Shown here: positions 1-64,000 of the stretch, piece after piece
How positions within the stretch are numbered: the stretch's first letter is position 1
Layout of the letters: every line of letters begins with the position of its first letter
Assembly: GCF_004346685.1 (NCBI RefSeq)
Contig: NZ_SMCO01000003.1
Coordinates: forward strand, 62,001-126,000
DNA length: 64,000 nt
Direction: 5' to 3'
Source of the DNA: Sulfurirhabdus autotrophica
GTDB lineage: Bacteria; Pseudomonadota; Gammaproteobacteria; Burkholderiales; SMCO01
Position numbers and translations under genes: made by a program
Notes under the pieces: model-generated
What the model saw: the letters and a program-made list of their open reading frames with translations, nothing else
What the model was told of the DNA's origin: nothing
Databases searched by the model: none

Positions 1-1075
1 CCCCCACGCCCAACTCTGTAATGGCACTTGCCACATCCAGATCCGGATTGGCCCGCATCGTTTGCGCAGCGGCTTTAACGGATTTTTGATCACGCGGCGT
101 AAATGCACGCAATGCATGCTGAACTCGATTACCCAGTTGGCCAAGTATATTATCTGGAATGTCATCCGGATTTTGGGTGACAAAATACACCCCGACCCCT
201 TTAGAACGGATCAGCCTTACAACCTGTTCAATTTTATCCAGTAAAGCTGATGGCGTATCCTTGAACAAAAGGTGGGCTTCATCAAAAAAGAACACTAACC
301 GTGGTTTTTCAGGATCACCAATTTCCGGCAGATTTTCGAAAAGTTCCGATAACAATCCCAACAGGAAAGTCGAATAGACGCTTGGGGACTGCATCAATTT
401 GTCCGCTGACAAAATATTGATCATTCCGCGGCCCTGGTTATCTGTTTGCATGATATCGCTAATATTAAGCGCCGGCTCACCAAACAGCTTATCTCCACCT
501 CCCTGCTCAATACTTAACAACCCGCGCTGAATAGCGCCAATACTGGCTGCAGAAACATTTCCATAGTCTGTAGTAAATGTTTTCGCGTTATCCCCCACAT
601 ACTGCAACATCGCACGTAAGTCTTTCAGATCAAGCAACAACATCCCATTATCATCAGCAATTTTGAAGACCAGCATCATTACGCCAGATTGGGTATCGTT
701 CAGGTTAAGCATGCGTGAGAGCAGAAGAGGGCCAAATTCCGACACTGTTGTTCTGGCAGGGTGCCCCCTTTCTCCAAAAACATCCCAGAATGTGACCGGA
801 CAAGAGGAGAAAACGTAGTCAGTGAGGCTCATTTTTTCAACACGCTCTGTGATTTTTGGGTGGGTTTTACCTGGTTGACTAATACCAGAAAGATCACCTT
901 TTACATCAGACATAAATACTGGCACGCCCATGCGACTGAAATTTTCAGCTAGCACTTGAAGCGTAACCGTTTTTCCCGTACCAGTTGCACCTGCAATCAA
1001 GCCGTGTCGATTCGCCATTTTTGGCAGCAGAAAAACTTCCTTGTTTCCTTTTGCAATCAGTATAGGATCCGACAT
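1..1075 (-). CDS. HerA-like helicase/ATPase (DUF853, YjgR family), partial
   Basis: The window edge cuts this leftward gene, leaving about 358 N-terminal residues. A Walker A motif, GATGTGKT, lies at residues 29-36, in the segment reading [15 protein letters not shown] Walker B-like [10 protein letters not shown] follows around residues 265-275, then the [20 protein letters not shown]-type segment typical of DUF853. Members of the family are cytoplasmic HerA/FtsK-like ATPases; their physiological role is poorly defined. The ATG at 1075 has GGAG 7 nt upstream, which decides the start over an out-of-frame ATG at 1080. The gene stands alone, separated from the upstream subtilase gene by a terminator. 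Confidence 0.88.
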
Positions 1076-1342
1076 GCCATCTCCGAATTAATCATCAAAT
1101 TTATTTCCTTCTGATTATCATATCATTATCCCATACAGGCGGCGAACCATACCAATTGCGTCACCCGTTTTACGATTGTTCAGACTTGCATCCTGATTCT
1201 GCATTTATCGCGTTTATCTGCCTTGCTTTTCAATAGATATGAAGATGACTCAAATTCAATTTCTCAGCCATTTTAGGAGGAAACTCTAGACCGACAGAAT
1301 CACCCAGATTTGAATGATCGGCATCCAGTGAGAAATTGAGCG

Positions 1343-1378
1343 AAAAAAAAAGGGCCAGGTCGTTAACCTGGCCCTTTT
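1343..1378 (-). terminator. Rho-independent terminator of the subtilase gene
   Basis: A perfect 13-bp stem (1348-1360 with 1366-1378, arms AAAAGGGCCAGGT and ACCTGGCCCTTTT) has a 5-nt loop. On the minus strand it is followed by a run of nine T (1343-1351, partly in the stem). It lies 20 nt beyond the stop of the leftward subtilase gene. Confidence 0.9.
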
Positions 1379-1397
1379 GGCTTTTTACCCCTTCAGC

Positions 1398-3158
1398 TTA
1401 TTTAATAACCTGTATGGAACTTGTTGCCGCATTACCGCTGGTATCCACAGCCTTAACACTGATTACATGGGTACCGGAACTCACTCTGCGCATGTTCCAA
1501 TTATAGGAAAGAGTGCCTCCAGTGACAGTCGTTGCGAGCAATCCATCTATGTAAAGGCTGGTATTGGCAACAGCAACATTATCTTTTGCTTCGGCTAATA
1601 TCAAAACCTTCGTCGCAATTTTGCTGCCATTTATCGGACTGGAAATAGTCACAGTAGGAGGTGTAATATCAACAGCGTTTTTAACATTCACCATTACAAC
1701 GGGTGAAGCGCTGTAATTACCTGCTGCGTCATAAGCATAAGCCACCAATTGCGCCTCACCATCCGATACCTTTGTTGAATCCCATGAGAATGCATATGGC
1801 GAAGCGTTATCACTAGCAACCAAAACACCATTAGCTAGCAGATCAACATGCGTCACCCCCACATTATCCGATGCAGAGGCATCAACAGAAACCCACCCTG
1901 ATACGGTCGCATTATTTCCTGGAGAACCGATTGCTACCACTGGCGCGCTCAAGTCTCTCGACACTGATAGAGCAGCAGCCTGCACCGCAGCAAAAGTATT
2001 CACCCTGCCATATCCATAGTTCTGGTCCCACCCGGCAGTGCCAAGATCAACCGCAGTGGTTTTCAGCAGGTTTTCCACATCCACAGGGCTAAGTTGCGGG
2101 TTAGCTGCCAACATCAACGTAACGGTACCCGCTGTGGCAGGACTGGAGAATGAAGTACCTGAAACGGCACTATATCCGCCACCTCGGGTTGTAGTCCAGA
2201 TACCTGCACCCGGTGCGGAAACATCCACAAATGGGCCATAGGTAGACCAACTGGTTTTCACATCATTACTATCCGTTGCAGAAACGGAAATCATTGTGTC
2301 GTCAGCAAGAGAGCTGTCCAGAGCACCACTATTACCCGCTGAAACAACTGTCACCCCGCCCTTGTTTTTCATATATTGAGCGGCATTCTGGACCGTAGCG
2401 TAACCTGACACGGCATAGCTGATATTGGCAACCCGCGCCCCATGATCAGCAGCCCAAATCAGACCGTTGGCTATTGTACTGATGCTGGCCATGCCATCTG
2501 TGCCACTAATGCGTACTGGCATTATCTTAGCCTGCCAGGCAAAAGAACTCACACCAATCGCATTATCACTGGCAGCACCTACTACCCCGGCTACCATCGT
2601 TCCGTGCCCATAGACGTCAGCTGTATCTGCATTATTGTCATACATGTTCCAGCCAGGAACGAGCTGTCCTGCCAAATCAGGATGGGTCGCATCAACACCG
2701 GTATCCAATATGGCTACTGTAATTCCGTTTCCCAGACTGATGTCCCACGCACTGCCTGCCTGCATTTTATTCAAGTGCCACTCATTTGGCGTATAGGGGT
2801 CATTTGACGTTTTTTCTGCATGAAGAATGTAATCCAGCTCAGCGAATTTGATATTCTTATGTTTTCTCAAACTGTTTAGCACAGCCTTTTCTGACGCATT
2901 ACCGGGAAGTTCAACAATTTGAACATTGACCCCTTTAATTTTTCTCAATGCGTGACCGCCGTGTGGCTTCAGCACCTTTTCAAATTCAGCGGCATCAAGG
3001 CCTGCACGGGGTTGAACAAGAATTCTGCCCTTTACCCAGTCGGCACCAGGTTCTATAGCAGACACAGGATTGGCAGCCAGGCAGAGACCTGCTCCCGCTA
3101 GCAACGTGAACAACAAATTATGGGGGAAAACGTGTAGATACTGCTTGGACTGGCTCAT
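1398..3158 (-). CDS. Secreted S8 (subtilisin-like) serine peptidase with C-terminal Ig-like domains
   Basis: A 586-residue subtilase preproprotein. A signal peptide occupies about residues 1-34 (hydrophobic FTLLAGAGLCLAA, then NPVSA) and an I9-like propeptide about 40-110. The S8 catalytic domain has Asp152 (AILDTGVD), His185 (YGHGTMVAG), oxyanion Asn276 (SAGNSG) and Ser336 (SGTSFSSPATAG). The last 190 residues hold two bacterial Ig-like repeats (each with a DxxGN motif), likely for surface or substrate attachment. The ATG at 3158 has GAGG 8 nt away; a TTG two codons upstream abuts the ribosome site and is unlikely. A c-di-GMP-I riboswitch lies in the leader, so expression should follow c-di-GMP. 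The protein should act outside the cytoplasm; its substrate is unknown. Confidence 0.93.
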   Translation of the reverse strand: MSQSKQYLHVFPHNLLFTLLAGAGLCLAANPVSAIEPGADWVKGRILVQPRAGLDAAEFEKVLKPHGGHALRKIKGVNVQIVELPGNASEKAVLNSLRKHKNIKFAELDYILHAEKTSNDPYTPNEWHLNKMQAGSAWDISLGNGITVAILDTGVDATHPDLAGQLVPGWNMYDNNADTADVYGHGTMVAGVVGAASDNAIGVSSFAWQAKIMPVRISGTDGMASISTIANGLIWAADHGARVANISYAVSGYATVQNAAQYMKNKGGVTVVSAGNSGALDSSLADDTMISVSATDSNDVKTSWSTYGPFVDVSAPGAGIWTTTRGGGYSAVSGTSFSSPATAGTVTLMLAANPQLSPVDVENLLKTTAVDLGTAGWDQNYGYGRVNTFAAVQAAALSVSRDLSAPVVAIGSPGNNATVSGWVSVDASASDNVGVTHVDLLANGVLVASDNASPYAFSWDSTKVSDGEAQLVAYAYDAAGNYSASPVVMVNVKNAVDITPPTVTISSPINGSKIATKVLILAEAKDNVAVANTSLYIDGLLATTVTGGTLSYNWNMRRVSSGTHVISVKAVDTSGNAATSSIQVIK

Positions 3159-3304
3159 TTGCAACTCCTCATTAAATCAGGTTCCATCTTGAAACCTGTG
3201 ACATGGGGAATGCTTAGCCAATAGAACGCTCAACAGCCAGCAACGTATACGCAGTGGCTGAAACATCTAAATTGAGCGGAACAGTGCAAATAACTTACTG
3301 TACA

Positions 3305-3400
3305 CACCTGGCCTGGCAGTCCCGCTGTCGTGGGGGAAAACCCCGTTAGACCGGTAACTTTGCGCCCCACCCTTTCGGGTGGTTTGCCTTTTTCAGGACA
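3305..3400 (-). promoter_or_regulatory. Cyclic di-GMP-I (GEMM) riboswitch aptamer
   Basis: Read on the minus strand, the leader of the subtilase gene holds the GEMM-I core in order. AGGCAAACC is followed by a CCACCC-GAAA-GGGTGG hairpin with the GNRA tetraloop. Next come GCGCAAAG, then CCGGTCTAAC, a GGGG-TTTT-CCCC hairpin, and AGCGGGACTGCC. CCTG and CAGG can close the outer stem. The aptamer ends about 147 nt before the ATG. The remaining leader has two hairpins (CAGCCA/TGGCTG, and CAGGTT/AACCTG just before the ribosome site) but no clear terminator, so translational control is plausible. The family identity rests on conserved positions recognised by eye. Confidence 0.88.
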
Positions 3401-3614
3401 ATCTGCAGTTTCGTTAGACAATGACTACTGTCTGGGTCAGATAACCCAGCGGTTTAAAAAAATTATCACTGTTTACAAAATTGCTTGGAAGAAGTATCTC
3501 AGAAAATAATTCTTTGTGGGATTAATGATTTGTAATTTTATTGCTATTATATTCACAGCACCCTCATACCCTGCCACTCTGCAACATTTTAGTAAATTGA
3601 TGCATTACACAATA

Positions 3615-3638
3615 AAAAAGCCGCTATTGCGGCTTTTT
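3615..3638 (-). terminator. Terminator after PEP-CTERM gene copy 1
   Basis: A perfect 10-bp stem (AAAAAGCCGC / GCGGCTTTTT) with loop TATT lies 24 nt past the stop of the leftward gene at 3663. Its symmetry means it could work in both directions. Confidence 0.85.
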
Positions 3639-3662
3639 ATTTCACTAATTAGCAACGAGGTG

Positions 3663-4334
3663 TTACTGAACTGCTTTTCTTCTTGCCAACCCTACCAAAC
3701 CAATCAGGCCAGATCCTAGCAGCCACGCAGCAGCAGGGACGGGTACCAAATTAGGTGGAAGAGTGGTTGTGCTACCAGCAAAATATGCGCTGGTTACCAT
3801 TCCATTAGCATCACTCAGATTAGAGGTAAACCCAGCCACATGGGCAGCGAAAAAAGGATTAGTAGAACCAAACCAGCTTCCAGCTGTACCAGTTGAAGGA
3901 TTTGCATAACTACTAATACTATCCCCAGCAATATTGATGGAGAAGGTCAATGGATCCAGACGAGAATTACCAGTTCCTGTTTCTGCAACTGAAAATGAGC
4001 CAAAACCATCCAGGTTACCTGACCCAACAGACCAGGAAGTGTTTAGATTGTAAATATTTGAACTGGAAAGCGCCATTGTTGGATTGAAGCCAAACGCCTG
4101 GAGACCAAAATTGGTTCCAATACCAATCGGAGAAGTACTAAAAGCAGAAGTAGTTTCCACCTTAAAATCAATATCTCCAGCATTAGTCGTTGAATCAGAG
4201 ACGGTAACTTTTACATAACCAATTCCATCCAACAATGCATTGGACTGGTCGAGGTAGTAAGTAACAGAAGCAGCTTGAGCATTCATTCCCCAAGCCAACC
4301 CTAAGCAAACCACAAGTTTCGCTGTACGTTTCAT
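3663..4334 (-). CDS. PEP-CTERM/VPLPA-type sorting-signal protein, copy 1
   Basis: A 223-residue secreted protein with a signal peptide (MKRTAKLVVCLGLAWGMNA, cleaved after AQA). The Ser/Thr/Asn-rich body has no recognised domain. The C-terminal sorting signal is VPVPAAAWLLGSGLIGL followed by VGLARRKAVQ: motif, one transmembrane helix, Arg-rich tail. Such tails are recognised by exosortases, which anchor or release the protein at the cell surface or matrix. The ends are nearly identical to the neighbour at 4494-5186, while the middle is unrelated or strongly diverged. The ATG has GGAGAG upstream. A sigma-54-like element with a changed -12 box lies about 95 bp upstream. Confidence 0.88.
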   Translation of the reverse strand: MKRTAKLVVCLGLAWGMNAQAASVTYYLDQSNALLDGIGYVKVTVSDSTTNAGDIDFKVETTSAFSTSPIGIGTNFGLQAFGFNPTMALSSSNIYNLNTSWSVGSGNLDGFGSFSVAETGTGNSRLDPLTFSINIAGDSISSYANPSTGTAGSWFGSTNPFFAAHVAGFTSNLSDANGMVTSAYFAGSTTTLPPNLVPVPAAAWLLGSGLIGLVGLARRKAVQ

Positions 4335-4470
4335 TCGATCTCTCCATCCATATTAAGATTTATACTTCTAATTACAGTGAGTCCTTTTTACTAACAGGGA
4401 CTCAACACAAACTATCGTACTACAATAAAGTAACTATCCTACCAAAACACTATCAATATGATTCTAATGA
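4335..4470 (-). repeat. Duplicated promoter/leader segment, copy 1
   Basis: This stretch upstream of the first PEP-CTERM gene closely matches 5187-5322 upstream of the second. Shared blocks include ATCCATATTAAGATTTAT, ACTCAACACAAACTATC and ACTATCAATATGATTCTAAT. With the matching signal peptides and sorting tails this marks a tandem gene duplication. Confidence 0.85.
4429..4444 (-). promoter_or_regulatory. Degenerate sigma-54-like promoter of PEP-CTERM copy 1
   Basis: On the minus strand TGGTAGGATAGTTACT aligns with TGGCACGNNNNTTGCW at the same place as the better element of copy 2. The invariant GC of the -12 box is AC here, so the promoter may be weak or dead. No 17-bp enhancer-like element was found between it and the upstream gene. 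Confidence 0.5.
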
Positions 4471-4493
4471 ACAAACCTGAAATTAAAGGGTAA

Positions 4494-5186
4494 TTACTGA
4501 ATGACTCTTCTTCTAGCCAAGCCCACCAAACCAATCAAGCCAGAACCAAGCAACCAAGCAGCTGCTGGTACAGGAACCACTTGTGGAGGAAGCCCTGGGT
4601 TATTAACGAAGCTAGCACTGTTGCCATCCTGAAACCCAGTTACGTGAATACCAAGACGTAGATTACCGTTACTTAGATCTAACAGAACATCATTAAGTGT
4701 TTTGCCACTTTTTAATGCATAGTCTAAAGTCAGCCATTCAGAAGCTGCGTTCACACCATGACTCGTTGTTCCGCCATTACCAGCATTTGCTCCAGACGTA
4801 AAAGCAGTGGACGTCGAAGCATTAAAAGGTGGGGTGATATTATTGGCACCAGGCAAATTTGCTGGATTAGCATCTAACGAAAACACTACATTAGTCTGAT
4901 TACCAACGTCGCTATCAGTGATCGTTGGTAAAGGAGAGCCACTTAGAGAAGAAGTACCGGCATCGAAATAAACATCGGTAATGGATGATTTCGATCCTAC
5001 TTTATTATAAAAAGTAAAGCTTACGCCCTTAGTTGTGCCTATTACATCAACTGTAAGCTGAGACTGTCCAATACCACAATCGGTAGAAACGCTAGGCGTA
5101 ATGCAGAAAAAACTCAGCGTAGATGCTTGAGCGTTCATTCCCCAAGCTAACCCTAAACATACCAGAAGTTTCGCAATACGTTTCAT
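4494..5186 (-). CDS. PEP-CTERM/VPLPA-type sorting-signal protein, copy 2
   Basis: A 230-residue secreted protein. Its signal peptide (MKRIAKLLVCLGLAWGMNA) and sorting tail (VPVPAAAWLLGSGLIGL, then VGLARRRVIQ) almost match copy 1, but the roughly 170-residue body differs. It has two Cys near the N-terminus of the mature chain (FFCITP and TDCGIG) that could form a disulfide, and no recognised enzyme domain. The likely role is an exosortase-processed surface or matrix protein. Upstream are a sigma-54-type promoter and two copies of the 17-bp element shared with the other PEP-CTERM loci, so it is probably co-regulated with them. Confidence 0.88.
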   Translation of the reverse strand: MKRIAKLLVCLGLAWGMNAQASTLSFFCITPSVSTDCGIGQSQLTVDVIGTTKGVSFTFYNKVGSKSSITDVYFDAGTSSLSGSPLPTITDSDVGNQTNVVFSLDANPANLPGANNITPPFNASTSTAFTSGANAGNGGTTSHGVNAASEWLTLDYALKSGKTLNDVLLDLSNGNLRLGIHVTGFQDGNSASFVNNPGLPPQVVPVPAAAWLLGSGLIGLVGLARRRVIQ

Positions 5187-5322
5187 TCGATCCCCACATC
5201 CATATTAAGATTTATCTTTCTTATTTAATGAGTCCATTTTACAAACAAAGACTCAACACAAACTATCAGTACTACAATGAAGCAATTATCATACCAAAAT
5301 ACTATCAATATGATTCTAATGA
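5187..5322 (-). repeat. Duplicated promoter/leader segment, copy 2
   Basis: Partner of 4335-4470, with the same blocks in the same order. It keeps the intact -12 GC of the sigma-54-type promoter, unlike copy 1. Confidence 0.85.
5281..5296 (-). promoter_or_regulatory. Sigma-54-type (-24/-12) promoter of PEP-CTERM copy 2
   Basis: On the minus strand TGGTATGATAATTGCT fits TGGCACGNNNNTTGCW, with the essential GG and GC at correct spacing. It lies 95 bp upstream of the ATG at 5186. The nearest 17-bp element starts 52 bp further upstream. Confidence 0.72.
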
Positions 5323-5348
5323 ATAAAATAAATAGTACGATTGGACTT

Positions 5349-5365
5349 TGTAAAATATATCGACA
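5349..5365 (-). promoter_or_regulatory. 17-bp PEP-CTERM upstream element, site 1
   Basis: The plus strand reads TGTAAAATATATCGACA; in gene orientation it is TGTCGATATATTTTACA. It is one of six copies in the window, all upstream of PEP-CTERM genes, and lies 52 bp upstream of the -24/-12 element. Inferred to be an activator (enhancer) site. Confidence 0.65.
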
Positions 5366-5470
5366 ACAAAAATTGTCATAGCAAACCGCAATTCAAGCAG
5401 TTTATTCCTGCTTCATTGGCTTTCAGGTTATGAAGCAAACAGGATTCATTTATTTATGCCAATGTAAAAC

Positions 5471-5487
5471 TGTAAAATATTTCGACA
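5471..5487 (-). promoter_or_regulatory. 17-bp PEP-CTERM upstream element, site 2
   Basis: The plus strand reads TGTAAAATATTTCGACA, the best match to the shared consensus. It lies 122 bp from site 1 and about 175 bp upstream of the promoter, in the same orientation. Confidence 0.65.
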
Positions 5488-5614
5488 CCATAAAATAACT
5501 GGCTGATTAGCCTGTCAGCTTGATTTAATGAGGCTATTCCTTACGCGCTTCAGCGCACGCAATAAATACTTGCAGCGTTTTTAGAAACGTTGCTCCTATA
5601 CTCTGGTAAATTTA

Positions 5615-5884
5615 TCAGCTTTCCAGCCCTTTCTTTAACAACTCAGCGACTAACTCATTCAATCCTGTCTGGCGTTCCTCAGCCAACTCCTGCATCTGTT
5701 TCACTAGATCACTATTCAGCTTTACGGCAAATGGCACCAACCCCAGTGCCTGATCCTGCTTGCGTTGTTCACGTCGATCCAGCACTACAGCAGCCTCTTT
5801 ACCGAAGCGTCCTGGTGTACCGGCCTGACTCAACTTCCTGTTAATTTTCAAACCAAATTCCTTAGCCAAATCAGTTCTTTTCAT
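5615..5884 (-). CDS. Small ribbon-helix-helix-like protein
   Basis: This 89-residue basic protein has a C-terminal half (VPFAVKLNSDLVKQMQELAE, then ERQTGLNELVAELLKKGL) that fits a ribbon-helix-helix fold, a beta-strand followed by two amphipathic helices. The function is probably DNA binding, as a regulator or antitoxin-like protein. The N-terminal 45 residues are rich in Arg, Lys and Gln. The ATG has GGAT upstream. No toxin partner is adjacent and no target is evident. Confidence 0.7.
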   Translation of the reverse strand: MKRTDLAKEFGLKINRKLSQAGTPGRFGKEAAVVLDRREQRKQDQALGLVPFAVKLNSDLVKQMQELAEERQTGLNELVAELLKKGLES

Positions 5885-5969
5885 CGCTTGCTATCCATAT
5901 TAAATCGAGATGCTATATTCTACAGAGCATTAGTTTAATTCGCTTAATTAATGATATAAAACACCCATT

Positions 5970-6527
5970 TCAATGGGTATTCTGCGGTAGCGCCAATTTA
6001 ATCGGGTAGCAATGGCTAATGACCTTGGATCTCGCCTCTGCATCCGATGTATTCGTTAAAATACCCACCATCACTTGAATTGGCTCTTCATGTGAAACCA
6101 CCACGATATGCTCCGCTGAAATTGATCGCATTTTATTCAGAAAAGTAATCAGCCGTCGCTTCATATCTGCATACGACTCACAATCAGGCACTACCGCACT
6201 TAATCTGTCCGGCACTTGTGCTGCATGCCATGCGCTTGTTGGCTTTCCTTCAAATGCAAAAGCACCGGTCTCATTGATCAAGCTGTCTTCTATAATCGGC
6301 ACCTCGAAACGTTTGTTAATTATTTCCGCAGTTTGCCTTGCCCGGGGAAATTCGGAACAATAAATCACATCAATATTAGATTGGGGCAATTCTTTACTAC
6401 AGCATGCTGCCTGCTCCTTTCCTGTAACTGTCAGATTATTACGTACTTCAGGATGAGCATTGACCCGATCCATAAGGTTGAAATCCGCTTCGCCATGGCG
6501 GACAAAATAGAGGGTTTTATTGGGCAT
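5970..6527 (-). CDS. Histidine phosphatase family protein
   Basis: A 185-residue cytoplasmic phosphoglycerate-mutase-like phosphatase. The catalytic motif YFVRHGEADFN lies at residues 6-16, with a second Arg/Glu segment (YCSEFPRARQTAEII) and the C-terminal catalytic His in VVVSHEEPIQVM. The size suits SixA/CobC-like members. The substrate cannot be told. The ATG at 6527 gives the usual family N-terminus; an in-frame GTG at 6542 is an alternative. It is transcribed away from sodC. Confidence 0.85.
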   Translation of the reverse strand: MPNKTLYFVRHGEADFNLMDRVNAHPEVRNNLTVTGKEQAACCSKELPQSNIDVIYCSEFPRARQTAEIINKRFEVPIIEDSLINETGAFAFEGKPTSAWHAAQVPDRLSAVVPDCESYADMKRRLITFLNKMRSISAEHIVVVSHEEPIQVMVGILTNTSDAEARSKVISHCYPIKLALPQNTH

Positions 6528-6713
6528 CTTTTTCAATTCCACAAAAAACTTTCAACAAAATTATTGAATTTTACAGCGACCGATCTAATACAACCAATGG
6601 TTTCAGGTCTAAAACTACCACATGGCGCGCTTGTAACATTCAAATAATGTCCTATAACAGGATAACGCGTTAGTTTCTAACTCGCTCTTTCAAATTTTTC
6701 AAGAGGATTATCC

Positions 6714-7238
6714 ATGAATAAAATGCTTGGCCTGACAGCTATCACTTTACTGTTATCTGTTCATTTTGCTGTTGCGGATGAGCTTGTTATACCCATGAAT
6801 ATGGTTGATAGCAATGGTGTAGGCAAATCAGTCGGTTCAGTGACTGCTTCTGAATCACCATATGGCGTGATTTTCACGCCAAATTTAAGTGATTTAACTC
6901 CCGGTTTGCATGGTTTCCATGTTCACGAAAATGCTGATTGTTCTGCAAAGGAAAAGGACGGAAAAATGGTAGGTGGCCTGGGCGCTGGCGGACATTATGA
7001 CCCTGAAAAAACAGGCAAGCATGAAGGCCCATACGGCAAAGGCCACTTGGGCGACCTTCCCGCTCTATATGTTACAGATAACGGCAAAGCAAATTATCCC
7101 GCACTTGCTCCTCGCCTGAAACTTGCCGATTTGAAAGGCCGATCATTAATGATTCATGCGGGTGGCGACAATCATGCTGACCACCCTGAAAAACTGGGGG
7201 GCGGGGGCTCTCGCATGGTATGTGGAATTGTGAAATAA
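6714..7238 (+). CDS. sodC: Periplasmic Cu/Zn superoxide dismutase
   Basis: A 174-residue precursor with a signal peptide ending at about residue 21 (HFAVA-DE). Copper ligands are in GFHVHE and GAGGHYDP, the zinc/bridging His-Asp segment is around [15 protein letters not shown], and HAGGDNHAD supplies the last copper His. The conserved end [12 protein letters not shown] carries the active-site Arg and the disulfide Cys, paired with Cys in ENADCSAKE. It converts superoxide to peroxide and oxygen in the periplasm. The ribosome site AGAGGA precedes the ATG. The gene is followed after 84 nt by a C1 peptidase gene on the same strand. Confidence 0.95.
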
Positions 7239-7322
7239 CATGATTTTTTTTATTCACTGAATTAGTTGATTTTTAAACGTAGTTGCAACAACGCAGTAAT
7301 CATATTTTAACTGGAGGACAAT

Positions 7323-8174
7323 ATGTATACACCAGAACTCAGCATGGGTTGGCAACGCGACCTTCCCGATTTTCGTGACCACACTAAGCAAGCAGATGAT
7401 GTAGCAAAAATCCTGTCAAAATCCAAACGCTTGCAAGCCGCCATAAAAAAAATGCCGGCATCTATCGATTTACGGCAGTGGTGTTCACCTATTGAAGATC
7501 AAGGCAACATTGGTTCTTGCACTGCAAATGCCGGAGTAGGCTTGCTGGAGTATTTTGAGCGCCGCGCATTTGGCAAACATCTGGATGGTTCCCGCCTGTT
7601 TCTTTATAAAGCTACGCGCAACCTGCTTGGCTGGACGGGAGATCAGGGCGCTCATTTGCGCGCCACCATGAAGGCAATGGTGTTGTTTGGTGTCCCGCCA
7701 GAAACACATTGGCCCTATAAAGTGACCAAATATGATGAGGAACCACCAGCATTTTGCTATGCCTTCGCCCAAAACTACAAAGCGCTGAATTATTACCGGT
7801 TAGATCCTCCCGGTACGTCGACAAGCCAACTGCTTACAGCGATCAAAAACAATCTCGCTGCCAACTTACCCTGCATGTTTGGGTTTACTGTATATAGCTC
7901 GATTCCGCCAAGCGGTGATGGCAAAGGTGAGATTCCTTATCCACTCAAAGGTGAATCAGTGCTGGGCGGCCATGCGATTGTTGCAGTGGGATTTAACGAC
8001 ACCAAAGTGATAGGTAAAAATAAGGGCGCATTATTGATCCGCAACTCCTGGGGCACAAGCTGGGGAATGCAGGGATATGGCTGGCTACCTTATGCTTATG
8101 TGGAAAGTGGGTTGGCAGTGGACTTCTGGTCGCTGGTTAAAGCTGATTATATCGATACTGATTTATTCAAATAA
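7323..8174 (+). CDS. C1 (papain-like) family cysteine peptidase
   Basis: A 283-residue protein with a papain-type active site. The oxyanion Gln and nucleophile Cys66 are in EDQGNIGSCTANAG, His217 in LGGHAIVAVGF and Asn241 in IRNSWGTSWGMQGYGW. No signal peptide or propeptide is evident, as in bacterial C1A-like proteins related to the bleomycin-hydrolase/cathepsin fold, so a cytoplasmic location is likely. The substrate is unknown. GGAGG lies 5 nt before the ATG. The 3' end overlaps the convergent hydrolase gene by 8 nt. Confidence 0.9.
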   Translation: MYTPELSMGWQRDLPDFRDHTKQADDVAKILSKSKRLQAAIKKMPASIDLRQWCSPIEDQGNIGSCTANAGVGLLEYFERRAFGKHLDGSRLFLYKATRNLLGWTGDQGAHLRATMKAMVLFGVPPETHWPYKVTKYDEEPPAFCYAFAQNYKALNYYRLDPPGTSTSQLLTAIKNNLAANLPCMFGFTVYSSIPPSGDGKGEIPYPLKGESVLGGHAIVAVGFNDTKVIGKNKGALLIRNSWGTSWGMQGYGWLPYAYVESGLAVDFWSLVKADYIDTDLFK

Positions 8175-9051
8175 TCCTGCGTTTTTCTAAATCCCTCATT
8201 GCCTGATCTACAAAACTCACTAATTCGGCAGTGTGTTTGATTATTTGATGTGAGGAATCATGGTCGCCTTTCAGGATAAGGAGGCGAACATGATTACTTT
8301 TGCGTTTCGCATAAATTTCATGCGCTTCTACCACTGGAACAGTCCGATCATCCTCTCCATGAACTAGCAAGACGGGACAATTTATTTGCTGGATCGTGTT
8401 ACATGGCGCAATGTCACGAAAACGATGGCCTATCGTGAATTCGACGAAACGCAAAATCAGTTGTCCCAAAGGAAAATACGGGATATGTTTACTGGCTAAA
8501 ATCCGGCGCATCATGTTTTTCGGGTGCGAAAATGCCGAGATACTTACAACGGCAGCAAGGTTATGGCGATGGGAAGCGACCTGCAACGCTGCCCCTGCAC
8601 CTACTGAGTGACCCATCGCAATCAGCTTCGTTCCATCAACATTCGACTGTTCTGCCAGCCAGTTTAAAGCGTGCTCCAAATCTTCAGCAAAACGCGGCAA
8701 TGAGGAGAAAGCATCACTATCGCTTTGGCCATGGTTTCGCGAATCAAAAAACAACATGGCATAGCCAGCTTCATGGAAGGGCTTTGCCAGCGGCAGCATC
8801 ATTTCAGCGTTGCTGCCCCAGCCATGTATTACGGCTATCGCTGGGGCTGATTGAGTTTTCGAAGCAGGTATAAACCAGCCGAATAACTGCTTGCCATTTT
8901 CAGTTTGAATTTTAACTTCTTGGTAGGACAAACCATATTTTTCTGGTGTTCTGCTCTCTCTGATCCGCGGAGCACGAAAGCCATAGTGTACTAATAAAGG
9001 AAAGGAAGCTAATACCGCGATCACCAGTACCAAAATAATGAAAGTATCCAA
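8167..9051 (-). CDS. Alpha/beta hydrolase with N-terminal membrane anchor
   Basis: 294 residues. An N-terminal hydrophobic helix (TFIILVLVIAVLASFPLLV) suggests anchoring to the inner membrane. The hydrolase core has an oxyanion HGWGSN segment, the nucleophile elbow GHSVGAGAA, an acidic residue in VHGEDDRTVP and the catalytic His in KGDHDSSHQ. It resembles the BAAT/DUF1749-like esterase group; the substrate is unknown. It is the last gene of a three-gene leftward run with the cyclophilin and ABC exporter genes, starting 14 nt after the ABC gene. Confidence 0.85.
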   Translation of the reverse strand: MDTFIILVLVIAVLASFPLLVHYGFRAPRIRESRTPEKYGLSYQEVKIQTENGKQLFGWFIPASKTQSAPAIAVIHGWGSNAEMMLPLAKPFHEAGYAMLFFDSRNHGQSDSDAFSSLPRFAEDLEHALNWLAEQSNVDGTKLIAMGHSVGAGAALQVASHRHNLAAVVSISAFSHPKNMMRRILASKHIPYFPLGQLILRFVEFTIGHRFRDIAPCNTIQQINCPVLLVHGEDDRTVPVVEAHEIYAKRKSNHVRLLILKGDHDSSHQIIKHTAELVSFVDQAMRDLEKRRII

Positions 9052-9065
9052 ACCGGCCTTGAATA

Positions 9066-10856
9066 TTAGTGCTGCAACTGGCCATATAGCCGGCTGTACA
9101 GACCATCATTTTTAATCAATTCCTCATGCACACCTTCCTCAATTATCTGCCCATTATCGAACACATAAGCACGGTCAGCCTGTTTCACAGCGGATAAGCG
9201 ATGGGCAATAATTAATGTAGTGCGATCTTTTAAAAACTCGCGCATGGCTTCATGCAGTTTAGCCTCTGTTTCAGCATCCAGCGCCGATGTAGCTTCGTCC
9301 AGAATGACTACCTGCGGATCAGATAGGATCATGCGTGCGATGGCCAGCCGCTGACGCTGTCCGCCAGAAAGACGAATTCCCTGTCGCCCCACTATTGTAT
9401 CCAGCCCCTTTGGCAATTCGCGAACAGTTTCAGCTAACTGCGCCACTTCCAGCGCTTGCCACAAACGTGCGTCAGAAAGCATACGACCTAATGTCAGATT
9501 CAACCTGACCGTATCATTAAACAATGCCGGATGTTGCAAGACCGTAGCCACATGGCTACGCACCACTTCAAGTCCTATTTCTGTCATGTACACACCATCA
9601 AAACTGACTGTGCCTGATTGTGGTGGGTAAAGCCCGAGAATTACCTGCACCAGTGTTGATTTTCCACCACCGGATGCACCGACTAATGCTACTTTCTCGC
9701 CCGGCTGAATTTTAAGACTCACCCCATTCAGAACAGGTAAATCACCATAGCTGAAATTGACATTTTCTACCGCTACTCCCACGGTATGCTTGCCTGAAAA
9801 AGGATTTTTCAAATGGGGATAATGGGGTTCTTCTTTAAGTCCCAGTAACTGGTTAATGCGGGACAGCGCAGCCTTTGCCCCATAATAAGCATACTGTATA
9901 CCCAGAATCTCCTGCACCGGGCCCATCATGAACCACAAATAACCAAACACGGCCATCATCTGACCAATCGTCAAATCAGAAAAAACCACCATCAGCATAC
10001 TGATGGCACGAAATACGTCGAAGCCGAACAAGAACACCATGAACGACAATCGCCCGGCAGCATCACTCTTCCATGAAAATGCAGCTGCGTGTGTACGAAT
10101 ATTGCGTGCTTTATCGATCACTTGCTCAATGTAGTGACGCTCGCGATTGATCGCACGGATTTGCTGAATGGCGTCAAGCGTTTCAGTCAGTGATTGCTGA
10201 AACATCTCAAACGCACTGTTTTCACGCTTTTTAAGCTCTTTGACGCGCTTGCCCAGCACCATGGTGAAGTAGATCACAGCAGGATTAAGCAGCAGAATGA
10301 ATAGTGCCAGTTGCCAGTGCATCCATAGCAGCACTGCAGCTGTACCAATAATACTCAAGACTGCCACTACAAATTTGGCTATTGATGTACCAATAAAACC
10401 ATCTATCGCATCCAGATCTTTTACAAAATGTGAGGCGACGGCACCACTACCCAAAGTTTCATATTCCGACATTGCAATTCGCGACAAGCGTTGCAGCATT
10501 TGTTCGCGCATGCGAAAAACCACATCCTTGGCGATCAAGGTAAAATTCCGCCCCTGCCATACCCCCATGATCAGAGCCGTCAAGCGAAGCGCCAGCGTGG
10601 TGAGCAGTACAACACCGACATAAAGTACGGGACCATGCCATGAATCCGGGAACCATGAATTTAAAGCAGCAACCAGCCTACCTGGCTGATGCAGCAGCAC
10701 TTCGTCTACCAGAAGCGGCATTAACAATGGGATGGGAACACTGGATAGTGCTGCCAGAAAAGCCACAATATGGGCGAGAATCACCCCTTTTTTGTGCTCC
10801 CGGACGATGTCCAGGATAGTTGACCAGGTATAGGGGACGGACGTGTGACTGGACAT
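9066..10856 (-). CDS. ABC exporter, fused membrane and ATPase domains
   Basis: A 596-residue half-transporter of the type I exporter (MsbA-like) fold. About six transmembrane helices lie within residues 25-320. The nucleotide-binding domain follows from about 345, with Walker A GASGGGKST, signature LSGGQRQRLA, Walker B VVILDEATSALD and the switch His in IIAHRLSAV. It should work as a homodimer in the inner membrane exporting a lipid, peptide or drug; the substrate cannot be read from sequence. It starts 3 nt after the cyclophilin stop, so the two are surely cotranscribed. Confidence 0.93.
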   Translation of the reverse strand: MSSHTSVPYTWSTILDIVREHKKGVILAHIVAFLAALSSVPIPLLMPLLVDEVLLHQPGRLVAALNSWFPDSWHGPVLYVGVVLLTTLALRLTALIMGVWQGRNFTLIAKDVVFRMREQMLQRLSRIAMSEYETLGSGAVASHFVKDLDAIDGFIGTSIAKFVVAVLSIIGTAAVLLWMHWQLALFILLLNPAVIYFTMVLGKRVKELKKRENSAFEMFQQSLTETLDAIQQIRAINRERHYIEQVIDKARNIRTHAAAFSWKSDAAGRLSFMVFLFGFDVFRAISMLMVVFSDLTIGQMMAVFGYLWFMMGPVQEILGIQYAYYGAKAALSRINQLLGLKEEPHYPHLKNPFSGKHTVGVAVENVNFSYGDLPVLNGVSLKIQPGEKVALVGASGGGKSTLVQVILGLYPPQSGTVSFDGVYMTEIGLEVVRSHVATVLQHPALFNDTVRLNLTLGRMLSDARLWQALEVAQLAETVRELPKGLDTIVGRQGIRLSGGQRQRLAIARMILSDPQVVILDEATSALDAETEAKLHEAMREFLKDRTTLIIAHRLSAVKQADRAYVFDNGQIIEEGVHEELIKNDGLYSRLYGQLQH

Positions 10857-10859
10857 CTT

Positions 10860-11426
10860 TTAAGGCAATACGGTTACATCTTCAATAATGACATTTTCCA
10901 ACGGCACATCAGAAGGGAAAGGGCCACGTGGACCAGTACGAACCTGTGCTATTTTCTTTACGACTTCCTGCCCTTTCACTACCTTGCCAAATACGGTGTA
11001 ACCCCAGCCAGAAATGGACTGACTGGTATGGTTCAGGTAATCATTGTCCTTCACATTGATAAAGAACTGCGCCGCTGCAGAATGAGGATTCATCGTACGC
11101 GCCATGGCAATGGTAAAAATATCATTTTTCAATCCATTGTCCGCTTCGTTCCTGATGGGTGGAAATGTCTCTTTTTCCTGCATCTTGCTATTGAATCCGC
11201 CACCCTGGATCATGAAGTTGTCTATTACTCTGTGGAAAACAGTCCCTTTGTAAAATCCGCCTTTCACATATCGCAGAAAATTTTCAACAGTTCCAGGTGC
11301 TTTGTCTGCATACAAAACGATCGTAACGTTTCCCATGCTGGTTTTCATTTCCACTTGCGGATTGCCCGCAACACTGCAAAACGAAATAATCATACCGACA
11401 AAGAAGGCAAACACTTTCAACTTCAT
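10860..11426 (-). CDS. Periplasmic cyclophilin-type peptidyl-prolyl isomerase
   Basis: 188 residues with a signal peptide (MKLKVFAFFVGMIISFCSVAG). The cyclophilin core shows FHRVIDNFMIQGGGF, with the catalytic Arg, and AAAQFFINVKDNDYLN, as in bacterial PpiA. It assists folding of proline-containing proteins in the periplasm. It heads the operon with the ABC exporter and hydrolase. AAGG precedes the ATG. Confidence 0.93.
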   Translation of the reverse strand: MKLKVFAFFVGMIISFCSVAGNPQVEMKTSMGNVTIVLYADKAPGTVENFLRYVKGGFYKGTVFHRVIDNFMIQGGGFNSKMQEKETFPPIRNEADNGLKNDIFTIAMARTMNPHSAAAQFFINVKDNDYLNHTSQSISGWGYTVFGKVVKGQEVVKKIAQVRTGPRGPFPSDVPLENVIIEDVTVLP

Positions 11427-11597
11427 TATTCTCTTCCTTTAATGCTCAATATTCACATTGAACAGGCCTTAACCATGGGCATATACTCTAAATGAAAAAC
11501 TCATCCGAGCCCAATCAATAGTGGATAACCAACCTTTTAATTAGGGCAGTAACAATAGAAATTTACCACTCCGGCCTAAATCAAACGCAGCTAATTT

Positions 11598-11777
11598 CTA
11601 TGACTTCAGGGGGATAATATTAATGATTGCCACCGGTTCATCCTGATCAAGGCGATCACCCAGTTCCATGGCCATTTCATCAATGCCTGCAGTGGTAAAT
11701 AAATCGAGCGGAGTTTCCACTGAAGCTGAGTAAAAAGTGCCTTCATTATCTACAAAAGAAACATGGTAATGATTCAT
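11598..11777 (-). CDS. Small conserved-looking protein of unknown function (59 aa)
   Basis: A short gene, MNHYHVSFVDNEGTF to IINIIPLKS, with an acidic middle (GIDEMAMELGDRLDQDEP). An AAGGA ribosome site lies 7 nt before the ATG. It has no signal peptide, membrane helix or Cys. It lies between the cyclophilin gene and another very small gene on the same strand. The clean ribosome site, dense reading frame and flanking gaps support it as real. The function is unknown. Confidence 0.7.
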   Translation of the reverse strand: MNHYHVSFVDNEGTFYSASVETPLDLFTTAGIDEMAMELGDRLDQDEPVAIINIIPLKS

Positions 11778-11872
11778 AACAATTCCTTATCACCACGACA
11801 AATGCAAAACGAAACAGGGCAGATTCAAAAACAATCTGCCTTTATAACGTTGCCCGATTCTTGAATACAGCT

Positions 11873-12034
11873 TTAAGTTGCTGCTTCAGGCGGTACTATT
11901 TCTTCCGGCTGAGTGGGATTTTCATCGCCCTCTTCAGTGGTCTTATTCAGTTTGTTCTGCCTCTTTTCTTCTTGCTTTTTTTTCTTTGCCAGTTCTTTTT
12001 GACGCTTTTCATACTGGAAGTTAGGTTGGGCCAA
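11873..12034 (-). CDS. Small Lys/Glu-rich protein (53 aa), TTG start
   Basis: Read from a TTG at 12034 with AAGGA 7 nt upstream, the protein begins AQPNFQYEKRQKELAKKK. A charged, probably helical stretch (KQEEKRQNKLNK) and an acidic Pro/Glu tail follow. This N-terminus recalls a small hypothetical family I associate with betaproteobacteria; that family recall is from memory and unconfirmed. The function is unknown. It sits 31 nt downstream of the DUF6164 gene, possibly cotranscribed. Confidence 0.7.
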   Translation of the reverse strand: MAQPNFQYEKRQKELAKKKKQEEKRQNKLNKTTEEGDENPTQPEEIVPPEAAT

Positions 12035-12065
12035 AATATTATCCTTTAATGTTGTTTGACAGCTT

Positions 12066-12431
12066 TTATTTCCCTAAATCAAGGAAAGGTTTCGTGGATA
12101 AGTACAATACCGTTAAAATAACAATCAGGTAACCAATCAATCGTACCGGATCATCTTTTATTTGATCAAAAACAGTTCTATTTTTACCATCTCGTTTCAA
12201 TTGTTCATATTCTGCTCTTACCCGGGCAAGTCTTTCCTTCTGATATTGTTCAATTAACCGCTTTGCCTGTTGAAGCTGACCTTCATCATTTAACCATATT
12301 GCAGGGGCAGAGACACCCCAATTACCTGCAGGCGTCTCATAAAAGGCAATGTCATGCGCATTTAACAATTCGCGAATTTCCTCAGACTCATCATCAGGCA
12401 CGCCTCTCAGCATGAACAGTTGAACAGGCAT
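12066..12431 (-). CDS. DUF6164-like protein with C-terminal membrane helix
   Basis: 121 residues. The N-terminal half (LFMLRGVPDDESEEIREL, then IAFYETPAGNWGVSAPAIWL) resembles the DUF6164/DUF2007-like signal-transducing fold. A charged helix follows, then one C-terminal transmembrane segment (VRLIGYLIVILTVLYLSTKP). This suggests a tail-anchored inner-membrane protein with a cytoplasmic domain. The function is unknown. Confidence 0.75.
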   Translation of the reverse strand: MPVQLFMLRGVPDDESEEIRELLNAHDIAFYETPAGNWGVSAPAIWLNDEGQLQQAKRLIEQYQKERLARVRAEYEQLKRDGKNRTVFDQIKDDPVRLIGYLIVILTVLYLSTKPFLDLGK

Positions 12432-12481
12432 CAGTCAATTAACCTTACGAACGTAAATAAACATGGAGGTATTGGTTAATT

Positions 12482-12712
12482 TTATTTACTCACTGTTTCC
12501 GCTTTCACAGCGATGCTGATATCTCCGACACTTACCACCTGTCCCGCTCGAATCTTGCAGGTTTTACGTAATTCCACTTTACCATCAACAAACACAACGC
12601 CTGAGGCAACCATCGTTTTTCCTGCACCACCACTGTCGCAAACCCCCATCAATTTCAGCAGGTTATCTAGTTCAACAAATTCGCGTGTCAAGGTAAATTC
12701 AAGGTGTTGCAT
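12482..12712 (-). CDS. S4-domain RNA-binding protein (YbcJ-like)
   Basis: A 76-residue single S4 domain. EFVELDNLLKLMGVCDSGG leads into AKTMVASGVVFVDGKVELRK and IRAGQVVSVGDISI, the fold that binds structured RNA. It is close in size to YbcJ. The ATG at 12712 has AGGA 5 nt upstream; an upstream in-frame ATG (12727) lacks one. It follows the M20 peptidase gene on the same strand by 35 nt. Confidence 0.85.
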   Translation of the reverse strand: MQHLEFTLTREFVELDNLLKLMGVCDSGGAGKTMVASGVVFVDGKVELRKTCKIRAGQVVSVGDISIAVKAETVSK

Positions 12713-12747
12713 GACGTCCTTTTTCAAAAAATTTCACCTGAATAAGC

Positions 12748-13917
12748 TCAGGTCACAGATAACCAGTGTTCTGCCAAGCGGGCCCAGTAACTGGCACCAA
12801 TTTGCAAAATATCATCATTAAAATCATAAAGTGGATTATGCAGCATACACCCGCCTTCGCCCAATCCATTCCCCAACCAAACGTAGCAACCTGGTTTGGC
12901 TTGAAGCATAAATGCGAAATCCTCTGCTCCCATGGATGGATGTAAATCCGTACACACATTATCTTTACCCACCAATTCAGAGGCCACTTTGCGGCAAACT
13001 GTGGATTCATCAACTGAATTAATAGTCGCAGGATATCCACGCCTGTAGTCAAGAGTCGCCTGCACACCAAAACCTGCAGCAATGCCGTTACAAATATGCT
13101 CCATGGTGGATTCAATCTTTTCCTGCACCTCCTGACGAAAGGCACGCACTGTTCCACCGATTACAGCACGTTCGGGTATGACATTATAGGCTTCACCCGC
13201 ATGAAAACGCGTCACACTTAATACTGCTGCGTCCAGCGGATCGAGCTTACGACTGGTAATGGTTTGCAAAGCCTGCACCAGCGCACTAGCAGCCACAACC
13301 GGATCCGCCCCTTGGTGTGGCATGGCTGCATGGGCTCCGTGTCCACGCACAGTAATATCAAATTGGTCTGTAGAGGCCATCATCGGGCCTGGCATAATAG
13401 CAAACTGCCCTGCAGGCACACCTGGCCAGTTATGCATACCGAAGACTGCCTGCATGGGGAATTTTTCAAACAAACCTTGTTCAATCATCACTCTGGCACC
13501 GCCCCCCCCTTCTTCAGCCGGCTGAAAAACAAAGTACACAGTGCCATTAAAATGGCGCGTAGCGGCCAAGTACTCCGCTGCCCCCAAGAGCATAGCAGTG
13601 TGTCCGTCGTGTCCACAGGCATGCATCTTTCCGTCCAGCGTAGAACGATGTGAAAAAATATTCTGCTCTTGAATTGGCAAGGCATCCATATCGGCGCGCA
13701 GGCCGATGGCACGCTCGCTCGTTCCAGCGCGCAACGCCCCCACTACGCCAGTTTCAGCCCATCCTCGATGAACTTCAATTCCGGCAGCCTCCAGCACTTT
13801 CGCGACCAGATCACTTGTGCGGTTTTCCTTGAAAGCCAGTTCCGGATGCGCATGAATATCCCGTCTGAGCGCAACCAGGCGCTCATGATTTTCTTTAATT
13901 AAGGTTATTACAGACAT
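12748..13917 (-). CDS. M20 family metallopeptidase (amidohydrolase, hippurate hydrolase-like)
   Basis: A 389-residue cytoplasmic M20D enzyme. The metal-binding segment HACGHDGHTAMLLGAA and the Glu pair in QPAEEGGGGARVM are present, with GMHNWPGVPAG and the C-terminal metal His in MLHNPLYDFND. Family members hydrolyse N-acyl amino acids or related amides; the precise substrate is open. It is transcribed leftward towards the S4 gene. Confidence 0.9.
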   Translation of the reverse strand: MSVITLIKENHERLVALRRDIHAHPELAFKENRTSDLVAKVLEAAGIEVHRGWAETGVVGALRAGTSERAIGLRADMDALPIQEQNIFSHRSTLDGKMHACGHDGHTAMLLGAAEYLAATRHFNGTVYFVFQPAEEGGGGARVMIEQGLFEKFPMQAVFGMHNWPGVPAGQFAIMPGPMMASTDQFDITVRGHGAHAAMPHQGADPVVAASALVQALQTITSRKLDPLDAAVLSVTRFHAGEAYNVIPERAVIGGTVRAFRQEVQEKIESTMEHICNGIAAGFGVQATLDYRRGYPATINSVDESTVCRKVASELVGKDNVCTDLHPSMGAEDFAFMLQAKPGCYVWLGNGLGEGGCMLHNPLYDFNDDILQIGASYWARLAEHWLSVT

Positions 13918-14139
13918 GGCAAAACTCTCATCTCAGCGTAATTGAGATTTTACACGATAACATAGGCTTGCTTGTGAGCGAATCGAGAAAAGGGACAAAA
14001 TTGCTTACCCAAAAATACATCAATGATTAAAAACAAAAAAAATCGTACCAGAGCGAATCCTCCCCTCAATGTATCGCCCAGCAGCATTGCGGGGTAAAAT
14101 ACCTGCTTCACGAACATAGCAAGTATGGATTAAAACCAA

Positions 14140-14532
14140 ATGGACATCATCGAATTAGCCGGCTACGGCAAAGTCAAACAGCTTATCAAGTCTGCGCAAG
14201 AAGGTGATATTAATGCGCAATTCAATCTGGGCGTCTTATACTTTGAGGGTAAAGATGTACCACAAAATTACCTGGAAGCAGCAAAATGGTATGGTCGCGC
14301 GGCTGATCAGGGTGATAAGCAGGCGCAATTTAATCTGGGCCTCATGTGCTATCGCGGCATAGGCATACCTCAAAATTACCTCTACGCCTACGAATTATTC
14401 ACTCTGGCTGCTGAAAAGGGTGAGGAACGCGCAAAACAGGGAATGGCCGCTATTCTGACCGAAGCTCCCTCTGAAGTAGTAGGCGAGATAAACAAATTAA
14501 TAAGTGAACAGCCAGATTCAACGCACCACTAA
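14140..14532 (+). CDS. Sel1-like repeat protein
   Basis: 130 residues with about two and a half Sel1 repeats. AQFNLGVLYFEGKDVPQNYL followed by EAAKWYGRAADQGDKQ is repeated as AQFNLGLMCYRGIGIPQNYL with YAYELFTLAAEKGEER. This is an alpha-solenoid for protein contacts. No signal peptide is seen. It stands alone between convergent genes, and the function is unknown. Confidence 0.82.
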   Translation: MDIIELAGYGKVKQLIKSAQEGDINAQFNLGVLYFEGKDVPQNYLEAAKWYGRAADQGDKQAQFNLGLMCYRGIGIPQNYLYAYELFTLAAEKGEERAKQGMAAILTEAPSEVVGEINKLISEQPDSTHH

Positions 14533-14594
14533 AACCCAACCAGTGATTCTTTAGGGAAAATTTCGTGGCGCAGATGCGGGCAAATTTCTAAATG

Positions 14595-17500
14595 TCAGGC
14601 TGCCAATGAACTCAATGCAAGCGGCTTTCCAATTATGTAGCCCTGTGCATAATCTACGCCAATTTCACGTAGCATATCAAGAATGCTGTCATTTTCCACA
14701 TATTCGGCGATAATTCCCTTGCCCATGAAATGACCGATTTCAGTAATGGATTTAACCACTGCATAGTCATAAGGATTGGAGTCCATATTCTTGACAAATG
14801 CGCCGTCAATTTTCAGATAATCAACCGGCAGATTTTTCAAGTATGCATAGGATGACAAACCACTGCCAAAATCATCCAAGGCAAATGTACAGCCAGTTTT
14901 CTTCACCTCCAGAATAAACTCTGATGCGTTGGATAGGTTTGCGATCCCTGCGGTTTCAGTGACTTCGAAGCAGACTTTTTCCATAGGAACTTTCAGGTTC
15001 TTTGATTGCTGAATGATGAAATCAATAAATCCTTCTTCATTCAAAGATGCACCGGATAAATTAATTGCAAAGCCACCCACTTCTTCCAATTTGTGGCGAT
15101 GCAGACCCATCCACTTAAATACATTCAAAATAACCCAGCGATCAACGGCTACCATCCGTCGGAAACTTTCTGCAGCAAAAATCAGATCTGCAGGTGAAAT
15201 GAGGTTTCCTTGTTCATCCGGTACGCCAAGCAATATTTCGGCATGGTGCAGCAAGGTATTTTTTCTGGAAATTCGGGCAATTGGCTGATAACGAAGCACC
15301 AATGAATCATTGTCCAGAGCCTCATCAATTTTTGTGACCCATTTGATGGCTTGCTTGTGTCGCGCCATGCCCGCATCATCCTGGCTATAAACCTGGATGT
15401 AATTGGTGCCTTTCAGCTTTGCGCTGCGACAACTCTCTTCGGCTGCCTGTAAAAGCGTGGGCACACTTTCGCTTTCCGGGTCTATTGCTACGAGACCTGC
15501 ACTAAATGATATTGCGAGACTTTTTTCATCACTGACAAACCGATAATTTTGTAAAGCCGTCTTTTGTCGACCGGTAATTTCCAGCGCCTCGATAACCGTG
15601 CAATTTTCAAACAACATGCCAAATTCGTCGCCACCTATACGGGCAACCATACCGCGCTCACCCAGCCCATCTTTCAGCAGCTTCGTCACCTCAACCAGCA
15701 ATCGATCTCCACCTGCGTAACCAAAGGTATTATTCACAACACTAAACTGATCCAGATCGATATAACAGATCGCATGATGTTGATTCAGTTGCTGAGAACT
15801 TGACAGCGCCTGACCAAGGAACCTTTCAAATTCACGTCGATTAATCAAACCTGTTAGCTGGTCATGGGTAGATTCATGTAACAACTGGCGATGCATTTTT
15901 TGCAGCATGGCTGTTTGTGCGCGGTCAATTAGTGGTTCTCCAGCATCATCCAGCACAACTGACGTACCATCGCGCAATTGCTGGGCCAATTCAGTCTGAG
16001 TTAACGTCAGCTCTTTTAACCCTTTCACATTCACAAAAACAAAATTTTCGAAATACTTGGAAATCCAGGCTAATCGACGACGTTGATGTTCAGTGTCCTT
16101 ATCAAACAGAATCCAGTCACCCACCTTAAGTCGCCGAACCTGCTTTCTCCACTCTAACAAGCCATCTTCATTAGATGTAGGCGCCTCCGGTTTTTCCTGT
16201 TTGTTGCCAGTTGAAGCTGCCACCTTCCTGGCTATACGTTGATCCTCTTCACATGCAGCATAAACGTCCTCAAGATTTTCCTTGTAGGCTTTGTCCTGCA
16301 GCCTGATAAGCGAATTCAGATCTTTCAGCATTTTCTCAAATAGCTGAGGAGTAACTTCATCAGCAGATGTCACTTCAGCAATGAGATGATTTATTCTTTT
16401 TCTGACGGCGTTATGCCCCATATCGCCGTTTTCCTCACCATACAATTCCAACTGGGCAAGGCTATTGATCACCTGGCGTGCAAGGTGAGATTTATCTGAA
16501 AAAAGCGAGTCATCCTGAAGCGCCATTTTAACCATCGGGATCGATAATTCCTGAAGCCATGGTCTTACATTGTTTGCGACCAGTTTATCTTCCAGAACCG
16601 AATCAAACAAACTCCCAGCAATATCCAGAATGCGCCCTTCTCGCTCCGGAAGGTGTTTTTGCTCATCCTCTGGCTTCCCGTGTGAAAGCACAGACATCAA
16701 CTGCGATTTAACGTCTTGCTGAAAACTCCCAGCAAGCGGTTTCAATTTTTCAGAAAATTTCACGCGAGACAATGCTGAAAGCAGTTCATCCGGTGTATAA
16801 AACTGTTGCATTTGCGCCGCGTTCGCAGGACCAGCACCTCCAGCCGACTGCCCTGGCCCAGTTTGAGCTACCCCAGCTTGACCTGGCATCCCAGCAGGGC
16901 GATAACCTCCTTGCTGTGCAGCATTTTGTTGCAAATTCCCCAAATATTGCACCAGACTATACCAATCCTGTGGCGCCGGAACATTGTCACTTTGGCGTCG
17001 ACCAGCTACAAAATTTGCATCTCCTCCCTGGCCTCCACCCCCTTGACTGCCGCTGCCTCCTCCCTGACCACCACCTTCAGACTGCTTGCCCGAAACATTG
17101 CCAGCATTTCCTGCTGGAGAAGATTGTTGCGAGGAAGACTTCTCTGCTTCTTTTTCAACTTTAGGGGTTGGACGTGGCACTTCTTCACTGGAGGGTTTGA
17201 TTTTATAAAGGTGCTTTGTATCCAGCGTGACACCTTTATCGTTCAGATACTTATTGATTTTGTCGTACATTTCACCTAATGCAGTGGAAAGTACTTCTTT
17301 ATAAATCGCATAGCTAACTTGCAGTGCTTTACGATCCAGGGTGACCACTTTCAGTGTATCTTGAAAGCCTTGTCCAAAAGAAGCCGGCGCAAAAGGATTG
17401 GTTTCTCTGTCGACTACTTCATTAACCAGCACACCCAGTCGGTGATTAAGATCATTCAATTGATCCTGAAACTCTGCTTCCAGCTTTCTGGCCATATCCG

Positions 17501-18245
17501 AATAAGCCAGCCATTCTTCAAACTCATCCTCCTCCACAAGCGAAAGGGTTAATGACGAAAGTTCCTGTTCAGATTGATTTGACGACTTTTTTGAGTGGTT
17601 AACAAACGGATCAAGCTGTTCCTGCATCTGTTCTTCAAACTCACGCTTCAGAATATTTTCCTGCTTATTGAATACACTCAAAGCATCATAATAAGCATTT
17701 TTTTCTGTAATACTCTGTACTTCACCTGCAATGGTAAAGAGTCGATTCGTTACTTTTTCAAAGAAAGAGTTGATAACGGGCTGCACACACTTTTCAGCAA
17801 ATTTTTTGCACTCGCGCAGCAAGGCTTGCCCATCTACCTTCGGTGAATCAGCTACAGTTGATTTTTTCTCAGCGGGTGGAATGTCGGACTGAGGGGGCTG
17901 GCTCGGCCTGAATTTTTTGGCAAAACCATGCAAGAGATGCAGCGCTTCCAGATCAGGCTCAACAAAAGCGATGCCCGCTCCCGATTGATCTGTACGTACC
18001 ACACGTCCTTGAAAAGTAATAATTTTTTCTCTGGGCAACGCAGGGACACTACAACGAATCTCTATAAAATTCCCATTAACAAGCTGGAATTTTTGAGGTT
18101 GGTCAGCATTACTGACATTTTCGTAAGATACGAAAACGCCACCAAGACAAAAATCCTGGATTTCGACTGTGCACTTACCCATACCGGGTGCACTGCACAC
18201 AGCATCAAGGCTCACAACAAAACGAGTTAAAGCACGTTTTTCCAT
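14595..18245 (-). CDS. PilZ-DUF1631-GGDEF-EAL cyclic-di-GMP protein
   Basis: A 1216-residue protein. The N-terminal PilZ domain (about 1-115) has the RxxxR motif (Arg4, Arg8) and DFCLGG at 31-36, where the usual Ser is Cys. A long helical DUF1631-type region follows, broken by a Gly/Gln-rich linker near 380-470. GGDEF occupies about 800-955, with the intact motif at 871-875 but no upstream RxxD inhibitory site. The EAL domain starts near 965. Its signature is EIL at 1003 and the other key segments remain (INLSGASLN, FEVTETAG, LDDFGSGLSSYAYL, LKIDG, AEYVEND, YAQGYIIGKPL), so phosphodiesterase activity is plausible. It probably senses and turns over c-di-GMP. No membrane helices are seen. Confidence 0.92.
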   Translation of the reverse strand: MEKRALTRFVVSLDAVCSAPGMGKCTVEIQDFCLGGVFVSYENVSNADQPQKFQLVNGNFIEIRCSVPALPREKIITFQGRVVRTDQSGAGIAFVEPDLEALHLLHGFAKKFRPSQPPQSDIPPAEKKSTVADSPKVDGQALLRECKKFAEKCVQPVINSFFEKVTNRLFTIAGEVQSITEKNAYYDALSVFNKQENILKREFEEQMQEQLDPFVNHSKKSSNQSEQELSSLTLSLVEEDEFEEWLAYSDMARKLEAEFQDQLNDLNHRLGVLVNEVVDRETNPFAPASFGQGFQDTLKVVTLDRKALQVSYAIYKEVLSTALGEMYDKINKYLNDKGVTLDTKHLYKIKPSSEEVPRPTPKVEKEAEKSSSQQSSPAGNAGNVSGKQSEGGGQGGGSGSQGGGGQGGDANFVAGRRQSDNVPAPQDWYSLVQYLGNLQQNAAQQGGYRPAGMPGQAGVAQTGPGQSAGGAGPANAAQMQQFYTPDELLSALSRVKFSEKLKPLAGSFQQDVKSQLMSVLSHGKPEDEQKHLPEREGRILDIAGSLFDSVLEDKLVANNVRPWLQELSIPMVKMALQDDSLFSDKSHLARQVINSLAQLELYGEENGDMGHNAVRKRINHLIAEVTSADEVTPQLFEKMLKDLNSLIRLQDKAYKENLEDVYAACEEDQRIARKVAASTGNKQEKPEAPTSNEDGLLEWRKQVRRLKVGDWILFDKDTEHQRRRLAWISKYFENFVFVNVKGLKELTLTQTELAQQLRDGTSVVLDDAGEPLIDRAQTAMLQKMHRQLLHESTHDQLTGLINRREFERFLGQALSSSQQLNQHHAICYIDLDQFSVVNNTFGYAGGDRLLVEVTKLLKDGLGERGMVARIGGDEFGMLFENCTVIEALEITGRQKTALQNYRFVSDEKSLAISFSAGLVAIDPESESVPTLLQAAEESCRSAKLKGTNYIQVYSQDDAGMARHKQAIKWVTKIDEALDNDSLVLRYQPIARISRKNTLLHHAEILLGVPDEQGNLISPADLIFAAESFRRMVAVDRWVILNVFKWMGLHRHKLEEVGGFAINLSGASLNEEGFIDFIIQQSKNLKVPMEKVCFEVTETAGIANLSNASEFILEVKKTGCTFALDDFGSGLSSYAYLKNLPVDYLKIDGAFVKNMDSNPYDYAVVKSITEIGHFMGKGIIAEYVENDSILDMLREIGVDYAQGYIIGKPLALSSLAA

Positions 18246-18558
18246 ATTTTTTTGCAGGACTTATCTTATCCCGGATATCTTTGTTTGTCTGAAAGTTTCA
18301 AACCGTGCTCACCTAGAATCAGTATAGCTTATCGGCACGAAGTGTGCATTTCTTTAGTTATAAAGAACTAACTATAAATTCCATTTTGCAATTCACCCTA
18401 TAAAACAGGATTTCAAATTAAGGTTAACCATAAAAAGAAAACACTGCAACCAAGACGTCCAATTTCCAATCAATTATAAAACCATGAATATTTCAAACCA
18501 ATTCAAACCAATACTGAAAGGGTTATGCCTCATTTTCAGCTGCAATTCCGTTTCCGGC
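18246..18558. other. Intergenic, promoter region of the PilZ gene
   Basis: AT-rich and without a supportable gene. It should hold the leftward promoter of the PilZ gene. A sigma-54-like CGGCACGAAGTGTGCA near 18333 points rightward with no gene in reach and is not accepted. Confidence 0.5.
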
Positions 18559-18984
18559 TTAAAGCCATTTTTCGAGAACGGCTTTAATTGCTGCATCCGT
18601 TGCAGGCGTTGGCATTGCTATATCAATATGCATCCGCTGACGCACTTTTTCCAGCGCAGGTGCATCCTGTGGATCATAAAAAACCAATATTCGTGTTTCT
18701 TTCATAGTCTGAGCTACCGCAAGCAGTGACTCAAGATTACTCAAGCGATCACGAAAGTCGGACTGGAAATAAAAGTCCGCCACAATGACATCCGGTTTCA
18801 TTTTACGCAAAAGCGCGACTGCTTTGCGAACTTGATACTCAGCAACCACTTCAAAACCCAGCATTTTATATAATGCCGGGAATTTAGCATGTGAAAGAAA
18901 CTCAATCACTGCCAGTAATTTTTTGGGCTGTTCTTTCATCCTTGTTTCGACCACACCGCTAATTTTAACAATGCCAGAATACAC
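18559..18984 (-). CDS. Response-regulator receiver-like protein of unknown function
   Basis: 141 residues. The segment LLRKMKPDVIVADFYFQSDF resembles the strand and phospho-acceptor Asp of a CheY-like domain, followed by ILVFYDPQD and an alternating alpha/beta pattern, but the other acidic and Lys positions are not convincing. Likely a divergent receiver or pseudo-receiver. The GTG start at 18984 has a weak ribosome site; ATG at 18939 is the alternative. It sits upstream of the PilZ gene on the same strand but 313 nt away. Confidence 0.65.
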   Translation of the reverse strand: MYSGIVKISGVVETRMKEQPKKLLAVIEFLSHAKFPALYKMLGFEVVAEYQVRKAVALLRKMKPDVIVADFYFQSDFRDRLSNLESLLAVAQTMKETRILVFYDPQDAPALEKVRQRMHIDIAMPTPATDAAIKAVLEKWL

Positions 18985-19204
18985 GTATTCTTAGTCGAAA
19001 AGCCAGTTCAGCATTCAATCTATCGATAATAAAAATAGCACATAATCACGAATTACAATGAGCTCACCCCATCCGAAATTAAATAAACCCCGAAATCTTC
19101 AAAACCATTGCGGTACTGATACTAAAAATACACCTTTAGAGTAAACATGACGTAAGTGCCTGTAAAGGGTAGAATTGCATCTTTTATTAGCATGTTGATT
19201 ACAA

Positions 19205-20083
19205 ATGTCCATTAACTGGTTTCCTGGTCACATGGTTTCAGCCCGTAAAAAAGCGGCCGAGACAATGGAGTGGACCAACGTCGTCATTGAAGTGCTGGAT
19301 GCACGCCTGCCCGAGGCAAGCTGCAACCCGATTATCGATGAAATGCGCCTGCACCGCCAGCGCCCTTGCCTGAAAATTCTGAACAAATCTGATCTGGCTG
19401 ACCCTGTTGTCACCCAGGCTTGGCTAAACTATTACAACAATCAGAAAAATGTGAAAGCAGTTGCGCTGTCCTGCAAAAAACCCAGTGATGTTTTGAAAGT
19501 GACTAATTTATGCAGAACACTTGCACCCCATCGCGGCACCAATCTGAAGCCCCTCAACATGATGATTATGGGCATCCCAAACGTAGGGAAGTCCACATTA
19601 ATGAATGCACTCCTGAAACGACGTGTCGCTGCGGTCGGTGACGAACCAGCGGTTACCAAATCTCAGCAGCGTCTTGAAATCAGCAAACAACTGACTATTA
19701 CAGACACACCCGGGTTAATGTGGCCAAAAATCGCCTATGAGAGTGATGGCTTTATGTTGGCAGCAAGTCATGCGATTGGTCGCAACGCAGTCATCGATGA
19801 AGAAGTCGCCACATTTCTGGCGGGCATTTTGCTTGAACGTTATCCGACCATGATTGCCGATCGATATGGCTGCTCGATTGAGGGACTAGACGCTACGGGT
19901 GTGATTGAGGTGGTTGCAAAGCGGCGCGGTTTACTTCTCAAGGGAGGGGATCCAGATTTGGAAAAAGCTGCCCTCATGTTTTTAAAGGATTACAGAACAG
20001 GTGCCCTCGGGCGTATCAGCCTTGAAACACCTGACACTCGCTCCGCGATGATTGCCGAACAATCTCAAATCGCAAAGGGTTGA
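19205..20083 (+). CDS. ylqF: YlqF/RbgA-type ribosome-assembly GTPase
   Basis: 292 residues of the circularly permuted GTPase family. The G4 motif LNKSDLAD (about residue 60) precedes G1 GIPNVGKSTLMN (about 122-133) and G3 DTPGLMWP. The N-terminal INWFPGHMVSARKKAAETM is the YlqF signature. It acts in late large-subunit assembly. It is a single gene on the plus strand, followed 208 nt later by ppc. The start at 19205 is the first ATG of the family alignment. Confidence 0.93.
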   Translation: MSINWFPGHMVSARKKAAETMEWTNVVIEVLDARLPEASCNPIIDEMRLHRQRPCLKILNKSDLADPVVTQAWLNYYNNQKNVKAVALSCKKPSDVLKVTNLCRTLAPHRGTNLKPLNMMIMGIPNVGKSTLMNALLKRRVAAVGDEPAVTKSQQRLEISKQLTITDTPGLMWPKIAYESDGFMLAASHAIGRNAVIDEEVATFLAGILLERYPTMIADRYGCSIEGLDATGVIEVVAKRRGLLLKGGDPDLEKAALMFLKDYRTGALGRISLETPDTRSAMIAEQSQIAKG

Positions 20084-20291
20084 TTTCAAAATTTCTTCAC
20101 GTTGACCAGATTCACCGCAGGATTTCGATAACCCAGTCGAATTTCATCATTTTACAGAGTACGATAGAGTTGCTTGGCAGCGATCACGATCCATGCGCCA
20201 ATGCTGCTAATGAACAGGTATAATAATGCCATTTTTTGATAAGCTGATCCGCAAATTGGTCCTGCTTAAAACTGACATATGAAAAAAGAAT

Positions 20292-23099
20292 ATGACCAAA
20301 ATACCCAGTGATACCCAGTTACGTGCTCGTGTAAAACTATATGGCAACTTGCTCGGCGGCGTCTTGCGCACCCAGGAGGGAGGACGCGTGCTTACAGCTG
20401 TTGAATCTCTTCGCAAAGGTTATATTGATTTGCGCAAGGAAGATTCTCCACGCAAACGTCTTAAACTGGAGCAACTGATCGAATCTCTCGATGCTGAAAC
20501 GCTCACCCATGTGGTACGTGCTTTCAGCACTTATTTCAGCCTTGCCAATCTTGCAGAAGAATCTTTCCAGCACCATATCCGTCGCGCGCAAGTCTATCGG
20601 GGTGGCGCCCTGTGGAATGGATCGTTCGATGCCACCCTGCGCGAATTTCGCGAACAGGGCGTGACGATTGCGGAGCTTCAGGTACTGCTTGATAATGCTG
20701 CATACATCCCGGTTTTTACCGCACATCCGACCGAGTCCAGACGCCGGACAATCATGGAGCATCTGCGACATATATTCCTGACTGCCGAGCAACTGGATGA
20801 TCCTCGCATAGGCAAGGCACAGGACAAAGAACTGATCAAGAAGCTGGAATACCAGATTCAGACCCTTTGGAAAACGGACGAAGTACGAACCAACAAGCCT
20901 CAAGTTCGTGATGAAATAAAGAATGGATTGTTCTATTTCCGTGAAAGCCTTTTTGATGCTGTTCCTGAAACCTATCGCTATCTGGAAAAAGCCATTAGGC
21001 GCATCTATGGATCCGATCTGACGGAAGGGCAACACATTCGTGTTCCCAATTTACTGCATTTTGGCTCATGGATTGGCGGCGATCGCGATGGCAATCCTTT
21101 CGTTACACCAGACACCACCGTACTCGCCTTAAGGCTTCAAAAACGCGAAATATTGCGACTGTATTTGCGAGCTGTCACCGATCTGACCCATGTACTCACT
21201 CACTCTAAAAACTTATGCGTGATCAGTGAATCCATGACGGAGAGTCTGGAACAGGATATGGAGCGGTTTACAGCTGTCTTTGGTGATTTTCCACAACGTT
21301 TCAGTAAAGAACCATACCGACGTAAGCTTTATGTGATACGACATCGCCTCAAACATAGTCTGAGCGCGCTCGAAGCCCACCTTGAAGGTTACGATGACAG
21401 TCCATACGGCGATGCGTATCTTTCAGAACAAGAGTTTCTTGCCGATTTGTATCTGATTCGTGATTCACTGATCAGTCATGGCGACAGTGAGGCTGCCCAT
21501 GGAGAGTTGCAGGATCTGATCCGCCAAACTGAAACTTTCGGTTTTTTCCTGGTGCATCTGGACATTCGCCAGGAGTCCACGCGCCATACCGATGCGGTTT
21601 CAGAGCTTTTCTCGCAACATGCTGCCCTTCCTGACTACAGTTCACTGAACGAAACCGAGCGCCTTGAAGTTCTCGGCGATGCAATTTCCCATGCAAACGA
21701 GCTCAAGATAGACAAAAGCAAACTCACCGAAGCAACCAGGGAAACCTTCGAAACATTTGAAGTCATGTCCAGAATGCGCCATGAAATCAGCCCCAAGGCT
21801 TTTGGTGCCTATGTCATTTCCATGACTCACACCGCCAGCCATGTAATGGAAGTGATATTTCTGGCCAGCCTTACCGGGCTTGCTGGTCGCAATGGCAATG
21901 AATGGTTCTGCAACATCCGTGTTTCACCCCTGTTTGAAACCATCATCGATCTGGAACACATTGAACCAGTGATGACAAACCTTCTTAACAACACCACTTA
22001 TGCTTCCCTGCTCAAGAGTTCAGGAAACTTGCAGGAAGTCATGCTCGGGTACTCTGACTCCGCCAAAGATGGGGGCATCCTGGCTTCTGTCTGGTCGCTC
22101 TATGAAGCTCAGACAAAAATCTCCTCTCTGGCCCGTGCACGCGGTATCGACTGCCGTTTATTCCATGGTCGCGGTGGAACAGTAGGTCGTGGTGGCGGTC
22201 CGACGCACGACGCTATCCTGTCACAACCAGAAGGCACTGTCCGCGGTCAGATCAAGCTCACCGAACAGGGTGAGGTTTTGTCATATAAATACAGCAATAC
22301 TGAAACTGCAGCCTATGAATTATCCATGGGAATCACAGGACTACTCAAAGCCAGTACCAGCCTGATACGCGATCAGAACACCGACCGAAGTGAGTTCCTG
22401 CAAATCATGGATAAACTTGCAATGGATGGTGAGGCTGCCTATCGCGGTTTAACCGACAACACAACGGGCTTCGTCGATTATTTCTACGAAGCCACTCCTG
22501 TCACAGAAATCGGCCTGATGAACATCGGCTCACGCCCTTCTCATCGTAAAAAGGGCGATCGATCCAAAAGCTCGGTACGTGCTATTGCCTGGGTATTTGG
22601 CTGGGGCCAATCTCGCCATACCCTGCCCGCATGGTTTGGCATAGGTACTGCGCTTGAAAACTGGCGCGGCAACGACCCGGACCGACTCGCTAAATTACAG
22701 CGCATGTATGTGGAATGGCCATTCTTCCGTGCACTGCTCAGCAATACGCAAATGTCGCTTTTCAAGGCGGATATGGATATCGCTGCACGTTATGCTGAAC
22801 TTGCAGAAAACAAAGCAATGGCAAACGCTATCTACCAGACAATTCGGAACGAGTATAACCGTACTGTTTCGCATATTTTGAGCATTACTGGAGCTACCAG
22901 CTTGCTTCAGGAGACACCTCAATTAGCTTTATCGTTAACCCGTCGCAGCCCATATCTGGACCCGCTCAACCATATTCAGGTTATGTTGCTGAAACGTTGC
23001 AGGGATGAGTCATTGCCGCAAGAAGAACGGGACAAATGGCTGAACCCATTGTTGCGTTCAATCAATGCGATTGCTGGCGGTATGCGCAATACCGGCTAA
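20292..23099 (+). CDS. ppc: Phosphoenolpyruvate carboxylase
   Basis: 935 residues, full length for the family. It carboxylates PEP to oxaloacetate, an anaplerotic step. Hallmarks are FTAHPTESRRRT with the catalytic His, GGDRDGNPFVT, LGYSDSAKDGGILAS with its Lys, the FHGRGGTVGRGGGPTHDA loop, and the C-terminal GGMRNTG typical of the enzyme. It is a single gene closed by a strong terminator. Confidence 0.97.
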   Translation: MTKIPSDTQLRARVKLYGNLLGGVLRTQEGGRVLTAVESLRKGYIDLRKEDSPRKRLKLEQLIESLDAETLTHVVRAFSTYFSLANLAEESFQHHIRRAQVYRGGALWNGSFDATLREFREQGVTIAELQVLLDNAAYIPVFTAHPTESRRRTIMEHLRHIFLTAEQLDDPRIGKAQDKELIKKLEYQIQTLWKTDEVRTNKPQVRDEIKNGLFYFRESLFDAVPETYRYLEKAIRRIYGSDLTEGQHIRVPNLLHFGSWIGGDRDGNPFVTPDTTVLALRLQKREILRLYLRAVTDLTHVLTHSKNLCVISESMTESLEQDMERFTAVFGDFPQRFSKEPYRRKLYVIRHRLKHSLSALEAHLEGYDDSPYGDAYLSEQEFLADLYLIRDSLISHGDSEAAHGELQDLIRQTETFGFFLVHLDIRQESTRHTDAVSELFSQHAALPDYSSLNETERLEVLGDAISHANELKIDKSKLTEATRETFETFEVMSRMRHEISPKAFGAYVISMTHTASHVMEVIFLASLTGLAGRNGNEWFCNIRVSPLFETIIDLEHIEPVMTNLLNNTTYASLLKSSGNLQEVMLGYSDSAKDGGILASVWSLYEAQTKISSLARARGIDCRLFHGRGGTVGRGGGPTHDAILSQPEGTVRGQIKLTEQGEVLSYKYSNTETAAYELSMGITGLLKASTSLIRDQNTDRSEFLQIMDKLAMDGEAAYRGLTDNTTGFVDYFYEATPVTEIGLMNIGSRPSHRKKGDRSKSSVRAIAWVFGWGQSRHTLPAWFGIGTALENWRGNDPDRLAKLQRMYVEWPFFRALLSNTQMSLFKADMDIAARYAELAENKAMANAIYQTIRNEYNRTVSHILSITGATSLLQETPQLALSLTRRSPYLDPLNHIQVMLLKRCRDESLPQEERDKWLNPLLRSINAIAGGMRNTG

Positions 23100-23117
23100 T
23101 CACGCTCTTGCCACCCA

Positions 23118-23158
23118 CGAAAAAGCCAAAGAGATGAAACCTCTCTTTGGCTTTTTCG
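23118..23158 (+). terminator. Terminator after ppc
   Basis: A 16-bp perfect stem (CGAAAAAGCCAAAGAG / CTCTTTGGCTTTTTCG) with a 9-nt loop lies 18 nt past the ppc stop; T-rich sequence forms the 3' arm. Confidence 0.9.
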
Positions 23159-23330
23159 TTTCATCACCCGATTTATTCATTCCATTCATTGTCCCACAGT
23201 GCTTGCATTGATTTAATACTCAAGGCATCTTCTCAAGGCATCTGCTCAAAACAGAGCTTGATGCTTACCTTGGTCACTGAACAAAATCCTATCCCAGTGT
23301 TCTTACCTTGATTAGTTTCGTACGCAACAT

Positions 23331-23368
23331 TTGACAATAGTCCTAACCAGTACTATATTGTCCTAACT
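23331..23368 (+). promoter_or_regulatory. Sigma-70 promoter with overlapping direct-repeat operator
   Basis: TTGACA (23331-23336), a 17-nt spacer and TATATT (23354-23359) lie 31 nt before the MarR gene. GTCCTAAC occurs twice, in the spacer and just after the -10 box, 21 bp apart (two helical turns). It suits autoregulation by the MarR protein. Confidence 0.75.
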
Positions 23369-23390
23369 AAAACTAATTTGATAAACCGAG

Positions 23391-23846
23391 ATGAAACAGA
23401 AGCCCATCCTTCCAGTACTACGTGAACTAGCCAAAGCCTACCAGGCATTTGAGTCATATTCAGCCATGCATGTCCGGACGATGGAACTAACCCCGCCACA
23501 GTTCGACATAATTGCCACACTTGGCAACACATCTGGCATGCCACTCAAAGAGCTTGGTGAAAAATCACTGATTACCAAAGGGACGCTCACAGGCATCGTG
23601 GATAGACTGACTATCAAGAAACTTGTCAGGCGCGTCAGCTCACCCATTGATGGTCGTAGCCAAATCGTGCAATTGACTAAAAAAGGCGAGGCATTATTTG
23701 CACGCATCTTCCCTGCGCACTTAGCTCATATTGAAGAAGCATTTGTTGAACTCTCAGCAGAAGATTTGTCAAACATGCAGAAAGCCCTTAGCCAACTCAG
23801 GGAAGTTTTTACAAAAGCACATTTGCAAAACAAGGCAAGCATATGA
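23391..23846 (+). CDS. MarR-family transcriptional regulator
   Basis: A 151-residue winged-helix regulator. The recognition region LGEKSLITKGTLTGIVDRL and wing RRVSSPIDGRSQIVQLT are clear. It heads an operon with cytochrome b561 and YceI genes; its stop overlaps the next ATG by 4 nt. Such regulators respond to oxidants or phenolics. The repeated GTCCTAAC in the promoter is the likely operator. Confidence 0.9.
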   Translation: MKQKPILPVLRELAKAYQAFESYSAMHVRTMELTPPQFDIIATLGNTSGMPLKELGEKSLITKGTLTGIVDRLTIKKLVRRVSSPIDGRSQIVQLTKKGEALFARIFPAHLAHIEEAFVELSAEDLSNMQKALSQLREVFTKAHLQNKASI

Positions 23847-24397
23847 AACATTCAACAAGTTATACCAAAACAGCGATCACAATACATTGGCTGGTGGCAT
23901 TTCTGATTATTGGCACTTTCCCCATTGGCATGATCATGAGTGACCTGCCATTTTCACCGTTCAAGCTTCAATTGATCAGCTACCATAAATGGCTGGGCGT
24001 AACCATTTTCCTGCTGGCAATTGCCCGACTGTCCTGGCGAGTAACGCATACACCACCACCTTTACCTTCAACCATGCCAACGTGGCAAAAACACGCAGCC
24101 AATAGCCTTCATCATTTGATTTACATACTGTTATTCCTCATTCCGATAACGGGTTGGTTAATGAGTTCAGCTAAAGGATTCCAGACTGTTTACCTGGGTG
24201 TATTCCCCCTGCCTGATCTGATTGGTAAAGATAAGGCGCTTGGCAACTTGCTGGAAGAAGTGCACCAGACGTTAAACTTTTTCTTTTTGGGCGTGATTAT
24301 CGTGCATGTTGGTGCCGCTCTAAAACACTACTTCATTGATCGCGACAACATCCTCGGCAGAATGATTCCATTCCTGAATAAGGAGCAAGGAAAATGA
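23843..24397 (+). CDS. Cytochrome b561 family protein
   Basis: 184 residues with four transmembrane helices. Haem-ligand His candidates lie in TIHWLVAFLII, SYHKWLGVTIF, LHHLIYILLFLIP and IVHVGAALKHY. It is a di-haem inner-membrane electron carrier of the CybB type, probably passing electrons from quinol. It overlaps both neighbours by 4 nt, so it is translationally coupled. The pairing with YceI is a known genomic association. Confidence 0.92.
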   Translation: MKHSTSYTKTAITIHWLVAFLIIGTFPIGMIMSDLPFSPFKLQLISYHKWLGVTIFLLAIARLSWRVTHTPPPLPSTMPTWQKHAANSLHHLIYILLFLIPITGWLMSSAKGFQTVYLGVFPLPDLIGKDKALGNLLEEVHQTLNFFFLGVIIVHVGAALKHYFIDRDNILGRMIPFLNKEQGK

Positions 24398-24951
24398 AAT
24401 ATTTACTGATTACCCTGATGCTCACTGCAGTCAATTTGGCACAAGCAGCGCCATTTAACGTTGTTCAATTGGAAAAAAGCACCATCACATTCGTATCAAA
24501 ACAGATGAATGTACCTGTTAAAGGCAATTTCAATCGTTTTACAGCGCAAATAACATTCGATAAAAATAAGCCCGAAGCAGGATTAGCACGTATTGAAATT
24601 GACCTCGGCAGTATAGACGCTGGCAGCACTGAAGCCAATGATGAAGTCAAAGGTAAAGCCTGGTTCAATACACGCGACTTTCCCAAAGCACTGTTCGTTT
24701 CCAGTTCGGTAAAAGAGATAGGGAACGGACAATATGAAACCACAGGGAAATTATCCCTGAAAGAAAAAACTCTGGATATTCGAGCACCCTTCACCATCAA
24801 ACAGGAAAAAGGTGTTCTGATTATTGACGGGATCTTCCCAATCAAACGACTGGACTACGACATAGGTTCCGGCATTTGGCAGGACACTTCTGTTGTAGCC
24901 AACGAAGTTGAGATTAAATTTCATTTTTCAATCAGCCCCGCCAAAAAATAA
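24394..24951 (+). CDS. YceI family periplasmic protein (first copy)
   Basis: 185 residues with a signal peptide (LLITLMLTAVNLAQA-AP) and a lipocalin-like YceI barrel that binds isoprenoid or quinone-like lipids in known members. Typical segments are VKGNFNRFTAQITFD, AWFNTRDFPKALFVSS and LSLKEKTLDIRAPF. It overlaps the cytochrome gene by 4 nt. It is distinct from the following YceI paralogue, so not a recent duplicate. Confidence 0.9.
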   Translation: MKYLLITLMLTAVNLAQAAPFNVVQLEKSTITFVSKQMNVPVKGNFNRFTAQITFDKNKPEAGLARIEIDLGSIDAGSTEANDEVKGKAWFNTRDFPKALFVSSSVKEIGNGQYETTGKLSLKEKTLDIRAPFTIKQEKGVLIIDGIFPIKRLDYDIGSGIWQDTSVVANEVEIKFHFSISPAKK

Positions 24952-24983
24952 ACCCAACCCTGCAACTATATTTGGAGATCAGC

Positions 24984-25550
24984 ATGAACAAATCACTTAT
25001 CGCATTAGCACTTACCAGCATGATTAGCGTATCAGCATTTGCCGGTGACAACTATAAAATCGACCCCCGTCACACCTTCCCAAGCTTTGAAATCAACCAT
25101 CTTGGTTATTCCATACAGCGCGGTAGATTTAACCATACATCGGGAAATGTAGAACTGGACACCGCTGCTAAACAAGGCAAAATCGACATCACCATCGATG
25201 CCACATCTATTAGTACCGGACTGCCTGATCTGGAAAAACATCTTCAGGGAGAAGATTTTTTCGATACTGAAAAATATCCCACCATCACTTTCACTTCAAC
25301 CAAGCTAAAATTTGATGGCGATAAACTGGTAGGTGCGGAGGGAAATTTCACTATGCATGGCGTTACCAAACCAGTCAGCCTGCAAATCGATCACTTTAAA
25401 TGCGCGCCCAATCCAATGACCAAGGTTCCAACTTGCGGTGCAAACGCCACCACTACGATAAAACGTACAGATTTTGGTATCAGTAAATACGCCCCTGCGC
25501 TAGGGGATGAAGTGAAAATTGCGATTCAGGTTGAAGCGAACAAAACATAA
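24984..25550 (+). CDS. YceI family periplasmic protein (second copy)
   Basis: 188 residues with a signal peptide (MNKSLIALALTSMISVSAFA-GD). It shows the classic YceI motifs IDPRHTFPSFEINHLG, GEDFFDTEKYPTITF and NFTMHGVTKPVSLQI. Two Cys (KCAPNP and PTCGAN) may pair. The ATG at 24984 is preceded by GGAG; the TTG at 24972 lies in that site. It completes the MarR operon. Confidence 0.92.
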   Translation: MNKSLIALALTSMISVSAFAGDNYKIDPRHTFPSFEINHLGYSIQRGRFNHTSGNVELDTAAKQGKIDITIDATSISTGLPDLEKHLQGEDFFDTEKYPTITFTSTKLKFDGDKLVGAEGNFTMHGVTKPVSLQIDHFKCAPNPMTKVPTCGANATTTIKRTDFGISKYAPALGDEVKIAIQVEANKT

Positions 25551-25569
25551 ATACGTTGCTTGGTCCTTA

Positions 25570-25606
25570 CGGAGGAATGACACAAGTTCCTGATGTCATT
25601 CCTCCG
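25570..25606 (+). terminator. Hairpin at the end of the MarR/YceI operon
   Basis: A perfect 13-bp stem (CGGAGGAATGACA / TGTCATTCCTCCG) with an 11-nt loop begins 20 nt past the stop. There is no T run, so it may be an mRNA-end stabiliser or an imperfect terminator. Confidence 0.6.
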
Positions 25607-25767
25607 AGCCAGGCAAGTCACAAACCTGTTACTGCAAAAGAGATTTTCAAAATTTTGCAGATAACTAACCCGCAGCATTACTTTTAGGGGGATTCACAGA
25701 AACTTTAAAGCTTTAAGTTCGCAGAAAAAAATGAATACCACTGATTTACCAGACAACCAACCCGGAT

Positions 25768-26028
25768 TCAAGCACTCACTAACTTAAGCGCTCCGCCTTC
25801 TGACTTGATCTGATGCTGCCGCGCCATCAACCCATCTATTCCTTTAACAGCCAATTCCTGCAAGTAAGGCGATTTAGAGATTAAACCTCTGGATGTACTC
25901 ACCCATGCTTTAACTGCCGATAAATCATCTGCCGACAACGTTTTATAACCATTTGCCACCTTCCATCGATCACACACATCCAAAGCTAGCGTATACGCCA
26001 AAGTTTCATCTGAATATTTTTCAACCAT
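25768..26028 (-). CDS. Hypothetical protein (86 aa)
   Basis: A helical, soluble small protein (VEKYSDETLAYTLALDVCDR to KSEGGALKLVSA). The ATG at 26028 has AAGGAG 6 nt upstream, whereas the longer version does not. There is no signal peptide and one Cys. The family is not recognised. It stands alone between the YceI operon and dinB on the opposite strand. Confidence 0.72.
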   Translation of the reverse strand: MVEKYSDETLAYTLALDVCDRWKVANGYKTLSADDLSAVKAWVSTSRGLISKSPYLQELAVKGIDGLMARQHQIKSEGGALKLVSA

Positions 26029-26248
26029 CGTTATCTCCTTAAATTTTATTTTCATTCGATAGGATTATGTATCTTCATTGTTACAACTTCATGAATTACA
26101 AATTATTTTTGCATCAGGGTAAAATTGAAAAATTAAAACCTATTGCAAGACACATTGTTAATTGCTCAATATTCCCAAGCAAATAAACAGTATAATTTGG
26201 AAGTATTTTTTGCATGTGTGTTCCCATACTGCCATTCAACAAACCTCC

Positions 26249-27424
26249 ATGAATGATCATAATCGCCGCATTGCGCATCTCGATATGGACGCCTTTTACG
26301 CCTCGGTTGAACTTCTTCGCTATCCCGAGTTACGCGGCCATCCGGTTGTAATAGGTGGGCGTCGGGATCAGCAACCGACCATCAATCAAGATGGTAGCCG
26401 GCATTTTGCGCGCTTGCGCGAATATGCCGGACGGGGTGTAATTACCACTTCCACTTATGAAGCGCGTGCGCTGGGCGTTTTTTCGGGTATGGGCGTCATG
26501 AAAGCCGCATTGCTGGCACCAGATGCTTTTCTGCTTCCTGTCGATTTTGATGCCTATCGGCATTTTTCACGTTTATTCAAAGCCGCTGTTGCAGACATTG
26601 CACCACTCATGGAAGACCGTGGTATAGACGAGATATACATTGATCTGAGCGATATACCAGAAGATACATTGACACTCGCACAGCGTATCAAACTCGCGGT
26701 CCACAATGCCACGGGGCTCACCTGCTCCATCGGCATTACACCCAACAAATTATTATCGAAAATCTGCTCAGACCTCGACAAGCCAGACGGTATTACTATT
26801 TTGAGCATGGAAGAGATTCCGCAGCGTATATGGCCATTGCCAGTCAAAAAAATCAATGGAATTGGCCCCAAGGCAACCGAAAAACTTGCAGCGCTTGGTA
26901 TCACCACGATTGAGGATCTGGCAAAAGCAAATCCTGCTTTTCTGCAGGCTAATTTTGGTAAAAGCTATGGATACTGGCTATATGAAGCTTCACACGGAAT
27001 AGATGAACGCCCGATAGTCATGTGTTCAGAGCCCAAATCGATCAGCCGTGAAAGCACCTTTGAAAAAGACCTGCATGCCCGCCATGACCGTGCTGTTTTG
27101 ACGGAAATTTTTACAAACCTATGTACACGGGTGGCAGCCGATCTGCAACGTAAAGGATACCTTGGTCGAACCATTGGGATTAAATTGCGGTTTGAAGACT
27201 TCAGAACCGTGACGCGCGATATGACACTCCCCTCTCCTACCGCCGATCCGGCCACTATCAGGCGTGCTGCCGGAGAGTGCCTTAAACGCATACCGCTAAA
27301 CCAGAAGCTGAGATTGCTTGGTGTCCGCGTCAGTTCATTGACATCGAGCATTGCACCCAAAAATGCAAATTCATCACGCCAAGGCGAATTAAAATTAACC
27401 GATCGAACAGACGATAATCAATAA
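26249..27424 (+). CDS. dinB: DNA polymerase IV (Y family)
   Basis: 391 residues. It performs error-prone translesion synthesis. The catalytic acids are in AHLDMDAFYASVE and DRGIDEIYIDLSD, and the helix-hairpin-helix segment PVKKINGIGPKATEKLAALG and finger/little-finger regions are complete. The ATG at 26249 gives the normal DinB N-terminus; the upstream 29 in-frame codons look non-native. No clear LexA box was identified upstream. Confidence 0.94.
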   Translation: MNDHNRRIAHLDMDAFYASVELLRYPELRGHPVVIGGRRDQQPTINQDGSRHFARLREYAGRGVITTSTYEARALGVFSGMGVMKAALLAPDAFLLPVDFDAYRHFSRLFKAAVADIAPLMEDRGIDEIYIDLSDIPEDTLTLAQRIKLAVHNATGLTCSIGITPNKLLSKICSDLDKPDGITILSMEEIPQRIWPLPVKKINGIGPKATEKLAALGITTIEDLAKANPAFLQANFGKSYGYWLYEASHGIDERPIVMCSEPKSISRESTFEKDLHARHDRAVLTEIFTNLCTRVAADLQRKGYLGRTIGIKLRFEDFRTVTRDMTLPSPTADPATIRRAAGECLKRIPLNQKLRLLGVRVSSLTSSIAPKNANSSRQGELKLTDRTDDNQ

Positions 27425-27523
27425 AAGAAAAAACTTACATTCACAATTTTTGCTAGAAGCCGGGTACTGCAAACCGATTCATACAATCACAAGAATTGCC
27501 TTGCCACTGTATATACAGCTAGC

Positions 27524-28114
27524 TTATATTTCCCTTTTCCGCCGTGAAATAACAAGCGAAGCGATACCCAATCCCAATAACGACAAAGTAGCTGGCTCTG
27601 GCACGTTGCCTGATGTTGGTACCACAGCAAAAAACCCTCTGATCTCGCCTCCGGCATAAGCTGCTGTATGAATGTTAAAGTAAGCGCTTCCGTTATTAAG
27701 CCCGCTTAAAAGCGCCATTTCTGCACTAGAAACAGCCCCCCCACTGGATGTCACAAAGGAGGGATTAAAGCTTGAAGCGAGCGACAAATCCAACAAATGA
27801 TTGTAAACACCGCTGGTGACACCGGAAGGAAAACCCGTAAAAGTCGGCACAGTCGTTGCCACGCCAACATTACCCGGCGCGGGTATACAACAATGGATGT
27901 GAGCCGCTGAGACAGTACCAATAAGCCCAGCAAAACTGACATCTACCAATAGTGTATGTAATGTAGCATCATATTCCAAGGTAGCCAATCCAGTACCTGG
28001 AGAGGGCGTATTAGAAGCGGCACCTGTCAGTGTCGCTTTGTAAATAATGGGCATTGCTTGCGCACTACTGACGCCAATCAATGTCACCATAACCAACATT
28101 AACCAATTTTTCAT
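27524..28114 (-). CDS. CHRD-domain protein with PEP-CTERM sorting signal
   Basis: 196 residues: signal peptide (MKNWLMLVMVTLIGVSSAQA), a CHRD domain (YKATLTGAASNTPSPGTG, with SAAHIHCCIPAPGNVG and NIHTAAYAGGEIRGFF) and the sorting tail VPEPATLSLLGLGIASLV with RRKREI. CHRD domains occur in secreted or matrix proteins. The ATG at 28114 has AGGGAG upstream. It is the last of seven leftward genes whose first member is also PEP-CTERM, 94 nt after the GNAT gene. Confidence 0.9.
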   Translation of the reverse strand: MKNWLMLVMVTLIGVSSAQAMPIIYKATLTGAASNTPSPGTGLATLEYDATLHTLLVDVSFAGLIGTVSAAHIHCCIPAPGNVGVATTVPTFTGFPSGVTSGVYNHLLDLSLASSFNPSFVTSSGGAVSSAEMALLSGLNNGSAYFNIHTAAYAGGEIRGFFAVVPTSGNVPEPATLSLLGLGIASLVISRRKREI

Positions 28115-28208
28115 TTGAAACTCCCTGAAAAAATTTAACATTTGCAGCAAAAGTATTTACCCACAGCGAGAAAAAATCGCCTGAAAATCATTGGCAATAT
28201 ACGATAAT

Positions 28209-28724
28209 TCAAGGATGCCACTCCATCCTCGTGTACATGCCATCATCACTTACCGACCTGAATCCTAATCTTTGATACAAATGCATAGCCGGATTAAATT
28301 GTGCAACATGCGCTAGTACGTATTGATTTGTTGAGGCAGCCTCATCCATTAAACTCTGTAACAAATTACTTCCAATACCTTGCCTTCTAAATTCAGGCAA
28401 CAAGGTAATGTCTATGATATGAATTTCATGAGCGTGCCGATTGGTGTAGAGACGCCCGATTCCTTCTCCGTTTAATTCAAGGACATCCCAGTGCGCATCG
28501 GGAAACTGCGCAGTGTAATATTGATGCTGTGCATTAAACTGCATATCCAGAAACGCGAGTTTTTGCGATTCATCCCAATTAAATAAAGCAACATCGCCAA
28601 TACGAGTGCTCACATAAACCTCAAACAAAAAAGCTTTATCTGCCGCTTGTGCTGGACGTAACCCTATCCCCTCACTCAAGCAATCAGGCTTTAATATCGG
28701 ATTCAAAATACCATCCAAATCCAC
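28209..28724 (-). CDS. GNAT-family N-acetyltransferase
   Basis: 171 residues. The acetyl-CoA site is in ITLLPEFRRQGIGSNLLQSL (Q/RxxGxG/A motif), with the C-terminal AMHLYQRLGFRSV strand. It starts 3 nt after the tail-collar gene stop and so is cotranscribed with it. The substrate is unknown; GNAT genes next to MdpB-like tail-collar genes are a recurrent arrangement in my recollection. Confidence 0.88.
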   Translation of the reverse strand: MDLDGILNPILKPDCLSEGIGLRPAQAADKAFLFEVYVSTRIGDVALFNWDESQKLAFLDMQFNAQHQYYTAQFPDAHWDVLELNGEGIGRLYTNRHAHEIHIIDITLLPEFRRQGIGSNLLQSLMDEAASTNQYVLAHVAQFNPAMHLYQRLGFRSVSDDGMYTRMEWHP

Positions 28725-28727
28725 ACA

Positions 28728-29231
28728 TCAAGATCGAGGAGGGAAAACACCTTGCAGCGCAATCACATAATTAAGCACCAGATAGGGCTGCATATTGTTA
28801 TGAGGCTGATTTCCACCAACCACCTCCCCCATTGGCACCAGATTATTCGCTGTTCCATAAGTATTTACGGATCCCGCTGCAAGACTACTTGCACCTGAAG
28901 GAGTGCCAGTAGTAGCCGTACCAGTTGCTGCGCTGAATGCATGGTTATGCATTGGCATTGCAGATGGGGACAACGTTTCACTAGCTGTACCGCCTGTTTC
29001 ACCCAGAAAATGAGGCGTAAGGCCCGGACCCTGGCCAGGATGCATCATTGCCCGTCCTTGGAGGTTGGGTAAAGCGAAAGTAGTTTGCCCATTCCCTCCA
29101 TATGTTGTACCAAGAAGAGAGAACAGCGCCGTGTTTTGAGAAATTGGAAGCAATTGCCCATTACACAGTGCCCAGCCCACAGGAGCAAAATTAAAACCTA
29201 CAGCTCGAATTTCTCCAACAAACGGGTCCAT
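28728..29231 (-). CDS. Phage-tail-collar/MdpB-like protein, copy 3
   Basis: 167 residues of the tail-collar (microcystin-dependent-protein, MdpB) family. FVGEIRAVGFNFAPVGWALC is followed by NGQLLPISQNTALFSLLGTT, YGGNGQTTFALPNLQGRAMM and a Gly/Ser/Thr-rich C-terminal half ending in NYVIALQGVFPPR. Family members form beta-rich trimeric tips in phage tails and contractile injection systems, but free-standing bacterial copies have no settled role. It is one of three tandem paralogues here. Confidence 0.88.
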   Translation of the reverse strand: MDPFVGEIRAVGFNFAPVGWALCNGQLLPISQNTALFSLLGTTYGGNGQTTFALPNLQGRAMMHPGQGPGLTPHFLGETGGTASETLSPSAMPMHNHAFSAATGTATTGTPSGASSLAAGSVNTYGTANNLVPMGEVVGGNQPHNNMQPYLVLNYVIALQGVFPPRS

Positions 29232-29243
29232 ATAACCATCTCC

Positions 29244-29759
29244 TTAAGCTTGTGAAGGAAAAATCCCGAACATACTGATGATAAAACTGACACATTGGTA
29301 AGGCATCAAGTTATTGTGAGGCTGATTACCCCCTGCAGGCATACTCGCTTCAGGGGCCATTGCAACAGTCGCCGGATCAGTTCCATAAACAGCCATCGCA
29401 CCGGTATCCGCTACAGCAGCCCCCCCCGGATCACCTAACGTTGCTGTAGTCCCTGAGCCAATTTTATGTGTATGCGCAGGCATTTGTGCCAAGGTGAGCG
29501 TGACAGACTCTACCCCCCCTTTTTCAGAAAACACATGAGAACTTAACCCGGCACCCTGCCCCTGATGAATCGGGATGCGGCCACGCAAATCAGGCAAAGC
29601 AAAGGTAGACTGTCCATCACCACCATAGGAGGTACCAATCAGGTTAAACAAGGTTTCATTCCCCGAGATCGGCAGCAACTGTCCATTACAGAACTCCCAG
29701 CCAGATGGCGCAAAATTACCACCAAACATTCTTATTTCACCTACATAGGGTTGAGCCAT
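29244..29759 (-). CDS. Phage-tail-collar/MdpB-like protein, copy 2
   Basis: 171 residues with the same plan as its neighbours: YVGEIRMFGGNFAPSGWEFC, NGQLLPISGNETLFNLIGTS, YGGDGQSTFALPDLRGRIPI, MPAHTHKIG and a tail with GGNQPHNNLMPYQCVSFIIS. The three copies are clearly diverged rather than recent duplicates. No tail tube, sheath, baseplate or capsid gene is nearby. Confidence 0.88.
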   Translation of the reverse strand: MAQPYVGEIRMFGGNFAPSGWEFCNGQLLPISGNETLFNLIGTSYGGDGQSTFALPDLRGRIPIHQGQGAGLSSHVFSEKGGVESVTLTLAQMPAHTHKIGSGTTATLGDPGGAAVADTGAMAVYGTDPATVAMAPEASMPAGGNQPHNNLMPYQCVSFIISMFGIFPSQA

Positions 29760-29785
29760 ATAAACCTCTACTTTTAAGATTACGA

Positions 29786-30283
29786 TCAGTTGCGACTAGG
29801 GAAGATTCCCTGAAGCGCGATCACAAAATTGAGCGTGAGATACGGTTGCATGTTGCCATGCGACTGATTACCCCCGGCTGATCCCTGCCCTGCCAGTGCC
29901 ACATTTGCGGTTGAAGCATAGACATTGCTTCCACGCCGGGGTTTGGCGGCCAGAACATTGTTTGCCGGATTTGCGCCAGTTGCCTGCGCTGCTGATCCTT
30001 GAGCGTGTGTATGAGCAGGAATTTCAGCAGAAGTAAGCAGATGCGCCTCCTCTCCCCCGGTTTGTCCTTGAACAAAACCAGCGGCAGTATGGATAGGAGA
30101 ACGCCCTCGTAAATCGGGCAAAGCGAATGTGGTTTGCCCATTGCCTCCATACTGCGTACCTAACAAAGCAAAAAGCGCCTGATTCTGGTTGATAGGCAGT
30201 AATTGCCCATTGCACATTGCCCAACCTTTCGGAGCAAAGCTGAAGCTGGTCACTCTGATTTCACCCAAAAATGGTTCTGACAT
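29786..30283 (-). CDS. Phage-tail-collar/MdpB-like protein, copy 1
   Basis: 165 residues: FLGEIRVTSFSFAPKGWAMC, NGQLLPINQNQALFALLGTQ, YGGNGQTTFALPDLRGRSPI, then EIPAHTHAQG and GGNQSHGNMQPYLTLNFVIA. It is the first of the three tandem paralogues to be transcribed. It begins 36 nt after the DUF6916 gene. Confidence 0.88.
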   Translation of the reverse strand: MSEPFLGEIRVTSFSFAPKGWAMCNGQLLPINQNQALFALLGTQYGGNGQTTFALPDLRGRSPIHTAAGFVQGQTGGEEAHLLTSAEIPAHTHAQGSAAQATGANPANNVLAAKPRRGSNVYASTANVALAGQGSAGGNQSHGNMQPYLTLNFVIALQGIFPSRN

Positions 30284-30319
30284 CGCATCCTCCAGAATTT
30301 TCTATACTGTTAATCTATT

Positions 30320-30709
30320 TCAGGTGAGCAGATTAAATGTGGCATGATAATGCAGGCCATTTTCACTCATTAGTCCACGTTCGAGATATACTTGAAACCA
30401 GCCGTCGCTAGCATGCTTGACGTGGTATAACCCCGATGGCACCTGCTTGCTGCTGTTTGTTCGAAACACCACAGAAAATTGCTCCATCTTACTAGACGGA
30501 GGACCATCATTCACCGCCACCAGTTCCATCCTGACACCTTGCCAACCCTTATCATCCAGATGAAACTGACCATTCAAAGCTTGCTGAAACCACTTCTTCG
30601 AATATTTCTCTGCATTCTGCATTTGCAAGGGTGATGCCATTACATTTGATACAGCAAATCCGACAGTACAAGCTGCTGCTCCCGTTGACAGAAATTGACG
30701 TCGATTCAT
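30320..30709 (-). CDS. DUF6916-like protein with Tat signal
   Basis: 129 residues. The N-terminus (MNRRQFLSTGAAACTVGF) is a twin-arginine export signal, so the protein is folded before export. The mature part has FSVVFRTNSSKQVPSGLYHV and HYHATFNLL, which resembles the DUF6916 family often found beside tail-collar genes (recalled, not searched). The function is unknown. It lies 50 nt downstream of the PEP-CTERM gene at 30760. Confidence 0.75.
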   Translation of the reverse strand: MNRRQFLSTGAAACTVGFAVSNVMASPLQMQNAEKYSKKWFQQALNGQFHLDDKGWQGVRMELVAVNDGPPSSKMEQFSVVFRTNSSKQVPSGLYHVKHASDGWFQVYLERGLMSENGLHYHATFNLLT

Positions 30710-30759
30710 GGCTATTCCCCCGACAAAATTAGTATATCAATCGTTTAGCAATCACGTCG

Positions 30760-31437
30760 TCAACATTCTTTGGCCCGACGTACTCCCAGTGCGGCCAGAC
30801 CAAGCCCGAGTAAAGCCAGAGTGCCAGGCTCCGGAACACTTGGTGGCGGAGGAGGAGGTGGTGGTGGAGGGGGCGGTGGTTGTTGCGTGACTTGAAAACT
30901 CAGGGCAATCTGGCCATGATTATTAACTGTTGAACCCAATATACCCAGATTACCCAGGTTGTTTAGCGTGAGTGTGGTCGCAGTAAAAGCGAGATCTGCA
31001 TTACTCAGACCTATCGCATTGGTCAGTGAAAGTGTCACCCCATTCAGAACATCTGGAGCAAAACTGAAACCAGTGAATTCCAGGCGTGCACCTGGGAAAA
31101 GATTAAAACCAGCGTTTGAAAAACCACCTGGCATTGTGGCCCCACCCCCGCTGAGTTGAATCACAATATTGAAAGCGCCAATATCTATATAGTCAGCACT
31201 GAACAATATCGCATCCAGCGCCAGATTCTTGGTATTATCGCTCCCCAATATCTCTGTGCCAGCCCCAACTGTAACAGTGTCACTACTTGTAAATGGGGTA
31301 TTATCCAAGTAAGTAGCCGTTACTGTCTGGCCAATCAGTGAAGCATAGGTAAATTGCGGCAGAGAGAATGACAGCGCGAAGAGCACAAAAAATGCTGCCA
31401 GTTTTCGTAAAAGATGCGCGAAGAAAAATGATTTCAT
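30760..31437 (-). CDS. PEP-CTERM protein with polyproline linker
   Basis: 225 residues: signal peptide (AAFFVLFALSFSLPQFTYA), a beta-rich body of about 150 residues, a run of 13 Pro, and the sorting tail VPEPGTLALLGLGLAALGVRR. The Pro run is an extended stalk placing the domain away from the membrane anchor. It is first of seven leftward genes. A sigma-54-type promoter and three copies of the 17-bp element lie upstream. ATG at 31437 is preferred over 31452 because the signal peptide follows it directly. Confidence 0.88.
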   Translation of the reverse strand: MKSFFFAHLLRKLAAFFVLFALSFSLPQFTYASLIGQTVTATYLDNTPFTSSDTVTVGAGTEILGSDNTKNLALDAILFSADYIDIGAFNIVIQLSGGGATMPGGFSNAGFNLFPGARLEFTGFSFAPDVLNGVTLSLTNAIGLSNADLAFTATTLTLNNLGNLGILGSTVNNHGQIALSFQVTQQPPPPPPPPPPPPPSVPEPGTLALLGLGLAALGVRRAKEC

Positions 31438-31528
31438 ACCTGCAGCCCTCAAATTTTTACTGCTTTTATTGAGTTTTTTGCTTTTATAGGCGACATACTA
31501 AAAGCATGAAACTGACAAATACTTCTTT

Positions 31529-31544
31529 AGCAAAATTTATGCCA
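31529..31544 (-). promoter_or_regulatory. Sigma-54 (-24/-12) promoter of the PEP-CTERM/tail-collar operon
   Basis: On the minus strand TGGCATAAATTTTGCT matches TGGCACGNNNNTTGCW at all core positions, 92 bp upstream of the ATG at 31437. Confidence 0.8.
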
Positions 31545-31606
31545 TTTTTTATTTGCTATAAAAAACAATATACTGCAAACAAACTATTTCTCACCCATGA
31601 ATAAAA

Positions 31607-31623
31607 TGTAAAATTATTCGACA
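31607..31623 (-). promoter_or_regulatory. 17-bp PEP-CTERM upstream element, site 3
   Basis: The plus strand reads TGTAAAATTATTCGACA. It lies 62 bp upstream of the -24/-12 element, in the same orientation to the gene as all other copies. Confidence 0.65.
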
Positions 31624-31782
31624 ATTATTTTTAGCCAAACTGTGATCAGGCGGCATATTTCCTTGTTTATGACTTTACAAAAAATGAACAACTGACGTGC
31701 TCACCCAACAAATTCCAAATACCAGGCTTTTTAGTGACAAATTAATTCGTTATGAAGTAATGAGTTAGGATGGGAGTTTTGC

Positions 31783-31799
31783 TGTAAAAATTTCCGACA
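31783..31799 (-). promoter_or_regulatory. 17-bp PEP-CTERM upstream element, site 4
   Basis: The plus strand reads TGTAAAAATTTCCGACA, about 240 bp upstream of the promoter. Confidence 0.55.
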
Positions 31800-31808
31800 C
31801 ATACTTGG

Positions 31809-31831
31809 TGTTAACGCTAAAAACGTTAACA
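31809..31831. repeat. Inverted repeat in the PEP-CTERM upstream region
   Basis: TGTTAACG and CGTTAACA form a perfect 8-bp inverted repeat around CTAAAAA. It starts 10 bp after enhancer-like site 4. It may be a further protein-binding site; no family could be assigned. The rest of the 650-nt intergenic region shows no gene. Confidence 0.5.
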
Positions 31832-32002
31832 AAGTGTTTATTTTTCACCCCTGGCTGATAAAGGAAAAGTACCAGACGGCTATATTGATCAATTTCAATA
31901 ATTGTTTTGAAAGCAGGCAGGAGATGGGATGACAGTTACATTATCTAAAAAATGCGTTACTCAAGTTGTAATATCCAACCTTTCATGCACACAAAAATTA
32001 AG

Positions 32003-32019
32003 CGTAAGAATTTTCGACA
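32003..32019 (-). promoter_or_regulatory. 17-bp PEP-CTERM upstream element, site 5
   Basis: The plus strand reads CGTAAGAATTTTCGACA, the weakest of the six copies. It lies about 460 bp upstream of the promoter and near the 3' end of the Pat-like gene. Confidence 0.45.
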
Positions 32020-32100
32020 TTTATTCATAGCCAAATAAAACTCGCAGCCTTTATAAATGTGAATTAGCTTCAGCGCTTATTCACATCATTAAAAACCCTA

Positions 32101-34779
32101 TCACAATTGTTTAACTACTCGCTTGATAGAAGCATCTTCCTCACTGGTATTCACAACAAAGCCCAATCTGCCCACCAAACCCAACATAGATCTGTTTTTG
32201 GCCAGCACTTCCCCTTCCATGATTTTCAGCCCTTTAGCGCGAGCCACTTCAAACAGGGTACTCATCAATTTATTACCGATCCCTTTATGCTGCCATTCAT
32301 CTGCTACAACCAGTGCAAATTCACAGGATTCACCATCAGGCATGGTGATATACCGGCATACACCCAGCTCTTTTTCCTGACCATCAAGGTCCAATACAGC
32401 AATCAGGGCCATTTCTCTATCGTAATCAATTTGCGTAAAGCGCACGAGCATACTTTGAGAGAGTTCTTGCAATGAATCCATAAAACGGAAGTATTTAGAC
32501 TCCTCAGATAGTCCGCGCACGAACACTTGCTCCAGCTCTGCATCTTCAGGACGAATAGGGCGAATAGTCAAGTCCGTTCCATCCGGCAATTGCCAACGTG
32601 TCACAAGATGGGCGGGATAAGGATGAATGGCCATGTGCGCATAACGGCTAGCTGAGGATGGAGGAAAATCCACCACAATACGGGCGTCGACAGCGTATGC
32701 GCCTCCCTCATCCACAATGAGCGGATTAATATCCATCTCCTTGATCCAGGGCAATTCACACACCATTTCCGAAACACGCAAAAGCACACTTTCCAGCGCG
32801 GCCATATCGATAGGGGGCATATGACGGAATGCACCCAAGAGTTTTGAAATATGGGTTTTACGGATCATATTTCCAACCAGAAAACTATTAAGCGGCGGCA
32901 GTCCAACCGCCCTATCACCCAACACCTCAACCATAATGCCACCCGCACCAAAGGTAATGACCGGACCAAATACCGGGTCGCTGGTCACTCCGACCATTAA
33001 CTCTCTGCCATTCGATTTGATTACCATCGGTTCAATAACTACGCCATCTATTCTGGCATTGGGTCGGTTTTTTTGTACCGACTGAATAATTTCATGATAC
33101 GCACCTCGAACGGCCTGCGCATTGCTCAGATTAAGACGGATTCCCCCTGAATCGGATTTATGTGTAATGTCAGGAGAGTTAATCTTCATTGCAACCGGCA
33201 AACCCAATTCCTCAGCAAGCAATAACGCCTCGTTTGGCGAACGCGCAACCATAGCGCTTGCAATAGGGATGTGAAATGCCGCCAGAATCGCCTTGGATTC
33301 CATCTCGTTTAATATGGTGCGATGTTCCGCCAAGGCGCTTTCAATTAACAAACGTGCACCTTCTACATCCGGTTCATTGTGGTGAGACAACGGGCCGGGG
33401 GTCTGCATCAGCAACTTCTGGTTCTGATAGTATGCGGAAATAAAAGAGAACACTTCTACTGCCGGCTCCGGTGTGCGGAAGCTGGGAATTTTTGCTTTAG
33501 CAAAAGCCAGCCTGCTTTCTGCCACTTGCACTTCACCCATCCAGCAGGCAATCAAAGGCTTATTGAATTTCCCTGCCATCTCTATGACAGTTTGCGCCAC
33601 TTCCAAAGGTCGTGTCATGGCTTGCGGTGTCAGTATCACCAGCACACCATCCACCTCAGCATCCTGCATACAGCTCGTCACGGCATGGCGATAACGTTCA
33701 GCAGTGGCATCACCAATAATATCCACAGGATTGCCATGAGACCAGGTTGGTGGCAGCCCGGTACTCAACTGGGTTAACGTGTCCTCGCCAAGGGCAGCAA
33801 TCGCCACCCCCAGATCAGCGGCATGATCGATAGCCATTACTCCTGGCCCGCCACCATTTGTCACAATAGCCAATTTATTACCAGTTGGTCTGAATCGGGT
33901 GGAAAGTGCCTTCGCAGCGGAAAATAACTGCACAATTGTATTGACCCTTACCACACCCGCGCGTCGCAACGCAGCATCAAACACATCGTCCGAACCCACC
34001 AATGCGCCCGTATGAGAAAAGGCCGCTTTTGACCCTGCTTCATGGCGCCCTACCTTCACAACAATTACCGGTTTGATTCTTGCTGCGGCGCGTAACGCAC
34101 TCATAAAGCTACGCGCATGGTGAATCCCTTCAATGTAAAGCAAGATGCTTTCAGTTTGCGGGTCAGATACCAGATAATCGAGAATTTCACCAAAATCCAC
34201 ATCGGCCGTCGCACCCATGGAAATAATGCTGGAAAAACCTACATCGTTAGGATGCGCCCAATCCAGGATAGCGGTACACAACGCACCTGATTGAGAAATC
34301 AGCGCCAGGTTTCCAGCTTTTGCCCCTCCGTTACTGAAAGTAGCATTCAAGCCAATTGCCGGACGCATAATCCCCAGACAGTTAGGCCCAATCAATCGCA
34401 CACCATAGCGCCGCGCATTTTGAACCACAGCCCTTTCAAGAGCGATACCTTCTGCACCAGCTTCACTGAAACCTGCAGATAAAATAACAGCTGCACGCAC
34501 GCCATGCTTACCACACGCTTCAATTATATCCGGCACGGTTGCCGCCTTGGTCGCAATAACAGCCAGATCAATTGGCTCGCCAATGGCCTCAATGCTAGTG
34601 TATGCGCGTTGCCCATACACTTCAGCATGATTAGGATTAACCGGGTAGAGCTTACCTTGATAGCCACTTTCCAGCATATTTTTGAATACCACACTGCCCA
34701 CGGAGTCCGGCCGGTTACTCGCACCAATGACCACAACTGAACGGGGTGAAAAAAGCGGACTAAGGTAATGCTGACCCAT
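32101..34779 (-). CDS. Pat-type protein lysine acetyltransferase (acyl-CoA synthetase/GNAT fusion)
   Basis: 892 residues with the plan of PatZ/YfiQ. An NDP-forming acyl-CoA synthetase CoA-binding domain (SVVVIGASNRPDSVGSVVF at the N-terminus) is followed by succinyl-CoA-synthetase-like domains (FSHTGALVGSDDVFDAALRR; VTNGGGPGVMAID). Next is an ATP-grasp domain (PVAMKINSPDITHKSDSGG; VVIEPMV; FGAGGIMVEVLGDRAVGLPP), then a C-terminal GNAT domain of about 150 residues (VADEWQHKGIGNKLMSTLF). Relatives acetylate enzymes such as acetyl-CoA synthetase. The retained FSHTGAL His leaves acyl-CoA synthetase activity possible. It is divergent from an HDAC-family gene. Confidence 0.9.
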   Translation of the reverse strand: MGQHYLSPLFSPRSVVVIGASNRPDSVGSVVFKNMLESGYQGKLYPVNPNHAEVYGQRAYTSIEAIGEPIDLAVIATKAATVPDIIEACGKHGVRAAVILSAGFSEAGAEGIALERAVVQNARRYGVRLIGPNCLGIMRPAIGLNATFSNGGAKAGNLALISQSGALCTAILDWAHPNDVGFSSIISMGATADVDFGEILDYLVSDPQTESILLYIEGIHHARSFMSALRAAARIKPVIVVKVGRHEAGSKAAFSHTGALVGSDDVFDAALRRAGVVRVNTIVQLFSAAKALSTRFRPTGNKLAIVTNGGGPGVMAIDHAADLGVAIAALGEDTLTQLSTGLPPTWSHGNPVDIIGDATAERYRHAVTSCMQDAEVDGVLVILTPQAMTRPLEVAQTVIEMAGKFNKPLIACWMGEVQVAESRLAFAKAKIPSFRTPEPAVEVFSFISAYYQNQKLLMQTPGPLSHHNEPDVEGARLLIESALAEHRTILNEMESKAILAAFHIPIASAMVARSPNEALLLAEELGLPVAMKINSPDITHKSDSGGIRLNLSNAQAVRGAYHEIIQSVQKNRPNARIDGVVIEPMVIKSNGRELMVGVTSDPVFGPVITFGAGGIMVEVLGDRAVGLPPLNSFLVGNMIRKTHISKLLGAFRHMPPIDMAALESVLLRVSEMVCELPWIKEMDINPLIVDEGGAYAVDARIVVDFPPSSASRYAHMAIHPYPAHLVTRWQLPDGTDLTIRPIRPEDAELEQVFVRGLSEESKYFRFMDSLQELSQSMLVRFTQIDYDREMALIAVLDLDGQEKELGVCRYITMPDGESCEFALVVADEWQHKGIGNKLMSTLFEVARAKGLKIMEGEVLAKNRSMLGLVGRLGFVVNTSEEDASIKRVVKQL

Positions 34780-34920
34780 AATTTCCCTACAATAAATTAA
34801 TCAATCTGTTTAACGTCTAACCAACACCTACTGAAAATATTTTATCTTGTGTTTATTGCATCAAAATGCCATTTTTCGCGCACCTGTGATTAAATATAAA
34901 AAAACAACAGGAAACCACCA

Positions 34921-35844
34921 GTGCAAACTGCATTTATCACCCATCCAGCCTGCCTCAAACATGACATGGGGAACGATCATCCAGAATCACCTGCCAGGCT
35001 TCGGGCAATCGAAGACCAGTTAATCGCATCCGGTATTTTTCCTTTTCTGCAACACCATGAAGCGCCCCTGGCAACCCATGAACAACTAGCGCGCGTACAT
35101 TCAGAAAACCATATTAACACTATCGAAGCAAGCTCCCCGCAGCATGGATTAGCCAGTATAGACCCTGACACGGCCATGAACCCATTCACACTGGAAGCGG
35201 CATTACGCGCTGCCGGAGCAGCCGTACTGGGAACAGACCTGGTGATGACAGGCAAAGCGGAAAACGCCTTTTGCAATGTACGCCCCCCTGGCCACCATGC
35301 AACGCATAACCGCGCCATGGGCTTCTGTTTTTTTAACAATGTGGCAGTGGGCGTTGCTCACGCTATGGCAAAGTACGGATTAGAACGAGTCGCCATTGCA
35401 GACTTTGATGTACACCATGGCAATGGTACCGAAGACATCTTCAAAGACGACCCCCGCATCATGCTGTGCTCCACATTTCAGCACCCTTTTTACCCTTATA
35501 GCGGTGCAGACAGTGGAAGTGACCACATAATCAATGTGCCCTTACCTGCGCGTACAGATAGCAACGCATTTCAATCCGCCATCACCCATTACTGGCTACC
35601 GGCATTAAATGACTTCAAACCAGAGATGATTTTTATTTCCGCCGGATTTGACGCACACCGTGAGGATGAAATGGCTAATTTCGGTTTAGTGGATTCGGAT
35701 TACACCTGGGTGACAGAGCAAATCAAAACCATAGCAGAAAAATATGCTCAAAAACGCATTGTTTCAACATTAGAAGGGGGGTATGCGTTACATGCTCTGG
35801 GTAGAAGCGCTACAGCGCACATCAAGGTCTTATGTGATTTGTAA
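34921..35844 (+). CDS. Histone deacetylase family protein (AcuC/HDAH-like)
   Basis: 307 residues of the arginase/deacetylase fold. The active-site His pair is in RPPGHHATHNRAMGFCFFNN (His125-126). Zinc ligands are in IADFDVHHGNGT (Asp163, His165) and SAGFDAH, and the transition-state Tyr is in LEGGYALHAL. Bacterial members remove acetyl groups from proteins (AcuC) or polyamines. The GTG start at 34921 follows AGGAAACCACCA. Divergent from the Pat-like gene across 141 nt, it may reverse that enzyme's modification. Confidence 0.9.
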   Translation: MQTAFITHPACLKHDMGNDHPESPARLRAIEDQLIASGIFPFLQHHEAPLATHEQLARVHSENHINTIEASSPQHGLASIDPDTAMNPFTLEAALRAAGAAVLGTDLVMTGKAENAFCNVRPPGHHATHNRAMGFCFFNNVAVGVAHAMAKYGLERVAIADFDVHHGNGTEDIFKDDPRIMLCSTFQHPFYPYSGADSGSDHIINVPLPARTDSNAFQSAITHYWLPALNDFKPEMIFISAGFDAHREDEMANFGLVDSDYTWVTEQIKTIAEKYAQKRIVSTLEGGYALHALGRSATAHIKVLCDL

Positions 35845-36000
35845 TACCCAATAGAGTGTTCAGAGAACATACCCTCGTAATATCCAAAATCAAATTACCT
35901 TATCATCATTTCCAAACCAGAATTCAACCAGAAACTATTCACAAAACCAGTTGTCTTCTTACTGTGACATTCACCACATTTATCAGAAAGAGACAACACA

Positions 36001-36303
36001 GTGAGAACCAATCTTTCCTCCCACATACTGCCCACATCTGCAACGATGATTGGGGTCTGCATGACCGTTATCAGCATTGTAAAATTAATCGGCGTAAAAA
36101 TGCCCCTTGGTCGAGTAGACCAATTACTCGCATTCGACTCAGCTATTTTCATGATCAGTGCGGGTTTCTCTTATTTCTCCATTCGGGTTGGGTACGATGA
36201 CAAACGTTACACCTGGTATGAAAAAATTGCCGACCTGGCTTTTATGCAGGGCCTGGTATTAATGACCATAACGGGATTTTTGTTGGCATATGAACTATTG
36301 TGA
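36001..36303 (+). CDS. Small membrane protein, unknown family (100 aa)
   Basis: About three hydrophobic segments (TMIGVCMTVISIVKLIGV; DSAIFMISAGFSYFSI; LAFMQGLVLMTITGFLLAYE) with a charged YDDKRYTWYEKIAD loop. It is an inner-membrane protein. GTG at 36001 has AAAGAGA upstream; an ATG at 36046 is possible. The family is not recognised. Confidence 0.72.
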   Translation: MRTNLSSHILPTSATMIGVCMTVISIVKLIGVKMPLGRVDQLLAFDSAIFMISAGFSYFSIRVGYDDKRYTWYEKIADLAFMQGLVLMTITGFLLAYELL

Positions 36304-36616
36304 CCGTGCTTAGTTAAAACCGGATTCCGAGCTTTTCTGTGGATGAGTGTTAAAACGTCAAACGGTTAATTTTTTCTAAAAATTTTAAGAGATTTTTCCA
36401 AGGTTGGAGCTGGCTAACTTTATATGCGGCAGTTTCGTACCAAATTAGAGACGGTCGCCGTTCAAAAACGAAGGTCAGGAAATGCTTACGGCCATTTACC
36501 TCCTTTGTCGGAAAATCTTACGCATCACTTACAGCGATTAAGCTGCAACATGCTATGAAATTGGACGCAATCCATATCAATCCATACCGAGACTGGTATC
36601 AGCATAGGTTATTGCC

Positions 36617-36633
36617 TGTCGAGATTTTTTACA
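36617..36633 (+). promoter_or_regulatory. 17-bp PEP-CTERM upstream element, site 6
   Basis: The plus strand reads TGTCGAGATTTTTTACA. The gene downstream is rightward, so the element flips with the gene and keeps the same relative orientation. It lies 65 bp upstream of the -24/-12 element. Confidence 0.62.
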
Positions 36634-36698
36634 CACATATGTTTAAAGCATCACAAATTAGTCCATAAGCACCTGATTGCCCACAAACTGCATTATGA

Positions 36699-36714
36699 TG
36701 GCGTGATTCTTGCT
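36699..36714 (+). promoter_or_regulatory. Sigma-54 (-24/-12) promoter of the PEP-CTERM gene at 37033
   Basis: TGGCGTGATTCTTGCT matches the consensus except at one or two flexible positions, with correct GG-GC spacing. Transcription should begin near 36725, giving a leader of about 305 nt. Confidence 0.75.
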
Positions 36715-36725
36715 TTGTCAGAGGA

Positions 36726-37032
36726 CTAAGCTTTCACCGCAAAATGCTTGTCCAGCTAAACCAAGCTAGCATCACACGGCATAACTAAAAAAATATGTGC
36801 AGGGTCTTACGTGTAATTAGGGGGAGAAAAGAGAATGGCTTATCTGCGTGCAACGTTCGTTTGTGCTTTCGTTGGTGTATCCAACGCCCTGATTGTCCTC
36901 GTGAGGCGTGAAAACATGCCGCAAACGTCACGGCTTTTCCTGCAAAAAATGCATTAATACTAGACCTGGCCCCAAGTTTTTTTCGGATTGTTGCCAGGTA
37001 CCTCAACACAATCACTTTTTAGGAAGATAAAG
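36726..37032 (+). other. Long, probably structured 5' leader
   Basis: It contains a GGCGTG-AAAA-CATGCC hairpin (36905-36920) nested in GTGA/TCAC, with the bulge GCAAACG. It also has an ACCTGGC/GCCAGGT stem (36964-36970 with 36993-36999) just before the ribosome site AGGAAG. The order of conserved bases does not match GEMM-I, and no known riboswitch family was recognised. Confidence 0.45.
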
Positions 37033-37725
37033 ATGTTAAAGCCGTCATTTGTGTCCAGTCTTTGCGCCGGTCTTGTCAGCGTTCTAAGCGCGAGCGTGGC
37101 TTTAGCCACGCCAATGGTTTTTAGTTTAGCTGGTACCACCACGGATCATAAAGGTTTTTTTGGGCCAGTGGACGGCTCAATAACTCTCACGTATTCCATC
37201 TCATACGATACCTCGGATATCAACGCCGATCGGTCCTCTTGGGCTGGGTTCTGGGGGCCAGTCGGGCTTAGCCTCAACGTGCGTTCTGACAGCGGCAATC
37301 AATGGCAAGTGGTGAGCAATCTGGACGAAAACATTCTAATGATTGTGTTCAATAGCCCGTTCTGGAGATCCAGGGGGTCGAATTTGTTGGCGGAAGGAGT
37401 GTCTGTTTCTCCAACGCCGATCGGCTATATTCCTCGTGGTGATGCGATTTACGACTTTAGTCTATTTCTTAACGAGAATACCGGTCTTACATTCCTAGAT
37501 AACATGCTTCCGCTCCCGGTCGATCGAATCAATGCATATATGGGAACAGCCAGTATTGTCGTGCATGATGCCCAAGGGCATGCGTTGGATGGGGTGTTTT
37601 TCAACCTGCCGAATTGGTCAGCAACGCAAATTTCTCTGCCGGAGCCTGGTGGCGCGTGGCTCATTGGTGTCGGTCTTTTCGCCATGGGGGTCATTTACGG
37701 CAATCCCCGCAAGACGAAGCCGTGA
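37033..37725 (+). CDS. PEP-CTERM sorting-signal protein
   Basis: 230 residues: signal peptide (LCAGLVSVLSASVALA-TP), a beta-rich body of unknown fold with many Ser/Trp/Asn, and a sorting tail LPEPGGAWLIGVGLFAMGVI followed by a basic NPRKTKP end. ATG at 37033 has AGGAAG 7 nt upstream. It is isolated in a gene-poor stretch and controlled by its own sigma-54-type promoter. Confidence 0.86.
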   Translation: MLKPSFVSSLCAGLVSVLSASVALATPMVFSLAGTTTDHKGFFGPVDGSITLTYSISYDTSDINADRSSWAGFWGPVGLSLNVRSDSGNQWQVVSNLDENILMIVFNSPFWRSRGSNLLAEGVSVSPTPIGYIPRGDAIYDFSLFLNENTGLTFLDNMLPLPVDRINAYMGTASIVVHDAQGHALDGVFFNLPNWSATQISLPEPGGAWLIGVGLFAMGVIYGNPRKTKP

Positions 37726-38091
37726 GGCCAACCTGCGCAAAAAATGCAGATCACTACGGCTCACACTTAGAAAGCGTCGCCGTCGGCTTTTTTTAATCGC
37801 GGGTGTTGACCAGCGAAAATTCGCAAAGTAACAGCTCGGTCTTTTACTATCTGCTTTTACGCCAAGCTTGATTACATACGGCTAGTGTGGTTTTTCCAGT
37901 GTGCTGTTTTGCTAGATAACCACAAATCAGGCCTGCTGATTCACAGGCTTTGTATGAATGAATGCTGGAAATGAGCGGACCATCGACGACTATGCCATGA
38001 GATTCGCTTGTGGGTCGACAAGACTCATAAGAACAGGGGAAGCAGAACCATTAAAAAAATGAAGTTGTCCAGAGTATAAATAGCCAGCCAA
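37726..38091. other. Gene-poor stretch after the PEP-CTERM gene
   Basis: No supportable gene. GCCGTCGGC followed by a T run (about 37768-37786) may end transcription of the PEP-CTERM gene. Short frames here look like decayed sequence but cannot be assigned. Confidence 0.4.
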
Positions 38092-38499
38092 TTACTTCGC
38101 AAACCCAGGAACTTGAAAGATACCCTGTAACTTTAATAACTCGTCCTTGTGCATACGAGCCAACTTTGCGACTATTTCGTCTCCTTTTGGCGTTAGGTGC
38201 ACTTCTACTTCGCGGCGATCCGCTTTACTTTGCTTGCGTTTTACCAACCCCAGCTTTTCACAACGGGAAATAAGGGAAACCGCACCATGGTGCTGCGATT
38301 GCAATCTTTCTGCCAGTTCGCTGACCGTTGCCCATTCCCGCCCCTGAAAACCTTTTAAATGCAGCAGTAACAGATATTGAAGATGCGTGATATCGGCTGT
38401 TTGGGCGATTTCCTCGCTGACGCGCAAAAACCGTCGCAGTTGATAACGGAAGTGGGAAAGCGTTTCAAACTCGCTCTTTTCAAGGGTATTGTTAACCAT
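38092..38499 (-). CDS. MarR-family (winged-helix) regulator
   Basis: 135 residues: helix-turn-helix LAERLQSQHHGAVSLISRCE and wing KRKQSKADRREVEVHLTPKG. Divergent from a DsrC-like gene across 115 nt that holds a nested palindrome, its likely operator. The ligand is unknown. Confidence 0.88.
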   Translation of the reverse strand: MVNNTLEKSEFETLSHFRYQLRRFLRVSEEIAQTADITHLQYLLLLHLKGFQGREWATVSELAERLQSQHHGAVSLISRCEKLGLVKRKQSKADRREVEVHLTPKGDEIVAKLARMHKDELLKLQGIFQVPGFAK

Positions 38500-38530
38500 A
38501 TTCTGAATGCACCTAAATAAATATTTGCTA

Positions 38531-38567
38531 ATATATCATGATGTGATAATATCACAGCGTGATATAT
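38531..38567. promoter_or_regulatory. Nested palindromic operator between MarR and DsrC-like genes
   Basis: An inner TGTGATA-A-TATCACA (38542-38556) is flanked symmetrically by ATATATCA (38531-38538) and TGATATAT (38560-38567). The arrangement suits MarR dimers binding to block both divergent promoters. Confidence 0.7.
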
Positions 38568-38614
38568 AATTCACTATCAGTAATTAGCTTCTTCTTTTGG
38601 AACTTTGGAGGTGA

Positions 38615-38944
38615 ATGATGGGAGAAATGATGGAAATGCCTGAATTAGATGCCGAGGGTTATTTGACTGACCCTAGCGATTGGAACGAAACCCTGGCTGC
38701 AGAGTTAGCTCGTCAGGAAAATATTCAGCTATCAGATGACCACTGGGATGTTATTCGGTTTATGCGTGAATATTACGAAGAACATCAAGTCATTCCAGAT
38801 GCGCGGTTTGCCATAAAACATTTGGCAGAACGACTGGGGAAAGAATCCCGCAACAAGATATTTGAGTTATTTCCTTATGGATACGTCAAGCAAGCTTGCA
38901 AGATTGCAGGTATGAGACGTCCACGTGCATGGAGTACGGGTTAA
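38615..38944 (+). CDS. DsrC/TusE-like protein lacking the terminal catalytic Cys
   Basis: 109 residues of the DsrC/TusE/DsvC family: LDAEGYLTDPSDWNETLAAE, HWDVIRFMREYYEEHQVIPD, ELFPYGYVKQACKIAGMRRP. DsrC carries sulfur as a trisulfide between two Cys on its C-terminal arm, and TusE keeps only the penultimate one. Here Cys95, equivalent to the inner DsrC Cys, is present, but the arm ends RAWSTG with no penultimate Cys. Sulfur transfer of the usual type is therefore unlikely; a regulatory or other role is inferred. GGAGGTG precedes two adjacent ATGs. Confidence 0.85.
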   Translation: MMGEMMEMPELDAEGYLTDPSDWNETLAAELARQENIQLSDDHWDVIRFMREYYEEHQVIPDARFAIKHLAERLGKESRNKIFELFPYGYVKQACKIAGMRRPRAWSTG

Positions 38945-38957
38945 TTGCTTTTCTGGC

Positions 38958-39006
38958 AAAACGATGTGCGCTGACAAGTTAAGCAACCTGTCAAACACAT
39001 CGTTTT
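38958..39006 (+). terminator. Terminator-like hairpin after the DsrC-like gene
   Basis: An 11-bp stem (AAAACGATGTG / CACATCGTTTT) encloses an inner TGACA/TGTCA stem, starting 14 nt past the stop. Confidence 0.65.
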
Positions 39007-39666
39007 ACCAAAGCATTTCTTCCCATCTGCGATCGATATTCATTCTAAATCTACTGCAAACAGGCTACTTGGTTCTTCCATGACAAGCTATCTGCAAGCT
39101 TGTTTACATCAAAATACCAAATTAATCTTGAATTAAAGAAAGATTACAAAAGTTTCAGAGAGCCTTTTAAAACCTGCCTCCAACGAGTCCAGAAACTTTC
39201 TACTGGCCCTTGCTTAGCCACATTCGGCATCAATTAATATATCTCAAAAAACAGATATACCCTATATAAAACCTATGGTTAACAATTATTCATTTGCCGT
39301 GATGAAATAGACGACTATATTCTGAATACGTGATTTGATAGTTGCTGAAGGTAAATATCTCCTGCTCTAAAAGCGATTTTATTGCAATGTTTTAAGTGAT
39401 ATCGTTTTTTTCAATCACGGCAGCATTTTTTTGAGCAACAAAAGTTTATCGATTGACTCAGTTATTTTTAGTCTATCAGTAAATTTTTTCTCAACGTAAA
39501 GAGCTGAACACGAACAATAACTCAGGGCAACATCACCTGTCCCTGAACATATTACTGCGTAGCAAGTGACGCAATTCACATCAACCACTTTTTGTTGATG
39601 ACTGAAGCAACGACCAGACTAGCCTGACGGCGTTTTATGGAACACAAATCTTAAAAGGAATAAATC
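39007..39666. other. Long AT-rich intergenic region before the bactofilin gene
   Basis: No gene is supportable. CAGGG/CCCTG (near 39522-39545) and CATCAAC/GTTGATG (near 39578-39600) can form hairpins in what may be a long leader. No known RNA family was recognised. Confidence 0.4.
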
Positions 39667-40251
39667 ATGCTTAGAAATTTTATGCAGCCCACCACTAAAA
39701 ACAACCTTAGCGAAGCTATTACTATCGTAGAAAAACAGGTGGAAGCGCGTCAAGAAACCTCTCCCCCCGCACCAAAACCAGCCCCTCGTGAAGAAGGTAA
39801 TAAACTGACAGTTGGTCCTAATATCAAGCTAAAAGGGTCAGAAATTACCGATTGCGAAATTCTGGTGGTTGAGGGCCGGGTGGAAGCTTCCATGAATAGC
39901 CGTGATATCCGCATTGCTGAAGGTGGGGTATTTTCAGGCAAAGCTGAAATCGATGTGGCTGAAATAAGGGGATCGTTCGAGGGAGAACTGACAGCGCGCA
40001 AGCAATTGGTGATTTACTCTACAGGTAAGGTCACCGGAACCATTCGCTATGGGGCATTAACCATAGAGGAAGGGGGCGTAATTGAAGGAGAGGTTGCTGC
40101 TATTTCAAAAGGCACACAGAGTGCCAAGACGGTGAATATTACTGAGCAGCAGATAAAAGCAGTACCAAGTCCATCGGAAAAAGCCAAAACAGAACATATC
40201 TATGCATCCTCTGTTTTGGGTCGTACTCCGCTAGGTGGGCGACGAGGATAA
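39667..40251 (+). CDS. Bactofilin (polymer-forming cytoskeletal protein)
   Basis: 194 residues. The central bactofilin beta-helix (about 40-140) reads VGPNIKLKGSEITDCEILVV, GRVEASMNSRDIRIAEGGVF, AEIRGSFEGELTARKQLVIY and GALTIEEGGVIEGEV. Flanking disordered tails are Pro/Lys/Glu-rich. Bactofilins form nucleotide-free filaments that position envelope machinery. No peptidase partner (LmdC/M23) is adjacent. AAAAGGA lies before the ATG. Confidence 0.92.
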   Translation: MLRNFMQPTTKNNLSEAITIVEKQVEARQETSPPAPKPAPREEGNKLTVGPNIKLKGSEITDCEILVVEGRVEASMNSRDIRIAEGGVFSGKAEIDVAEIRGSFEGELTARKQLVIYSTGKVTGTIRYGALTIEEGGVIEGEVAAISKGTQSAKTVNITEQQIKAVPSPSEKAKTEHIYASSVLGRTPLGGRRG

Positions 40252-40314
40252 CGACCGGGTTACTGACTAACCCTGACGGTTTGTATTTTGCAGCATTGGC
40301 AAACCGGCAGATGA

Positions 40315-40701
40315 CTAGGCAAAACGCTTCTGTAAGTATTGAATTATATCCGCGGATTCATACATCCACTGGCTTTTGCCTTGTTCATCAGTAATTCTCA
40401 AGCAAGGCGTTTTGACCTTACCCCCACCCTGCAGTAGTGCTTCGCGGTGCTGGGGGTCTTTTTGCGCATCCCGCAACTCGATATTCAATGATAAACGACG
40501 CATTTCCTTGCGCACCTTGATGCAAAAAGGACAGGTCTTGAATTGATAGAGTGCCAATTGCTGGCTTTGCAGATCAATCTTCTGCTGCAATTCAGGTTGA
40601 CGCACTATCCCCTTTGGCGTGCTCAGTACTTCCCAGAGCAGCATTATTGGGGTCAATATCAATCGTAGCGTTTTAAAAAACATCCTTACAAACCATTTCA
40701 T
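40315..40701 (-). CDS. Membrane-anchored glutaredoxin-like protein
   Basis: 128 residues: an N-terminal hydrophobic helix (FFKTLRLILTPIMLLWEVL), then a thioredoxin-fold glutaredoxin domain with Cys57-Pro-Phe-Cys60, the cis-Pro region KVKTPCLRI and the GST-N-like end YESADIIQYLQKRF. A thiol-disulfide or glutathione-linked redox role at the membrane is likely; substrates are unknown. Confidence 0.85.
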   Translation of the reverse strand: MKWFVRMFFKTLRLILTPIMLLWEVLSTPKGIVRQPELQQKIDLQSQQLALYQFKTCPFCIKVRKEMRRLSLNIELRDAQKDPQHREALLQGGGKVKTPCLRITDEQGKSQWMYESADIIQYLQKRFA

Positions 40702-40772
40702 ATTGTTATTCCACGTTATTTTAAATTAAAAGAGCTACCTGTGATCCATACATCTATCTAAAGCTGATTTTT

Positions 40773-41219
40773 CTAATTATTAATAGACAACTCTACTTCC
40801 ATATCCAAAGCCAACAGTCCTCCCTGCAACACCCGGCAAGTCACCCCACCACGCCAATCACGGCTCAATACATCAAACAACCCTTCATGCACCGCCTTCA
40901 TACGAGAACAAGGGTCAGTTTCTCCGGTGATTTCCAGTATGGCGTCTCCCAGCACAATCCGGGATCCCTTCGCGCCGACTAATGGCAAATCTTCGACCAG
41001 CAAATTAGCCCGCCGTTCCGTCCACGGCAAAATTACACCTAACTGATCGCAGGCAGCTTGCCAAGCCACTTGCGATAATAGTGTTACTTGTCGCGGACCG
41101 GGCTTGCCCCTGCTGTCACCTGTAATGCCATGTTCCACGCTCAGAATAACAGATGAAAGTAATTGCATTGGCTGCAAGCGCTGCGGTTTTACCGCTATTC
41201 CCAATAACTTCGATTTCAC
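40773..41219 (-). CDS. MOSC-domain protein
   Basis: A 148-residue stand-alone MOSC (molybdenum cofactor sulfurase C-terminal-like) domain. GITGDSRGKPGPRQVTLLSQ, RRANLLVEDLPLVGAKGSRI and TGETDPCSRMKAVHEGLF are present, the last with the conserved Cys. Members relate to YiiM/MOSC proteins that bind molybdenum cofactor. The start overlaps the DUF1415 stop by 4 nt, so the two are coupled. Confidence 0.86.
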   Translation of the reverse strand: MKSKLLGIAVKPQRLQPMQLLSSVILSVEHGITGDSRGKPGPRQVTLLSQVAWQAACDQLGVILPWTERRANLLVEDLPLVGAKGSRIVLGDAILEITGETDPCSRMKAVHEGLFDVLSRDWRGGVTCRVLQGGLLALDMEVELSINN

Positions 41220-41794
41220 TTCTTATCTGCCTCTATTTTCATGCACTCGTCCAGAATTGCACGCATTTGTGTTGAACCCAGTTTTTCCATAGTAAGAATA
41301 TTGCGTTCCGGAATTGCTTCCGGGTGCGGGTAAGCTGCAACGGCCTTCCCTACCGAGGCCTCACGTATGAGATGTAATACCGGATAAGGGGAGCGATTCG
41401 TGTAATTCTCAGCATCCTCTGCTTGGGTTCCCCCGAACTGGTAATCCGGGTGAAAGCTGGCCACCTGGAATTCGCCTTCGTAGCCTTCTTCGTCGATCAA
41501 CACCTCAACCACGCCTAAAAAATCGTTATAATCCAGAAAGTCGTTCAACACAAAAGGAAGAATCAAGACCGTTGTTTCCACCTCTGCTGCATCTGTATTG
41601 CGCAATAGTTCCAGTTCTTTATGCAAGTCCTCTAGCAATACCGCCGTCTGTTCTGCTTCACTGACCACATAACGCACTTTTTCATCAATAAAAGGTTTAC
41701 GGGCAAAAGGGCATAAATTCAGTGCTATCACCACTCGCTCAATCCAGCATCGAGTGCGTGCAATAACCGTTGCAGTATTCAAATAATTTTCCAT
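41216..41794 (-). CDS. DUF1415 protein
   Basis: 192 residues of the DUF1415 family: TRCWIERVVIALNLCPFARK, LILPFVLNDFLDYNDFLGVV and FHPDYQFGGTQAEDAENYTN with PYPVLHLIREASV. It is cytoplasmic and of unknown role. It is cotranscribed with the MOSC gene. Confidence 0.87.
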   Translation of the reverse strand: MENYLNTATVIARTRCWIERVVIALNLCPFARKPFIDEKVRYVVSEAEQTAVLLEDLHKELELLRNTDAAEVETTVLILPFVLNDFLDYNDFLGVVEVLIDEEGYEGEFQVASFHPDYQFGGTQAEDAENYTNRSPYPVLHLIREASVGKAVAAYPHPEAIPERNILTMEKLGSTQMRAILDECMKIEADKK

Positions 41795-41935
41795 GGATTC
41801 ATATCAGCGAGAAGGGTTATAGCATGCAACCGTCAATCGGATGAAGCATTCGTAATATAACTTGTTCAATTCTATCATTTCAAACGACAACGACTAAATA
41901 CTGAACGAAGCTGCCATATGAAATCCACATTATTA

Positions 41936-43021
41936 TTACGCCAAAAATACCAGGACGAGAAAAGTCATAAACAAAGCGAAATGAACCATGCCTTCCATCA
42001 CATTGGTTTCGCCATCATGCAGGCTAATAAAAGCAGCAAGCAAGGTCAGCATCGTCATTGCCGTCTGAATAGGAGTCATGGCCATTTCAATACGTTGCCC
42101 CGTCATCAGCGCGATGCCTTCAATCACTGGGACAGTGAGCAGCACTGTGGCCAGTGATGCGCCCAATGCAATATTAATCACTGTCTGCATGCGATCACCC
42201 AGCGCTGCACGCATCGCCGTTAAAATCTCAGGCCCGGCTGAAACAGTTGCCACCAAAACAGCCGGAATAGCCAATGGTAGTCCACTGCCCCGCATACCCT
42301 CTTCCATAAATACTGCGAGCAACTCTGACAGCACCCCAATCATCACCACACTTAATGAAAGCGCAGCAACATGGTATTGCGTAGCACGGGAAGATTTTTC
42401 GTATTCATCGTGCATTTCTTCATATTCATATTCAAAGAAGCCGCGATGCTCCACCGTCTGAATTCGCAAAAATGCAAAATACAAGACCAGAATTATCAAC
42501 ACAGTAAAGACTGAATAAGCGCGCCAAGACTCCACAGGAATGAATTCCGGCACAAACATTGAAATGCCGATGGCTACGAACAACATGGCCATATACGTGT
42601 TGGAACTGTCCAGATTGTATGCCTGCTCTCCATGACGAATGCCGCCAATGATCGCTGCCAGCCCCAAAATACCGTTAATATCCAGCATTACGGCTGAATA
42701 TACCGTATCCCTTGCCATAGTAGGCACATCAGAATTCAACATGATAATGACCAGCATGATCACTTCGACCAGCACCGCGGCAAACGTCAATATCATTGTG
42801 CCGTAAGGTTCACCCAGCCTATGCGCAAGCACCTCAGCATGCCTGGCCACTCGCATCGACAATGCGATAATTCCACCCATTAGCACAGCAAATGCTGCCC
42901 ATGCAGCCAATTGCTCCTCAGCCAAAATAGAATGCTCAAGATAAAAGAAAACACCTGCCAGCACAGCAGCAACCACCAGGGCTTTATCTTTTTTCATCAT
43001 CGCAAAGGGTAATATTGCCAT
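41936..43021 (-). CDS. Ca2+/H+ (cation/proton) antiporter, ChaA-like
   Basis: 361 residues with about ten transmembrane helices. The two CaCA-family alpha repeats are around LGEPYGTMILTFAAVLVEVI and VATVSAGPEILTAMRAALGD, each with an acidic residue in a helix for ion coupling. An acidic cytoplasmic loop (YEYEEMHDEYEKSS) separates the halves. It extrudes Ca2+ or Na+/K+ in exchange for protons. GGAG precedes the ATG. Confidence 0.9.
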   Translation of the reverse strand: MAILPFAMMKKDKALVVAAVLAGVFFYLEHSILAEEQLAAWAAFAVLMGGIIALSMRVARHAEVLAHRLGEPYGTMILTFAAVLVEVIMLVIIMLNSDVPTMARDTVYSAVMLDINGILGLAAIIGGIRHGEQAYNLDSSNTYMAMLFVAIGISMFVPEFIPVESWRAYSVFTVLIILVLYFAFLRIQTVEHRGFFEYEYEEMHDEYEKSSRATQYHVAALSLSVVMIGVLSELLAVFMEEGMRGSGLPLAIPAVLVATVSAGPEILTAMRAALGDRMQTVINIALGASLATVLLTVPVIEGIALMTGQRIEMAMTPIQTAMTMLTLLAAFISLHDGETNVMEGMVHFALFMTFLVLVFLA

Positions 43022-43120
43022 GCATCAGCACTCCAGAATATCGAGCCAACAATCATACAGACACTTGTAATGGTTCGCCAAATCGTGACCTATAATGAAA
43101 ATTTTGAGGAGATAAAAGAA

Positions 43121-43921
43121 ATGCGCAAAATTATTCTGCTCCTGCTCGCGACAGGGTTTATGGCTACGCAACCAGCACTGGCAAAAATTCAAGGCAAAGA
43201 AATTGCTTATAAGGGTGACGGCATCAACATGAAAGGGTATATCGCTTACGACGATAAGTTCAAAGGGAAGCGACCGGGCGTGATTGTCGTACACGAATGG
43301 TGGGGCCATAACGATTACGCCAGAAAGCGGGCGGACATGCTGGCTAAAATGGGCTACACAGCGCTTGCTGTTGACATGTATGGCGATGGTAAACAAGCAA
43401 ACCATCCAGATGATGCAGGCAAGTTTGCCACCGAAGTCAGCAAAAACCTGGACTCTGCGCGCGCCCGCTTTGAGGCCGGCATGAATACCCTTAAAGCTGA
43501 TAAAACAGTAAACCCCGATGAGATTGCTGCGATCGGGTATTGCTTTGGCGGTGGCGTTGTTTTAGCTATGGCACGTGAAGGTGAACCGCTAGCTGGTGTA
43601 GCCAGCTTCCATGGCAGCCTCGGTACTGAACATCCAGCCAAGCCGGGGAGTATTCATGCCAAAATCAAAGTATTTACCGGAGCCGATGACCCCATGGCAC
43701 CTCCATCGCTGGTAGAAGCCTTCAAACTGGAAATGGACAAAGCCGGGGCAAACTATCAAGTGGTCAGCTACCCGGGTGTCAAACACAGCTTTACCAATCC
43801 AGCAGCAGATGAGTATGGCAAGAAGTTTAATATGCCCCTTGCTTACAACGCTGAAGCTGATAAAGATTCATGGACAAAAACCGAGGCCTTCCTGAAGGAG
43901 ATCTTTGCAGCAAAGCACTGA
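43121..43921 (+). CDS. Secreted dienelactone hydrolase family protein
   Basis: 266 residues: signal peptide (IILLLLATGFMATQPALA-KI), an alpha/beta hydrolase core with the Cys nucleophile in IGYCFGGGVVLAMA, Asp in FTGADDPMAPP and His in GVKHSFTNPAADEYG. Typical DLHs are cytoplasmic; this one should be periplasmic, so the substrate is probably not a chlorocatechol intermediate. ATG at 43121 has GAGGAG upstream. Confidence 0.9.
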   Translation: MRKIILLLLATGFMATQPALAKIQGKEIAYKGDGINMKGYIAYDDKFKGKRPGVIVVHEWWGHNDYARKRADMLAKMGYTALAVDMYGDGKQANHPDDAGKFATEVSKNLDSARARFEAGMNTLKADKTVNPDEIAAIGYCFGGGVVLAMAREGEPLAGVASFHGSLGTEHPAKPGSIHAKIKVFTGADDPMAPPSLVEAFKLEMDKAGANYQVVSYPGVKHSFTNPAADEYGKKFNMPLAYNAEADKDSWTKTEAFLKEIFAAKH

Positions 43922-43939
43922 GACAATTAATCAACCACA

Positions 43940-43979
43940 AATGAGAGAAGGGCTTACAGATGTCAGCCCTTCTCTCATT
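43940..43979. terminator. Bidirectional terminator
   Basis: A perfect 15-bp stem (AATGAGAGAAGGGCT / AGCCCTTCTCTCATT) with a 10-nt loop lies between the convergent hydrolase and cytochrome genes. Confidence 0.85.
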
Positions 43980-44020
43980 AAAAACACACCAAACACAAAT
44001 TCACATTAACCTGAAACCTA

Positions 44021-46069
44021 TTATTGTTTAGCAATTCCCATTTTAGCTTCGGGTTTTTCATGAAGATACTTCAATATATTCCATGATACGTTAGCGTTTC
44101 CGGTTTTTTGTTTCGCTGCCAATTGTGACTTAGCAGTAAACTGAAGCAAATTACTCGCCACCCTATCTCCAGGGCCATTATGGCAATCGTAACAACTCAC
44201 CTTATGCCCGGCAGCGAAGTTTTTCACCCCACCCTCAACATTGAAAGTCTTCGCCACTTTGAGTTCACTTAAAGCTGAACCTTTAAAGTCTGCGCCATGA
44301 CAATAAGCACATGACGATGCACTTGAATGCTCAACTGTATCACCATGAGAGGAGACCCAAGCATTCCCTATAGTATGCATACCATGCGGCCCACCATCTT
44401 TTGTTAGCGGTACGCTGGCATGACAGACCGAGCATTCTGCAACTGTGCCTGCATGACCTTGAAGTGCAATGCTTTGAACATTGTCATTAATTTCGGCACT
44501 TGGGTTGATTGCATGGGTAGGACCGTGACAGGATTCGCAATTCAAACCACCATGTCCCTTGCTGAGGCGATAAAGGCTGAATCCTGCCGATGGTACATTA
44601 GGGTTCGTTGCAAAACGCTGATCTGACGGTGTGAATATCGTGCCATATTGCTGATCGATCGCAACGAGATCACGCTTGCTGTCGTGATGACAAGCCTGGC
44701 AATTTGGTTCTTGCAACCAGCCTACGCGATTCGCACTACCAACAATCTTCATACTGCCATGACAGCTCTGACAGGTCATCAACGGATTTCCACTTGCGTC
44801 TACTGCTTTGCCCATTGCGCCACGCAAGCATTGGGTGACAGCACCAGGGTGACACAAGTAACAAGTACCGCGATTATTGGCATCATTTAACGATAGTTTG
44901 CTTACAGGATCGATAACACTGGCATGCTGACTGTGAAGCGCCTGGGTCAATGATTTAATGCCTGCCACACCAGTACCAGGAAGGGCGTTAGACGAGTGAC
45001 ATGTTGCGCACAGCACCGGTTTCCCGCTCATAGCCGTATTATAAAGCCCGGTATTACTAAAGCCTTTACTTGCCAATGCATTTACAAAAACAGGGTTTGA
45101 TAGCTGCTTTTCATCGTGCAATTTCAAGATATTCTTTTTCCAGTCTTTCTCCAGCACACCATCAAATACCCAACCACTGCTCGGCTTCGCGGCATTGGCC
45201 AATGTTGACGTATCGGTCGTAGAACGATGACAAGCTGCACAATTCATTTCGTCGCTTACCGGCAATACGGTCTGCGTTGTTGCGAGCACTTTCCCGGTGC
45301 CATCTTTTGCTACAAGTTTTACCATCGGGTAAAAATTCTTGCGACGAGCATCATCAACTGGCGTAATCGGTATACCATCCGCCTCAAAACGTTGTGCTGC
45401 TGTGTTGAGTTTCATCAAGGAGGGAGTATTGGAAGGTGTTTTATTGCCTGTCAGTCCTACGTCTGGCGCAGGGGAAGCCCCAAATAAAGCCAATACATAT
45501 TGCCAAAAATTAGTTTTGGTTGAACTGATTGTATTGATCGAACCAGTGCTGTCAGCTACGGACTGATAAGTCACCGACACACCGCTGGTGACTATTTTTC
45601 CCGTTCCCTTATTTACCAGATGCGCTTGCAGGTTGTTGTAAGGTGGCAGGATTGAAAAAATGGAATAATCATTGCCATCTACGCAATGCATGCCCAGATC
45701 ATTCCATGCAACAAGGGTATATCCGGCCCCCGATGTTGTTCCCGTTGTAGGAGTGCCGCTGCCAGCAAGCACTTTCACTTCAACTTTCGCACTGGAGTAT
45801 CGATCTTTAACCGTTACAACAGCAGCCCCTGAAGCCACACCTTTGATCGTTACTCGGCCACTGCTATAAGAGGCGGTAGCGATGGCCGATTGGGAAGAAC
45901 TCACCGATATCCTGCCAGAAGCCTTTGAAACGTTAACCAGTGCTGTCGCCCCCACATTGATTTCAACTGAATTAGGGGACAATTCAATTTCTGCATTGGC
46001 ATAACCTGCAAAAATCGAGAAAAACAACGCTGAAACAAGCGTCAATAAATACAATATACACATTCTCAT
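44021..46069 (-). CDS. Nine-haem c-type cytochrome with N-terminal Ig-like domain
   Basis: A 682-residue secreted protein. After the signal peptide (ALFFSIFAGYANA) comes a BIG2-like domain of about 80 residues (ELSPNSVEINVGATALVNVS). The large remainder carries nine CXXCH haem sites: CAACH, CATCH, CYLCH, CQSCH, CQACH, CESCH, CSVCH, CAYCH and CYDCH. It is likely a periplasmic or outer-surface electron conduit. No porin or partner cytochrome gene adjoins it. The ribosome site GGAGG is 7 nt from ATG. The C-terminus has no PEP-CTERM tail. Confidence 0.92.
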   Translation of the reverse strand: MRMCILYLLTLVSALFFSIFAGYANAEIELSPNSVEINVGATALVNVSKASGRISVSSSQSAIATASYSSGRVTIKGVASGAAVVTVKDRYSSAKVEVKVLAGSGTPTTGTTSGAGYTLVAWNDLGMHCVDGNDYSIFSILPPYNNLQAHLVNKGTGKIVTSGVSVTYQSVADSTGSINTISSTKTNFWQYVLALFGASPAPDVGLTGNKTPSNTPSLMKLNTAAQRFEADGIPITPVDDARRKNFYPMVKLVAKDGTGKVLATTQTVLPVSDEMNCAACHRSTTDTSTLANAAKPSSGWVFDGVLEKDWKKNILKLHDEKQLSNPVFVNALASKGFSNTGLYNTAMSGKPVLCATCHSSNALPGTGVAGIKSLTQALHSQHASVIDPVSKLSLNDANNRGTCYLCHPGAVTQCLRGAMGKAVDASGNPLMTCQSCHGSMKIVGSANRVGWLQEPNCQACHHDSKRDLVAIDQQYGTIFTPSDQRFATNPNVPSAGFSLYRLSKGHGGLNCESCHGPTHAINPSAEINDNVQSIALQGHAGTVAECSVCHASVPLTKDGGPHGMHTIGNAWVSSHGDTVEHSSASSCAYCHGADFKGSALSELKVAKTFNVEGGVKNFAAGHKVSCYDCHNGPGDRVASNLLQFTAKSQLAAKQKTGNANVSWNILKYLHEKPEAKMGIAKQ

Positions 46070-46585
46070 TTACCTACCTCCAACAATCCACTTACGATAT
46101 GATTTGGTCATTTTCATTTAAACTATAGCACCCAAATTAAATAACAATGATTAAATAGTGGTAATTATTGAAAATTATTTAAGCAATTGAAAATGTTAAT
46201 TAATATATTTTTCTGTCTAAATTTTTACTAAGAATAAAGCAATGTACATACTGATTTTAAGAATATAAAAATGCGATCCAAAATTTTTGAATGAGCGTTT
46301 TGCATGTCAGCCGGCATTCGCATTATCGCCAGTTTGCAAGCCTTCAAGCTTCACTACAACCAGCTACATAAAGAACAAACCCACCAAAAAACAGCGACAC
46401 ATAGGCCTCTGTTTTTGTTCGTATGTAAAACCTACCTGGCCGTATTACTTCGCGCCATAACATTCAAATTCTGCAGATAAAAAGACCTTAGCCATGCAGT
46501 GGCAGGAAAGGAAACAAGCATTGAGGTGACGTTCAAAATTTTAAATAAAACAGCCCACAACTACCCGCACCGAAGAAAAAACACT
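46070..46585. other. Intergenic, upstream of the multihaem cytochrome gene
   Basis: AT-rich near the gene. No gene, riboswitch or -24/-12 element was recognised. Confidence 0.4.
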
Positions 46586-47500
46586 TTAATTGTGACGCTT
46601 TTTTGCTTGATCCACGATGAGCGTTACCAGCTCCTCGGTGCTTGCGAGCAGCTGTTCGCTTAGTTCGGCTACGCGTTTTGAATTGCTGCGCATCTTTTCG
46701 GGCTCTCGGCTTATAAGCAGCGCTTCTTTATACGGTTCCCACTCGCTGCGGATTTTCGCCACGAGTTTCTTGATCTGAGTTGTCGCGCGGGGTGAACTTT
46801 CGATTTGAATCAACACTGCTGTGAAGTGCGCGCGGCTGAGGTGCATTTCCATATCCGCCGGTTCAAGATAGAGATCCCATGTCCGGTACAAGAAGAACTT
46901 GGCCGTACGCTGCGAGAGCATACGCTCGCGTCCAGCGAGATTGACCAGATGATCGAGGGGCTCGATGGTGACATCATCGTAGGCCAACGTAACATTGTGC
47001 GCTGCATTCTGGAGCGCCTCGTTGGCATCATAGAGAGCAATGGCACCTGTCTTGCTGGGTGTAGCACTAATCAGCGGTTTAAATTTTGCCCATTCAAAAT
47101 CCAGGGTAGCGAGCGTACTTCGCACCTTCGGGGTCGGCTGAAATGTTTTTAATTTGGCAAGCTGAAATTCAAATTGATCAACTGACTTCTGGAGAATAGT
47201 CCGGGCATCATCGGTTGCGATGCCTTGCCCCAGCATGAGGTAAGCCTTCACCATGCGTTGAGACAGCATACGCTGACGTCCCGAAAGGTTCACTGCGGTC
47301 GTGATATCCATATCCATACTGGAAACCGATTGTGAATCAGCATTCACATTCAATGGCAGCACTGTAAACACCAGTCCCGCCATGAGGGACCAAGAGCAGA
47401 GTAGCATTCTGCTCTTGAACTTCTTCATGGGATCACGTAATGAAACTGCGAGAGAGAAAATATGCGCCGTAATGATTGAGATTGTGGGAAGAATGCTCAT
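46586..47500 (-). CDS. PilJ-type sensory domain protein (two domains, no kinase or MCP part)
   Basis: 304 residues. Two copies of the type IV pilus chemotaxis-transducer N-terminal (PilJ) domain, each with an (A/N)LSGRQRMLSQRMVKAYLM-like helix (second copy LAGRERMLSQRTAKFF). No HAMP or signalling domain follows, so it is a stand-alone, probably periplasmic sensor or binding protein. Its start has GGAG before ATG at 47500; an internal ATG at 47428 would begin a cleaner signal peptide (LLCSWSLMAGLVFTVLPLNVNA). Confidence 0.82.
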   Translation of the reverse strand: MSILPTISIITAHIFSLAVSLRDPMKKFKSRMLLCSWSLMAGLVFTVLPLNVNADSQSVSSMDMDITTAVNLSGRQRMLSQRMVKAYLMLGQGIATDDARTILQKSVDQFEFQLAKLKTFQPTPKVRSTLATLDFEWAKFKPLISATPSKTGAIALYDANEALQNAAHNVTLAYDDVTIEPLDHLVNLAGRERMLSQRTAKFFLYRTWDLYLEPADMEMHLSRAHFTAVLIQIESSPRATTQIKKLVAKIRSEWEPYKEALLISREPEKMRSNSKRVAELSEQLLASTEELVTLIVDQAKKRHN

Positions 47501-47518
47501 AATTCTCCAATAACACAA

Positions 47519-47879
47519 GATATAGTTTCATGGCGCATAACGTTTTCATGACCTGCGAAGTATGTTGCAAACTTTGAAGGCCTTGTACGCTACACAGTGT
47601 AGGTTTTGCTAACTAGTGCAATTCTGGTTCAAGTATCTCGCTCTCAACCCAAAAAACTGTTTCGAACCTTTCATACAACCTAATAACAACAGTTCACGAA
47701 CAGCAATATATGTCTTCTCTTCTTAATATATCAAGCGATTCGAAGCAACACAAAATAAAATTCGCAATTTAAAAAAATAACCCAAGGTTAAATATTTATT
47801 CCGGAGTTATCTAGTTTGTATTGATTTTCTGATGAAGCCCTAGCAAAGAAAGTTGCTATTGAGCCAACACATTAACGCA
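47519..47879. other. Intergenic between ppk2 and the PilJ-like gene
   Basis: No gene or recognised site; AT-rich 47700-47850. Confidence 0.4.
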
Positions 47880-49076
47880 TCAAAGAATCGGTTCACCCCC
47901 CATTTTCTCACCACGCTCATAAACAACATGAGCACGCCCAACAAGCAACGGATCCAAGGGGCCAATGCTATCTATATCCTTTCCCTTATAGGGCAGGCTG
48001 TGCAAAACATAGCGCATGGCGTTCAGTCGTGCACGTTTCTTACAATCCGATTTAATCACCGTCCATGGCGCATCTGCAGTGTCTGTGTAAAAAAACATCG
48101 CTTCCTTGGCCTTCGTGTACTCTTCCCATTTATCAAGAGAAGCCAGATCAATCGGGCTCAGTTTCCACTGTTTAAGCGGATGAGACTCGCGTTCTTTAAA
48201 ACGCCTGCGCTGCTCCTTCCTGCTGACAGAAAACCAGAATTTGATCAGATGGATTCCACTATTGGTCAGGTCACGTTCAAACTGGGGCGCCTGGCGCATA
48301 AATTCAACGTACTCATCTTGCTTGCAAAAGCCCATCACCCGTTCTACACCAGCACGGTTGTACCAGGAGCGGTCAAACAGCACGATCTCACCAGAAGTCG
48401 GCAAATGCTGCACATAACGTTGCATATACCACTGCCCACGTTCCGTTTCAGTTGGCTTTTCCAAAGCCACTACGTGTGCACCCCGAGGATTCAAATGTTC
48501 CATAAAACGCTTGATCGCACCTCCCTTACCTGCAGCATCTCGCCCTTCAAACAAAATGACCACGCGCTGGCCGGTTTCCTTTACCCATGCCTGTAATTTG
48601 AGTAATTCCACCTGCAAATGATACTTCTGTTCTTCGTAAGTCTTGCGGGACATCAGATTCTTGTAAGGATACCCCCCGTCTCGCCAGTCAGCTGAAAGCG
48701 CATCATCGGGTCGGACCGATCGGTTTTTACTGTGCGGGGCATCTTTCTTTAACAGCGCGTTTCTCAGCACTGCAGCATCATCCGGAGATGCGCCAGCCAT
48801 GATCGCTTCCAGCGACTTTGCCAGTGCCTGTGTATCACCCAATGCAGAAACGGCCAGAATATCTTTCACTGCAACAATTTTGGATTCCTGCGCAGCATCT
48901 ACTGCCTTTGAAACGGCGAATTTTTTAATTTCTTTGGCTCTGGATGAAGGTGCAATATCACCCGCTTTAGCAGCCCGAGTGCGCGGCGCTGATTTTCGTT
49001 TTACTACAGGGGCAGCAGCACGAGCAGTCTTTGTTTTAGTGGCCTTTTCAATCGTCTTAGTGGGTCTGCTAGCCAT
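47880..49076 (-). CDS. ppk2: Polyphosphate kinase 2
   Basis: 398 residues. A basic Lys/Ala/Arg-rich N-terminal tail of about 90 residues resembles a histone H1-like tail and may bind polyphosphate or nucleic acid. The PPK2 domain has Walker A FEGRDAAGKGGAIKRF, the lid/Arg region PTETERGQWYMQRYVQHLP and Walker B IVLFDRSWYNRAGVERVMGF. It transfers phosphate between polyphosphate and nucleotides (ADP or GDP). ATG at 49076 has AAGGA upstream. Confidence 0.93.
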   Translation of the reverse strand: MASRPTKTIEKATKTKTARAAAPVVKRKSAPRTRAAKAGDIAPSSRAKEIKKFAVSKAVDAAQESKIVAVKDILAVSALGDTQALAKSLEAIMAGASPDDAAVLRNALLKKDAPHSKNRSVRPDDALSADWRDGGYPYKNLMSRKTYEEQKYHLQVELLKLQAWVKETGQRVVILFEGRDAAGKGGAIKRFMEHLNPRGAHVVALEKPTETERGQWYMQRYVQHLPTSGEIVLFDRSWYNRAGVERVMGFCKQDEYVEFMRQAPQFERDLTNSGIHLIKFWFSVSRKEQRRRFKERESHPLKQWKLSPIDLASLDKWEEYTKAKEAMFFYTDTADAPWTVIKSDCKKRARLNAMRYVLHSLPYKGKDIDSIGPLDPLLVGRAHVVYERGEKMGGEPIL

Positions 49077-49294
49077 ACATTTTCCTTTTTTTAACGCCGT
49101 AAAACAGGCAAATAAGAACAGGGTTATTATTGAATTCAGGATAACGATGTATACAATTATATATTGTCGCGCTATCAAATTGATTTGTAAACAATCAATC
49201 CAGCAACCTGACGTTCCTATCTACTCAATTTCAAGAATCAGGTATGCTTAAACCTTATCTGCGCGTTACGAACCTTGTCGGGAAAACCAACATC

Positions 49295-49843
49295 ATGAAT
49301 ACTCCAATCGGCGTCATCTTTCTAATTGCGGGGCTGATTATTGGGCCTGCTTACTATACTTATGTCCGATTTTTTACTGGTGAAATTGTGGCAACCCAAA
49401 CAGTGTCCTTCCAACAAAAGTCAGGCAAACTGCTTTTTGACCCTATTCAATTGCAACTTGCTCCAGAAATGAATGATGTAGGACTTATCATACGCATTGA
49501 TGCATCTCATGGGCCTTTAATACTGAGCAGTAACCCGCCGAAAAACAAATATCACGCCATTGTCTCAGATGGCACCAACGTACTTGTAGATATTCACTTC
49601 AGTAGCATTTCTCCGGCTGTTGATTCAACCCCTTCGGTGTCTTTTCAAGAGGCATTGCCTTTGTTTAAAGTCAATCAGACAGGAACATATCAGCTAAAAA
49701 TTGCCGTGGAAGGTGAAACTGAAATGCAAATCCTCAAAGCCGATGTTCAGGTACGTGCAAATACGAAACAGCCGAATATGACAATTATCTTTACCGGGAT
49801 CGCCTTTCTTGCAGCAGGAATTTTAGCCATCTTATCTGCATAG
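49295..49843 (+). CDS. Membrane-anchored protein of unknown function
   Basis: 182 residues: a transmembrane helix near each end (VIFLIAGLIIGPAYYTY; TIIFTGIAFLAAGILAIL) and a beta-rich periplasmic middle of about 130 residues. No family was recognised. The alternative ATG at 49244 adds 17 polar residues; neither start has a strong ribosome site. Divergent from ppk2. Confidence 0.72.
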   Translation: MNTPIGVIFLIAGLIIGPAYYTYVRFFTGEIVATQTVSFQQKSGKLLFDPIQLQLAPEMNDVGLIIRIDASHGPLILSSNPPKNKYHAIVSDGTNVLVDIHFSSISPAVDSTPSVSFQEALPLFKVNQTGTYQLKIAVEGETEMQILKADVQVRANTKQPNMTIIFTGIAFLAAGILAILSA

Positions 49844-49882
49844 CAAGCCAATATTAAGAATAGACTCGATACCAGTGACAAT

Positions 49883-51373
49883 CTAAAATGCACTGGCAAT
49901 TGTTTCAGCCCGTATTGCCAGCCCCTTTGCCACACTACCAAAATTATCACCAGAAATAATTGCTACGCCCGGAAAACGCGCGCGCACCATTCGGTTCATC
50001 AGTGGAATTTTGGATGTACCGCCAGTTATAAATATTTCATCAGGTTCCACTCCAACCTGACTGCATGCATCGCTCATCAATAAAACAATTTTCTCAATAT
50101 ACAGAGTCATATTCAGCTCCAGCTCTGGCCTGCCCACAGGAATATCCAGCGGATTATCAAAGTAATCCAGCGAAATAGTTACCTGCTCATCATCTGACAA
50201 GGCAATTTTACCTAGTTCAGCACTTCGGTTTACGCGCATGGCCAGATGATTTTCTTTCATCTCGATCAGCCGCTTGATTGGTTCCTTATCCACGGCATCA
50301 CGCAAGTACTCATTCAGTTCCACTGCCATCGCACGACCATAAAAACGTGTCTGGGCCGGTATATCTGTAATAGTAAGCGCATCCAGAATACCGCTTTTGG
50401 GGATAGGCAAACCTGTTTTCGTCATTATGCCTATGCCAAAAGCCCGGCCAAAAAACTGCTTTGCAAAAGCCACATCCAGATCTGTCCCACCCAACCGCTC
50501 ACCGGATGTACTGAGAATATCGGCTTTACGCTCTGCCTTCAATTTTCTGTCAGGACCTAACTGCATTAATGTAACGTCTGTCGTTCCTCCTCCTGCATCC
50601 AGCACCAGAACCCGTTTATTTTCTGCCAGCTGGTGCTCGTAAGCCACTGCAGCCGCAATCGGTTCATATTCAAAAACGAAATTATTTATCCCTGCCTCCC
50701 CAGCCGCACGGCGCATAATCTCCAACGCTCCTGGTTCAAATTCGCCAGCTCCGTGATATTTAACTGGTCGTCCCAGCACTACAAAATCAGCCTCCACCCC
50801 CAGCGCTTTTTCTGCAGTTTGCTTGAGATAGCGTAAAAAAACAGCTGTAATGGCCACAAAAAACTCGATTTGCTCAGGAAAAAGATCAACGGCTAAAAAG
50901 TTTTTAGGTGATTTGATCAAATAGCCCAGACTCGGGTCATCCATGTGCATACGGATCGCTTCAGTACCCAGTAAAACTTCAGACGAGCGTATAAGCTGCG
51001 CACTTAAGTCTTCGGATTTATTCTCTTCCGCAACTTGTTGCATAGCATCCCGGCGAGCGCTATCCCACGCCATTTTCAGGACAGACTCACTGCTTAGTTT
51101 TTCCAGGCCGGACGGATTGATCGGCTTTCCGACAAGCACCTCCTGTTCCAGCCTTTTTTTTTGGATTTCAGCTTGCTCGGCTCGTAACAATTCAGCTACT
51201 TTTTCAACTTCACCCTGCGGCACTACAAGGTTGCGAATAGGCGAACGTGGCACCCAAAGTACTGAGGGTAGCAAACCGCTGCCCGGTTCAAGCTCAACCA
51301 GCGAAGGTTCCCCCCCATTAACAAAAGAAGCAGCACAATTGGACGTGCCGTAATCGATAGCGATAGTTTTCAT
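49883..51373 (-). CDS. Hsp70-family protein (YegD-like)
   Basis: 496 residues of the actin/Hsp70 ATPase fold. Phosphate 1 is IAIDYGTSNCAASF, phosphate 2 is VLDAGGGTTDVTLMQLG and the adenosine site is EIFITGGTSKIPLMNRM. There is an insertion-like helical part near 60-110 and no DnaK-type substrate-binding domain, as in YegD. A chaperone-like ATPase of unknown client. It is followed on the same strand (upstream) by a small membrane protein. Confidence 0.88.
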   Translation of the reverse strand: MKTIAIDYGTSNCAASFVNGGEPSLVELEPGSGLLPSVLWVPRSPIRNLVVPQGEVEKVAELLRAEQAEIQKKRLEQEVLVGKPINPSGLEKLSSESVLKMAWDSARRDAMQQVAEENKSEDLSAQLIRSSEVLLGTEAIRMHMDDPSLGYLIKSPKNFLAVDLFPEQIEFFVAITAVFLRYLKQTAEKALGVEADFVVLGRPVKYHGAGEFEPGALEIMRRAAGEAGINNFVFEYEPIAAAVAYEHQLAENKRVLVLDAGGGTTDVTLMQLGPDRKLKAERKADILSTSGERLGGTDLDVAFAKQFFGRAFGIGIMTKTGLPIPKSGILDALTITDIPAQTRFYGRAMAVELNEYLRDAVDKEPIKRLIEMKENHLAMRVNRSAELGKIALSDDEQVTISLDYFDNPLDIPVGRPELELNMTLYIEKIVLLMSDACSQVGVEPDEIFITGGTSKIPLMNRMVRARFPGVAIISGDNFGSVAKGLAIRAETIASAF

Positions 51374-51390
51374 AGGGACTGAATAGAGGG

Positions 51391-51585
51391 TTAACAGACT
51401 TTTGATTCTTTACGCATTGAGTTTGCATCGGCTTTTCTGTTCACTCGACGCCGTTTCATCATCAATGGCATGACTGGATTAGCTGGATACATTAAATAAT
51501 AAGCAAATTGATAGATCACACAGGCTACTAGGATAACTGAAAACCCACGTAGAACAAACCATAAAAATGGAATGTTTGCCGGCAT
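51391..51585 (-). CDS. Small single-helix membrane protein (64 aa)
   Basis: NIPFLWFVLRGFSVILVACV leads into a hydrophobic helix, followed by MMKRRRVNRKADANSMRK. It is a likely inner-membrane protein with a basic tail. It lies 17 nt upstream of the Hsp70-family gene, same strand. The ribosome site is weak and the start could be at 51663. Confidence 0.55.
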   Translation of the reverse strand: MPANIPFLWFVLRGFSVILVACVIYQFAYYLMYPANPVMPLMMKRRRVNRKADANSMRKESKVC

Positions 51586-51682
51586 ATTTGACTTAGAAAC
51601 GGAGACACAATGCCGCACAATTGGTATGCTTACAGGCTTACCGATAAATAAATATTCACCCACGATAGGCAGGATTTGAAAA

Positions 51683-52333
51683 TTGACTACAAAACCCCAG
51701 GCTACCGCTGATACTCAACGTGTGCTGGCTGCACTGACAGGGATTCAACGCGCTTACCCTTTGGAACGCCGGATCAAAAACGAGGCCTGCGACGACACAC
51801 GCGAAACCTATCTTGCCGTGCTTTTACGCTGGCTCCAAACTGGAACCGCTCCTTTGACCGAAGGTTTTGATCGTGATTCCCTGGATGAGCTTACGGCACT
51901 GGATGCGATATTCATTGTTAATGATCAGATTGGCTGCCCACCTTTCAATGTTGTTAAAACCGATATTCAGGTTCACTTCCCGCATGAAACCTTACACGTT
52001 CTTTCTGCACTGGATGCGCTTGCGCTTCCCCGAATGCTGAATACAGCAGCTACAGTTGAAACTCTGTGCGCCATGAGCGGGCAGCCAATTCATTTTTCCC
52101 TTACACAAGAAGGTAAAATACGCATGGATGAGAGCAACGTAGCTGTTGTCGCCTTTCAAAAAGTAGCGAACAGCATTACCCGCTATACTTTTGATCTCGC
52201 ACCCGGCATTCGTTTTGTGCTGCCTGAACACGCGGGCACGCTGCAACAAACCCTGACGCTGGATGAAGCCACTGTTGTCGCCAACACTTTTTATTCATTC
52301 CAGCGAAAACTGCTCCAGGATGTTGCAGTGTAA
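51683..52333 (+). CDS. MerB (alkylmercury lyase)-like protein without catalytic Cys
   Basis: 216 residues. The middle (LHVLSALDALALPRMLNTAA followed by TVETLCAMSGQPIHFSLT) aligns by eye with MerB, which cleaves organomercury C-Hg bonds using two Cys and an Asp. Here the first catalytic Cys is Ser108 (SALD), Asp111 and the structural Cys129 remain, and no Cys stands where the second catalytic one should be. Organomercurial lyase activity is unlikely. The N-terminal part has ACDDTRETYLAVLLRWL, unlike the MerB winged helix in detail. TTG start with AGGA upstream. No mer genes nearby. Confidence 0.65.
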   Translation: MTTKPQATADTQRVLAALTGIQRAYPLERRIKNEACDDTRETYLAVLLRWLQTGTAPLTEGFDRDSLDELTALDAIFIVNDQIGCPPFNVVKTDIQVHFPHETLHVLSALDALALPRMLNTAATVETLCAMSGQPIHFSLTQEGKIRMDESNVAVVAFQKVANSITRYTFDLAPGIRFVLPEHAGTLQQTLTLDEATVVANTFYSFQRKLLQDVAV

Positions 52334-52538
52334 TATTGTTAAACACAATCAATTACACGGTATTCTCGAGACTATTTCAACAGATACCAAACCAATTTGC
52401 GTTTCAAGTGAGCTTACGCTAATGTTATTTAGCTCCGTACACCTAATACGCTGATAACAGTAAAATTTTGGCTTCATCAGCATGCTTTTCAATTCTGTGC
52501 CCGGAGCGAAACTAAACCTCAATCAGGAGAGCATAACC

Positions 52539-52961
52539 ATGAAGAAAACTTTGCTGTTGCTACTACTTGGATTCCTCAGCACCGCCGCCAATGCCGAGCC
52601 AAATATGCAAGACGGAATGTGGGAAATCACCAGCAAGATGGAGATGCCTGGTATGCCAGCCGCAGCAATGCAACCAATGAAACATACCCAGTGCATGACC
52701 AAAAGCAATGCTGTGCCGACCACACAACCCAAAGACAAAAATAACGACTGCAAAATGACCAGCACCAAAGTGGAAGGCAATACTGTCACCTGGTCCATGC
52801 AGTGCCGCGGCAAAGAAGGTGATACAGATAGTTCGGGGAAAATTACTTACAGCGGAAACAGTTTTAGCGGCGAAACCAAAATCAGTTCAAACATCAAAGG
52901 CCAAGGGAAAATGGATATCACGCAGCGCATGAGCGGGAAGCGCATTGGTGACTGCAAGTAA
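52539..52961 (+). CDS. DUF3617 periplasmic protein
   Basis: 140 residues: signal peptide (LLLLLLGFLSTAANA-EP) and the DUF3617 pattern MQDGMWEITSKMEMPGMP, HTQCMTKSNAVPTT, VTWSMQCRGKEGDTDSSGKI with several Cys. The function is unknown. ATG has AGGAGAG upstream. Confidence 0.9.
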   Translation: MKKTLLLLLLGFLSTAANAEPNMQDGMWEITSKMEMPGMPAAAMQPMKHTQCMTKSNAVPTTQPKDKNNDCKMTSTKVEGNTVTWSMQCRGKEGDTDSSGKITYSGNSFSGETKISSNIKGQGKMDITQRMSGKRIGDCK

Positions 52962-53023
52962 TTTAAACCAAGCTTCAGCGAGATTTTGAATCCTCCCAAT
53001 AATCTCGCTGATTTTAATACTAC

Positions 53024-54055
53024 CTAGCGGCCCCGTTCTTCATCCGTACCACGAAAGGCACCCTTCCCTTTTTTATCCTGTTTATCAGTGTCGCCCTCAT
53101 CATTATTACGTCCCTTCTGGCGAGTTTCCTTCTTCTGCTTGTCTTGCTGTTTCACAGTTTCACGTGTTTCCTGACGATCCTGTTGGCGCATTTCTTTCTG
53201 CTGGCGTCCCTGTTGCATCACGGGTTCATGGGTATCTCTGCGATCTTGCTGACGGTAATCCCGCTCCTGTCTTTCCTGTTGCATCACAGGCTCACGCATT
53301 TCCCTGCGATCTTGTTGGCGGTACTCCTGATCCCGCCGCTCCGGTTGCATTACGGGTTCTCTTGCATCCCTTCTTTGATCTTGCTGACGATATTCCTGCT
53401 CGCGCCTTTCCTGCTTGATCACAGGTTCCCGAGACTCTTTACGATCCTGTTGGCGATAATCCCCACTACCTTTGCTTCGTCGCGCCTCATCGTGGATAGT
53501 CACAAAATTCCTGCCCGACGAACGCATCCGCATCACTTCTTCGGGAGGATAACCATAACGTTCTGAAATAAAGCGTAAATTGACCATATTTACCACGTCA
53601 TCGTCAGCCAGTCTTATCCGGTTCCATTCATTCCTGTTTCTGTTCTGATAATAACCATAAGCACGACCATATGGCGCGCCGTAAACATTCTGAACCGGAA
53701 CATAGTAAACATCCGGGCCGATACCATAACGCAAACTGATATCCATCCAGCTGTTCCCGGAAAGTCGTAAATTAACAATCACAGAAGGTGACACTCTCGC
53801 CCTCTGCGATATAAACAAAACCACGGGAATATCATAATCAGGAATCCGCCGCTCATGAATATAAATTACATCACGCTGAGGAACACGATAATACTCACTC
53901 ATCGAAAAATAAAAACTGTTCAGGTCGCCATTCACGACAGACCCTCCAACTTCCATGCGCGTATTTGGTTGACCGGGATTGACAACACAGCCTGATAAAA
54001 ATGCTAATGGCAGTGCAAACATAAGCAGGGCGGACACTTTATTCATTTTTTTCAT
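53024..54055 (-). CDS. Lipoprotein with Gln/Arg-rich 22-residue repeats
   Basis: 343 residues. A lipoprotein signal peptide (ALPLAFLSGCVVNPG, lipid Cys about residue 23) leads a structured part of about 170 residues (YYRVPQRDVIYIHERRIPDY; MRMRSSGRNFVTIHDEARR). Then come five repeats of 22-23 residues (199-309) of the type EYRQQDRREMREPVMQQER, and a charged tail. The repeat region is highly polar and probably disordered or coiled. An outer- or inner-membrane-anchored envelope protein is likely; the function is unknown. Confidence 0.82.
   Translation of the reverse strand: MKKMNKVSALLMFALPLAFLSGCVVNPGQPNTRMEVGGSVVNGDLNSFYFSMSEYYRVPQRDVIYIHERRIPDYDIPVVLFISQRARVSPSVIVNLRLSGNSWMDISLRYGIGPDVYYVPVQNVYGAPYGRAYGYYQNRNRNEWNRIRLADDDVVNMVNLRFISERYGYPPEEVMRMRSSGRNFVTIHDEARRSKGSGDYRQQDRKESREPVIKQERREQEYRQQDQRRDAREPVMQPERRDQEYRQQDRREMREPVMQQERQERDYRQQDRRDTHEPVMQQGRQQKEMRQQDRQETRETVKQQDKQKKETRQKGRNNDEGDTDKQDKKGKGAFRGTDEERGR
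53129..53461 (-). repeat. Tandem coding repeats (five units of 66-69 bp)
   Basis: Five in-frame units encode 22, 23, 22, 22 and 22 residues. Each begins DYRQQD/EYRQQD/EMRQQD and ends in a Glu/Arg/Lys-Gln stretch. Drift increases towards the last unit. Confidence 0.85.
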
Positions 54056-54219
54056 TCAATTTTTCCAGATATGATTTTGAATATAGCTAAATACTCGCTT
54101 AGAAACAATTAACACGATGTATCAATCGCGATAAAATTGATCCCCAAATAGGCAACAAGTCATATAAACCAGATTATGGTTGTCAGGCTCATTGCAAATA
54201 GCAACATACCTCGCTATTG

Positions 54220-54948
54220 CTAAAGTGAATTATCCATAAATGTTTTCACCAGGTTGACCATTTCTGCTTCATGGCTCGTGTAAAAATGATCAGCTTTTTG
54301 TACCGACAACTGTGTAGACCCCACTTTATTTTTTAGTGACTCTCCCCGTTTTTTAACACCCTTCAACACCCACGGCAAATCATTTACACCATAGAGATCC
54401 AGAACAGGCATATTGATTCCAGCAAAACTATCCACATCCGAGATACCTAAAGCAGCCCAGGCAGATACGCCAGAATCCGGATTATTCACAAGAAAAGCCT
54501 GAACCATCTTCGAACCCATACTATGAGAAACAATCGCTACTTTCCCGTAACCCTTGGCTTTCAAGAATGCCACTGCTACCTGCAGACGCTCTGCAGCTTC
54601 TTTAAAAGTCGCTTTATATGCTTCTGATTTCGCATCAACCGCAAGAACAGGCATCTGAACTGACAAGGTTGTATAACCCTCATCAGCAAGCTGTGTACGT
54701 AAAGTGCCAATCATTCCCCAGTCAGGATGAATGCCGGTGCCATGCACAATAATCAAGCCGACTTTCGCGTCTTTTGCTTCTGTAAATAGCGTCAGAAATT
54801 TGTGGTGATTCTTCTGCTCCAGGTAGACCGGATCACCAACTACTATGCCAGGGGTAATTTCATCAGCCCATTTTTTTTCACGAACATAGTCTGCTGCAAA
54901 TACCATATTCGCTACAGCCACAAGCAAAATCATTAATAAGTAACGCAT
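54220..54948 (-). CDS. Secreted alpha/beta hydrolase (DUF3530-like)
   Basis: 242 residues: signal peptide (LLMILLVAVANMVFA-AD), IIVHGTGIHPDWGMIGTLR, the Ser elbow VSHSMGSKMVQAFL, Asp around DLYGVNDLP and a His in KADHFYTSHE. The mature part begins with charged YVREKKWADEITPG. The fold is clear, the DUF3530 label is from memory and the substrate is unknown. Single gene. Confidence 0.83.
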   Translation of the reverse strand: MRYLLMILLVAVANMVFAADYVREKKWADEITPGIVVGDPVYLEQKNHHKFLTLFTEAKDAKVGLIIVHGTGIHPDWGMIGTLRTQLADEGYTTLSVQMPVLAVDAKSEAYKATFKEAAERLQVAVAFLKAKGYGKVAIVSHSMGSKMVQAFLVNNPDSGVSAWAALGISDVDSFAGINMPVLDLYGVNDLPWVLKGVKKRGESLKNKVGSTQLSVQKADHFYTSHEAEMVNLVKTFMDNSL

Positions 54949-55121
54949 TTTTTTCCCTTATATTGAAAATGGCCATAAGTTCACCATATCATTCATATTT
55001 ATACCGAAATACCGAAATACCGAAGCTTATTTTTTTAAAACCATTTTGACAGACGTTAACCTTATTCAGGAAAAAACTTTTACCTTTACTCCATTAAACT
55101 GATGCGAAAGCAGGCTGCAGT

Positions 55122-55440
55122 CTAACCGCTGATTTCACCAACATTAGTGTCCACCCCCTTCACAACACGGCTGCATTACTCCTTATCACCCTAGCAAAAG
55201 TAAGCGGTCTGGCGCACCTGTATATCGCACGGCACGCTAAATAGCGCACCCACCCAGATTATGGAGCGCTTCGCCTTCTGTTTATCATTCATTAGCCGGT
55301 AAATGTTGCCAGCCTGACTGTATTCCTCGTTACCTTCGCGATGGTTATAGCGGTCAGCATCTCCGTAGCTTTTCATCCTTCATGCGGGGACCATCCACCA
55401 AGCCGCCGAAACTGTCGTGCGAATAATCCCGTACCAACAT
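55122..55440 (-). pseudogene. Catalase C-terminal remnant with frameshift and stops
   Basis: Reading leftward, HDSFGGLVDGPRMKDEKL in one frame is followed, after a one-base shift, by YGDADRYNHREGNEEYSQAG, NIYRLMNDKQK and VGALFSVPCDIQVRQTAYF. These are the successive conserved segments near the end of clade-3 haem catalases (SFGGP, GDADRYDHREG, YSQAG, VGALxxVPxxIQxRQ). After QTAYFC come in-frame stops, then GDKE, another stop, and SRVVKGVD, again catalase-like. There is no start and no upstream catalase core, so it is a dead 3' fragment. It lies between the hydrolase and SoxB-like genes. Confidence 0.85.
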
Positions 55441-55875
55441 AATTGCCGTCAAAAATGTTAACCATGTTGCTTACTATTATTTTTAGATCAAAATATCCTG
55501 TTATACAAATCTTGCATTCCTATCAATCTGACAGGCTTTTTGTATTATCCTAAAATTTGCATGCAACTTAAACTTTCCTTTAATAGCGATTTGAGGCATT
55601 GACATTATTCTCGCTAAAACCTAACAATCGGGCACACATGCCCTTTATACACATCAATGCCCGCCCGATTTTTCGTTACTTTTCAAATAAAATATACCAA
55701 CTGACTCTAAATTAAACCTTTCTTAATCCGTAACGAATTATTTTAATTGCATATTTTAATTCGATGTGAATATGGCACGCATTTTGCTTTTTAATTCAAA
55801 AGATACCGTTATTGATTTATTTTAACGGCATTAGCATCACACCAAATATACAATTCTTATTAAGGAAGGAATAAC
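55441..55875. other. Intergenic region with a hairpin upstream of the SoxB-like gene
   Basis: A TTGACA near 55599 is followed by a stem AATCGGGC/GCCCGATT (55626-55633 with 55663-55670) enclosing GGGC/GCCC and followed by T. The sigma-54 promoter downstream (55773-55788) is the better promoter, so the hairpin probably ends an upstream transcript or is a relic. Confidence 0.45.
55773..55788 (+). promoter_or_regulatory. Consensus sigma-54 promoter of the SoxB-like gene
   Basis: TGGCACGCATTTTGCT matches TGGCACGNNNNTTGCW perfectly, 88 bp upstream of the ATG at 55876. No copy of the 17-bp PEP-CTERM element is upstream, so a different activator is expected. Confidence 0.88.
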
Positions 55876-57954
55876 ATGCGTAACATTCACTTAAAGGCGG
55901 CGACAGCGCTGCTCGGTGTTGCTATAGCCGGGGCTGTATCACCAGTTCAAGCTGGTAGCGGCTCTGTCACACTCATTCAAACCGGTGATATTCATGGCCA
56001 TTTGCTGCCGCGCCCCAACCTGCGTAGCGATGCCACCGGCAGATACCTTGAAGGCGGTATGGCGCGCATGTATACCCAGATCAAAGCCCTCCGCAGCGAA
56101 GCCACCTATGCTGATTGCAAGAGCAAGACCTGCAAATCCTACGACCACTCTTTGCTAATCAATACCGGTGACACCGTTCAAGGTTCCGGTGAGGCGCTGT
56201 TTAGTCGTGGGCAAGCCATGATTGACGTGCTGAACATGTTCGGTTATGTGGCCCATGCACCGGGTAACTGGGACTTCCTTTATGGCCCAGCCCGTTTTGA
56301 AGAAACCTTCAAAGGTACCGCGACAACTCCGCCGCTGGCTAACTGGAATGCCCTGGCTGCCAACTTGTATTACACCAACCAATTTGATGACACCGCCGTA
56401 TGCGGTGCGACAGCTACCGATCCAGCTACCGGCATTGTTCGTCCCCTCATGCGCGTATTGCCAGCCTATAGCATCAAACAGGTCGGTAACGTTAAAGTGG
56501 GTATTCTGGGCATGACCACAGCACGCGCCATTGCTGCCGTTGGCACCAGCGTGACCAAGAACTACATGTTTGCTGATGGCAAGACTGAAGTACCTTGCTA
56601 TGTCAACAGACTGCGCAACGTAGAAAAAGTCGATGTGGTTGTGATGATCTCCGAGCTGGAAATGGCCCGCGATATCCAGATAGCCGAGACGCTCTCTCCA
56701 GCTCCGGATGTGATGCTCAACTCCGACATGCATGAACGCACCATCGCTCCAATCGTCGCAGTGAACCCTGATGGCCGCAAGACCCTCATCGTAGAACAAG
56801 GACAGGACGGTACTATTGTCGGCAAAATGAAACTGAATGTTACCAACGGCGCAATCACCAGCTGGGAATTCAAGCAAAACGTTATTACCAGTGACATTAT
56901 TCCGAACCTTGCTGTTGCAGCCAAGATCGTTTCCGTACGTAAGCCTTTCGTAAGGGGAACTTTTGTGCCTGGGCAAACGGTAACGGTTGGTGGCAACACC
57001 ACGCAGCTGATGCGCCCGATCGACGAAGTGATCGCGTATACCCAGGTGGGTCTGCACCGTTCCAACTTCGTGGATGAAGACATGCCCGGTGTGGTTGAGG
57101 GTAGTTCACATGACCTGATCGCCGATGCTATGGCTAACATTGGTCAGGCTCAATCTGCATCGATGCGTGGCTTCCGATATGGAACCCATGTGGCGGTTGG
57201 CGGTGCCATCACCATGAATGACATCTACCATTACATCCCTATCGCTGCAAAACTGGGTCGAACCAATAAAGCCTGTGGTGCTGACCTGAAGTTTGCAATT
57301 GAGCAGTCAATTGGCGGTACCTTCCACCCGGATCCAGCTAACTGGACAGGTGGCTGGATGTTTGGTTACAGTGGTGTGAGCTATGACGTAGATGCATGCG
57401 ATGGATTTATGGGCGCTACCCCAATAAACCCTACAGTGCTGACCTTTGCCGATCCTACCCGGCCCTGGAGCACCAACCGCGGCAGCAACATCAAAGTTAA
57501 CGGCGTTGCAATGGATGACCATGAGCTTTACGACAATCGTACCACCAGCGCAACATTCCAGCAGTGCTTGCCTTCTGATGGCAGCCCAGCTCACGCTGGC
57601 TACGAAGTTACCGGCTATTGGTATGCGGATGATCCGACCACAATCAACAACTGCAACCCTTGCCGTGGCCGTAATATCCAGGTTGTGAAGACGGATGGCA
57701 GCATCGTTCAAGTGTCAGGCCCAGGTGTGGTTGCTGGCACTCCATTGCCCAACAGTCTGGACGTGATGGACATCAGCGAGGCCGTCGTCAAGTATCTGCA
57801 AGGACCGAAGATCAACGGTTTGGTTACCGCCAATAACCTGCCGATCCATCGTCTGACGGTAAAGCGCTTACCTACCATCAACCCACCTGGCTACAACTTC
57901 AGAATGATCCAGCCGCTCAAAGGTGCATCGTCCGCAACTTGTCCAGTGATATAA
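55876..57954 (+). CDS. Secreted SoxB/5'-nucleotidase-family metallophosphoesterase
   Basis: 692 residues: signal peptide (AATALLGVAIAGAVSPVQA-GS). The metallophosphoesterase domain has the DxH pair in TGDIHGHLLPRP, metal Asp in INTGDTVQGSGEAL and GNWDFLYG where ordinary 5'-nucleotidases have GNHE (SoxB has GHWEF). SDMHERT stands in place of GGHSH. A C-terminal 5'-nucleotidase domain follows (VVEGSSHDLIADAMAN; AVGGAITMNDIYHYIP; FAIEQSIGG). The motifs lean to SoxB, which hydrolyses S-sulfonate on SoxYZ, but it is about 130 residues longer and has no sox neighbours. The substrate is open. AAGGAAGGA precedes ATG; sigma-54 promoter upstream. Confidence 0.85.
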   Translation: MRNIHLKAATALLGVAIAGAVSPVQAGSGSVTLIQTGDIHGHLLPRPNLRSDATGRYLEGGMARMYTQIKALRSEATYADCKSKTCKSYDHSLLINTGDTVQGSGEALFSRGQAMIDVLNMFGYVAHAPGNWDFLYGPARFEETFKGTATTPPLANWNALAANLYYTNQFDDTAVCGATATDPATGIVRPLMRVLPAYSIKQVGNVKVGILGMTTARAIAAVGTSVTKNYMFADGKTEVPCYVNRLRNVEKVDVVVMISELEMARDIQIAETLSPAPDVMLNSDMHERTIAPIVAVNPDGRKTLIVEQGQDGTIVGKMKLNVTNGAITSWEFKQNVITSDIIPNLAVAAKIVSVRKPFVRGTFVPGQTVTVGGNTTQLMRPIDEVIAYTQVGLHRSNFVDEDMPGVVEGSSHDLIADAMANIGQAQSASMRGFRYGTHVAVGGAITMNDIYHYIPIAAKLGRTNKACGADLKFAIEQSIGGTFHPDPANWTGGWMFGYSGVSYDVDACDGFMGATPINPTVLTFADPTRPWSTNRGSNIKVNGVAMDDHELYDNRTTSATFQQCLPSDGSPAHAGYEVTGYWYADDPTTINNCNPCRGRNIQVVKTDGSIVQVSGPGVVAGTPLPNSLDVMDISEAVVKYLQGPKINGLVTANNLPIHRLTVKRLPTINPPGYNFRMIQPLKGASSATCPVI

Positions 57955-57974
57955 CAATAATCTACTCCTCCTTG

Positions 57975-58004
57975 AACAGCCCGGTTTTCCGGGCTGTTTT
58001 TTTT
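57975..58004 (+). terminator. Terminator after the SoxB-like gene
   Basis: A 10-bp stem (AACAGCCCGG / CCGGGCTGTT) with TTTT loop and a following T run, 20 nt past the stop. Confidence 0.93.
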
Positions 58005-58182
58005 CGAGTCCCGATACCTTCCTTTCATCCATGACCAACTTTATCAGCTAATTGGAAGCTATCCACTATGTCGTCACCATGCGCTTAGCCAGCATCTTCG
58101 CTGCCGCATCTCAACACAAAATTCTATTCAAACAAAAACAACACAAAACAATTAAAATTTGTTGACTGAACACACCTTATAT

Positions 58183-58201
58183 GATCAAATGATAATCATT
58201 C
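58183..58201 (+). promoter_or_regulatory. Fur box before hemP
   Basis: TCAAATGATAATCATTCGC contains the perfect palindrome core AATGATAATCATT matching the centre of the GATAATGATAATCATTATC consensus, 24 bp upstream of the hemP ATG. It predicts repression with sufficient iron. Confidence 0.85.
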
Positions 58202-58225
58202 GCATTTAATAAAAGATCAGTTAAT

Positions 58226-58426
58226 ATGAATCAGACAATTAAACCCAGCCTGCCCCACCACCATGCCGTTCATCAATCTGTAGCGGTGATTAATGAAACA
58301 GAAGCTGCCCGCCTGGTCACCAGCGCTGCATTGCTTGGACGCCGTGATGTGCTGATTATCCAGCATCAAGGTGAACACTACAGTCTGCGCCAGACTCGCG
58401 CCGGAAAACTGATCTTAACCAAATAG
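58226..58426 (+). CDS. hemP: HemP family haem-uptake protein
   Basis: 66 residues. The HemP domain is SAALLGRRDVLIIQHQGEHY followed by SLRQTRAGKLILTK. In several bacteria HemP/HmuP activates or supports haem-uptake genes. Directly behind a Fur box, 138 nt before the beta-barrel-like gene, so probably first gene of an iron-regulated operon. Confidence 0.92.
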   Translation: MNQTIKPSLPHHHAVHQSVAVINETEAARLVTSAALLGRRDVLIIQHQGEHYSLRQTRAGKLILTK

Positions 58427-58564
58427 AAATTTGGTGCCACTTGGTACCTTAGCATGATGCTTATATAACCTTACCAGCCTTTGCAGGCAACCCATTTTAG
58501 CCAGCCATCCCTTCCGGGCAAGCCAGCCAGCACAATTTAAAAACTGACTTGTTCGGAGTATGTA

Positions 58565-59458
58565 ATGAATAACAAACACTTAACCCTTATCGCCAGTCTG
58601 CTGGTGATTGCCTCGCCTGCACAGGCAGATGAAAGTTTATTTGGCGTACTCAAAGGTGCTGAAACTTTGCCGGATGGTGCAGTGGAACTGGTTCAGCATC
58701 TGACGCGACGATCCGACAAAGGTCAAGGAACCTATCAGGCGCTGGACTCAAAAACAGAAATTGAATACGGTATAACCAACAGCCTGACAGGTGCAGTGTA
58801 TGTACTGGGACAATCCATCAAAACAGAAGGTTTGCTGATTAATGGATACATCCCTAAAGATGAAAATTATGGCATGCGTCCTTCTGGTGTAGAAGGTTCA
58901 TTAAAATACAACTTTCTCAGCCCGGCCAAAGATGATTTTGGTTTAGCCGGCTATTTTTCAACTTCTTATTCATGGCTGGATCCGCATTCCGGACAAAAAA
59001 AGAAAAAACTCACTTTTGAAACCCTGTTGTTAGCCCAGAAATATTTTCTGGATGGCGAACTCATATGGGTGGGAAATCTTGGGCTGGAAGCAACACTGGC
59101 CAAGCGAGGCGTTATAGCAGGATTACCTGAAGACTACGAATGGTCCACCAAGCCCGAAATGGAAATTGGCTTTATGGGCGGAACAGGATTGTCTTACCGC
59201 ATTGCTCCTAACTGGTTTGTAGGCGGAGAAATCATCTATGAAACTGAATTTGAGACAGAAGTAGGTCAGGAAAGATGGTCTGTTTTTGCTGGACCAACCA
59301 TTCATTACGGCAGTAAAGATTGGTGGGCAACCCTGAGCTGGATGCCGCAAATCAAAGGCGGTGGATTTGAAGAGTATGTCGGACAGACTGACAGCAACTT
59401 GCACCTGATAGAAAAAACAAAACAAGAATTACGATTAAAAATCGGTTTCAATTTTTAA
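58565..59458 (+). CDS. Outer-membrane beta-barrel-like protein (DUF6662-like)
   Basis: 297 residues: signal peptide (LIASLLVIASPAQA-DE) and alternating aromatic/polar strands through the whole chain, for example LTGAVYVLGQSI, GYFSTSYSWLDP, ELIWVGNLGLEA and the terminal LRLKIGFNF ending in Phe. This is an outer-membrane barrel pattern without a TonB plug or TonB box. The DUF6662 label is from memory. It lies 10 nt upstream of the FMN-binding gene, so cotranscribed. Confidence 0.8.
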   Translation: MNNKHLTLIASLLVIASPAQADESLFGVLKGAETLPDGAVELVQHLTRRSDKGQGTYQALDSKTEIEYGITNSLTGAVYVLGQSIKTEGLLINGYIPKDENYGMRPSGVEGSLKYNFLSPAKDDFGLAGYFSTSYSWLDPHSGQKKKKLTFETLLLAQKYFLDGELIWVGNLGLEATLAKRGVIAGLPEDYEWSTKPEMEIGFMGGTGLSYRIAPNWFVGGEIIYETEFETEVGQERWSVFAGPTIHYGSKDWWATLSWMPQIKGGGFEEYVGQTDSNLHLIEKTKQELRLKIGFNF

Positions 59459-59467
59459 GGAAACAAG

Positions 59468-60010
59468 ATGAAATCATCTAATTGGCTCATGATTCCAGCC
59501 ATAATAATCCCCGCTGCCATATCTGCGCCGGCATTCGCGGTACAGTATCTCAGTGTAGAGCAGGCTCAAAAAACATTGTTCCCTGAAGCCAGCCATTTTG
59601 TGCCCGCGGATATCACTTTTACGCCAGAGATGAAACAGCAGATTGAAAAATCTAGCGGGGTGAGAGTGCGCAATCAGGCGCAACAAGTATGGCGTGTAGA
59701 GACAAACAACAAAACAATCGGGTGGTTTGTGCTGGATGAAGTAATCGGTAAGCACGAGTTCATTACTTATGCGGTTGCGTTATCTGCCGATGGAACGGTG
59801 AAAGGCATCGATATTCTGGATTATCGTGAAACTCACGGAGGCGAGATTAAAAATGCGAAGTGGCGAGCGCAATTTACCGGCAAGAAAAATGGTGATGCCT
59901 TACGCCTGGATGACGATATCAAAAATATCAGTGGTGCCACGCTTTCATGCAAAAACATCACCAACGGTGTAAAGCGTATTCTCGCTACTTACCAGGTGGC
60001 GCTTAAATGA
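59468..60010 (+). CDS. Periplasmic FMN-binding (RnfG/NqrC-like) protein
   Basis: 180 residues: signal peptide (MIPAIIIPAAISAPAFA-VQ) and an FMN_bind domain with the flavinylation motif SGATLS (Ser155-Thr158), where FMN is attached through a phosphoester bond to Thr by ApbE. DYRETHGGEIKNAKW is also typical. It overlaps apbE by 4 nt, strongly supporting the modification. It is an electron carrier in the periplasm. Confidence 0.92.
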   Translation: MKSSNWLMIPAIIIPAAISAPAFAVQYLSVEQAQKTLFPEASHFVPADITFTPEMKQQIEKSSGVRVRNQAQQVWRVETNNKTIGWFVLDEVIGKHEFITYAVALSADGTVKGIDILDYRETHGGEIKNAKWRAQFTGKKNGDALRLDDDIKNISGATLSCKNITNGVKRILATYQVALK

Positions 60011-60933
60011 ACGCAGCGCTCGAACAATTTCGCACTACCAATGCCGAAATAAGCATGGAACAGGTTCGTGCGCGACCACTTCTGGGCACCATTGTAGAAA
60101 TTTCCGCTGCGGGGTACTCCCCTGAATCAGTTCAGGTAGCTATTGCACGAGCCTTTGAAGTGGTGGAAAAAGTGCATCGGTTAATGAGCTATCAGCACCC
60201 CGACTCTGAAGTTTCCTGTTTGAATCGCTGGGCACATGAAAAGCCGGTGAAAGTATCAGCACATACCTGGCATGTGTTAAAAACCGCAAACGCCATTTCC
60301 GAATCGAGTGACGGGCTATTTGACATTACTATCGCGCCAACGCTCACCCGGTTAGGGTTTTTACCAAAACAACAGGGCATGCCAAAAAGTAACGAGAAAG
60401 GCAACTGGCGGCATATCACGCTCCTGCCAGACAATCAGGTTCATTTTGCACGCAAATTGCGTATCGATCTTTCCGGTATTGCTAAAGGTTATGCTGTGGA
60501 CCTCGCCATTCAGGCATTGAAAGATTTCGGTATAATGTCTGCCCGCATCAATGCCGGAGGGGATATGCGACTATTCGGCGAGAAAAGTCAGACCATTCAT
60601 GTGCGCATGCCTGATGCACCTGCACAGACTGTCCCGCTGTTGAATCTGACCTGCGGTTCAGTCGCTACTTCTGCAGGATATTTCGCTTCGAGGGAACACA
60701 AGGGAGAGTGGGTGACCCCGCTGGTGAACCCGCTGACACGTAAAGCCTGTAGGGTTGGACAAAGCGTGACCGTGCTGGCTGAAGAATGCATGATTGCAGA
60801 TGCATTAACCAAAATTGTACATATAGATCCTTCCCGTTCTGCTACAACGCTTGATCGATTTAATGCCCGTGCGCTAATTATGTATACCGATCCGGACAAT
60901 GGCAATTATCGTATTTTCGACTCATCAAAATAA
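60007..60933 (+). CDS. apbE: FAD:protein FMN transferase
   Basis: 308 residues. The ApbE signatures are LGTIVEISAAG, LMSYQHPDSEVSCLNRW, RIDLSGIAKGYAVDLAIQAL and RINAGGDMRLFG, with the Mg-binding region in CMIADALTKIVH. It moves FMN from FAD to a Thr of its target, here surely the adjacent SGAT protein. No signal peptide or lipobox is clear at the N-terminus (the chain begins MNAALEQFRTTN), so the export route is uncertain. Confidence 0.93.
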   Translation: MNAALEQFRTTNAEISMEQVRARPLLGTIVEISAAGYSPESVQVAIARAFEVVEKVHRLMSYQHPDSEVSCLNRWAHEKPVKVSAHTWHVLKTANAISESSDGLFDITIAPTLTRLGFLPKQQGMPKSNEKGNWRHITLLPDNQVHFARKLRIDLSGIAKGYAVDLAIQALKDFGIMSARINAGGDMRLFGEKSQTIHVRMPDAPAQTVPLLNLTCGSVATSAGYFASREHKGEWVTPLVNPLTRKACRVGQSVTVLAEECMIADALTKIVHIDPSRSATTLDRFNARALIMYTDPDNGNYRIFDSSK

Positions 60934-60936
60934 TTC

Positions 60937-61458
60937 ATGAACAAAATCACCCCCACCTCCATTCGTTTCTCCAAATATCATAAACGCTGGTTATATAGCG
61001 TGTTTAGCCTGCTGTGGTTTAGTGGCTCATTGTGGTTGGTCTCACACTACTTTATGCGCGTTCAGGGCGAATTTGGCGAAGCACCTCATCCTTTGGAAAT
61101 ATGGTGGTTGCGCCTGCATGGTCTGGTAGTGTTTGCGGCTTTGCTGACACTTGGATCAGTGCTACCTACCCACGCCCACCGCGCATGGCAACTCAAAAAA
61201 AACCGCCATACCGGATTATTCATGAAAGGCCTTTTTTTATGGCTGGCCATGACAGGGTACGCGCTCTATTATTTTGCAGACACAGAAAATACAGACTGGC
61301 TACCTTTGTTGCACTGGGTTGTTGGGCTAAGTGTACCTTTGATGCTGGTTTTTCATATACGTCACGGGAAAGCGCGGCCCGGCAATACCACGCTAAAAAT
61401 AAAACGAAATGCAACCGAAAACAGACCGCAGGGAATCAAACAAAAGAAGGCAGCGTGA
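60937..61458 (+). CDS. Membrane protein with haem-b-like His pattern
   Basis: 173 residues, about four transmembrane helices (YSVFSLLWFSGSLWLVSHYF; LRLHGLVVFAALLTLGSVLP; LFLWLAMTGYALYYF; LLHWVVGLSVPLMLVFHI). His residues near helix ends (SHYF, LHGL, LHWV, FHIRHG) could bind one or two b haems. It begins 3 nt after apbE. It likely passes electrons from quinol to the flavinylated protein. No family name assigned with certainty. Confidence 0.82.
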   Translation: MNKITPTSIRFSKYHKRWLYSVFSLLWFSGSLWLVSHYFMRVQGEFGEAPHPLEIWWLRLHGLVVFAALLTLGSVLPTHAHRAWQLKKNRHTGLFMKGLFLWLAMTGYALYYFADTENTDWLPLLHWVVGLSVPLMLVFHIRHGKARPGNTTLKIKRNATENRPQGIKQKKAA

Positions 61459-61577
61459 ACATTACAAACCAACATAAAAACGGAGATTGAGAATTTGTAG
61501 CTCTACAAAAATTATGCTAAAAAAATTTAGCCAGTTTGTACTCGACAATATGTTCAAACTCTCTTAAGATGTATTTC

Positions 61578-61973
61578 ATGTTCCCAATAAAAGCAAGCAG
61601 GCTGATTTCATTCCTGACCATTCTGATGCTGGTAGTTAGCCAGTTCATGGTCGCTGCCTACGCTTGCCCGCAAGTCTTGCCTTCCGAACCACTTTCGGCA
61701 GAGTTGGAATCAGCCATGCCTATGGACTGTCCGCAGATGAGTCATAAAGACAGCCAATCTTCCCCCTTGTGCAAAGCACATTGCGATCAGACTGCACAAT
61801 TAAATCAAACGCATTCGCTTGACCTGTCGCCTTCGTTATTCGTTGCAATTCTAGACTTACCAAAATTCAAACTGGTCAACGTACAACCTGGCTATGACGG
61901 CAGGAACAATTTTCTTCTATTAGCGAGTGGATCGCCGCCACTGCGCATTCAATTTAAAGTTTTCCGCATTTAA
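61578..61973 (+). CDS. Secreted Cys/His-rich small protein
   Basis: 131 residues: signal peptide (FLTILMLVVSQFMVAAYA-CP) and a mature part with Cys, His and Met that could bind metal (MPMDCPQMSHKDSQ; LCKAHCDQT). It precedes the TolC/CusB genes, which supports a metal-related role. ATG at 61578 has AAGA at modest spacing; 61569 is an alternative. The family is unknown. Confidence 0.7.
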   Translation: MFPIKASRLISFLTILMLVVSQFMVAAYACPQVLPSEPLSAELESAMPMDCPQMSHKDSQSSPLCKAHCDQTAQLNQTHSLDLSPSLFVAILDLPKFKLVNVQPGYDGRNNFLLLASGSPPLRIQFKVFRI

Positions 61974-61994
61974 ACTGCTCCCGCATTCGCATGT

Positions 61995-62019
61995 TGCCCC
62001 ACACATTACGTGTGGGGCA
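61995..62019 (+). other. Intergenic hairpin
   Basis: TGCCCCACAC and GTGTGGGGCA form a perfect 10-bp stem with a 5-nt loop. No T run follows, so it may protect mRNA or lower read-through into the efflux genes. Confidence 0.6.
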
Positions 62020-62048
62020 GTTTCGTGTTTGTTTGGAGAAAAATCATC

Positions 62049-63302
62049 ATGTTTACAGCAGCCTTTGTTGCACCAGGCAGAAAAATCGCGCTTGCGCTGT
62101 TTCTTGCCGCCTTTACCACAACCAGCTATGCACTGAGTTATGACGAAGCGTTACACATCGCCGACTCACGCGCTTCGCAACTCCAAGCCAAGGAAAACAA
62201 TGTAGCAGCTGCAAAGTCCCTGCGCGCTGCAGCAGGTGAATTACCTGACCCAAAATTAAAAATCGGCATCAACAATTTGCCTATTTCAGGCACCAATGCC
62301 TGGGGTCTGACTCAAGAACCCATGACCATGCAAATGATCGGCTTGATGCAAGAGGTCCCTAACAGTGACAGACGTGAAGGAGCGCGGCAATTGGCTGATG
62401 CAAACATAACCCGTGCAGATACCGAGCTACAGATCGAACGCCTGGCAGTAAAGCGAGACACTGCCAGTGCCTGGCTCAAAGTGTATTTTTTGCAGCAAAA
62501 ACAGAAGCTGCTTGATGAACTGGACAAGGAAAACCTCCTGCTGTCAGTGGCCGTCAAAGCTCGATTTTCAGCCGGACAGGGGAAGTCGACAGACACCCTG
62601 CTCCCTCGCCAGGAAGCTGCCACTCTGGCTGATCGGCGCGACGACCTGGAACGTGATCTGGCAAAAGCACGTGCTGCACTTTCGCGTTGGGTAGGCACTG
62701 CATCCCGGGAGCCACTGACTGGGGCACCGCCAACCTTTGCCATGCCGGAAGAAAATATTCGCCACGGATTACAACACCATCCCGACCTCGCCATTTTCAA
62801 TACGATGGAAAATGGCGCGCGAGCTGAAGTAGCGATGGCACAAGCGTCTAAAAAACCCGACTGGGGTGTCGAGTTAGCTTATCAGCGGCGCGGCCAAACT
62901 TATGGCGATATGATTTCGTTGCAGTTTTCGATGGATCTTCCGATTTTTTCCAAAACCAGACAGGACCCAAAAATTGCCGCTACGCAAAAGGAACTGGAGC
63001 GCATCACCGCTGAGCGGGAAACCATGCTGCGCCAGCACACAGAAGAGTTAGAGGCCCTGATTGCAGAAAGCACCACACTATCCCGTCAAATTGAACGCAT
63101 GGATCGTGAATGGCTGCCATTACGAGGTCAAAAAGTTGAGCTAACCACTATTGGATACCGTGCCGGTCAAGAACCATTAATTTCAGTTCTGGATGCACGC
63201 ACTTCTCTCATTGATACTCGCATGAAACGCATTGATCTGGAAGCCAGGCAAGCAGAGATAGACACCAAACTGCGCTATCTCACCACGGAGAAACAACAAT
63301 GA
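62049..63302 (+). CDS. TolC-family outer-membrane efflux protein (CzcC/CusC type)
   Basis: 417 residues: signal peptide (IALALFLAAFTTTSYA-LS), then the long coiled-coil and barrel plan of the outer membrane factor family, with repeat ends ELPDPKLKIGINNLPI and QLADANITRADTELQ. Forms the outer-membrane channel of an RND metal-efflux pump. It overlaps the adaptor gene by 4 nt. GGAG lies upstream of ATG 62049. Confidence 0.9.
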   Translation: MFTAAFVAPGRKIALALFLAAFTTTSYALSYDEALHIADSRASQLQAKENNVAAAKSLRAAAGELPDPKLKIGINNLPISGTNAWGLTQEPMTMQMIGLMQEVPNSDRREGARQLADANITRADTELQIERLAVKRDTASAWLKVYFLQQKQKLLDELDKENLLLSVAVKARFSAGQGKSTDTLLPRQEAATLADRRDDLERDLAKARAALSRWVGTASREPLTGAPPTFAMPEENIRHGLQHHPDLAIFNTMENGARAEVAMAQASKKPDWGVELAYQRRGQTYGDMISLQFSMDLPIFSKTRQDPKIAATQKELERITAERETMLRQHTEELEALIAESTTLSRQIERMDREWLPLRGQKVELTTIGYRAGQEPLISVLDARTSLIDTRMKRIDLEARQAEIDTKLRYLTTEKQQ

Positions 63303-64000
63303 ACAAAAAAATCCTATTTCCCTATATTGCATCGGCAATTATCCTGGCCGGGTTAGGTGCTGCAGGGGGCTACTGGTTAGCGTCTCGCCCGTATTCAGAC
63401 GCTGGTATAGTAGAAAAATCCACACAAAACTCGCCTTCAGAAAAAGCTGATCGTAAAGCGCTGTATTGGTACGACCCCATGGTACCCAACCAGCACTTTG
63501 ATAATCCTGGTAAATCTCCCTTTATGGACATGGAACTGGTAGCCCAATATGCTGATGAAGGCGGTTCAGGAGCGAGTGGCGTTCGCATTGACCCGATGCT
63601 CACCCAGAATACCGGCGTGAAATTTGCCATGGTGGAAACCGGCAAACTTGAGCAAGATGTGGAAGCCGTAGCCAGTCTTGGATTCAACGAACGTTTGGTT
63701 GCCATTGTGCAGTCGCGTACTGGCGGCATCGTGGAGCGGGTTTACGCCCTGGCACCGAACGACATCATTGCAGCTGGCGCCCCTCTGGTGGATGTGCGTG
63801 TACCGGAATGGTATGGTGCACAAGCTGAGTATATTGCGCTTAAAAAATCCGGTGATACCAGTATTGTCGGCGCCGCCCTTGGCCGTTTACAGCAGTTGGG
63901 CATGAGCAAAGCCCAGATTTCGCGCATGGAAAAACTGGGTAAACCGCTGGAAATAGTCACTATTTCCTCTCCATTAAGTGGTGTATTGCTAGAGGTGAAT
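63299..64000 (+). CDS. RND periplasmic adaptor (CusB-like), truncated by window end
   Basis: 234 N-terminal residues visible. After a signal anchor (YIASAIILAGLGAAGGYW) comes a heavy-metal-binding domain (YWYDPMVPNQHFDNPGKSPF then MDMELV), typical of CusB-type Cu/Ag adaptors with Met ligands. The adaptor barrel follows (VQSRTGGIVERVYALAPND; EIVTISSPLSGVLLEV). Start ATG overlaps the TolC stop by 4 nt. The RND pump gene should follow outside the window. Confidence 0.9.
   Translation, partial: MNKKILFPYIASAIILAGLGAAGGYWLASRPYSDAGIVEKSTQNSPSEKADRKALYWYDPMVPNQHFDNPGKSPFMDMELVAQYADEGGSGASGVRIDPMLTQNTGVKFAMVETGKLEQDVEAVASLGFNERLVAIVQSRTGGIVERVYALAPNDIIAAGAPLVDVRVPEWYGAQAEYIALKKSGDTSIVGAALGRLQQLGMSKAQISRMEKLGKPLEIVTISSPLSGVLLEVN

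Follow-up and report, generated by a model that had tools for sequence, protein, structure and literature searches.

In the 64,000-nucleotide stretch of DNA analysed here as a whole (the window), the element at 3312-3398 on the minus strand is almost certainly a c-di-GMP-I (GEMM-I) aptamer, as judged by covariance search and comparative covariation, and its conserved placement indicates that it very probably controls the subtilase gene behind it. Our best explanation of the whole, in which the riboswitch acts on the translation of a subtilase that is probably exported, is fairly probable. The subtilase clade appears to be a conserved target of c-di-GMP-I riboswitches that is unreported in the literature searched; the riboswitch class itself is well known. 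Searches for c-di-GMP riboswitches together with subtilase, protease, exosortase or PEP-CTERM gave nothing on the pairing among the matches listed, with subscription papers covered in part, and a table elsewhere might hold it.

Aptamer and subtilase gene in the window

The features discussed below are as follows.

1398..3158, minus strand: subtilase, probably exported, with propeptide, S8 domain and two Big_7 Ig-like domains (ATG at 3158; domain matches)
3165..3170, minus strand: Shine-Dalgarno GAGGAG (sequence; duplex with the 16S tail, -8.9 kcal/mol)
3178..3198, minus strand: short strong hairpin between anti-Shine-Dalgarno and Shine-Dalgarno (folds)
3199..3221, minus strand: possible pairing partner of the aptamer 3' strand, containing the anti-Shine-Dalgarno (folded ensembles)
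3204..3210, minus strand: predicted anti-Shine-Dalgarno (Shine-Dalgarno partners in folded ensembles)
3309..3330, minus strand: aptamer 3' strand (P3/P1 side plus 3 nt), proposed anti-Shine-Dalgarno competitor (duplex with 3199-3221)
3312..3398, minus strand: c-di-GMP-I (GEMM-I) aptamer (RF01051, 83.9 bits, full length)
3615..3638, minus strand: terminator-like hairpin closing the VPLPA-CTERM gene upstream (10 pairs and a T tail)
3663..4334, minus strand: VPLPA-CTERM surface protein gene, upstream neighbour (TIGR03370, 31.6 bits; cut-off 25.35)
4494..5186, minus strand: second VPLPA-CTERM surface protein gene (TIGR03370, 31.2 bits; cut-off 25.35)

Using cmscan on the whole window, RF01051 (c-di-GMP-I) was matched at 3312-3398 of the minus strand with 83.9 bits (E 4.7e-15), which exceeds the gathering cut-off of 35 bits, and the alignment spans positions 1-87 of the 87 in the model with 0 non-standard pairs marked. 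It is the sole gathering-threshold match in the window, one weaker overlapping match of the same clan being omitted by cmscan. The P2 and P3 helices and the GNRA tetraloop of the consensus are present (the loop is GAAA), and a P1 of 4 bp (CCUG/CAGG), a helix not included in the Rfam model, is possible. The original prediction had placed a well preserved GEMM-I core at 3305-3400 and had named an RF01051 covariance search as one of its checks; the full-length, significant match bears out both the core and the coordinates and leaves the claim unrefuted, and the strand, which had been left unstated, is minus.

The aptamer lies 153 nt before the ATG at 3158 on the same strand. The ORF list puts the subtilase start at the in-frame TTG 3164, and ATG 3158 is favoured because of its spacing to the Shine-Dalgarno. 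As just four RF01051 matches occur in the 3.86 Mb of the whole genome, siting at this distance 5' of the subtilase is unlikely to be due to chance, and the same placement is seen again in relatives. The ORF matches Peptidase_S8 (PF00082) at 7.9e-48, and it also has a Fervidolysin_NPro-like propeptide and two Ig-like stretches of the Big_7 type; it contains the S8 motifs DTG, HGT and GTS..P, and the nearest solved chain is thermitase (1thm, 7.1e-50). The S8 peptidase with Ig-like domains claimed earlier is therefore present, and its export is likely from the propeptide and an N-terminus that is hydrophobic by eye.

The hairpin at 3638-3615, the strongest nearby on the minus strand, sits upstream of the aptamer and separates the VPLPA-CTERM gene from the subtilase unit; a simple promoter scan listed no minus-strand site between this hairpin and the aptamer. 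The two VPLPA-CTERM proteins are 36% identical to each other. Elsewhere in the window there are a papain-family (C1) peptidase with no obvious signal peptide by eye (7323-8174, plus strand), a 1216-residue ORF (14595-18245, minus strand) with a GGDEF match at about 15402-15869, and three more proteins whose tails look PEP-CTERM-like by pattern, at 27524-28150 (minus), 30760-31452 (minus) and 36988-37725 (plus).

Conservation of the aptamer in relatives

Among the 39 distinct relatives scanned, 30 carry a c-di-GMP-I (RF01051) or c-di-GMP-I-GGC (RF03167) aptamer upstream of the subtilase on the same strand: 16 of 20 from genome contigs and 15 of 20 from the order, where L064 and L034 appear to be one contig (equal length and identity) and were counted once. 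The genome-contig scan comprised 29 loci, of which 20 were sent to Rfam and L052, L053 and L056-L062, whose S8 or Ig-like matches are short or remote, were left out; in the order set L081, at a contig edge, was not scanned, hence 20 of 21 rows. The subtilase itself is sparse, being found (E <= 1e-60) in 21 of 399 genomes of the order, with 21 rows besides the window's own, and in its own genome alone among 398 in a phylum-wide draw.

Of the 16 aptamers in genome-contig relatives, 10 score highest with RF03167; the window aptamer does so with RF01051. The distance from aptamer to start ranges from 43 to 419 nt across the leaders. The bearers belong to Betaproteobacteria, and also to Desulfosoma (Thermodesulfobacteriota) and Competibacteraceae. 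The nine relatives without the aptamer are four from one genus (g29; L067, L069, L071 and L077), two Verrucomicrobia (L049 and L051), one of Chromatiaceae (L045), a gammaproteobacterium (L046) and the distant match L083, which sits in a frame of 2736 residues. A model (R2) made from the aptamers of this family on the Rfam structure plus P1 found nothing at these nine, and across 19 loci including L052, L053, L056-L062 and L081 it found nothing convincing, with one match (L056) at E 0.26. An RNAalifold consensus (R1) was tried as aptamer model as well; it lost most of P3, and R2 was used instead.

The protein tree places all 31 bearers, that of the window among them, inside one 37-row clade (support 100/99). 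The aptamer label requires 4 changes on this tree, compared with 8.2 for shuffled labels, and none of 500 shuffles gets by with so few. A simple reading of this tree would be one early gain of the aptamer with later losses. The clade holds six members lacking it, four of them from one genus, which indicates that the aptamer is dispensable there; in genus g29 the switch seems to have been lost from the subtilase gene.

The genomes of the four g29 loci with an aptamer-less subtilase have 62 to 121 PEP-CTERM matches, and in G028, G253 and G283 of this genus the aptamer is present elsewhere in the genome. Genome G353 contains adjoining subtilase copies (L076 and L084) with one aptamer each.

Leader folding and the direction of the switch

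We consider a translational OFF switch of the Vc2 kind fairly probable, with a direction predicted from modelled folds. In such a switch, the aptamer and the Shine-Dalgarno would compete for a single pyrimidine-rich segment. At low c-di-GMP, the G-rich 3' strand of the aptamer would pair with the UUCCCC segment and leave the Shine-Dalgarno free, so that the protease is made; when c-di-GMP is present, the aptamer would retain its own 3' strand, the UUCCCC segment would mask the Shine-Dalgarno and translation would fall.

In the window, the best duplex between 3309-3330 and 3199-3221 has -24.1 kcal/mol and covers 6 of 6 anti-Shine-Dalgarno positions, ranking at 0.09 against shuffled leaders and at 0.04 against shuffled strands. 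In the ligand-free ensemble the aptamer 3' strand pairs with 3199-3221 at a probability near 0.5, and UUCCCCA (3210-3204) within this segment otherwise masks GAGGAG. Averaged over 31 leaders, the unpaired probability of the Shine-Dalgarno in the post-aptamer segment is 0.17, and it is 0.36 once the upstream part has been shuffled (Wilcoxon p 1.7e-7, kinship ignored); for the window it is 0.16 against 0.34 with 11% of 100 shuffles as low, and the masking judged from the window alone is only suggestive.

In 24 of the 30 leaders with a masking segment, the stretch that pairs best with the aptamer 3' strand overlaps the anti-Shine-Dalgarno, against 15.4 expected from shuffled strands (p 2.4e-4), in a test devised after nine leaders had been inspected, eight of them chosen for favouring the idea. 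After dropping four near-copies it is 20 of 26 against 12.2 expected (p 4.2e-4). The competing duplex clearly beats shuffled leaders (rank 0.1 or below) in just 8 of 31 cases, and the skew of the ranks has p 0.010. With the real aptamer sequence the Shine-Dalgarno of the window is unpaired at 0.36, compared with a mean of 0.16 for shuffled ones (0 of 40 as high); over 30 of the 31 leaders, L035 with its 419-nt leader being left out, the real aptamer lifts exposure marginally (0.29 against 0.20, p 0.052).

The same aptamer and gene could also form an ON switch, in which bound c-di-GMP would unmask the Shine-Dalgarno; the subtilase would then be produced by sessile cells at high c-di-GMP, for instance as a maturation enzyme for surface proteins. 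GEMM-I aptamers drive both ON and OFF switches, according to the available text of PMC9262584; the Shine-Dalgarno is masked in most leaders modelled without ligand, and a protease maturing surface proteins would be wanted alongside them. However, the aptamer 3' strand competes for the anti-Shine-Dalgarno, and therefore this strand, when held in the aptamer, should keep the Shine-Dalgarno masked. Of the 31 leaders folded with the aptamer enforced, 8 lose more than 0.1 of exposure and 0 gain that much, a shift to which the enforcing of any remote structure may contribute; in the window the fold models give 0.16 with the aptamer enforced against 0.36 without, at a cost of about 6 kcal/mol and with ligand energy, tertiary contacts and cotranscriptional folding ignored. 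We thus regard the ON direction as unlikely.

Control of transcription, by intrinsic or Rho-dependent termination in the leader, would fit another aptamer of the same genome (L003), which overlaps a strong terminator, and Rho sites are invisible to the sequence methods used. Against it, intrinsic termination was looked for in the window leader and no terminator-like site was found on the minus strand between the aptamer and the subtilase start; a terminator-like hairpin with a T run occurs in 3 of the 31 family leaders, and the window leader is not among these. This explanation appears quite improbable. Translational control, in turn, fits both the lack of a terminator and the predicted masking of the Shine-Dalgarno, and the original prediction, which had described a leader without terminator and a possible action on translation, agrees with these results.

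Like Vc2, the window leader is predicted to mask a ribosome-binding site that lies at a distance from its aptamer; the two differ in the target gene, and the direction in the window is one that we infer. Masking of the ribosome-binding site is, by its title, the subject of Inuzuka 2018, cited in PMC9262584. Vc2 of Vibrio cholerae is described as a translational OFF switch in the accessible part of PMC9262584.

Covariation and ligand specificity of the aptamer family

When the 31 aptamers are aligned to the Rfam structure plus P1, 90.6% of cells are paired and both-side changes occur in 18 of 26 pairs. The covariation score is 0.346 against 0.168 in shuffles; on every one of five measures, none of 500 shuffles comes as high, and slid structures give far lower scores than the true register. 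The weakest of the helices is P1, which has 76.6% of its cells paired across the family and both-side change in 3 of 4 pairs. Because the aligned aptamers share ancestry and were compared with the structure of their own family, this covariation indicates conservation and not binding.

The specificity column, which we take to be Vc2 G20, is G in 31 of 31 rows; by the same presumed Vc2 numbering, A47 (the A after P2) is invariant in all 31 rows and the pocket C is kept in 30 of them, L075 having T. Compared with the RF01051 riboswitches, the window aptamer is alike in its whole structure, standard pairs and specificity G, and it differs in its target, the subtilase clade.

Sensing of another cyclic dinucleotide (3',3'-cGAMP, as in the GEMM-Ib type) was considered, as cGAMP variants have the same fold as c-di-GMP-I and the window carries G at conserved column 40, which is usually A, a change common to 7 of 31 rows (window included). 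We rate it as highly improbable, because the presumed G20 position is G in all rows; the 59 GGDEF matches of the genome may also speak for c-di-GMP. G20 is a selectivity factor and not a hard filter, as stated in the portion of PMC9262584 at hand. A degenerate or decoupled aptamer retained by chance, which its absence from 6 of 37 clade members might suggest, is barely credible given the full-length 83.9-bit match with every pair standard and the covariation of the family aptamers.

Association with exosortase and PEP-CTERM surface proteins

The subtilase tracks the exosortase/PEP-CTERM system, and this association is new here. An exosortase match was found in 20 of the 21 order genomes with the subtilase and in 144 of 378 others (Fisher p 1.2e-7, kinship ignored), with the subtilase and exosortase draws of 399 each treated as the same genomes. 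The 20 include G066, whose subtilase match is the distant L083, and the exception (G168) has PEP-CTERM matches. The genome of the window contains an exosortase and 21 PF07589 matches, 19 of them over the cut-off.

PEP-CTERM tails lie near 11 of 16 aptamer-bearing loci in the first set and 6 of 14 in the second, whereas among the loci that lack the aptamer there are none, in 4 of the first set and 5 of the second. The flanks searched on each side were up to 3 kb in the first set (less at contig ends) and 1.5 kb in the second, without L064, and a custom pattern was applied to the last 40 residues. Tails were dropped by eye at L034, L048, L051, L064, L067 and L084, as was one of two in L055, L076 and L078; the tail at L079 was counted on 10 residues of frame, and a PF07589 match lies at the same place (G062:C13:56912-56977). 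In 13 second-set genomes, 6 loci have a PEP-CTERM neighbour against 0.21 predicted from their own PEP-CTERM density, where the background is PF07589 at E <= 1 and the neighbours come from the custom tail pattern. The neighbours at L037, L038, L040 and L041, from Thauera, Desulfosoma, Competibacteraceae and Nitrotoga, are choice-of-anchor N proteins above the NCBIfam cut-off.

Because of this link, turnover of matrix or adhesins, the example role in the original prediction, becomes more plausible. The substrates that we would name first are exosortase-sorted (PEP-CTERM/VPLPA-CTERM) surface proteins or the matrix holding them, an assignment from genomic context that may be right but that we hold at slightly less than an even chance. 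Such proteases may mature proteins and not shed them; the portion of PMC10599522 consulted cites, by title, a subtilisin-like protease maturing a Geobacter surface cytochrome. A subtilase clade tied to exosortase and PEP-CTERM offers a direct handle on how PEP-CTERM surface proteins come to be released or remodelled, and on the signal behind it.

A predicted ON switch in the same genome and known protease circuits

Locus L003 of the same genome (593-1581, minus strand) has an aptamer at 1500-1581, with RF03167 (c-di-GMP-I-GGC) as best match, which precedes a VPLPA-CTERM gene. The 3' strand of this aptamer doubles as the 5' arm of a 13-bp hairpin with about -23 kcal/mol, behind which stands AUUUUUAUUU, so that aptamer and terminator are mutually exclusive; 2 of 200 shuffles of the 78-nt hairpin stretch fold as well. 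L003 is thus predicted to be a transcriptional ON switch, with the same aptamer/terminator exclusion as the pilM ON switch in the available sections of PMC9262584. Its P2 pairs CC with GG where the consensus has GC with GC, and since the core departs from the consensus, its ligand is less sure.

Opposite signs are therefore predicted by the models within one genome, as the L003 terminator overlaps the aptamer 3' strand and the subtilase leader has none: at high c-di-GMP the surface protein would be ON and the subtilase OFF. This would mirror the PPEP-1 circuit of Clostridioides difficile. PPEP-1 (CD2830) is a secreted protease under a class I c-di-GMP riboswitch, and the surface adhesins that it cleaves are under class II c-di-GMP riboswitches that act the other way, as reported in the accessible text of PMC11477304. 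Both systems have a c-di-GMP-I riboswitch on a protease that is secreted or, here, probably so; they differ in the enzyme (subtilase here, metalloprotease for PPEP-1), in the control (predicted translational here, transcriptional there) and in the surface proteins (PEP-CTERM/VPLPA-CTERM here, peptidoglycan-anchored adhesins there), and the substrate link here is genomic, by neighbourhood and co-occurrence. The case is a candidate for a second, testable system in which c-di-GMP acts inversely on a protease and on surface proteins.

In Methylophaga nitratireducenticrescens GP59, c-di-GMP riboswitches adjoin VPLPA-CTERM and PEP-CTERM genes (PMC12530212, available text), which is like L003 with its riboswitch beside a VPLPA-CTERM gene; unlike the subtilase pairing here, the word "protease" has 0 occurrences in the main text of that report. 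Tentatively, and as a rather unlikely proposition when taken whole, exosortase-bearing Betaproteobacteria and relatives might share an old RNA-wired attach/detach circuit in which riboswitches turn PEP-CTERM/VPLPA-CTERM proteins ON and the subtilase that cuts them OFF. If true, a fall in c-di-GMP would both halt synthesis of the surface proteins and shed them, convergent with PPEP-1.

The other two aptamers listed in this genome precede a DUF1631 gene (L002) and a gene for a secreted-looking protein with weak ankyrin similarity (L004). Aptamers of c-di-GMP-I type stand before DUF1631 (PF07793) genes at L002, L005, L009 and L022, and before genes assigned to DUF1631 by eye from the N-terminal sequence at L013, L015, L020, L021, L023 and L025-L027; DUF1631, to which Pfam gives no function, looks like the commonest aptamer target among the loci read. 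At L030 (genome G115), an EAL-domain gene lies behind the aptamer, the end of which overlaps a weaker terminator-like hairpin (-12.0 kcal/mol), and feedback on c-di-GMP turnover is possible.
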